Virus record (IMG/VR): IMGVR_UViG_3300021963_000639
Location: 1-24,261 of that record
Direction: 5' to 3' (one strand)
DNA: 24,261 bases
DNA from: a virus
Shown: positions 1 through 24,261 of the stretch, piece after piece
Position numbering within the stretch: the stretch's first letter is position 1
Layout: every line of letters starts with the position of its first letter
Program-made: the position numbers and the translations under genes
Notes under the pieces: generated by a model
Seen by the model: the letters and a program-made list of their open reading frames with translations, nothing else
Told to the model about the DNA's origin: nothing
Databases searched by the model: none

Positions 1-751
1 GGAACTGTTGATAGAACTTTCTACGATCTCTCTGTTGAGGGTTCTCCCAAATCTCCAATGCATCATAGTCTTCCCATTCAGATTCTTTACCTGCGATTTG
101 TAGGTTTCGAGAAGAGGTGAACTCTTTGAAGTATTTGGTTCTTCCATTTGGTCTGCCGATATAAACAACCTTTGGAATAGTTCCAGCATGAAATTCAGCA
201 AACTCCATGCCAGATGCCATTGGTAAATCAACAGTAGTTGTGCCGATAGGGCATTTTAGAATAGTTGCAACTTCATTACACTCAGTGGCATTGGCTGCGA
301 TAGTCCAGCGTGACCAATCTTCATCAGGTAACAGTTCCCAAAGGAATGGAAGATCTGGATCGTCATTCAAAAAGATAATGCGACCTTTGTGTGCTTTAAT
401 CATCTCAACAGTTTTATCCCAGTACTTCTGATAGAACTGTAAGTTAGTTCCACCGAACTCAAGCATAAGAACATCACATTCCTGATAGTCAGAGAAAGTT
501 TCAAACCCATCATCTTTAGTTGGATCTGTTGCTTCTGATAAAGGAATGATTCGATAACCAAAGTCAAGCATGTTCTTGAATAGAGCAACACGTTTCTCTA
601 CCCAAGCACCACGAACACCATTCTCTTTATTGGTCAAACCAATCTTACCAGAAACTCTGCGATAACCAACTTTAGTTCCAGTATTGCTAGAGTTCTTAGA
701 ATAGAACCACTCTAGCAATCTTTCTTCACCAAGAAACTCATGTAGTGACAT
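1..751 (-). CDS. Beta-glucosyltransferase-like protein (GT-B type), 3' end cut by window
   Basis: The first 250 residues are visible and the frame stays open to the window edge. Start ATG at 751 follows an AAGG ribosome site and sits 8 nt after the dioxygenase stop, so the two genes are probably co-translated. I compared it from memory with T4 DNA beta-glucosyltransferase. It shows a Glu (E52) before an LFK motif (57-59) and a GYRIIPL strand, an FGG-x-N motif (99-103), and a NDDPDLPF motif (129-136) whose D131 aligns with the catalytic Asp100 of the T4 enzyme (FTDIRLPF). A later VVYIGRPNGRTKYF segment matches the start of the second Rossmann domain. By analogy it would transfer a sugar from UDP-sugar to a hydroxymethylated base in phage DNA. 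Overall identity looks low, so a GT-B sugar transferase is fairly likely but DNA as substrate is inferred from the neighbour. Confidence 0.55.
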   Translation of the reverse strand, partial: MSLHEFLGEERLLEWFYSKNSSNTGTKVGYRRVSGKIGLTNKENGVRGAWVEKRVALFKNMLDFGYRIIPLSEATDPTKDDGFETFSDYQECDVLMLEFGGTNLQFYQKYWDKTVEMIKAHKGRIIFLNDDPDLPFLWELLPDEDWSRWTIAANATECNEVATILKCPIGTTTVDLPMASGMEFAEFHAGTIPKVVYIGRPNGRTKYFKEFTSSRNLQIAGKESEWEDYDALEIWENPQQRDRRKFYQQF

Positions 752-759
752 AATAAACC

Positions 760-2061
760 TTACGCAAAAAATTCATCAAGGGATCCAGACTTTTGTGAAT
801 CTGGATGATATTTAAGTAACTCTTGTTCACCTAGTTTGTCTCTGCAGTATTCATACCACTCATCAGAAGTCCACATACCTTCGGAAACACCATTCCAAAG
901 TTTACGTTGCATTGGATGTTCAGGATTCTTTCTGCGAGATTCAACAAACTCATAACGACAGTTCTCATATTCCCAAGAACCCAATTCAAGCATCTTCTCA
1001 CGGAAGTAGCAAACCAAACTGATACGCTCAGATCCTTCTTCACAAACAATAGGCGTATTACCATGCATAACATCATGGTTGTTAATCAATAGCAAGTCAC
1101 CTGGACGTGGATTAACAGCAACACGATACTCAGGTGCAATCAAATAACCACCACTGTAACGTCCATCGTTTGACAAAGTCAATAGATTTGAAAGACCACT
1201 ATTCAAATCACCAACGTCTGTATGGGCAGCAGTTCTGAAAGTCTTATTTACAGTAACAGTTGTAAAAGGAGTTCCAGGAACTAGGAAACGAGGATCGACT
1301 TGTATCGCTGCTTTCATCTGTGCTTCATAACGCTGTGGAAGTAAATCCCTAAAACCATTGGATAATGTTTGTAGGAATGGGTAAGCAAGTGCAAACTTCT
1401 CTGGATTCTTGGCAGTATAAGATGTTGCACGACCATAAGGAATGCGAGGATAACGATCGAACCAACCTGCGATACCAGAGTAAACTGAGTTAGCGTAGGT
1501 AGTTGCACAAATCAATTCATCAGCAACAAAGTTTGCTTCTTTGATCTGTTCTTGTCTTGGTAGTGCACGAACTTTCTCAACCCACTGGTCGAAATTAAAA
1601 TTGGTAGACTTAGTTCTTTCAATAGACCAAACATTATTGCGATTAGATGGAGTAGGTGGTTTACCTTTGTATCGTTTGATAATGTCCTCAACAGGATCTC
1701 CTGCAAGACCAGAATATGGATCTAGGAAATACTCAACCATTTCAGATTCATATTCAGTAACCCATTCACGATTACCCAACTTCTCACCACGTGGACCTGC
1801 TGCAGCACCACGATTCTGTGTTTCAGTTGCAGCTTCACGAAGACCTGCATACGCTTGGTCTTGCTGTTCTTTGGTGAAGAAGTTCTTACGGAACTTCAAT
1901 ACAATCCTATCTTCATTGATAGGATCTTCACCATAAGGTGCTGGCATGTAAACATCCGTATCTTCTTCAATAAGATGATCGTAATGATTCTCGTCAACGA
2001 ATTGACCAATCAAATGTTTACAATCAATCTTTTTATCGGCAACAATAACTTTAACTGTCAT
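760..2061 (-). CDS. TET/JBP-family 2OG-Fe(II) dioxygenase (DNA base hydroxylase)
   Basis: 433 aa; ATG preceded by AGGAG with 6-nt spacing. The catalytic double-stranded beta-helix is in the C-terminal half: AAHTDVGD gives the iron ligands H280 and D282, HDVMHGNTP gives the distal H333, and ERISLVCYFRE gives R346, the 2-oxoglutarate salt-bridge Arg. The HTDxGDxxxG arrangement and the SGGYL / RPGDLLL strands are typical of TET/JBP enzymes, which hydroxylate 5-methylcytosine or thymine in DNA. The N-terminal ~250 residues are an unassigned extension. The protein ends GSLDEFFA, very like the clamp-binding tail SSLEDFFG of the polymerase in this window. It is followed by a glucosyltransferase-like gene, which suggests base hydroxylation then glycosylation. 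Family confidence is good; whether the substrate is 5mC or T cannot be read from the sequence, and no C5-methyltransferase is in the window. Confidence 0.8.
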   Translation of the reverse strand: MTVKVIVADKKIDCKHLIGQFVDENHYDHLIEEDTDVYMPAPYGEDPINEDRIVLKFRKNFFTKEQQDQAYAGLREAATETQNRGAAAGPRGEKLGNREWVTEYESEMVEYFLDPYSGLAGDPVEDIIKRYKGKPPTPSNRNNVWSIERTKSTNFNFDQWVEKVRALPRQEQIKEANFVADELICATTYANSVYSGIAGWFDRYPRIPYGRATSYTAKNPEKFALAYPFLQTLSNGFRDLLPQRYEAQMKAAIQVDPRFLVPGTPFTTVTVNKTFRTAAHTDVGDLNSGLSNLLTLSNDGRYSGGYLIAPEYRVAVNPRPGDLLLINNHDVMHGNTPIVCEEGSERISLVCYFREKMLELGSWEYENCRYEFVESRRKNPEHPMQRKLWNGVSEGMWTSDEWYEYCRDKLGEQELLKYHPDSQKSGSLDEFFA

Positions 2062-2070
2062 ATTATTCTC

Positions 2071-3468
2071 CTAAAACTTAAATCCACTAAATTCGTTTTC
2101 ACTATGTAGTCGTTTGCCAAAATCTGATTTATCAAATACTGGCTCGTCTCGTTCTTTGGTCCCAACATCAGACAAACCTGCTTGCGCAGAAACTTCAACA
2201 TCATACAACTTCATCTTAGATCTATCAATACCAACCACAAACCTCTTGTAGAAATTTGGGTCATTGTAACGATTCTTCAACTGTTTAACAATAATCTGGT
2301 TTAACTGTTCAAGTTCTTCATTACTAACCAACGCAAACATAAAGTCAGCTGTAGCTGGCAAACCAAACGACTCAGAAGTATCTTCAAGTCCTGGATCTGA
2401 ATTGGTGAAACCAGATCGAGTAGTTTGTGTAGCAGAAACAATGGGAACATTACATTCTACTGCCAAGCCACGAAGTTCTTCAGCAATCGCCTTAATATAT
2501 GTATAAGAGTTCACACCATGTGTTTGCTTCATTCTAGACGAAGCACAGATATTCAGATAATCAATAAAGATAATATCTGGAGTAAACTCTCTCTTCATTT
2601 TTAATTCTTCCATCAAAGCACGGAAATGACCAGCATGAGCACCAGCAGTTGGATACTCTTTAACAATCAGTGTTCCTTGTGTCTTTGTAGCAATCTTCTG
2701 TAGACGAGAATCAAAGATATCTCTGTCAACAACTTTTAATTCATCCATGGTTAGGTTGAGTAAGTTTGCATCGATACGTTCAGCGATACGTTCTTCTGCC
2801 ATCTCCATTGTTATGTATAAAACATTTTTACCCTGCATCAGAACACTGGCTCCAACGTGACACATAAACAACGACTTACCAACACCTGTTCCTGCCAAAG
2901 CAATATTCAAAGTTTTCTTACTTAAACCACCTTTGGTGATTTTATTGAACATCTCAAGATCGAAAGGAATCTTCTCTTCAACCCTGTGATAAAAATCATA
3001 TCGTTCATTAGCATCTTGAATGTAGTCATGACCAACGTGATTATCAAAGCAAACACCAAGTGCTTCGCTAAGAATATTAGGAATAGCATCTTGCTGATGA
3101 ACTTTGTCTCTACCATCAATAATTTGAATTGACTTTAGAATCGCATTATAAACTGCTCGGTCTTTACAAAACTTCTCAGTCTGAGTAGTCAACCATTCTT
3201 CATTAGGTTCTTTGTTAGTCAACTCTTTGGCATACTGTAGAAACTCAGGAACTTCTTTATCAGTCAACCCTGTAATGTTTCCAATCTCAATAGCCAGAAT
3301 CTCAGGCGATGCTGGTTTATTATACTGCTCAAAAAACTGAACTAAGATTTTAGCAATAGCACTTTCTTTACGATCAGCAAAATACTCAGTCTTTAAATGA
3401 GGAACTACCTTTCGGCAGAACTCCTCATTGTGAATCAGGTTCGATAGGATCGCCTGTTCTATTCTCAT
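2071..3468 (-). CDS. 41: Replicative DNA helicase, DnaB family (T4 gp41-like)
   Basis: 465 aa from ATG 3468 (AGGTGG ribosome site 5 nt upstream); a GTG at 3477 is also in frame but lies too close to the ribosome site. T4 gp41 is 475 aa. The N-terminal ~165 residues are the helical DnaB-N-like part. The RecA-type motor follows: Walker A LAGTGVGKS (about 191-199), the DnaB-type MEMAEERIAERI segment (about 221), Walker B IIFIDYLNI, and VPIVSATQTTRSG corresponding to the DnaB motif with the gamma-phosphate-sensing Gln. It would unwind the replication fork 5'-3' as a hexamer together with a primase not seen here. It overlaps the end of the gp40-position gene and lies in the uvsX-40-41 order of T4. 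Its stop is 9 nt before the dioxygenase start. Confidence 0.93.
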   Translation of the reverse strand: MRIEQAILSNLIHNEEFCRKVVPHLKTEYFADRKESAIAKILVQFFEQYNKPASPEILAIEIGNITGLTDKEVPEFLQYAKELTNKEPNEEWLTTQTEKFCKDRAVYNAILKSIQIIDGRDKVHQQDAIPNILSEALGVCFDNHVGHDYIQDANERYDFYHRVEEKIPFDLEMFNKITKGGLSKKTLNIALAGTGVGKSLFMCHVGASVLMQGKNVLYITMEMAEERIAERIDANLLNLTMDELKVVDRDIFDSRLQKIATKTQGTLIVKEYPTAGAHAGHFRALMEELKMKREFTPDIIFIDYLNICASSRMKQTHGVNSYTYIKAIAEELRGLAVECNVPIVSATQTTRSGFTNSDPGLEDTSESFGLPATADFMFALVSNEELEQLNQIIVKQLKNRYNDPNFYKRFVVGIDRSKMKLYDVEVSAQAGLSDVGTKERDEPVFDKSDFGKRLHSENEFSGFKF

Positions 3469-3763
3469 CAACACCACCTGTATACGTTAAATTATTATTA
3501 GCAATACCTTCATGAATAAGATCTTGAAGTATATCACCTATGTATTTCTCAAAGGGTTTCATATCAGTGATAACCTTATCGCTGTAGTCAAGAACTTCAT
3601 ATTCAAAACTAATTTTCAAAGCATCGTTGGTTTCATCTTCTTCGAAACCAACTCTACCATATTGATAAATTATACCTTCATATGCACCATCTGTCAACTT
3701 TATCGCATCATGACCATTACTGCGATTTTGCACAGCAGTATAATTACGTAGATTATTCTTCAT
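3425..3763 (-). CDS. 40: gp40-position protein (putative head vertex assembly chaperone)
   Basis: 112 aa starting MKNNLRNYTAVQ at an ATG that overlaps the last codons of uvsX; an upstream in-frame extension inside uvsX is not needed. The middle reads DGAYEGIIYQYGRVGFEE and ALKISFEYEVLDY, a small acidic beta-rich domain, followed by a helix (EKYIGDILQDLIHEGIA) and a polar tail. Between uvsX and 41, T4 has gene 40 (114 aa), whose product is annotated as an initiator or chaperone of head-vertex assembly. Position and length agree with that. The assignment rests mainly on synteny because I see no catalytic motif. Its end overlaps the helicase start by 44 nt. Confidence 0.6.
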   Translation of the reverse strand: MKNNLRNYTAVQNRSNGHDAIKLTDGAYEGIIYQYGRVGFEEDETNDALKISFEYEVLDYSDKVITDMKPFEKYIGDILQDLIHEGIANNNLTYTGGVDENRTGDPIEPDSQ

Positions 3764-4820
3764 CATCAATTGCAGCAAGTTCTGCATCAATATCTTCATC
3801 TTTAAGGATATCTGATGAACCTACTTGATATTTGTTTTTAACAAACTCAATAAAAGACTTTTGCATAAGCACTGGCATCCAAAAATCTTTAGTGTCTGTA
3901 TCTTTGAGACGATATTTCTTATCCTCAATCACACCATCTTGGTCTACCTTGGAATACCAACCATTGCTTGGCTTAACAACATGCCCACTTTCGAGTGCGA
4001 TATCGAGTAAACCAGACCAACGGCTAATACCACCATCATGATATACAGTAACAGGAATCTTTGACTTCTCACGAACATAACGAGATTTCTCCACGTTGAT
4101 AATAAAATTATATCCAACAACTTCAGTCCCTTCTTTCTCTTGTTGACGACCAAGGATGTATACGTTATCCGCTGAGTACATAGCACCAGTTCCACCACCA
4201 ACGATAGGTTTAGGGAACATACCAATCTCCATATATGTATGATTAACAACAACCAATGGAATATCTTTAAGATTCAAGTGTGGTGTAATCATACGGAACA
4301 ATGACTTCATCTGCTTGGCACGACTCATGTCTGCAACAGATTTGCCATCAAGTGCATCTTCTACTTCCTTTTTAGACGCAAGATTACCAATAGAATCAAT
4401 AACAATAATAAGATGGTCGCCACGTTCAACTCCTTGTAGCTGTTGCATAATATCAAACTTCAACTGTTCAACGTCAGTTAGTGGCGTATGGATAACACGC
4501 TCTGTATCAATCCCAAAAGAATCAAAGTATGCCTGTGGTGTTCCAAACTCTGAGTCATAGAACAACAATGCAGCATCTGGATACTTGTCCATGTAAGACT
4601 TAGCCATTAGCAAACTGAATGCTGTCTTGAAGTGTTTGCTTGGTCCAGCCCACATTGTGATACCTGGAGTCAAACCACCATCGAGACGACCAGACAAAGC
4701 AATATTGATTGCTGGTACAGTGGTAGGAATCATATCCTTCTTCGTGAAGAACTTTGATTGTGAAAGAATAGCAGAATCTTTAATTGTACTATTCTTGCGA
4801 ATTTTATCTAGTATACTCAT
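3753..4820 (-). CDS. uvsX: UvsX, RecA-like recombinase
   Basis: 355 aa from ATG 4820 (AGGAG, 6-nt spacing); a TTG six bases upstream is in frame but not needed. Walker A is GPSKHFKT (59-66), the UvsX-type variant of the RecA P-loop. LLFYDSEFGTP holds the catalytic Glu region, LIIVIDSIGNLASKKE is Walker B, and VVVNHTYMEIGMFPKPIVGGGTG leads into the DNA-binding loop 2. The C-terminus is acidic (IDDEE), as in RecA-type proteins. It forms filaments on ssDNA for strand exchange, recombination-dependent replication and repair. It is the first gene of a unit headed by the promoter at 4840-4868 and leads to 40, 41, the dioxygenase and the glucosyltransferase. Confidence 0.95.
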   Translation of the reverse strand: MSILDKIRKNSTIKDSAILSQSKFFTKKDMIPTTVPAINIALSGRLDGGLTPGITMWAGPSKHFKTAFSLLMAKSYMDKYPDAALLFYDSEFGTPQAYFDSFGIDTERVIHTPLTDVEQLKFDIMQQLQGVERGDHLIIVIDSIGNLASKKEVEDALDGKSVADMSRAKQMKSLFRMITPHLNLKDIPLVVVNHTYMEIGMFPKPIVGGGTGAMYSADNVYILGRQQEKEGTEVVGYNFIINVEKSRYVREKSKIPVTVYHDGGISRWSGLLDIALESGHVVKPSNGWYSKVDQDGVIEDKKYRLKDTDTKDFWMPVLMQKSFIEFVKNKYQVGSSDILKDEDIDAELAAIDDEE

Positions 4821-4839
4821 TTTCAACTCCTAAAATTTT

Positions 4840-4868
4840 ATTATACACGAAGTATGGTTATTTGTAAA
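4840..4868 (-). promoter_or_regulatory. Sigma70-type promoter P1, upstream of uvsX
   Basis: Read on the minus strand: -35 TTTACA (4868-4863), exactly 17 bp, -10 TATAAT (4845-4840). The -35 sits in ACTTTACAAATAACC, a context shared with three other promoters in the window. Expected start of transcription is near 4833, giving a short leader that carries the AGGAG site of uvsX. No hairpin separates it from the upstream oxygenase gene, whose stop is only 3 nt away, so read-through from the polymerase operon is also possible. Confidence 0.8.
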
Positions 4869-4870
4869 GT

Positions 4871-5425
4871 TTATTTTGGGTTAGATTTGTGATGCGGAAC
4901 ATCGAATACAAACGTCACACGAACTTCATTGCCAACATTTTCAGTTCCATGTTGCAATTTATTATTGAACCACAACAAAGTTCCTGGCTCTACTATGTAT
5001 TCTTCATCTCCAACCATATATTTGTATCTACCTGCAATGGATAAATGATAACGATCCCTAGTCTGATAGTAGCTACCAATGTCTATATGTTTGCCAACAT
5101 TACCACCAACTGGTAATGACAAAAATCCACAACGTGAATGGTCATGGAAATTTCTCTTCATAAATCTAACAATTTCTGTGTGTCTGTTATACGCAGGTGT
5201 TTTAATACAATACTCTGTGTCGCCAACATATTGAGTTTCATTCTCAACTCCACCAATAATTAACTGCAAAACACCTGCATTTATTTGTGGAAAATCAAAT
5301 TCTTTCTGAACTGTAGATGCACCTTTCATCTGTGATTCAGAGTTCCAATCATCTTTGTAAAGTTTTAATTGAGCAAGAATCTTTGATACGTTGATTCCTG
5401 TTTTAATAACTTTAATATTATCCAA
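4871..5425 (-). CDS. Asp/Asn beta-hydroxylase-type 2OG-Fe(II) oxygenase (cupin fold)
   Basis: About 184 aa if it starts at TTG 5425, which has a perfect GGAGG 6 nt upstream; an ATG at 5458 is in frame but lacks a spaced ribosome site. The C-terminal half has GKHIDIG (H113 and D115), KLQHGTENVGNEVR (H159 and R169) and the strand VRVTFVFDVPHH. This HxD...H...R pattern with EPGTLLWFNN is typical of the aspartyl/asparaginyl beta-hydroxylase group common in T4-like marine phages. The iron ligands appear intact, so it is probably active, but the substrate is unknown. The start overlaps the polymerase stop by 8 nt, implying translational coupling. It is not closely similar to the TET/JBP enzyme downstream. 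Confidence 0.75.
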   Translation of the reverse strand: MDNIKVIKTGINVSKILAQLKLYKDDWNSESQMKGASTVQKEFDFPQINAGVLQLIIGGVENETQYVGDTEYCIKTPAYNRHTEIVRFMKRNFHDHSRCGFLSLPVGGNVGKHIDIGSYYQTRDRYHLSIAGRYKYMVGDEEYIVEPGTLLWFNNKLQHGTENVGNEVRVTFVFDVPHHKSNPK

Positions 5426-7907
5426 AGAAATCCTCCAACGATGACTTGGCTTCAACATTCCAACCAATCGGCTGTATTACAGTTTGCATTGCATCAAGGA
5501 ATGTCTTTTCAAACTGCTTTTCATAATCAACAAAATCATGCAAGCTAAACTCTTTCGGCAACTCTTGCGGGAAAGCGATAACATCTTCTTGGAATGGATT
5601 TGGTTTTCTCATGTAAACAAACTTAATCTTTTCACCCTCTTTAATCAACTGATACTTCTTCTCAAGTCCAAGTTTCTTTACATAATGATTGTAAAGTAGC
5701 GAACCTCTAACATGAATAGGTGTTCCCTTTGCATAGATCGGAGAGCCAGCATAAGTCCTAAGTCCATTCACACTACGTGGGAAAGCAATATCCTCTAATG
5801 GCATTTGGTGGAATTTTTCACGGAATGTTTCGATATACGTGTGTAAGTCCGCTTGATTACCCTTGAGAATAACTTCGATCGAACTCTTAAGTTTGTCACG
5901 AATAACAGCAGGTGTACTTGACTTGACCATTTCAAGCCCCATAACTTTGAGTTTCGGTTTCGCATATTGCACTCCTTCAGAATTGTGTACGTTCAATATG
6001 TATCTTTTCTTGGCAGTCCAGATACCCTTATCAGCAAGAACCTCACGTTTCATAATCATCTTCTGTGAATATGCGTTCATATACTCACCCAATTTTTGAT
6101 ACGTCTGGTCAATGAATGGTTGGAAGATCTCTTCGCAAACCTTATCCATATATTTAATTTTCTGTTCGTCAGTTTTACCTTCGCAAACTTTCTCGATCAG
6201 TTCTTCCATTGTTAGATAGATTGAATCGGTATCAATCGCAATAACAAAGTCTTTACCTTCTGTCTTGAGAACTTTATTCATATAGCGATTAAACTCATTT
6301 GCCATCCAACGAATAGACAACTGACCAGAAGTAGTAATACCTTCAGCCATTCGAATATCGAAGTAACGGAAGTATTGATTACCCAAAGCACCATAAGCTG
6401 AATTCAATGCAATCTTCATTGCCATCTGCAGGTTATTCAGTCGGCTAATCTCTTTGAGAAGTTCTTTCTTGGATTTGTCGTTCTGATATTCCTGCTCAAC
6501 CTTCAGCATCTGCTTTTTAAACTTACTGCGATCGGTATACATCTTTTCCATCAACTCAGGTAGGAAACCTTTAACATCTCTACGGTAAGTCCAACCATTG
6601 GCAGTCAATGCAAGATCTCTACGCTTTAAGTAAGAGGTATCAACTTCCTGATTAAGAAGTCGTTCAACATTACAGGAAAGTTTCTCACCACTCATAGTTT
6701 CAGGTGAGATGTTGTATTGCATAATCAAGTGAGGATACAAACTGTTTAAGTCAAAAGAAGCAACCCACTTGTGCATTCCAATCAATGGGTCTTTGACGAA
6801 AGCACCTTCAAATGCTTCGTTCTTACTAGATCTACCATTCGTAGGAATGGCAACTTTCTTTTTGCGAAGATGATTATACGCAATGGCATCCCACATTCTT
6901 ACTTGAGAGAAAACATCTTCGTAGTTAATCTTTGCGTTGTATGCCATAGTAAGACACAACTCAATCAGTCGCATCTTATCTTCGAGTTTATCAACCAACT
7001 CTACGTCGTGAATGTTATACTCAACAAACTTTTGCCAATGATTTGCATAAAAGTCTTTGAACGAATCACCTGGATTTTCTTTCTTTGCATCATCAAGTTC
7101 TTCGCTGGCAATATAATCCAAACGATAGGACTCTTGCTTTTGATAGGTAAACTTCTTATACAAGTCAAGATAGTCAAGTTGACTTACGCCATGAATGTCA
7201 AATGAAATTTCTTCGTTACCCTTAACAAAGATCTTACGTTCATTGATATATCCCCATGGTGAAAGTTTGGCTGCAATCGCTTCGCCAAGTTCACGCTGAA
7301 TACGTTTAGTTAGATATGGTACGTCAAAGAATCCAATGTTCCATCCAGTGAGAACATCAGGATAATTCTGTTGCCAGAAAATCATAAACTCTTTGAGTAG
7401 TTGTTGCTCATCTTTGCAACGGAAGTATGTTACATCCGTGCGAGTGTTTTCAAACTCACGTGTGCCAAAAGTCACAATCTGTTTAGACTGGAAGTCTTTG
7501 ATTGTGATTAGTAGAATCTCTTCGTTGGCTTGTTTAACGTCAGGAAAGCCATCCTCTACTGCAGTTTCAATGTCGATGGTAAATACTTTAATCTGTTCCA
7601 TGTCCCAACGAACATCACTCTCATAAGTGTCGCTGATATATTGGTGAACATAATTGGTATTTCCATAAACAGAAAATCCCTGGACATCTTTGTAGCGATC
7701 CACGAACTCACGTGTTTCTTTTACAGTTCCAGGTTTAACCTCGTCAACAATCTGTCCATCAAGAGTACGCCATTGGCTATCTGCTTTGTTTGATGTTACA
7801 TAAAGTGTTGGGTAGAAATCTATCTTACGTTGAAATTGTCTGCCGTTTTCATAACCTCTAACATACATTTTGTTGCCAAAGGGGAATACGTGCGAGTAAA
7901 AAATCAT
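5418..7907 (-). CDS. 43: B-family DNA polymerase (T4 gp43-like)
   Basis: 829 aa (T4 gp43 is 898). The 3'-5' exonuclease motifs are intact: FTIDIET (D112, E114, the same numbers as in T4), WNIGFFD (D195) and YNIHD (D301). Polymerase motifs are SFDLNSLYP (motif A, D386), KIALNSAYGALGNQYF (motif B, from K498) and AIDTDSIYL (motif C, D559/D561). The last residues, KSSLEDFFG, form a hydrophobic clamp-binding tail comparable to the PIP-like C-terminus of T4/RB69 gp43, so it should ride on gp45. Start ATG 7907 follows the DexA stop by 3 nt. Unlike T4, regA is not adjacent: it lies about 7.3 kb upstream in transcription order. Confidence 0.97.
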   Translation of the reverse strand: MIFYSHVFPFGNKMYVRGYENGRQFQRKIDFYPTLYVTSNKADSQWRTLDGQIVDEVKPGTVKETREFVDRYKDVQGFSVYGNTNYVHQYISDTYESDVRWDMEQIKVFTIDIETAVEDGFPDVKQANEEILLITIKDFQSKQIVTFGTREFENTRTDVTYFRCKDEQQLLKEFMIFWQQNYPDVLTGWNIGFFDVPYLTKRIQRELGEAIAAKLSPWGYINERKIFVKGNEEISFDIHGVSQLDYLDLYKKFTYQKQESYRLDYIASEELDDAKKENPGDSFKDFYANHWQKFVEYNIHDVELVDKLEDKMRLIELCLTMAYNAKINYEDVFSQVRMWDAIAYNHLRKKKVAIPTNGRSSKNEAFEGAFVKDPLIGMHKWVASFDLNSLYPHLIMQYNISPETMSGEKLSCNVERLLNQEVDTSYLKRRDLALTANGWTYRRDVKGFLPELMEKMYTDRSKFKKQMLKVEQEYQNDKSKKELLKEISRLNNLQMAMKIALNSAYGALGNQYFRYFDIRMAEGITTSGQLSIRWMANEFNRYMNKVLKTEGKDFVIAIDTDSIYLTMEELIEKVCEGKTDEQKIKYMDKVCEEIFQPFIDQTYQKLGEYMNAYSQKMIMKREVLADKGIWTAKKRYILNVHNSEGVQYAKPKLKVMGLEMVKSSTPAVIRDKLKSSIEVILKGNQADLHTYIETFREKFHQMPLEDIAFPRSVNGLRTYAGSPIYAKGTPIHVRGSLLYNHYVKKLGLEKKYQLIKEGEKIKFVYMRKPNPFQEDVIAFPQELPKEFSLHDFVDYEKQFEKTFLDAMQTVIQPIGWNVEAKSSLEDFFG

Positions 7908-7910
7908 CTA

Positions 7911-8477
7911 TTATTTTCCATACATAAGTTGCATAGCATCCAGTGCGCAATCATGGACTGGATGGTGTTTGATAACATTGTGTCTTTTAAATGTTGGGTG
8001 GTCCACTTCACAATAACCATTTGTGGAACCAGTAAAACAATCAACAGCAGTTCTCACATCCCTCCACATATTATACGTGGTAATTGGATTAATGTCAAGT
8101 TTAACACACAAACTATCTATTGCAACTTGGTCAAGAGAACCACGTGCCCACATAGTTTGCTTACTGGCATTAGGATACTTTGCCATATAGTCTTTAAGTT
8201 TTTGTATCGCATCTTCTGCAAGTAAATCTTCTGACGATGGATCAAATGAAACCTTGCGAGTATACTCGTGTTGATTCTTCCACCATTCAATAGTATCTTT
8301 TGAAATGGTGCGACCAAGTCTTTCAACTTGGTCTTTGGATTTTAACTTAACGAAACATGCATCGTCAAGCAATTGTTGGTAATCAGGTTGTTTCTCTGGA
8401 TCGAAATAAATCAAACTTGCAGATAAAATCACGCAGGTTGATTCAATACCCAAAGTTTCCACATCAAATACAAACAT
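7911..8477 (-). CDS. dexA: DexA-like 3'-5' exonuclease (DEDD fold)
   Basis: 188 aa. The N-terminus has VFDVETLG, giving the DxE pair D5/E7 of DEDD exonucleases. A middle region has ARGSLDQVAID, with an ExoII-type Asp. The end has HPVHDCALDA, giving H175 and D180 of the HxxxxD ExoIII motif. This matches the T4 DexA / exoribonuclease-like family, which degrades DNA or RNA 3' to 5'. The start overlaps the previous stop as TAATG and its own stop lies 3 nt from the polymerase start, so it is tightly coupled to gene 43. T4 DexA is about 227 aa, so this is a shorter version with all four acidic residues likely present. Confidence 0.8.
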   Translation of the reverse strand: MFVFDVETLGIESTCVILSASLIYFDPEKQPDYQQLLDDACFVKLKSKDQVERLGRTISKDTIEWWKNQHEYTRKVSFDPSSEDLLAEDAIQKLKDYMAKYPNASKQTMWARGSLDQVAIDSLCVKLDINPITTYNMWRDVRTAVDCFTGSTNGYCEVDHPTFKRHNVIKHHPVHDCALDAMQLMYGK

Positions 8478-8788
8478 TACCAGTCTCTCTTATAACCAAC
8501 TGGAGTAACAAACACTTCCAGTTTCTTTTCATCATCCCATGATTGACAGTATTCATTATCTTTATCGCACAAAGGAACAATCTCTTCTTTAGCAATCTCA
8601 CGAGTGCTAACAATAGTTTCACCCAGCCACAACTGCGAGAACTCTTGCATCTCTTCAGATGTAACTGTATCTGCTGCCCATTGTTCAGCAGTACAAGGAT
8701 ACTCACGATCGTTATGATCATCAGGAACTTCAATTACGTAACGCTGACGAAATTGAGAAATAGCTTCTACTAATACAAACTTACTCAT
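8477..8788 (-). CDS. Hypothetical phage protein, 103 aa
   Basis: Starts at ATG 8788 with AAGGAG 7 nt upstream; overlaps the preceding gene by 8 nt and the DexA start by a TAATG. It begins MSKFVLVEAISQFRQRYVIE, an extended strand pair, then contains PDDHNDREYPCTAEQWAADT, an acidic middle and a C-terminal LEVFVTPVGYKRDW. I recognise no catalytic motif. The composition (acidic, Trp-rich, one short domain) and position fit the small accessory proteins commonly packed next to the polymerase in T4-like phages. Confidence 0.7.
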   Translation of the reverse strand: MSKFVLVEAISQFRQRYVIEVPDDHNDREYPCTAEQWAADTVTSEEMQEFSQLWLGETIVSTREIAKEEIVPLCDKDNEYCQSWDDEKKLEVFVTPVGYKRDW

Positions 8789-9149
8789 CAATCATCTCCT
8801 TAGTTAATTCTAGTGAATTCTTTAATGCTTTGCCAGCAACTCGCAATCCATATTCCATCTCACGATTTTTCTTAACAACCAAATCATTCTTTCTCAATGC
8901 GTCTTGGTAGTTGTCATACAACTCTACAGTATCTTTCTTAAGTTTCTCAACCCAAGTAGTTACTTTATGAATAGTGACCCAAGAACCATCAGCAAGTTTA
9001 GTGTGTCCATCACGAATACGAAACTCATCAGTCCAGCGTTCACCATTCTTATAAGATGGCATCGGTTCAAACAAAAACAATTCTTGTTGTTCTAATTTCT
9101 GTAGGAGAACATTAAAGTTTTCTTCAATCATATCTTTACCATAAAACAT
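8781..9149 (-). CDS. Hypothetical phage protein, 122 aa
   Basis: ATG 9149 overlaps the stop of the upstream gene. The first half has the phrase PSYKNGERWTDEFRIRDGHTKLADGSWVTIHKVTTW, cut here only by turns, suggesting a small beta-domain. The second half (about 75-122) is a charged helix (KKDTVELYDNYQDALRKND and onward), likely coiled coil. No enzyme motif is seen. It is probably co-expressed with its neighbours in the ligase-polymerase operon. Confidence 0.7.
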   Translation of the reverse strand: MFYGKDMIEENFNVLLQKLEQQELFLFEPMPSYKNGERWTDEFRIRDGHTKLADGSWVTIHKVTTWVEKLKKDTVELYDNYQDALRKNDLVVKKNREMEYGLRVAGKALKNSLELTKEMIDE

Positions 9150-9679
9150 TATTCATTCTCCTCATACTCATACTCTTCTTCTTTACCGTTCATCGCAGCG
9201 TGAATATCGCAGAGAGTCATGTGCCAACCATCAGTGTATGTTTTTCCTGGAGCACCACATTCTTCACAGGTACGATAACTCATACTCTCAGCAAAGTTAA
9301 TATAACTGTAATGCTTATCAGTTGCAGCCTGAACATAGAATCGAAGTCCACCGAACTTCTCTTTCACCTGAACCGCAACTGGAACCCTTAGTGTTTCTTC
9401 ATCTAGTTTTGCTTTGGCTTCGTCAATCTGCTCTTGAGTGATATTGTCTTTACTGCCAGACCACTTTGGTTGTCTGACTTTATCTTTAATAAAGTCATAA
9501 CGAGATTTTGCTTGACGATAATCAGAAGTCAATAGACCACACAGAGTATCAATGATGTTATACCAACCATCACCACATTCAAATCCCCAGCACATGGCTG
9601 TGACTCGCATATTCTCATTGCGATCTTTGAAGATTAGCGGATACTTTGCACATAGTGCTTCGTCAAGTTCTTTACGCAT
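9149..9679 (-). CDS. Zinc-finger-containing hypothetical protein, 176 aa
   Basis: Starts at ATG 9679, which overlaps the stop of the previous gene. A CEECGAPGKTY...LCDIH pattern gives C138, C141, C157 and H160, a likely zinc knuckle. Upstream of it, VKEKFGGLRFYVQAAT (105-120) is a strand-rich segment I associate with a widespread phage family of unknown role. The N-terminal part (AMCWGFECGDGWYNIIDTLC) is Cys/Trp-rich. The tail EEEYEYEENE is acidic. Function unknown; a nucleic-acid or protein-binding role is only suggested by the zinc site. Confidence 0.75.
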   Translation of the reverse strand: MRKELDEALCAKYPLIFKDRNENMRVTAMCWGFECGDGWYNIIDTLCGLLTSDYRQAKSRYDFIKDKVRQPKWSGSKDNITQEQIDEAKAKLDEETLRVPVAVQVKEKFGGLRFYVQAATDKHYSYINFAESMSYRTCEECGAPGKTYTDGWHMTLCDIHAAMNGKEEEYEYEENE

Positions 9680-10037
9680 ACCAAGTCCTATGGTTTTCTG
9701 CTACATGTTCAAGCCCATCATACTCATGAACATGCCATTTCACGTCATCAGGAATCTCAATGATAGAGATCTCCGCAGCCCAACCCCATGATGCTTGACC
9801 CATCTCTTCGATCACAGCAATCAAATCTAGATCTGAACGATTCTCATAGAAGTCATATTGAGACAAATAACCTTCTTCAGTGCCACACATACCTTCTTTA
9901 TAATATTTCGCACCCATTAGTTTGCTGTCAGTTTCTTCTTTCTCAAATGCAATACCCTTACGTTCAAGTAATTTCTCAAACGCTTCATCAGAAATACCAA
10001 AGCCACCGAAGCAACGATTAATAGCTACTCTTGTCAT
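9672..10037 (-). CDS. Hypothetical phage protein, 121 aa
   Basis: ATG 10037 with AGGAG upstream. It opens MTRVAINRCFGGFGISDEAF, a phrase that recurs at the start of many phage and plasmid hypothetical proteins, followed by a helix (EKLLERKGIAFEKEE). The middle is RSDLDLIAVIEEMGQASWGW, then AEISIIEIPDDVKWHVHEYDG, a strand-turn-strand unit. This reads as a conserved small phage family without known activity. The last codons overlap the start of the zinc-finger gene by 8 nt. Confidence 0.75.
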   Translation of the reverse strand: MTRVAINRCFGGFGISDEAFEKLLERKGIAFEKEETDSKLMGAKYYKEGMCGTEEGYLSQYDFYENRSDLDLIAVIEEMGQASWGWAAEISIIEIPDDVKWHVHEYDGLEHVAENHRTWYA

Positions 10038-10233
10038 TTTTAACTCCTAATACTCTATGTATAATTTTATCCTGAATCATATGTGGGATTGTCATATATG
10101 GAAACACGAGGAAGAATGGACATCCATTAGAACCCCATCCACCTGTCTTCAAAAACTTTCTATATGAGTCAAGATCTTGTTTACTTTTTGGGTTGAAGAA
10201 TCTTTTCTGCCCCAATTTACTTTCTAGTATCAT
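10018..10233 (-). CDS. Hypothetical phage protein, 71 aa
   Basis: ATG 10233 overlaps the ligase stop as ATGA, and its own end overlaps the next gene by 20 nt. The protein is basic, with KSKQDLDSYRKFLKTGGWG (positions about 16-34) followed by a hydrophobic PFFLVFPYMTIPHMIQDKII stretch that looks like a buried strand or helix rather than a membrane span. The GGWG-x-x-GCPFF phrase resembles small conserved proteins of T4-like phages. No function can be assigned. Confidence 0.65.
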   Translation of the reverse strand: MILESKLGQKRFFNPKSKQDLDSYRKFLKTGGWGSNGCPFFLVFPYMTIPHMIQDKIIHRVLGVKNDKSSY

Positions 10234-11522
10234 TTAATCACCTTGTCAGAATCTGCTACAGATTTATCATCACGAAGTTCAATAAATACTGGAAGGAACA
10301 AACTATCTTCACCTTGTTTATTCTTTATTCTCATATTATACTTGATAGCTACAATTTTGTCAACTAAATTTTCTTTCCAATATTTCTTGCGATGTTCCTC
10401 AGTGAAGCCAGAACCTACATTCACCTTTACAACACCATCGGCAGATTCACAAATAATTGCACCGAGCATTCCTGCAGCTTTACCCTTACCTTCTTCCACT
10501 GCAACAATCTTCAGGTCGCACTCAAGTTCACCTTTGAATTTAATCTGAGTCTTGCTACGTTTATCTTCCCAGATGCCATTCCTACACTTTAGGATGATAC
10601 CTTCTTGACCATCAGCAAGCAAACCCTCGAACAATGTATTTGCTTCTTCGATTGTAGCAACTTCCCAACGATCTACCAATCCAACTTTCTTTGGCTGATA
10701 AGTGTCTATCATAACACACAAAGATTCAAGACGTTGACTATACGGAACCTGACAAACACCATTAGTGAAGTCAGCGTATGGAATCAAATCCCAAATGGTA
10801 GCATGAACCTTGCGTGCTTCATCAGTTTTAATTGTTCCCTTGTTGGCTTTATTGAGAATACCATTACCAGTCTGGCGGTCGAGGACGATACCCTTATCTT
10901 TGACCAGCAACTCTCCATCAAACACACAATTGACACCATTTGCCATTGCGATAAAATCTTCTTCAAGATTACCCAGCAGGTTTATCTCTTTACCATTGCG
11001 TGAACGAAACTCACACTTACCATCACGAACGATAGCATTGAATCGCATACCATCCATTTTAGTTTGAACATAAGCAGGGAACTGAATCTTGTCAACCAAC
11101 TTCTGTTCGAATGGACTGCACAACATCACTGGATATTCAGCGATAAGATTCTTCCAAACTTTGTTGGCAGTTGATACGTCTACACCACACTTTAAATCTT
11201 TAGCGATGATACGCTCGATAACTTTTGCATCGTCAGTTGATACAGATGAGAGAAGCATTCGAAGATATTCGATTGCTGCATTACCAGTAACACGACGAGT
11301 AGATAAATCACTAAGTCCATTTATTGCATTCTCCAAAGTAGTTGTATGTTTGTCCAGTGTATACTCAGGAATCTTACGAATGTAAAACTGAGTAAATGGG
11401 TCGAGAGTCTTGAGAACAACTTCACGTAGCACTTCGTTATCGCTGTGTGCGTTTAGTTGCTCGATTTTGAAGTTACGAGAATTGTTATTCGCAAGACTCT
11501 CTAGAAACTTATGTATATTCAT
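10230..11522 (-). CDS. 30: ATP-dependent DNA ligase (T4 gp30-like)
   Basis: 430 aa from ATG 11522 (MNIHKFLESLANN); an in-frame extension further upstream lies inside the preceding gene and is rejected. The nucleotidyltransferase motif I is TKMDGMR, catalytic K155 (T4 K159, from memory). Further motifs are FRSRNGKE (Ia-like), CVFDGELLV (III), EGIILKC (IV) and KTQIKFKGELECDLKIV (V). The C-terminal OB-fold domain ends about residue 415. It seals nicks between Okazaki fragments and in repair. The N-terminal ~130 residues are the helical DNA-binding domain of the gp30 group. No clear ribosome site is visible before the ATG, which is immediately after the MazG-like stop, so translation may be coupled. 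Confidence 0.93.
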   Translation of the reverse strand: MNIHKFLESLANNNSRNFKIEQLNAHSDNEVLREVVLKTLDPFTQFYIRKIPEYTLDKHTTTLENAINGLSDLSTRRVTGNAAIEYLRMLLSSVSTDDAKVIERIIAKDLKCGVDVSTANKVWKNLIAEYPVMLCSPFEQKLVDKIQFPAYVQTKMDGMRFNAIVRDGKCEFRSRNGKEINLLGNLEEDFIAMANGVNCVFDGELLVKDKGIVLDRQTGNGILNKANKGTIKTDEARKVHATIWDLIPYADFTNGVCQVPYSQRLESLCVMIDTYQPKKVGLVDRWEVATIEEANTLFEGLLADGQEGIILKCRNGIWEDKRSKTQIKFKGELECDLKIVAVEEGKGKAAGMLGAIICESADGVVKVNVGSGFTEEHRKKYWKENLVDKIVAIKYNMRIKNKQGEDSLFLPVFIELRDDKSVADSDKVIK

Positions 11523-11523
11523 A

Positions 11524-11823
11524 TTAGGCTGCTTGTTTAATGTTTGACCACTTAGCAAGTTTCTCTTTCTTTTTGATACCTGCTTGAGCCACTGCATTAC
11601 CATCAATAATTTGCTCTTCAATCATCATCTCGATCATACAGAGCAAGTCACCAACTTCTTCTTCAAGACGTTCACGATTAGTGGCACCATTATGTTCACC
11701 ATCGATACCGAAACGAAATACCTTACTGATTGCTTGCGCAACTTCAGCACACTCTTCTTGACAGATAAGCATAATTTCTTTTTGCTTTTCTGATGTAATT
11801 TTATTTGCTGCAAATTTATTCAT
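11524..11823 (-). CDS. MazG-like nucleotide pyrophosphohydrolase
   Basis: 99 aa, all-helical. QEECAEVAQAISK supplies EExxE (E23, E24, E27) and ERLEEEVGDLLCMIE supplies ExxD (E56, D59), the magnesium-binding signature of the all-alpha NTP pyrophosphatase superfamily. It would hydrolyse an (d)NTP to NMP and pyrophosphate, either house-cleaning or lowering alarmone/nucleotide signals as proposed for phage MazG proteins. Its start overlaps the previous gene as ATGA, and its stop is next to the ligase ATG. Confidence 0.8.
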   Translation of the reverse strand: MNKFAANKITSEKQKEIMLICQEECAEVAQAISKVFRFGIDGEHNGATNRERLEEEVGDLLCMIEMMIEEQIIDGNAVAQAGIKKKEKLAKWSNIKQAA

Positions 11824-12026
11824 TGTATATCCTTAATACCTTTCTTTATCACTTTGAAAGTCCGATACCTTTTATCGAACCTAATAAACTTTTTAAACTT
11901 AGTAAACTCCTTTGGGTTATGGAACTTAAAGTATCCATAAATCTTAGTCATACCATCTGACATCAGATATGTATGGTTAGGCTGGAGTTCGCTTTCCCAG
12001 ACAGTGGTTTCTCTGGCGAGAATCAT
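11820..12026 (-). CDS. Hypothetical basic protein, 68 aa
   Basis: ATG 12026 overlaps the upstream stop as ATGA, and its own TGA overlaps the MazG-like ATG. It is Lys-rich and aromatic (KFHNPKEFTKFKKFIRFDKR), strongly positively charged in the C-terminal half. No known domain is recognised. The double ATGA overlap supports it as a real gene in the operon. Confidence 0.65.
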   Translation of the reverse strand: MILARETTVWESELQPNHTYLMSDGMTKIYGYFKFHNPKEFTKFKKFIRFDKRYRTFKVIKKGIKDIQ

Positions 12027-12346
12027 ACCACCACCAACTCGTTGTAATCGATGCGTGGCTCTTTACAAGCAATCACACCATCGTACTCCAACTGGGACTT
12101 CTCGAACCATGACATGTAGTCATCACTTTCCAATGACCAGTCGAGAATATACTCACGACAGTAATCGTTATTCTTCTCGATGTCTGCAGCAGCAACAACT
12201 TCTGCGTAGTCGATGTTTAGTGGAACACCTTCAATCATGTACTCAGAGCCACCTTTCATCTTCCAGTACTGAGGACACTCACCCTTGCCATCCCAATCGT
12301 GAGCACCATAATTTTCCATATACTGAGTGCGAATAACAAGTTTCAT
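12023..12346 (-). CDS. Hypothetical phage protein, 107 aa
   Basis: ATG 12346 with AGGAG 9 nt upstream. It opens MKLVIRTQYMENYGAHDWDG and continues GECPQYWKMKGGSEYMIEGV, a pattern I associate with a conserved family of phage hypothetical proteins (RTQYxENYGAH). The remainder is acidic, with a helix around CREYILDWSLESDDY. It has no active-site motif that I can name. Confidence 0.75.
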   Translation of the reverse strand: MKLVIRTQYMENYGAHDWDGKGECPQYWKMKGGSEYMIEGVPLNIDYAEVVAAADIEKNNDYCREYILDWSLESDDYMSWFEKSQLEYDGVIACKEPRIDYNELVVV

Positions 12347-12364
12347 AATATAGATCTCCTAAAA

Positions 12365-12619
12365 TTAAACCAAACTAAAAGTTGTCTTACGTGGCATTCC
12401 AGTTGCAAATCCACTGGTTCCAGAAATAAACCCACGTGAATTTTTGCTAGACATTTTTGCTTTTGGAGCACGACGTTTACGTTCATCAACCTGAATCACA
12501 CCACCAGCACGAAGGAATGCAGCGATTGCTTTTTCAGATTCAGCACGTGCTTCAGCTTTGGTTTGAACAGGGCGATTGTAGATAGTAGCAACGATTTGCT
12601 TTTTGACAGACTTTTTCAT
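12365..12619 (-). CDS. Small basic protein, 84 aa, first gene after promoter P2
   Basis: Starts at ATG 12619 (MKKSVKKQIVATIYNRP), with AAGGA 9 nt upstream. Two further in-frame starts at 12643 and 12661 are at or upstream of the predicted transcription start and so unlikely. A helix TKAEARAESEKAIAAFLRAGG precedes a very basic linker (DERKRRAPKAKMSSKN) and a Gly/Ser tail. Being small, basic and immediately behind an early-type promoter, it could bind nucleic acid or a host target; this is inference only. Confidence 0.65.
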   Translation of the reverse strand: MKKSVKKQIVATIYNRPVQTKAEARAESEKAIAAFLRAGGVIQVDERKRRAPKAKMSSKNSRGFISGTSGFATGMPRKTTFSLV

Positions 12620-12652
12620 AATCAGGTTTCCTTTTTCATTCATCATAAGACT

Positions 12653-12681
12653 ATTATACACCGAACCTGAATTATTGTAAA
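12653..12681 (-). promoter_or_regulatory. Sigma70-type promoter P2, upstream of the ligase-polymerase operon
   Basis: Minus strand: -35 TTTACA (12681-12676), 17-bp spacer, -10 TATAAT (12658-12653). Context ACTTTACAATAATTC matches that of the other promoters. Predicted start of transcription is near 12646. It heads a run of 13 tightly packed genes from the 84-aa protein to the oxygenase at 4871. Confidence 0.82.
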
Positions 12682-12696
12682 GTATTTTGTTTAGAT

Positions 12697-12776
12697 AACC
12701 CTTTGGGTTGTAGGGGATTGCAACTCCTTGATTTTACTGGAGTTTTTATGTGACAAGAACCTCTACAGGAGAGGGT
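12697..12776 (-). terminator. Hairpin cluster ending the Sm-like gene unit
   Basis: Three hairpins lie between the Sm-like stop and promoter P2: ACC(C)TCT/AGAGGT at 12759-12776 with loop CCTGT (minus strand), AACTCC/GGAGTT at 12722-12744, and AACCC/GGGTT at 12697-12709. None has a clean U-tract in the minus direction, so termination is plausible but not certain. The 12722-12744 hairpin is followed by TTTTA on the plus strand. Confidence 0.5.
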
Positions 12777-12789
12777 CTAGATGGGGATT

Positions 12790-13086
12790 TTAGCCTGTAA
12801 AAACGGAGCCAGCTGGGGCGATCTGAATGCCAGAACCGAAGATTCGGCTGTATTCATTGACCATGTTGACTGCTGGGGTTGCTTCGCTGGCGATGGCTGA
12901 GTTTCTTAAAAAGACTTTCTCTTCCTCAGCATATGGCATGTATGGAGCCAGTCCTACACCCATACCTGTTTGTGTTTGTTGAATTACAATAGTAGCTGGG
13001 TTTTTCAATTCAACAGAATCACCGAGAACATTGAAAACTTCTCCAATAAGTTCTTCGCCACTAATTAACTTGTATACTTTAATCAT
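12790..13086 (-). CDS. Sm-like (LSm/Hfq-fold) domain protein
   Basis: 98 aa from ATG 13086 with GGAG 7 nt upstream; a GTG six bases upstream is too close to the ribosome site. It starts MIKVYKLISGEELIGEV, then SVELKNPATIVIQQT, the Sm1-like strand order, followed by GVGLAPYMPYAEEEKVFLRN and a conserved tail VNEYSRIFGSGIQ. T4-like cyanophages carry very similar small proteins annotated as Sm-like. An RNA-binding or scaffold role is a family inference. The start overlaps the stop of the 70-aa gene. Confidence 0.7.
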   Translation of the reverse strand: MIKVYKLISGEELIGEVFNVLGDSVELKNPATIVIQQTQTGMGVGLAPYMPYAEEEKVFLRNSAIASEATPAVNMVNEYSRIFGSGIQIAPAGSVFTG

Positions 13087-13291
13087 TTTCACTCTCCGCT
13101 AAAAAATCAATAAATGCTGCTGCTTCCTCATGATCTGGAAATTCTTTAATAATAAATTTTTCCTTATCATAATAATGTTGTGCAACCAATAACACATATC
13201 GTGTTTTATACACAGATATTTTCATTACCCAATTCCCACGACGAATCGTGACGAAGGATATTAAATTTGGTGAGATTTTTGCTTTCATCAT
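13079..13291 (-). CDS. Hypothetical protein, 70 aa (or 48 aa from internal ATG)
   Basis: Two tandem ATGs at 13291 and 13288 and an internal ATG at 13225 are possible starts. Neither has a strong ribosome site, and the first ATG is partly paired in a hairpin (13290-13310). The internal version begins MKISVYKTRYVLLVAQHYYD and ends with an acidic helix DHEEAAAFIDFLAESEND. No domain recognised. The stop overlaps the Sm-like start, suggesting coupling. Confidence 0.55.
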   Translation of the reverse strand: MMKAKISPNLISFVTIRRGNWVMKISVYKTRYVLLVAQHYYDKEKFIIKEFPDHEEAAAFIDFLAESEND

Positions 13292-13310
13292 ACCAACTAT
13301 TTATTGGTAT
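13290..13310 (-). promoter_or_regulatory. Start-codon hairpin with a late-promoter-like AATAAATA
   Basis: Inverted repeat ATACCAA / TTGGTAT with a 7-nt loop; its 3' arm runs into the first ATG of the 70-aa gene. On the minus strand the loop region reads AATAAATA (13305-13298), one base from the T4 late promoter TATAAATA. If it is a promoter, the transcript would begin almost at the ATG, favouring the internal start at 13225. Confidence 0.35.
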
Positions 13311-13330
13311 GAAAAATTGACTTTAGAACT

Positions 13331-13350
13331 ATGGGGAGTTTCCTCCCCAT
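13331..13350 (-). terminator. Perfect 8-bp hairpin with GAAA loop after rubredoxin
   Basis: On the minus strand ATGGGGAG - GAAA - CTCCCCAT, a GC-rich stem closed by a stable GNRA tetraloop. It starts 5 nt after the rubredoxin stop, so it bounds the stress cassette. The first U-rich stretch (ATTTTT) comes only ~14 nt later, so it may act as a terminator or as a 3'-end stabilising hairpin. Confidence 0.65.
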
Positions 13351-13354
13351 AAAA

Positions 13355-13489
13355 TCACATCAAATAATAATCTTCTTTACCAACGCCACACTCAGGACAA
13401 AGGAAGTCATCGGGAAGTTCTTCCCATTTACCTTCTGTTTGTTCATCATGTACGTGGCCACATACTACACAAATATGTTGTTCGTTCAT
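13355..13489 (-). CDS. Rubredoxin-like protein, 44 aa
   Basis: Begins MNEQHICVVCGHVHDE and continues ELPDDFLCPECGVGKEDY. C7-x2-C10-G and C31-P-x-C34-G are the two knuckles of a one-iron rubredoxin site; LPDDFLCPECGVGK is a textbook rubredoxin phrase. At 44 aa it is slightly shorter than free rubredoxins (~52-54) and lacks the usual Y-x-CxxCGYxYD aromatic start. ATG 13489 overlaps the rubrerythrin stop as ATGA, so the two are translationally coupled. It would pass electrons to the rubrerythrin diiron centre. Confidence 0.85.
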   Translation of the reverse strand: MNEQHICVVCGHVHDEQTEGKWEELPDDFLCPECGVGKEDYYLM

Positions 13490-13938
13490 AATGTCTCCAT
13501 AACTTGTTTGTAAGCATTAGCATGACGCTCTTCTACTTTCTTCAAAGCATTGAAACGCTTTTCTGCTTTTGCCAACACAGCCTTAAATGCTTCTGCATGT
13601 TCAAAAGATTCTTCAATCTGACCACGCATTTCTTTTTCTGCTTGTAGATTTCCTTCTGAAACTGCAATCGATTCAAACTTTGGATACATTTCTGTATACT
13701 CATAAGTCTCTCCATCAATTGCTTTCTGCAAACATTCCTTAGTGGATGGCTTGCCGATTAACAATTCAAGGTGTCCCCATGCATGTTTAATTTCTTGATC
13801 GGCAGTATGTTCGAAGTGTTTTGCAACATCTTCGAAACCTTCTTCACGAGCAATCTTAGCGAAGTAACGATATTTGATATGAGCCATAGACTCACCAGCC
13901 AATGCGCTCTCAAGATTTTTTAATGTTAAAGAACTCAT
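13486..13938 (-). CDS. Rubrerythrin (ferritin-like diiron protein) without rubredoxin domain
   Basis: 150 aa from ATG 13938 (GGAG 7 nt upstream); a TTG six bases earlier is not needed. Four-helix-bundle motifs: LAGESMAHIKY (E16), ADQEIKHAWGH (E49, H52), TYEYTEMYPKF (E83) and QIEESFEHAEAF (109-114), supplying the Glu/His ligands of two irons. It should reduce hydrogen peroxide, as in the erythrin/rubrerythrin family. Classical rubrerythrin has a C-terminal rubredoxin domain (~190 aa total); here that part is a separate, ATGA-coupled gene. The start overlaps the previous stop, also as ATGA. Confidence 0.88.
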   Translation of the reverse strand: MSSLTLKNLESALAGESMAHIKYRYFAKIAREEGFEDVAKHFEHTADQEIKHAWGHLELLIGKPSTKECLQKAIDGETYEYTEMYPKFESIAVSEGNLQAEKEMRGQIEESFEHAEAFKAVLAKAEKRFNALKKVEERHANAYKQVMETL

Positions 13939-14069
13939 TTGCAATCTCCATAAGAAGCCATCAATTTTTTGGCTTCCTCATGTTTACCATTTCTGGCAAG
14001 ATCTGCTGCTGCTTTGGCGTAACCAATTCCCTTTAAGGTTATATAAACTTTGCGGAAAAATGTTTTCAT
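13935..14069 (-). CDS. Small basic protein, 44 aa, in stress cassette
   Basis: ATG 14069 overlaps the Hsp20 stop (TAATG), and its TGA overlaps the rubrerythrin ATG (ATGA). It reads MKTFFRKVYITLKGIGYAKA and continues ADLARNGKHEEAKKLM, two amphipathic helices with a basic N-terminus. No family recognised. The overlaps on both sides argue it is translated. A role linked to Hsp20 or the diiron protein is inference. Confidence 0.6.
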   Translation of the reverse strand: MKTFFRKVYITLKGIGYAKAAADLARNGKHEEAKKLMASYGDCK

Positions 14070-14545
14070 TATTTCTCCTCATTCAATAATTGCTTTTCAC
14101 CTTTAGACTTAATAGCAACTTTCTTTGGTTTATTTTCTTCTGGTGTTAAACGCTCTAAAGCAATCTTTAACATACCATTGAAAAGTTCTGCGTCTTTAAC
14201 TTCTACGTTATCTTCCAACGCAAACCAACGAGTAAATGCACGATTAGCGATACCTTTGAATACAAAGTTTTCATCATCAGGTGTGTTGCTAACATTACCT
14301 TTGATGATTAACTTACCACCATCGATTTCAATATCGATATCTTGTTTAGAGAAACCAGCTACAGCCAATTCAACTGTATATGTGTTCTCTCCAGTTTTTC
14401 GAATATTGTATGGAGGATAGTTAGGGATGTTCTTTGTAATCTGATCATGCATTTCTTTATATTGGGCAAGCTGTTTGTCAAACCCAATAAAGAATTTGTC
14501 TAGTTCTTTATCATTCCAAAATGTTGGAACAAATTGACGATTCAT
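14069..14545 (-). CDS. hsp20: Small heat-shock protein Hsp20 (IbpA-like)
   Basis: 158 aa from ATG 14545 with AAGGGG upstream; an in-frame extension inside the phasin-like gene is rejected. An N-terminal arm (FVPTFWNDKELDKFFIGFD) precedes the alpha-crystallin domain at about 45-145: PPYNIRKTGENTYTVELAVAG, DIDIEIDGGKLIIKG, IANRAFTRWFALEDNVEV, and NGMLKIALERLTPE. The order and phrasing closely follow E. coli IbpA/B. It would hold unfolded proteins in the infected cell. Hsp20 genes are common in T4-like cyanophages and marine myoviruses. Confidence 0.93.
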   Translation of the reverse strand: MNRQFVPTFWNDKELDKFFIGFDKQLAQYKEMHDQITKNIPNYPPYNIRKTGENTYTVELAVAGFSKQDIDIEIDGGKLIIKGNVSNTPDDENFVFKGIANRAFTRWFALEDNVEVKDAELFNGMLKIALERLTPEENKPKKVAIKSKGEKQLLNEEK

Positions 14546-14555
14546 AATGTTCCCC

Positions 14556-14780
14556 TTACTTAGTTGCGAATACTTTTTTAGCATCAAGAGAAGCTGCAGC
14601 TGTACCAACTGTAGTGAAAAATTCTACAGATGACTTAGCGACAGTCTTAGCAAATGATTGCTGAGCATCGATAAAAGTTTGGAGGGATTTTGCGACTTCT
14701 TCGTTTTTAACAAATGTCTTAACGAATTGAGTCTTTGCACCAGAGATGGTGTCGATGGATGTGTTTAATGCTTCTAACAT
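14556..14780 (-). CDS. Phasin-like protein, 74 aa
   Basis: ATG 14780 with AGGAG 6 nt upstream. A nearly continuous amphipathic helix: ISGAKTQFVKTFVKNEEVAK, LQTFIDAQQSFAKTVAKSSV, then EFFTTVGTAAASLDAKKVF. The LQxFxDAQxxFAKxxxKxxxEF phrase resembles phasins, which coat polyhydroxyalkanoate granules in proteobacteria. It is shorter than typical cellular phasins (100-180 aa) and no granule synthesis gene is present, so it might instead act as a helical chaperone next to Hsp20. It is the first gene after the hairpin-rich region. Confidence 0.6.
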   Translation of the reverse strand: MLEALNTSIDTISGAKTQFVKTFVKNEEVAKSLQTFIDAQQSFAKTVAKSSVEFFTTVGTAAASLDAKKVFATK

Positions 14781-14811
14781 ATAGTTCTCCTATTAAGCGA
14801 GTTTAAAATTA

Positions 14812-14975
14812 CTCTACCCCAAATGGGCGTAGAGGTTTGCTGGTTACTGTTTCCAGCGGTAGCTTAACGTACTACCAGCTTTATACGATTCGTAACTTAG
14901 CGGTCCTAAGGTGAATTCTTGATGGTGTTTCTTGGGCTGGTACTTCCATCAAACCAGTTCCCATCCCGAGGGATG
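14812..14975 (-). ncRNA. Candidate structured ncRNA / leader, 7-8 consecutive hairpins
   Basis: No gene lies between 14781 and 14998. Instead stems follow almost end to end: 14962-14975 (CATCC/GGATG), 14937-14957 (CTGGT/ACCAG) competing with 14919-14952 (TTGATGG/CCATCAA), 14896-14910 (CTTAG/CTAAG), 14884-14894 (TACG/CGTA), 14858-14876 (GGTAG/CTACC), 14839-14857 (GCTGG/CCAGC) and 14812-14834 (CTCTAC-CCC/GGG-GTAGAG with one bulge). On the minus strand the last is followed by TAATTTTA, terminator-like. Neighbouring genes suggest minus-strand transcription, but the stems also form on the plus strand. It resembles no RNA family I can name. Confidence 0.5.
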
Positions 14976-14995
14976 CGTACTTGCATGGGTAATTC

Positions 14996-15003
14996 TATTT
15001 ATG
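14996..15003 (-). promoter_or_regulatory. Late-promoter-like CATAAATA
   Basis: Minus-strand CATAAATA differs from the T4 late consensus TATAAATA at the first base only and fits the looser NATAAATA described for cyanophages. It overlaps the stop of the 58-aa gene and lies about 20 nt before the hairpin region and the phasin-Hsp20-rubrerythrin cassette. No -35 element is needed for T4-type late promoters. A single 8-mer is weak evidence. Confidence 0.35.
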
Positions 15004-15175
15004 CAGCAGGAGCTTCTGCTTTAGCAGCTTCTTGTTGCTTAACAAGTTCTTCTACTTGTGGCTCGCCTTGTTGTTTAACCTTAGTGATTAAAGCAACAAC
15101 TTCCTCGAAAGGATGTTTACCAAGGACACGAAGAATCAAATTACACTCTTCAATAGTTAATTCAAGTTTAATCAT
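14999..15175 (-). CDS. Small conserved phage protein, 58 aa
   Basis: ATG 15175 abuts the RegA stop (TAAATG). It reads MIKLELTIEECNLILRVLGK, then HPFEEVVALITKVKQQGEPQ and an Ala/Glu-rich tail. The LTxEExNxIL-x-LG-x-PFxxVxxLI-x-KxxxQ pattern is one I recognise as very common in tailed-phage hypothetical proteins. Two helices, acidic, function unknown. It is the last gene of the clamp-loader operon. Confidence 0.75.
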   Translation of the reverse strand: MIKLELTIEECNLILRVLGKHPFEEVVALITKVKQQGEPQVEELVKQQEAAKAEAPAA

Positions 15176-15595
15176 TTATTTCACCTTTTTTCCGATATTA
15201 TATTTAGGAACAAGTTCCCACTCATCTTTCTCTTTATAAGAGACTACTTTAATTTGAGATAAAGATGCTTTAGGATCTGCTTTCGAAGAATGTAAAATTT
15301 TTAATAATTCCCAATCTTCCAAAAGAGATGCGATAGCATTTCTTCTCTCAATATCACCAGAAGTGATATTCGATTCTTTACCATCCAAAGCAAATAGTTC
15401 TTTGAAGTGAACGATAAAGTATCTACCCTGCTTATGTAAAATGTGGCAGGATTGATATAATTTCTTTTCTTTTCTGGAAGCAATCCCAATACGGGTAAGT
15501 GTCTCACGAACCTTCAAAAAGTTATCTGGTTCAGGTAAAGTCACTTCAAGCATGGACTCTGGCGTCCAGTCGTAGTAAATCATCTCAACAGTCAT
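15176..15595 (-). CDS. regA: RegA translational repressor
   Basis: 139 aa. LEVTLPEPDNFLKVRETLTR, GIASRKEKKLYQSCHILHKQ, FIVHFKELFALDG, LLEDWELLKI and KDEWELVPKYNIG match T4 RegA almost phrase for phrase (T4: 122 aa). RegA binds the start regions of phage early mRNAs, including those of 44, 45 and itself, and blocks initiation. ATG 15595 overlaps the gp62 stop and has an AAGGTGG site; an internal ATG at 15553 would give a protein aligned with the T4 start but lacks a good ribosome site. The 14-residue N-terminal extension (TVEMIYYDWTPES) is therefore probably real. Confidence 0.93.
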   Translation of the reverse strand: MTVEMIYYDWTPESMLEVTLPEPDNFLKVRETLTRIGIASRKEKKLYQSCHILHKQGRYFIVHFKELFALDGKESNITSGDIERRNAIASLLEDWELLKILHSSKADPKASLSQIKVVSYKEKDEWELVPKYNIGKKVK

Positions 15596-15972
15596 TATTT
15601 TCCACCTTTGTATAATTTTTGTTCTATCATAGCCAACTGCTCTTCAGACAATACGCTTAGTGCCTGTTTAGCCTTTTCGTTAGAATAGCCATAGTATTCT
15701 TTTACCAAACGCAGTGAATCAGAAATGGTATCTTTTTTGGACCATTTACTGAATCGCTTTTTCTTGGTAATACTATTTAGCAAAAACGAAAATTGCCATT
15801 GTTTAGGAATCCCATAATGGCGATTCATTTCGTTGGCATACAATAGGGTATCTGGAAAATAAGATAACCCTTTATTGACGATCCAAGCATTATAATCCTT
15901 ATGTGCTTGGGGATCTTCAAATAGGTTCTGCTTCGTAAAATTTATTGCATTAATATAATCAAATGGACTCAT
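15595..15972 (-). CDS. 62: Clamp loader small subunit (T4 gp62-like)
   Basis: 125 aa; ATG 15972 overlaps the preceding stop as ATGA. It begins MSPFDYINAINFTKQNLFED and has YNAWIVNKGLSYFPDT, ANEMNRHYG and KKKRFSKWSKKD, phrases conserved in gp62 proteins. T4 gp62 is 187 aa, so this is a compact form lacking part of the C-terminal helical region. One gp62 joins four gp44 subunits to open and load gp45. It lies between a membrane-anchored small gene and regA. Confidence 0.88.
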   Translation of the reverse strand: MSPFDYINAINFTKQNLFEDPQAHKDYNAWIVNKGLSYFPDTLLYANEMNRHYGIPKQWQFSFLLNSITKKKRFSKWSKKDTISDSLRLVKEYYGYSNEKAKQALSVLSEEQLAMIEQKLYKGGK

Positions 15973-16304
15973 GAATCAAACCCAACTTCTTTCAAGTTAT
16001 CAGGAGTCGCAGCAAACTTTTTACCTGGATATCTTTTATCCAAGTTTTCTTCTAGTTCTTTGCGATTAGTTCCCTGAGCCATAAATGTATTGTCGGGAAT
16101 TGAATATACAAAATATCCATGTTCTACCTTCTCAATTTTAATTGGAAAATATTTCTTTTTAATTTCATCTAATTCTTGTTCCAGCAATTCAAGTGTGTCA
16201 TCTTCACGCATCTTTCTAACTTCAGCAATTGCTTTAAATTCTCTAAGATGCCAACCAAGACGCACAAGTATAATGGCAACCAAAATGTATAAGAGTGGTT
16301 CCAT
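15969..16304 (-). CDS. Membrane-anchored hypothetical protein inserted between 44 and 62
   Basis: 111 aa from ATG 16304; the ribosome site AAGGA overlaps the gp44 stop. Residues about 4-18 (LLYILVAIILVRLGW) form one N-terminal transmembrane helix, followed by a charged coiled-coil-like helix (EVRKMREDDTLELLEQELDE) and a small domain with YFVYSIPDNTFMAQGTNRKE and KRYPGKKFAATP. Likely topology is N-terminal anchor with the rest cytoplasmic, given the basic residues after the helix. T4 has no gene here. ATGA overlap with 62 keeps it in step with the clamp loader. Confidence 0.75.
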   Translation of the reverse strand: MEPLLYILVAIILVRLGWHLREFKAIAEVRKMREDDTLELLEQELDEIKKKYFPIKIEKVEHGYFVYSIPDNTFMAQGTNRKELEENLDKRYPGKKFAATPDNLKEVGFDS

Positions 16305-16313
16305 ACCATATCC

Positions 16314-17267
16314 TTATTTGAATTTGCACTGAGCCATAATTTCTGTCAGTGCTGCCATAATATTTATCTCTTGGTCTGCTACGAATGCTGCTTTATATTG
16401 ATAATCTGCAAGAATAAGAATCATTTGAGGGATGCTAACTTCCTGCATGTTTCCAACTGCATTATCATACAACTCACGAAATAATGGAGCAGTTCCCAAC
16501 TCACTATTCTTTCCAACCCACTTGCGAACTTCACCGAAGTTCTTTTCCTTCATGTCCTTGACAAGTTGTTTGTAAGATTCAGCACTGGTATTAATAAGAA
16601 TACCAGAATCAATCTTACCAGAAACAGAATAGCGTTGTAGTTCGTTCAGAATGCGACGATAGTCAGGGAAGTGTTTAATGATGAGTTCAGAAACTACCTT
16701 TGGATCAAACTCAATATTCTCTTGCTTGAGAATCTGTGCTGCACGTTTGAAGAATGTTGCAGCAATCTCTTGTTTGTCTTTGGAATCAATCTTAAACTCA
16801 ATCACAGCACAACGGCTATGGAGTGGTTCAATAATACGATTCTTAAAGTTACATGTAAATATAAAAGAACAGTTGCCAGAGAACTGTTCGATAAAGTTAC
16901 GAAGAGCAGGTTGCACTGACTCAGCATTCATATAGTCTGCTTCGTCAACGATAACTACTTTCTTGGCATCCGTCAGGGATACTGTTGACGCAAAGTTCTT
17001 GATTGTAGTTCGGAGAGTGTCAATAGAACGACCCTCATCCGATCCGTTAATCATAATAAAGTCAGCACCTACTTCATTGCAAAGTGCTTTCGCAATGGTA
17101 GTCTTACCGACACCAGCTGTTCCACAGAATAGGAATGTGGGTAGCTGTCCTTTAGATACATATTCCCTGAATGTTTGTTTCAACGATTCAGGGAGAACAC
17201 ATTCATCAATTTTCTGTGGGCGATATTTCTCAACCCACAGAAACAAATCATCACGAGATTCAATCAT
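16314..17267 (-). CDS. 44: Clamp loader large subunit, AAA+ ATPase (T4 gp44-like)
   Basis: 317 aa (T4 319). WVEKYRPQKIDECVLPE is the RFC-box start; Walker A is GTAGVGKT (49-56), Walker B VVIVDEAD (104-111), sensor 1 FIFTCNFKNRI, and the SRC motif with arginine finger is HSRCAVIEF (150-158). The C-terminal collar domain follows to the end. Four copies with one gp62 load the gp45 clamp at primer ends using ATP. The start is 2 nt after the upstream zinc-protein stop. Confidence 0.96.
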   Translation of the reverse strand: MIESRDDLFLWVEKYRPQKIDECVLPESLKQTFREYVSKGQLPTFLFCGTAGVGKTTIAKALCNEVGADFIMINGSDEGRSIDTLRTTIKNFASTVSLTDAKKVVIVDEADYMNAESVQPALRNFIEQFSGNCSFIFTCNFKNRIIEPLHSRCAVIEFKIDSKDKQEIAATFFKRAAQILKQENIEFDPKVVSELIIKHFPDYRRILNELQRYSVSGKIDSGILINTSAESYKQLVKDMKEKNFGEVRKWVGKNSELGTAPLFRELYDNAVGNMQEVSIPQMILILADYQYKAAFVADQEINIMAALTEIMAQCKFK

Positions 17268-17269
17268 AA

Positions 17270-17572
17270 TTAATCGCCATTCATCATTATAAAAATTTCA
17301 TTTAACTTACGTTCAGCTTTTTTTTCTTCTCGCTTTTTACGAGCAAGATTATTTTGTTTATCGAAACATTCTATACAATAATCTCTAACATCATTGTCGT
17401 GTTTCCTGTCTTTTTCAGGTTTCAAATAGAAATGGGAAAGTGGTTTATCCTCTCTACAAGAGTTACACCATTTAACAGCCCTCGCTTTGGATCCATCTAG
17501 AGTTTGCACCCAGTGGTCTTTAACGAGTTTTCTACATACTACTGCTAAATTTTCTTCCCTCAAATGCGTCAT
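17270..17572 (-). CDS. Small two-CxxC zinc protein between 44 and 45
   Basis: 100 aa; ATG 17572 with GAGG 7 nt upstream. VKWCNSCREDKPLSHFY gives C36/C39 and DVRDYCIECFDKQN gives C66/C69, a treble-clef-like zinc site as found in many HNH and endonuclease VII-related phage proteins. The His/Asn residues of a complete HNH core are not evident, so it may be a binding-only remnant. The tail (ARKKREEKKAERKL) is a strongly basic helix. T4 has no gene between 45 and 44, so this looks like an insertion. Function unknown. Confidence 0.7.
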   Translation of the reverse strand: MTHLREENLAVVCRKLVKDHWVQTLDGSKARAVKWCNSCREDKPLSHFYLKPEKDRKHDNDVRDYCIECFDKQNNLARKKREEKKAERKLNEIFIMMNGD

Positions 17573-17601
17573 AATATATCCTCACAATAAAATAACTGCG
17601 A

Positions 17602-18255
17602 TTATTCAAATGTTGAATCTGCTTCTACTGCTACATAATAAACCAAATCGCCAGCACCTTTGAAACGAGAGATCTTCTTTGAAGAAATGCTCACATCATA
17701 ATCGCCAGGAATCATCTTTAGATTCTCAACTTTCAAGTTTGCTTTGAAAGTTTTGTTGGTCGTTCCAACAGTTTCATTAAAACTATTGGCAGTAGCATTC
17801 TTCTTGTCACCAACAACAGCAATGATAGTTGAGCCATCACCGATAATTGATAAGTCTTCGCTGCGAAGAACACCAGCAGTCTTACGGAGCATATCCAACT
17901 GAGTAGCAGTAAGTTTGAAGTTTACTTCTGCGTCAGGGAATGTGATTGCTTTCTGTGGAGCAGTCAACACTTCAGGTGATGCAGCGAAGTATTTAATCGT
18001 GCTCTTACCTTGTTTGATTGTAACGAACTTCTCACCGAACTCAAGTTCAGGATCTTCGAACAAAGACATCGCACCCAAGAACTCATTGAGATCGTAGATA
18101 CCAAAGTCTGGGAATGTTTCTGCCACTGTAGTGTCAGCCATCACATTTTTCTGTGATGAGATGGTTGCAAGTTTATTACCTTGCTTTAACAACAGATTGC
18201 TGTTAATACCAGCAAAGTTTTTAATTACTGCAACTGTTTCTTTTGATAACTTCAT
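17602..18255 (-). CDS. 45: Sliding clamp (T4 gp45-like)
   Basis: 217 aa (T4 228). MKLSKETVAVIKNFAGINSN is almost the T4 start, and IYDLNEFLGAMSLFEDPELE, STIKYFAASPEVLTAPQK, LKMIPGDYDVSISSKKIS and YYVAVEADSTFE follow in the expected order. It forms a trimeric ring holding gp43 on DNA and, in T4, also serves as mobile activator of late transcription. Two proteins in this window, gp43 and the TET/JBP oxygenase, end in candidate clamp-binding tails. AGGAG lies 6 nt before ATG 18255. Confidence 0.94.
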   Translation of the reverse strand: MKLSKETVAVIKNFAGINSNLLLKQGNKLATISSQKNVMADTTVAETFPDFGIYDLNEFLGAMSLFEDPELEFGEKFVTIKQGKSTIKYFAASPEVLTAPQKAITFPDAEVNFKLTATQLDMLRKTAGVLRSEDLSIIGDGSTIIAVVGDKKNATANSFNETVGTTNKTFKANLKVENLKMIPGDYDVSISSKKISRFKGAGDLVYYVAVEADSTFE

Positions 18256-18295
18256 TTACTTCTCCTATTCAAATTAACATAACTATGTATTCTTA

Positions 18296-18324
18296 TTTTA
18301 CTTTCAAATTGATTAAAAGTAAAA
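18296..18324 (-). repeat. AT-rich inverted repeat between the diphosphohydrolase and gp45 genes
   Basis: TTTTACTTT (18296-18304) and AAAGTAAAA (18316-18324) are perfect 9-bp arms around an 11-nt loop, starting directly after the stop codon of the upstream gene. Low GC makes it a weak terminator; it may tune read-through or protect the 5' end of the gp45 message. Confidence 0.5.
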
Positions 18325-18663
18325 TTATTTTTCATCTTTAGAATACTTCACATCGTGTTCGTACAAAAACATCAAGCAGCACATTGCATGTGCCAAGTGA
18401 TTCTTGCCAGTTTCGGGATCGTTTTGTTCTCCCTCTTTCCATGCCCAAAGATGTCTTTGCATTGCATCAAAATATCTACGCTTGGAATCTGGAACATGTT
18501 TCCAATTATCTGGCTCGTATTTCTCCGCACCAAATGTAAGGATCTCTACTGTGGCTTTTAGAGCCAAAGGTGGAACCAAACCATACTGTAGTTTGTTACC
18601 ATCAAATTTACGACCACCTGTAGTGGCGTTCTGGGATTTTTTAATTTCTTCTTTAGTTGCCAT
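18325..18663 (-). CDS. dATP/dGTP diphosphohydrolase-like protein
   Basis: 112 aa, GGAG 5 nt before ATG 18663. GRKFDGNKLQYGLVPPLAL, EILTFGAEKYEPDNWKHVP, RRYFDAMQRHLWAWKEGE and HLAHAMCCLMFLYEHD are the signature phrases of the phage dATP/dGTP diphosphohydrolase N-terminal family, a MazG-related all-alpha fold. Candidate metal ligands are E47 and the E/D/H residues of the later helices. It probably trims purine dNTPs, altering pools for phage replication. It is the first gene after the structured stretch and candidate promoter at 18703-18730. Confidence 0.75.
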   Translation of the reverse strand: MATKEEIKKSQNATTGGRKFDGNKLQYGLVPPLALKATVEILTFGAEKYEPDNWKHVPDSKRRYFDAMQRHLWAWKEGEQNDPETGKNHLAHAMCCLMFLYEHDVKYSKDEK

Positions 18664-18671
18664 TGTTTCTC

Positions 18672-18826
18672 CACTACGAAATAATTAGTGCTGGTTTATC
18701 ATTTTATAGTCTCAAACCAGCAAATGTCGACTGCTTCGTTTCGTGGAATTTTAGGCATCCACAGGATCGCAACAACCCTATCGCCTTTCGGTGGTGACGG
18801 ACTTAACCGTAGACACAGCAACCGAA
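18672..18826 (-). ncRNA. Second structured non-coding stretch (leader or ncRNA)
   Basis: No gene between 18664 and 18834. Helices on the minus strand: TTCGGT/ACCGAA (18787-18792 with 18821-18826) enclosing ACGG/CCGT (18797-18810); AGGGT/ATCCT, which needs a G-U pair and so forms only on the minus strand, around 18763-18779; GTGGA/TCCAC (18743-18762); GCTGGTTT/AAACCAGC (18690-18721, 8 bp); and CACTA/TAGTG (18672-18690) just before the ribosome site of the diphosphohydrolase-like gene. The GU-dependent stem supports minus-strand RNA. Confidence 0.4.
18703..18730 (-). promoter_or_regulatory. Weaker candidate promoter P6 upstream of the clamp operon
   Basis: Minus strand TCGACA (18730-18725), 16-bp spacer, TATAAA (18708-18703): one mismatch in each hexamer to the sigma70 consensus. 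It would start transcripts near 18696, just ahead of the diphosphohydrolase-like, gp45, gp44 and gp62 genes, which otherwise have no visible promoter. It overlaps the 8-bp hairpin stem. Confidence 0.4.
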
Positions 18827-18834
18827 TTCTTTAA

Positions 18835-19092
18835 TTAACCACGTGTGAATGCATTGGCACCACGAACTGCTGCAGCGAGTGCTACCATGCTACGAGTTGG
18901 TGAACCGATACGATACTTAACAACTTTAGTACCATTCACAACTGCATCGTTTGCGTATACGCAATAACCTTGCTCACGCAAGTTACGAATAGTAGAAGCT
19001 GGGTGAGCAATGCCGAAAGATGCAGAAATCTGCTTGGCAGTGAATACCTTACCGTTTTTCAAATGTTTCAAAAGTAGATCTTGTTTAGACAT
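18835..19092 (-). CDS. Winged-helix/HTH DNA-binding protein, 85 aa
   Basis: MSKQDLLLKHLKNGKVFTAK begins a helix, ISASFGIAHPASTIRNLREQ is a helix-turn-helix with the recognition helix around 28-40, and GYCVYANDAVVNGTKVVKYR forms the two-stranded wing. This is the small winged-helix protein often seen in T4-like and other marine phages. The tail is Ala-rich. It could regulate phage or host transcription, but no operator was identified. ATG 19092 has GGAG 10 nt upstream and follows an intrinsic terminator by ~30 nt, so its own promoter is unclear. Confidence 0.75.
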   Translation of the reverse strand: MSKQDLLLKHLKNGKVFTAKQISASFGIAHPASTIRNLREQGYCVYANDAVVNGTKVVKYRIGSPTRSMVALAAAVRGANAFTRG

Positions 19093-19121
19093 TATAAAAT
19101 ATCTCCATAATTAACGCCATC

Positions 19122-19163
19122 AAAAAAAAGATCGAGCAAAGTGATGGCAGTCTCTCGCTCGAC
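19122..19163 (-). terminator. Intrinsic terminator after the 145-aa gene
   Basis: Minus strand TCGAGC ... GCTCGA (19162-19157 and 19037+95-100, i.e. 19137-19132), a 6-bp GC-rich stem extended inside by AGAG/CTTT wobble pairs, followed by TC and eight consecutive T (19129-19122). It begins 8 nt after the stop at 19171. This is the clearest rho-independent terminator in the window. Confidence 0.85.
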
Positions 19164-19170
19164 TATAAAA

Positions 19171-19608
19171 TTAAACTTCGATACCATTCTCACGAAGGAT
19201 TGCGTTGAAGTCTTCAACATCAGCATCGTGAACAGCGGACTCATCAACCAGTTTCTCAAGACGAGTTTTCTTTGGGGCAACTGCTTTAGGAGTCTTAACT
19301 TTAATGGCTTTAGGTTGTTTCACTTTAACTGCTTTGGGAGCAGATTTAGCAGCGACGAAGTCAGACAACTCTTTGTCAGATGGCCATGGCATTTGGTAAG
19401 TACCACGTCCAACGATGTTAGTTTTCTGAAGCCACATTGGGAAACCCAATTTCTCGCCAGTAGAATCACGTTGTTCTTTCAACAGGAAGTAACCAGCAAG
19501 TAGTTCTTTCCAAGTAAGATCTTTTTGATTCTTGTACTGAGGACATACATCCAAAATACGGACACAAAATGCTTTTTGTGCTTTAGAGAGGTCAGCAAAA
19601 TTTTTCAT
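19171..19608 (-). CDS. Stand-alone copy of the phage CobS N-terminal module, 145 aa
   Basis: Residues 8-73 (LSKAQKAFCVRILDVCPQYK ... WKELLAGYFLL ... GFPMWLQKTNIVGRGTYQMP) align with residues 4-64 of the AAA+ protein encoded next door (ITEQQKAFFEDKLFEMFPDV ... RKQLLEV ... HPLWLMQDVVGRGLYSING). The shared core is QKAF...L...P......T.K.LL.....(P)xWL.....VGRGxY. A Lys/Pro linker (about 88-117, repeated KAxKVKxPK units) and an acidic C-terminus replace the ATPase. It has its own consensus promoter and terminator. It may act as adaptor or regulator of the ATPase; no enzymatic motif is visible. Confidence 0.75.
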   Translation of the reverse strand: MKNFADLSKAQKAFCVRILDVCPQYKNQKDLTWKELLAGYFLLKEQRDSTGEKLGFPMWLQKTNIVGRGTYQMPWPSDKELSDFVAAKSAPKAVKVKQPKAIKVKTPKAVAPKKTRLEKLVDESAVHDADVEDFNAILRENGIEV

Positions 19609-19651
19609 AATAAATTCCTTTTCAAAGATTAATAATCAACTTACAAATGTA

Positions 19652-19680
19652 ATTATACCCTAATTCCTATTAATTGTCAA
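19652..19680 (-). promoter_or_regulatory. Consensus sigma70 promoter P5 for the 145-aa gene
   Basis: Minus strand TTGACA (19680-19675), 17-bp spacer, TATAAT (19657-19652): both hexamers match the bacterial consensus perfectly. Predicted start near 19645; the AAGGA site of the gene follows. It sits directly after the CobS-like stop with no hairpin between. It should be the strongest host-type promoter here. Confidence 0.88.
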
Positions 19681-19681
19681 A

Positions 19682-20848
19682 TTAAAATGGAACTTCCTGA
19701 GTAGGTTCTTGCACAACAGGTGCTTCCACTACAGGTTCGGGTTGAGGGTTTGCAACTTTATCATACAAGTCAATGAATGCAGCTTTCGTTGCAGCATCGA
19801 AACGATTGCAACAAAGTTGGACTGCTTTCTCCCTGTTCTTGAAGATTGCAAATGCACGAACGATATGGATCATACGACGAGTCGTAATTGTTTCATCCAC
19901 ACCACCATCCTCGAAAGTGCGACGGATTGCATCTGCCCACTTCACAAGGGTCTCTGCAAACTCTTCGTCAATACACGAATAAGTTTCCATGAGATTCTTG
20001 ATAATCTTAATCTCAACTTTTGCTGCTGGATATTCCTGTTCAAAGGTAACAGCGAATCGCTCCAAGAATGCTTCGTTGAGTACGTTAGTACCGATGTAAC
20101 GACCATCGTCACTACCCTTACCCTTAGTGTTCGCAGTTGCAATAACATTGAATCCAGGTGCAGGGACAATCATTTCATTTTTGAGTTTAAAGTAATATGG
20201 TTTACCCTCAAGAATCGGTTGCAAGCACAATAGAGTATTGGCTGAACCAGCATCAATTTCGTCAAGCAATAATAGAGTGCCAGTACGCATAGCGATAAGA
20301 ACTGGACCCTCGACAATTTCCACGTTACCATTTTCAAGAGTTTTGGTACCGATGAGTTGTTCTTCATCAGTCATCATGTTAAGGTTAACACGAATCAATG
20401 GACGTTTGTATTTGGCACAAATCTGTTCAACCATGGTAGACTTACCATTACCAGTCGGACCACTGATATATGCAGGGTAGAAAATTGCTGACTTGATAAT
20501 AACTTCCAAGTCTGAGTAGCTACCAAAGGGAACGAAGTTATTGTCCTTCTTAGGAATCAACGATTCAGTATTTGTATAATCAACCACGAAAGACTCTACA
20601 GGTTCAGATTTAGTTTTGATAACAGTATTCCCAACTACAGCAGTAGCAGGTTTACCACCATTGATTGAATACAACCCACGACCAACAACATCTTGCATTA
20701 GCCACAAAGGATGATAATCAATTTTGTTCTTAGTACGAACTTCCAGCAATTGCTTGCGTGTCACAGTGCCACTGGTTTTAACGTCAGGGAACATTTCAAA
20801 GAGTTTATCTTCGAAGAATGCTTTTTGTTGCTCAGTAATTTTTGCCAT
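19682..20848 (-). CDS. cobS-like: MoxR/CobS-type AAA+ ATPase
   Basis: 388 aa from the second of two tandem ATGs (20848), which has the better-spaced GTGAG site. Residues 1-64 are a small module shared with the 145-aa protein. The AAA+ core has Walker A GPTGNGKS (130-137), Walker B LLLLDEID (192-199), sensor 1 VIATANT (235-241) and LERF with the arginine finger (262-265). Such proteins are annotated CobS in T4-like cyanophages by resemblance to the cobaltochelatase subunit, but more generally MoxR ATPases work with VWA partners to remodel proteins or insert metals. The VWA partner is the next gene upstream in transcription. A Pro/Glu/Val-rich tail ends in QEVPF. Confidence 0.85.
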   Translation of the reverse strand: MAKITEQQKAFFEDKLFEMFPDVKTSGTVTRKQLLEVRTKNKIDYHPLWLMQDVVGRGLYSINGGKPATAVVGNTVIKTKSEPVESFVVDYTNTESLIPKKDNNFVPFGSYSDLEVIIKSAIFYPAYISGPTGNGKSTMVEQICAKYKRPLIRVNLNMMTDEEQLIGTKTLENGNVEIVEGPVLIAMRTGTLLLLDEIDAGSANTLLCLQPILEGKPYYFKLKNEMIVPAPGFNVIATANTKGKGSDDGRYIGTNVLNEAFLERFAVTFEQEYPAAKVEIKIIKNLMETYSCIDEEFAETLVKWADAIRRTFEDGGVDETITTRRMIHIVRAFAIFKNREKAVQLCCNRFDAATKAAFIDLYDKVANPQPEPVVEAPVVQEPTQEVPF

Positions 20849-20880
20849 CATTCACTCACTTTCATAATAAAAAAACAATT

Positions 20881-21030
20881 TCACAGACCAGACCAAATTT
20901 CAAGAACCCCACCATCAGGATAATCAGCAGGTAACACAACAGACCGAAGGTAATCATAAGCTAAACCAAAATTAGCGAAACCCTCAGAAACAACAATTTT
21001 ATTCACAGTATCAATAACAAAGAAATTCAT
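20881..21030 (-). CDS. Small protein, 49 aa, first gene after promoter P3
   Basis: ATG 21030 with AAGGA 5 nt upstream, 26 nt downstream of the -10. It reads MNFFVIDTVNKIVVSEGFAN, then FGLAYDYLRSVVLPADYPDG and GVLEIWSGL. Acidic and hydrophobic, with a plausible strand-helix-strand fold; no domain recognised. Good ribosome site and promoter support expression. It precedes the AAA+ gene by ~30 nt. Confidence 0.65.
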   Translation of the reverse strand: MNFFVIDTVNKIVVSEGFANFGLAYDYLRSVVLPADYPDGGVLEIWSGL

Positions 21031-21055
21031 AACAATCCTTTCACTCTATACAATA

Positions 21056-21084
21056 ATTATACGCCATTTTTGAATTATTGTAAA
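21056..21084 (-). promoter_or_regulatory. Sigma70-type promoter P3, upstream of the AAA+ unit
   Basis: Minus strand -35 TTTACA (21084-21079), 17-bp spacer, -10 TATAAT (21061-21056), in the context TGCTTTACAATAATTC shared with P2. Predicted start near 21049. It follows two terminator-like hairpins directly. Confidence 0.82.
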
Positions 21085-21094
21085 GCATTATTTT

Positions 21095-21140
21095 AACCCT
21101 CTATTCCAGAGGGTTTGCAAGACCCTACAATCCGTAGGGT
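21095..21140 (-). terminator. Tandem hairpins after the VWA protein gene
   Basis: Two hairpins with matching design: ACCCTAC/GTAGGGT (21122-21140, 5-nt loop GGATT on the minus strand, beginning within the stop codon) and AACCCTCT/AGAGGGTT (21095-21115, loop GGAAT). Neither has a U-tract on the minus strand, but the second has four T directly beyond it on the plus strand. They separate the VWA gene from promoter P3. Confidence 0.6.
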
Positions 21141-23374
21141 TATGCCACATAGCCAATAAAGTTGTTCAGAAGGACTCGGCTAGTTTTCTTGGTATTCAAG
21201 TACTTACCAAAGTTCTTTGCAATAGACTTAGCATTAGCGTCTGGATTAACATCCAACTCACCCTCTTGAATCTTAGTTGATGATTGAGGAATCAGGAACA
21301 AGTCATCACGACCTGTATTCTTGATTGACGCAAAACCCTTGCTACGGAAATCTTTCCTCCACTCATCAATTAGGAAATACTCACTACCCCTAAATTCTGG
21401 AAGATTAGCACCGATTGCGCAACGTAAGTCACGACGATTATTTTGACAGATATGAAAACCTAGTACTGCAATTTCATAACGATCTTTCATCATCTGCAAC
21501 AATGTTCTGGTTTGTTGATTACCATACCTAGTAATCTCATAAGTCTTTTGTGTAATCTCATCACGGATATAATGCTTCTGTTTGATACGTTTGTATTCAG
21601 AACCAATAATTTCAGTCCGAGTATCATCAAGACCACGATGATGACCAACAGCACTCAAAGAATGTCCTTCGCCATCGGTGAGAGTGATGAAAGTCATCTT
21701 CTCGATATTGTTGTTTTTAACAAACGAACCGATGTTGTTGTAGCACCATACCAATGCTTCATTTAATGGAGTGCCACTGGTTTCATAACCCTTGTTCCAC
21801 TGAAACTTCCAATGCAGCAAACGACGTGACATAGAATTAAATTCACTGGTAGTCATCTTGTTGCTAAACAATTCAAGAAGATTAAATGGGTTAGATGCAC
21901 TACCAATTAGTTTCTCGTGTTCAGCTTTCGCTAGTTTTGCTTGATTGAATTCACGTTCATATTGGTGTCTTTTTGCACGTTCTTCATCTGAGGTATATGC
22001 AAGTTCACGATTGTAATCGAAATATGCTGTAGTAAAAGCATATACACGATATGGAATTTGAACACGATTACAAAACATAGCCAAGTTAATAACTTGTTTG
22101 ATAGTATCTTGCAATACATCACACATAGAACCAGACCAATCAACCAACATAATCATACCATGGTTTTTACCCTCAGGTAATGTAGTCACACGTTTGAAGA
22201 TATCATCTTTGAGTTTATATGCATAAACTTTCTTCATGTCCAAAGAACCAATCTTGGAAACTTGAGCACGTTTGTAAAGAGTAGCACTCTTACGCATCTC
22301 AAACTCTTTGACAAGATAATTCACTGCACGACTAGAATCAACTTTGAATTGTTCAAAATCTTTCTTCTGTTTATTTTCCATATTGGAGATATCTTCTTCG
22401 CTCCAATAATTATATCTTCGTTGTGGATTCTCATCACTCGGCTCAAGCCACTGCTCTGGTGATTTTGTTTCTGAAAGAATTTTCTTGAATGGAACAACAA
22501 CTTCGTCCATATATTCACTGTCAAACTTCCAGTAGTTATACTCAGTACTTTCGTCAGCGAGTTCGCTTAGTTTATTGGCAAAGTTGCGTTCAGTCTTTGA
22601 CTCAAGATCATCTTGTTCATTGGACTGCTCATCGTTTTGCTGGGACGATTTTGAATTCTGGATTGGTTTATCCAATTTCTCCATATCATCGAGTTCTTCT
22701 TCATCAAACTCTTCGTCATAGTTGATGTCAAAATCTCCCTCAATAGGATCTTCATCATATTCAGAATCACCATCGTCATCTTCAGGATCGCCCATTTCGA
22801 TGGCTTGCTGTTTACGATCTTCAATTTGTTTCTTGGAAAATTCATATACGTCAGTTGCTAAAGCAATGACATCGTCAATGGTTTCGGTGCGTTCAGCACG
22901 TTCTACAAAACTCTTTTCTTCAGGTGTGAATTTAACACCACAGAATGCACCTGCTTTAAAGTAAAGATTAATCTTGTCGATGAGCAACAAATCGTTCATT
23001 GATTGAACCTGACCAACACCAAAGAAGTCACGATCGTTGAGTTGTTTATATCCATCACTCATACGTTTACGTAGACCTGGATATTTACGTTTGATTAGTT
23101 TCTCGATACGCACGTCTTCGATGACGTTTAAATAACCACGGATTTTTGGGTTATCTTCGATGGGTTTCATATATGCGTCAGTCGTGTATAGTGCGTGACC
23201 AACTTCATGACCAATCAACATATCTTCAATTTCTGGGGACATTTCTTTCCACATAGGAAGAGTCAACACACGACTCTTGATGTCGAAAGATGCAGTGCGA
23301 GTTCTTGCACGAACCACTGAGAGATTCTCAGTTGCAAGAAGTCTTGCGGATAGATCGCTAGATTTAATTTCCAT
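21140..23374 (-). CDS. cobT-like: HExxH metallopeptidase-like + VWA (CobT-like) protein
   Basis: 744 aa, GGAG 8 nt before ATG 23374. The N-terminus has MLIGHEVGHALYTT (H56-E57-x-x-H60), a zincin active site, with YLNVIEDVRIEK providing a candidate third zinc ligand (E86) as in gluzincin-like metallopeptidases. A long acidic stretch follows (about 195-265, Asp/Glu/Asn/Gln-rich). The C-terminal half is a von Willebrand A domain: IMLVDWSGSMCDV supplies the DxSxS MIDAS (412-416), with later FITLTDGEGHS. This layout matches CobT-type partners of MoxR/CobS ATPases. The AAA+ partner is two genes downstream. Expected role is ATP-driven remodelling or processing of a target; target unknown. Confidence 0.82.
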   Translation of the reverse strand: MEIKSSDLSARLLATENLSVVRARTRTASFDIKSRVLTLPMWKEMSPEIEDMLIGHEVGHALYTTDAYMKPIEDNPKIRGYLNVIEDVRIEKLIKRKYPGLRKRMSDGYKQLNDRDFFGVGQVQSMNDLLLIDKINLYFKAGAFCGVKFTPEEKSFVERAERTETIDDVIALATDVYEFSKKQIEDRKQQAIEMGDPEDDDGDSEYDEDPIEGDFDINYDEEFDEEELDDMEKLDKPIQNSKSSQQNDEQSNEQDDLESKTERNFANKLSELADESTEYNYWKFDSEYMDEVVVPFKKILSETKSPEQWLEPSDENPQRRYNYWSEEDISNMENKQKKDFEQFKVDSSRAVNYLVKEFEMRKSATLYKRAQVSKIGSLDMKKVYAYKLKDDIFKRVTTLPEGKNHGMIMLVDWSGSMCDVLQDTIKQVINLAMFCNRVQIPYRVYAFTTAYFDYNRELAYTSDEERAKRHQYEREFNQAKLAKAEHEKLIGSASNPFNLLELFSNKMTTSEFNSMSRRLLHWKFQWNKGYETSGTPLNEALVWCYNNIGSFVKNNNIEKMTFITLTDGEGHSLSAVGHHRGLDDTRTEIIGSEYKRIKQKHYIRDEITQKTYEITRYGNQQTRTLLQMMKDRYEIAVLGFHICQNNRRDLRCAIGANLPEFRGSEYFLIDEWRKDFRSKGFASIKNTGRDDLFLIPQSSTKIQEGELDVNPDANAKSIAKNFGKYLNTKKTSRVLLNNFIGYVA

Positions 23375-23377
23375 AAT

Positions 23378-23551
23378 TTATTCTCCGAATGCCATATCAA
23401 ATTCAAACTCAGTCAATGCTTGCTCAACCACATCACGATTAGACAACTTTATCGGTAGGATGTGTTCAAACTCACACACGTTGCCAATGTCATACTTATG
23501 ACAAAGACTGGCTAATTCAAAGTCGTCAAAACTACTCCACTGATTTTGCAT
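23378..23551 (-). CDS. Small acidic protein, 57 aa
   Basis: Starts at ATG 23551 with GGAG 6 nt upstream; an in-frame ATG at 23563 would lie only ~5 nt after the predicted transcription start. It reads MQNQWSSFDDFELASLCHKY and continues NVCEFEHILPIKLSNRDVVE with an acidic end. No domain recognised. It is the first gene after promoter P4, 3 nt before the VWA gene, so probably coupled to it. Confidence 0.65.
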   Translation of the reverse strand: MQNQWSSFDDFELASLCHKYDIGNVCEFEHILPIKLSNRDVVEQALTEFEFDMAFGE

Positions 23552-23574
23552 AATTTTCTCCATTCTATAGTAGA

Positions 23575-23603
23575 ATTATGCCCGAGTTTTGATTATTTGT
23601 AAA
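23575..23603 (-). promoter_or_regulatory. Sigma70-type promoter P4, upstream of the VWA unit
   Basis: Minus strand -35 TTTACA (23603-23598), 17-bp spacer, -10 CATAAT (23580-23575), in GTGCTTTACAAATAATC, nearly the P1 context. Predicted start near 23568. Confidence 0.78.
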
Positions 23604-23632
23604 GCACTATCGTAAGTCGTTGATTTTAATGG

Positions 23633-23661
23633 AAAAAATAACCCTACAGGACGTAGGGGTT
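23633..23661 (-). terminator. Intrinsic terminator after the 64-aa gene
   Basis: Minus strand AACCC(C)TAC - GTCCT - GTAGGGTT followed by ATTTTTT (23639-23633). An 8-bp stem with one bulged C and a U-rich tail, starting at the stop codon. It closes the gp46 transcription unit. Confidence 0.8.
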
Positions 23662-23855
23662 TAGCGTTTCAGAGTGTTTTCAACAATTTTTGCAATAAGA
23701 GGATCTTTGTTCATTCGCCCAATATCATCCAATGCAGTTTCTAAAATTTCAATTCTATCTTTCTGCTCATAAACTCTATTGCGCAAATTACCTTGATCCA
23801 ACCATGATAGAATCATGCTGATAAGTTTTGGAATAATTTGTTGCCAAAATTCCAT
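23661..23855 (-). CDS. Small hypothetical protein, 64 aa
   Basis: ATG 23855 overlaps the gp46 stop as TAATG. The first 19 residues (EFWQQIIPKLISMILSWL) are a hydrophobic amphipathic helix that could touch a membrane, followed by a heptad-like coiled coil (RVYEQKDRIEILETALDDIG). No family recognised. Overlap with gp46 and a terminator directly after it support a real gene. Confidence 0.65.
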   Translation of the reverse strand: MEFWQQIIPKLISMILSWLDQGNLRNRVYEQKDRIEILETALDDIGRMNKDPLIAKIVENTLKR

Positions 23856-24261
23856 TATACGATAACACTAAAATCGTTCCTCTTTTCAAATTTAATAACG
23901 CTACGGAATTTTTCGAAGAGTTGATCGCCTTTATGCGAGATAACAAAGATATTTGACTTTTCACCAAACTGGTTCATCAGATTAAGGAAGTAATCAGTTC
24001 CTGCAGTATCCAATGAAGAATCAAAAATCTCATCAAGTAATAACAAGTTTGTATTCACTGAGTTCTTCATCTTTGCAATCTGTCGCCAAGTGAATAGGAT
24101 GGCTAAGTCAATACGCATCTTCTCACCCTCAGAAAAACTTGCGTAAGTAAACTCATCACGATAACGAGATTTAATAACTTCATTAAATGCTTCATCAAGT
24201 TCAAAGTGAATGTAAGTATCCATTGAATTCAAATACTTATTGATGAGTTTATTCATGGTAG
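23855..24261 (-). CDS. 46: Recombination endonuclease subunit gp46 (C-terminal part; 5' end beyond window)
   Basis: The frame is open to the right edge, so about 135 C-terminal residues are visible; the ATG at 24256 is internal. TYASFSEGEKMRIDLAILFT is the ABC/SMC signature motif and NTNLLLLDEIFDSSLD contains Walker B and the D-loop; FVISHKGDQLFEKF holds the switch His. This is the C-terminal ATPase lobe of the Rad50/SbcC-like gp46, which with gp47 (Mre11-like) resects DNA ends for recombination. T4 gp46 is 560 aa. Gene order 46 then 45-44-62-regA is that of T4, but here ~5.6 kb of accessory genes lies between 46 and 45. Confidence 0.93.
   Translation of the reverse strand, partial: TMNKLINKYLNSMDTYIHFELDEAFNEVIKSRYRDEFTYASFSEGEKMRIDLAILFTWRQIAKMKNSVNTNLLLLDEIFDSSLDTAGTDYFLNLMNQFGEKSNIFVISHKGDQLFEKFRSVIKFEKRNDFSVIV

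Follow-up and report, generated by a model that had tools for sequence, protein, structure and literature searches.

A TET/JBP-type dioxygenase and a predicted glycosyltransferase of the T4 BGT type as a candidate DNA hypermodification pair of T4-like phages

Phage TET dioxygenases are reportedly coupled to the glycosyltransferase TAGT (PF20691) in the hypermodification systems of Burke et al. 2021, and the phage TETs characterised so far are said in the same work to act on 5-methylcytosine (5mC). TAGT has a GT-A fold. Thymine is already a 5-methyl pyrimidine, whereas cytosine needs a prior methylation, and in phage thymine hypermodification the nucleotide-level 5-hydroxymethyluracil (5hmU) is made by a relative of thymidylate synthase. 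According to one paper this 5hmU enters DNA as a nucleotide and is then acted on by a 5hmdU kinase and transferases, the base J pathway consists of the thymine dioxygenases JBP1/2 followed by glucosylation through JGT, and glucosylated 5hmdU in phage genomes was stated to be unreported as of 2019 (PMC6449724). The published model for phage TETs is a cytosine model starting from 5mC (PMC12730594). In T4 the BGT gene b-gt is located between gene 42 and uvsX-40-41.

The window analysed here is an entire IMG/VR record of 24,261 bases, a contig that represents a fragment of a T4-like phage. It carries, on the minus strand throughout, genes for a gp45-like clamp, a gp44-like clamp loader, RegA, a ligase, a family B polymerase, UvsX and a gp41-like helicase. 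The TET gene and its partner, here called p1, follow directly after the helicase on the same strand:

2..751, minus strand: p1, predicted GT-B glycosyltransferase of T4 BGT type (from the predicted fold of a relative), N-terminal 250 aa
752..759, no strand: 8-nt spacer from TET stop to p1 start (ORF coordinates; an 8-nt gap is also found in many relatives)
760..2061, minus strand: TET/JBP-type 2-oxoglutarate/Fe(II) dioxygenase, 433 aa, long form, as predicted from Pfam Tet_JBP (9.5e-25)
2071..3477, minus strand: gp41-like replicative helicase (DnaB_C 9.8e-20, phrog_19 9.7e-129), directly upstream of TET
3753..4826, minus strand: UvsX-like recombinase (T4_UVSX_C 3.8e-16, phrog_97)
5418..7907, minus strand: family B DNA polymerase, gp43-like (DNA_pol_B 5.8e-26, phrog_262)

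A first-pass annotation of this DNA had placed the pair inside the uvsX-41 operon, which is nearly right as both genes lie behind that for the gp41-like helicase and share its strand, and it had correctly counted 8 nt between them. Its statement that the window holds no methyltransferase is borne out as well, since PF00145 (C5-methyltransferase) gave zero matches within the window, as did PF00303.

The protein encoded at 760-2061 is, as judged from its sequence and a structure model, a TET/JBP dioxygenase with intact iron and 2-oxoglutarate residues, in agreement with the HxD...H...R set noticed in the first pass. The Tet_JBP domain (residues 211-355) reaches 87.2 bits against a curated cut-off of 34.9 (E 9.5e-25), and about 200 residues precede this match in the long form. 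Its key residues are listed below, the roles of H333 and R346 being those that we assume by analogy with TET2 and NgTet1:

1222..1224, minus strand: H280 of the HxD iron motif (HTDVGD), in 27/27 aligned rows
1216-1218, minus strand: D282 of HxD, in 27/27 aligned rows
1207-1209, minus strand: D285 (HxD+5), a position with D, N or S across the rows
1063..1065, minus strand: H333, putative distal iron histidine, in 27/27 aligned rows
1024-1026, minus strand: R346, putatively for 2-oxoglutarate, in 27/27 aligned rows

The full-length model (pLDDT 86.6) finds its best structural matches in human TET2, CMD1, Naegleria Tet1 (NgTet1) and CcTet with Z values of 17.4-19.3, whereas other 2OG oxygenases such as ALKBH3 stay at Z 13.9 and below, and a profile of the TET relatives retrieves human TET2 from the PDB (about 5e-11). 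Homologues occur in nine phage records, which include duplicates of a single genome, with 49% identity in Stenotrophomonas phage DLP6, 45% in Caulobacter phage Cr30 and 43% in C48C1. The residue at HxD+5, which is D in most long TETs, N in short TETs and in L029, and S in L069, was considered as a mark of base specificity and dropped, as it does not settle cytosine versus thymine. In six of the nine phage records the homologue is annotated, in whole or in part, as 'SNF2 DNA repair protein'.

The reading frame of p1 runs for 250 aa without a stop and is truncated by the window start, full relatives having about 335 residues (e.g. L002:3536-4540, which shares 97% identity with the portion inside the window). 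Sequence searches with the 250 visible residues in Pfam, PHROGs and the PDB yielded nothing significant, and NCBIfam and, with three queries, 50,697 phage records showed no family for p1 either. BFVD contains one member, 65% identical and named 'Uncharacterized protein'. Matches to interleukin-2 in the sequence search were rejected as chance. The structure model was built for the full-length L002 protein from a 35-row alignment (pLDDT 92.3, pTM 0.89). Foldseek against the PDB placed T4 BGT at all of the top five matches (7.8e-10 to 2.3e-8), and VIA gave Z 22.7 with an rmsd of 3.3 over 295 residues at 14% identity to T4 BGT, the best other chain being TarM with Z 17.9, and T4 AGT reaching Z 17.3. 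The model is that of a GT-B fold, with T4 BGT as the best solved match by a clear margin, where the first-pass annotation had proposed a resemblance to BGT and had named a fold other than GT-B as evidence against it.

At the level of sequence the resemblance is weak. None of 22 p1 members matched PF09198 (BGT) at E<=1, with T4 BGT itself scoring 9.4e-98, and an alignment to the T4 BGT sequence alone was of no use (probability 1.3%). When the p1 family was compared by hhalign with a profile of seven BGTs, that of T4 and six related ones, a full-length match of modest score resulted, with a local E of 3.9e-4 at a probability of 35% and a global E of 4.4e-5 at 41%. Thus sequence does not place p1 in the BGT family, whereas the match of the modelled fold is clear. 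One residue of the first-pass alignment, which had set E22 and D100 of T4 BGT against p1, holds in both alignments of this weak match:

359..361, minus strand: p1 D131, within DDPDLPF, at the position of the catalytic D100 of T4 BGT in a weak hhalign pair

D131 is present in 35/35 rows, and T4 R191, R195 and R269 likewise fall on the invariant p1 residues R200, R204 and R270 in the local as well as the global alignment. The other residue, E22, is not settled, as it pairs with p1 E43 in the local alignment (33/33 rows reaching that position) and with K53, adjoining the conserved E52, in the global one. T4 E272, which we take to be the UDP-ribose glutamate, is not conserved and corresponds to H273 in 35/35 rows. 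With 14% identity, no BGT HMM match, H273 in place of E272 and no firm counterpart of E22, the donor and details of p1 may differ from those of BGT.

Using a search derived from the profile, 94 p1 relatives were confirmed in IMG/VR, of which 80 were kept, and one locus was found in GTDB genomes. After the removal of short and near-identical ones, 43 of 106 frames formed the set for the analysis of linkage. Among these 43 non-redundant p1 genes 41 have a TET gene within 2.5 kb on the same strand, just upstream in 36 and just downstream in five. The remaining two are L115, whose contig ends 107 nt upstream, and L117, which genuinely lacks TET as well as the HAD-like gene described below. The association spans both gene orders and two TET types, the long TETs of T4-like contigs (about 430-475 aa) and short TETs of about 265-305 aa, and some of the short-TET contigs show the order ParB-like, TET, p1, HAD-like and then, one gene on, terminase. 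The gene of a 150-residue HAD-like protein overlaps the p1 stop by 4 bases in 69 of the 80 pairs that are adjacent, a count that includes redundant loci. Its residues D6, D8, S59, K102 and D117 are invariant in 21/21 rows and are presumably HAD motifs (DxDx and others); no family library names the protein, one of the 21 members having a marginal Hydrolase match (0.084). In the analysed phage its counterpart would be expected immediately past base 1 of the window. The BGT-type fold of p1 and the conserved pairing with TET support the first-pass reading of a hypermodification pair.

To compare the partners of TET in T4-like relatives, we analysed 23 TET loci without p1, among them TETs 67-74% identical to that of the window. 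A TAGT gene stands directly behind TET in six of them (4.8e-19 in L054), and in 11 of the 23 a gene of the amino acid:DNA transferase cluster lies within five genes. Three more show the start of a module of the latter kind, cut by the contig end, two a GT4-like glycosyltransferase, and one is truncated. L067 has, in this order, TET, glutamine amidotransferase, an amidoligase-like gene (below cut-off), GNAT, an unclassified gene, the amino acid:DNA transferase (PF18724, 3.7e-22) and a P-loop kinase (PF18751). PF18724 and PF18751 matches are confined to records in which no p1 was found (for G030 this covers the 21 kb of L069). TAGT was absent from the window and from all 26 searched records with p1, whereas DLP6, S-CBWM1 and P12024L do have it and Cr30 has a match below cut-off, all four being without p1. 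In that the described TET partner is absent here, the first-pass annotation was right in calling the pairing unusual. The searches for PF00145, PF00303, TAGT and the p1 profile covered 35 records each, those for PF18724 and PF18751 36 each, and that for gp23 18.

A TET tree of 51 rows was reconstructed after removal of near-duplicates and of four rows without a labelled partner. The BGT-type label changes nine times, at least six of them by well supported branches, a figure that is independent of the label 'GATcut', which probably denotes amino acid:DNA transferase modules cut by contig ends. Seven labels together need 15 changes (minimum 6; shuffled mean 17.4; as low in 3/200), a count inflated by the probable identity of 'GATcut' with the cut transferase module; two rows with identical TETs carry the 'GATcut' and the amino acid:DNA transferase label, respectively. 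ADDT and TAGT labels show no more clustering than expected by chance, 175 and 500 of 500 shuffles, respectively, giving as low a count. The labels of six named phages were assigned by hand, L068 and L069 (and L070, L073) owe the label 'ADDT' solely to BLAST clustering, G030 is missed by PF18724, and the tree has long branches, among them L077, L079 and L016. In T4-like relatives the genes behind TET have been swapped repeatedly, being of BGT type, TAGT, or an amino acid:DNA transferase plus kinase.

We consider it highly probable that TET and the BGT-type enzyme together glycosylate a pyrimidine in phage DNA, and we infer a pathway in which p1 would modify DNA. TET would oxidise the 5-methyl group of a pyrimidine to 5-hydroxymethyl on duplex DNA after replication, which would fit its location beside the replication genes. 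The substrate in the T4-like lineage would most likely be thymine, converted to 5-hydroxymethyluracil, because thymine needs no methyltransferase. p1 would bind the modified base and, with D131 as the base catalyst, transfer a sugar onto the hydroxymethyl group, probably glucose from UDP-glucose, leading to a base J-like nucleotide. The HAD-like protein, which relatives encode at the place just past the end of the window, would probably help in sugar-donor supply or trim phosphate, and the modified DNA would resist host nucleases. For the thymine version, with TET making 5hmU and p1 adding a sugar in the manner of base J, we see an even balance of chances.

As in the phage TET-TAGT systems (PF12851 + PF20691), a TET/JBP dioxygenase adjoins a glycosyltransferase, and a post-replicative sugar on a hydroxymethylated pyrimidine is proposed here; unlike there, the partner is a predicted BGT-type GT-B enzyme with a HAD-like protein, TAGT belonging to another Pfam family, and no C5-methyltransferase was found in the long-TET p1 records, which are fragments. 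With T4 BGT (PF09198; GT63) p1 shares the modelled GT-B fold, a similar length and the D100, R191, R195 and R269 positions, and the T4 gene is also found near uvsX-40-41, but the low identity, the lacking PF09198 match, H273 and the unsure E22 counterpart set it apart. Its partner is TET, in contrast to the dCMP hydroxymethylase gp42 in T4, so that TET would stand in functionally for gene 42, although TET and p1 sit after 41. If thymine is the substrate, oxidation by a TET/JBP enzyme followed by glucosylation would resemble kinetoplastid base J (JBP1/2 plus JGT); this likeness is one of pathway, and the phage enzymes differ in lying amid phage replication genes. Phage thymine hypermodification is similar in that PF18724 and PF18751 genes lie behind TETs related to that of the window, and different in that the T4-like IMG/VR records yielded no thymidylate-synthase relative, whose part TET would take over there.

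The first-pass annotation had left open whether 5hmC or 5hmU is formed. For this lineage the evidence now leans, short of proof, to the route from thymine over 5-hydroxymethyluracil to sugar-hmU and away from that from 5mC over 5hmC to sugar-hmC, since the long-TET p1 records show no C5-methyltransferase or gp42-like enzyme and since the modules behind TET are swapped. In 15 such records of 31 to 160 kb (G001-G009, G011, G013, G014, G016-G018) PF00145 and PF00303 (gp42-like) were both found in 0/15, these contigs being fragments, so that a methyltransferase could lie outside, be supplied by the host or be of a family other than PF00145. The contig of G006 ends inside p1 and its TET is therefore unseen, and gp23 was found in 7 of the 12 long-TET p1 records searched for it. 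PF00303 was found in 0/25 virus records with p1, again fragments. PF00145 is also missing from the four complete named phages with a TET homologue (DLP6, Cr30, C48C1 and S-CBWM1, 139-168 kb), and PF00303 from complete DLP6, C48C1 and S-CBWM1. Cr30 cannot serve as a clear case of 5hmU made by TET alone, as it has a PF00303 protein and an amino acid:DNA transferase. PF18724 presumably has 5hmU as its substrate, and a TET that shares its place with an amino acid:DNA transferase and a 5hmU kinase would most simply make 5hmU. The table of one review lists DLP6 DNA as restriction-resistant (PMC8228603); one section of the DLP6 paper names a panel of 18 enzymes, with no outcome given in that section. 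T4 BGT itself, according to one report, glucosylates 5hmU in oligonucleotides to base J in vitro, in duplex DNA only where 5hmU is mispaired with G (PMC4111573).

The same two enzymes might instead act on cytosine, with a C5-methyltransferase of phage or host making 5mC, TET converting it to 5hmC and p1 glucosylating the latter, a course of events that we regard as possible but doubtful. It is the published model for phage TET systems (PMC12730594), p1 is modelled with the fold of a 5hmC enzyme, and T2/T6 TAGT works on cytosine-linked glucose according to another paper (PMC13216743). In addition, G022 with a short TET and p1 encodes a C5-methyltransferase (PF00145, 3.4e-77), the one case among ten other p1 virus records outside the long-TET lineage, all fragments; this gene is, however, about 12 kb away from p1. 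Against cytosine stand the missing PF00145 matches in all 15 long-TET p1 records and all four complete named TET phages, and the amino acid:DNA transferase and kinase that close relatives have behind the same TET. The modified base may differ between the long-TET and the short-TET lineages.

That the final base is not a simple monosaccharide, carrying for example a phosphorylated or elaborated sugar on which the HAD-like protein acts after the transfer, appears very unlikely to us. The overlap of the HAD-like gene with the p1 stop, its invariant motif residues and the replacement of BGT E272 by H273 would suit it, as would the annotated row of TET, TAGT, 'capsule biosynthesis phosphatase' and 'sugar nucleotidyltransferase' in S-CBWM1 (HAD models match this phosphatase below their cut-offs), but the role of a protein that family libraries do not name is a guess. 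About as improbable is that TET modifies DNA while p1 glycosylates a phage or host protein or a surface glycan and the adjacency reflects operon history. GT-B folds do serve many acceptors, bacterial glycan or protein glycosyltransferases such as TarM and Gtf3 follow BGT among the structural matches, and L117 has p1 without TET, yet TET adjoins 41/43 non-redundant members with two TET types and in both gene orders and a DNA glucosyltransferase is the best structural match by about 5 Z units.

In summary, p1 represents an unnamed glycosyltransferase family from uncultivated phages. Among solved structures T4 BGT comes nearest to it, although it travels with TET and not with gp42. In the literature searched, with subscription papers mostly outside and sources covered in part, we found no description of TET paired with a BGT-type enzyme or of a sugar on phage 5hmU. 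What is probably new here is a class of glycosyltransferase in TET-based phage hypermodification, with thymine as a substrate that is proposed and not proven. A viral base J pathway, in which a TET/JBP enzyme makes 5hmU in replicated phage DNA and a BGT-type enzyme glucosylates it, is offered tentatively and at less than even chances. If true, TET would be a common first step in T4-like phages into which the modules for the second step, BGT-type, TAGT or transferase plus kinase, are plugged by turns, and the swapping of modules behind one TET makes a testable claim on the base that phage TETs oxidise. Base mapping would also profit from new DNA glycosyltransferases and T-specific TETs as reagents. 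The pairing probably serves to sugar-coat phage DNA against host defences and, if thymine is the substrate, it would be a phage parallel to the base J of trypanosomes.

The TET/JBP dioxygenase (TET) homologues of two named phages are accompanied by further enzymes. In C48C1 the stretch concerned is

L076:13317-15349, TET locus of phage C48C1

where the genes behind the TET homologue encode a 344-aa protein of no assigned class and a UDP-galactopyranose mutase (GLF 5.6e-52). This arrangement suggests a galactofuranosyl modification of C48C1 DNA. Phage Cr30 (L075) encodes an amino acid:DNA transferase (PF18724 2.4e-54) close to TET as well as an inositol-1-phosphate synthase. The GenBank label 'SNF2 DNA repair protein', carried by TET homologues in KU682439, KF301602, MG450654 and MN698246, looks like a propagated misannotation.

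Additional 2OG oxygenases were also found:

window 4871-5467, minus strand, second 2OG-type oxygenase (Asp_Arg_Hydrox 1.1e-6)
L012:9408-10001, third 2OG oxygenase (TIGR02466 4.4e-17)
L006:7184-7777, third 2OG oxygenase

The second one, whose family is also carried by relatives, is flanked in the window by the polymerase and uvsX. The third is located between TET and p1, the BGT-type GT-B enzyme, in five loci (L001, L006, L011, L012 and L084; one contig contributes two). Among non-redundant p1 genes whose flanks are complete, L117:7983-8996 alone lacks both TET and the small HAD-like gene; the phage that carries it may obtain hydroxymethylated bases by another route.

Two further gene groups are present in the window:

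19682-20851 and 21140-23374, minus strand, CbbQ/NorQ-type AAA ATPase and 744-aa 'peptidase'
13486-13944 and 14069-14780, minus strand, rubrerythrin, HSP20 and phasin-like small protein cluster

The ATPase (AAA_5 1.1e-18, CbbQ_C 1.6e-5) and the nearby 'peptidase' (phrog_459) resemble MoxR-VWA pairs. Rubrerythrin (9.4e-19), HSP20 (2.1e-17) and the phasin-like protein (0.0086, under the cut-off) adjoin each other, a neighbourhood that to our knowledge is unusual in a T4-like phage. If the phasin-like protein is indeed a phasin, its gene would point to a polyhydroxyalkanoate-making host.
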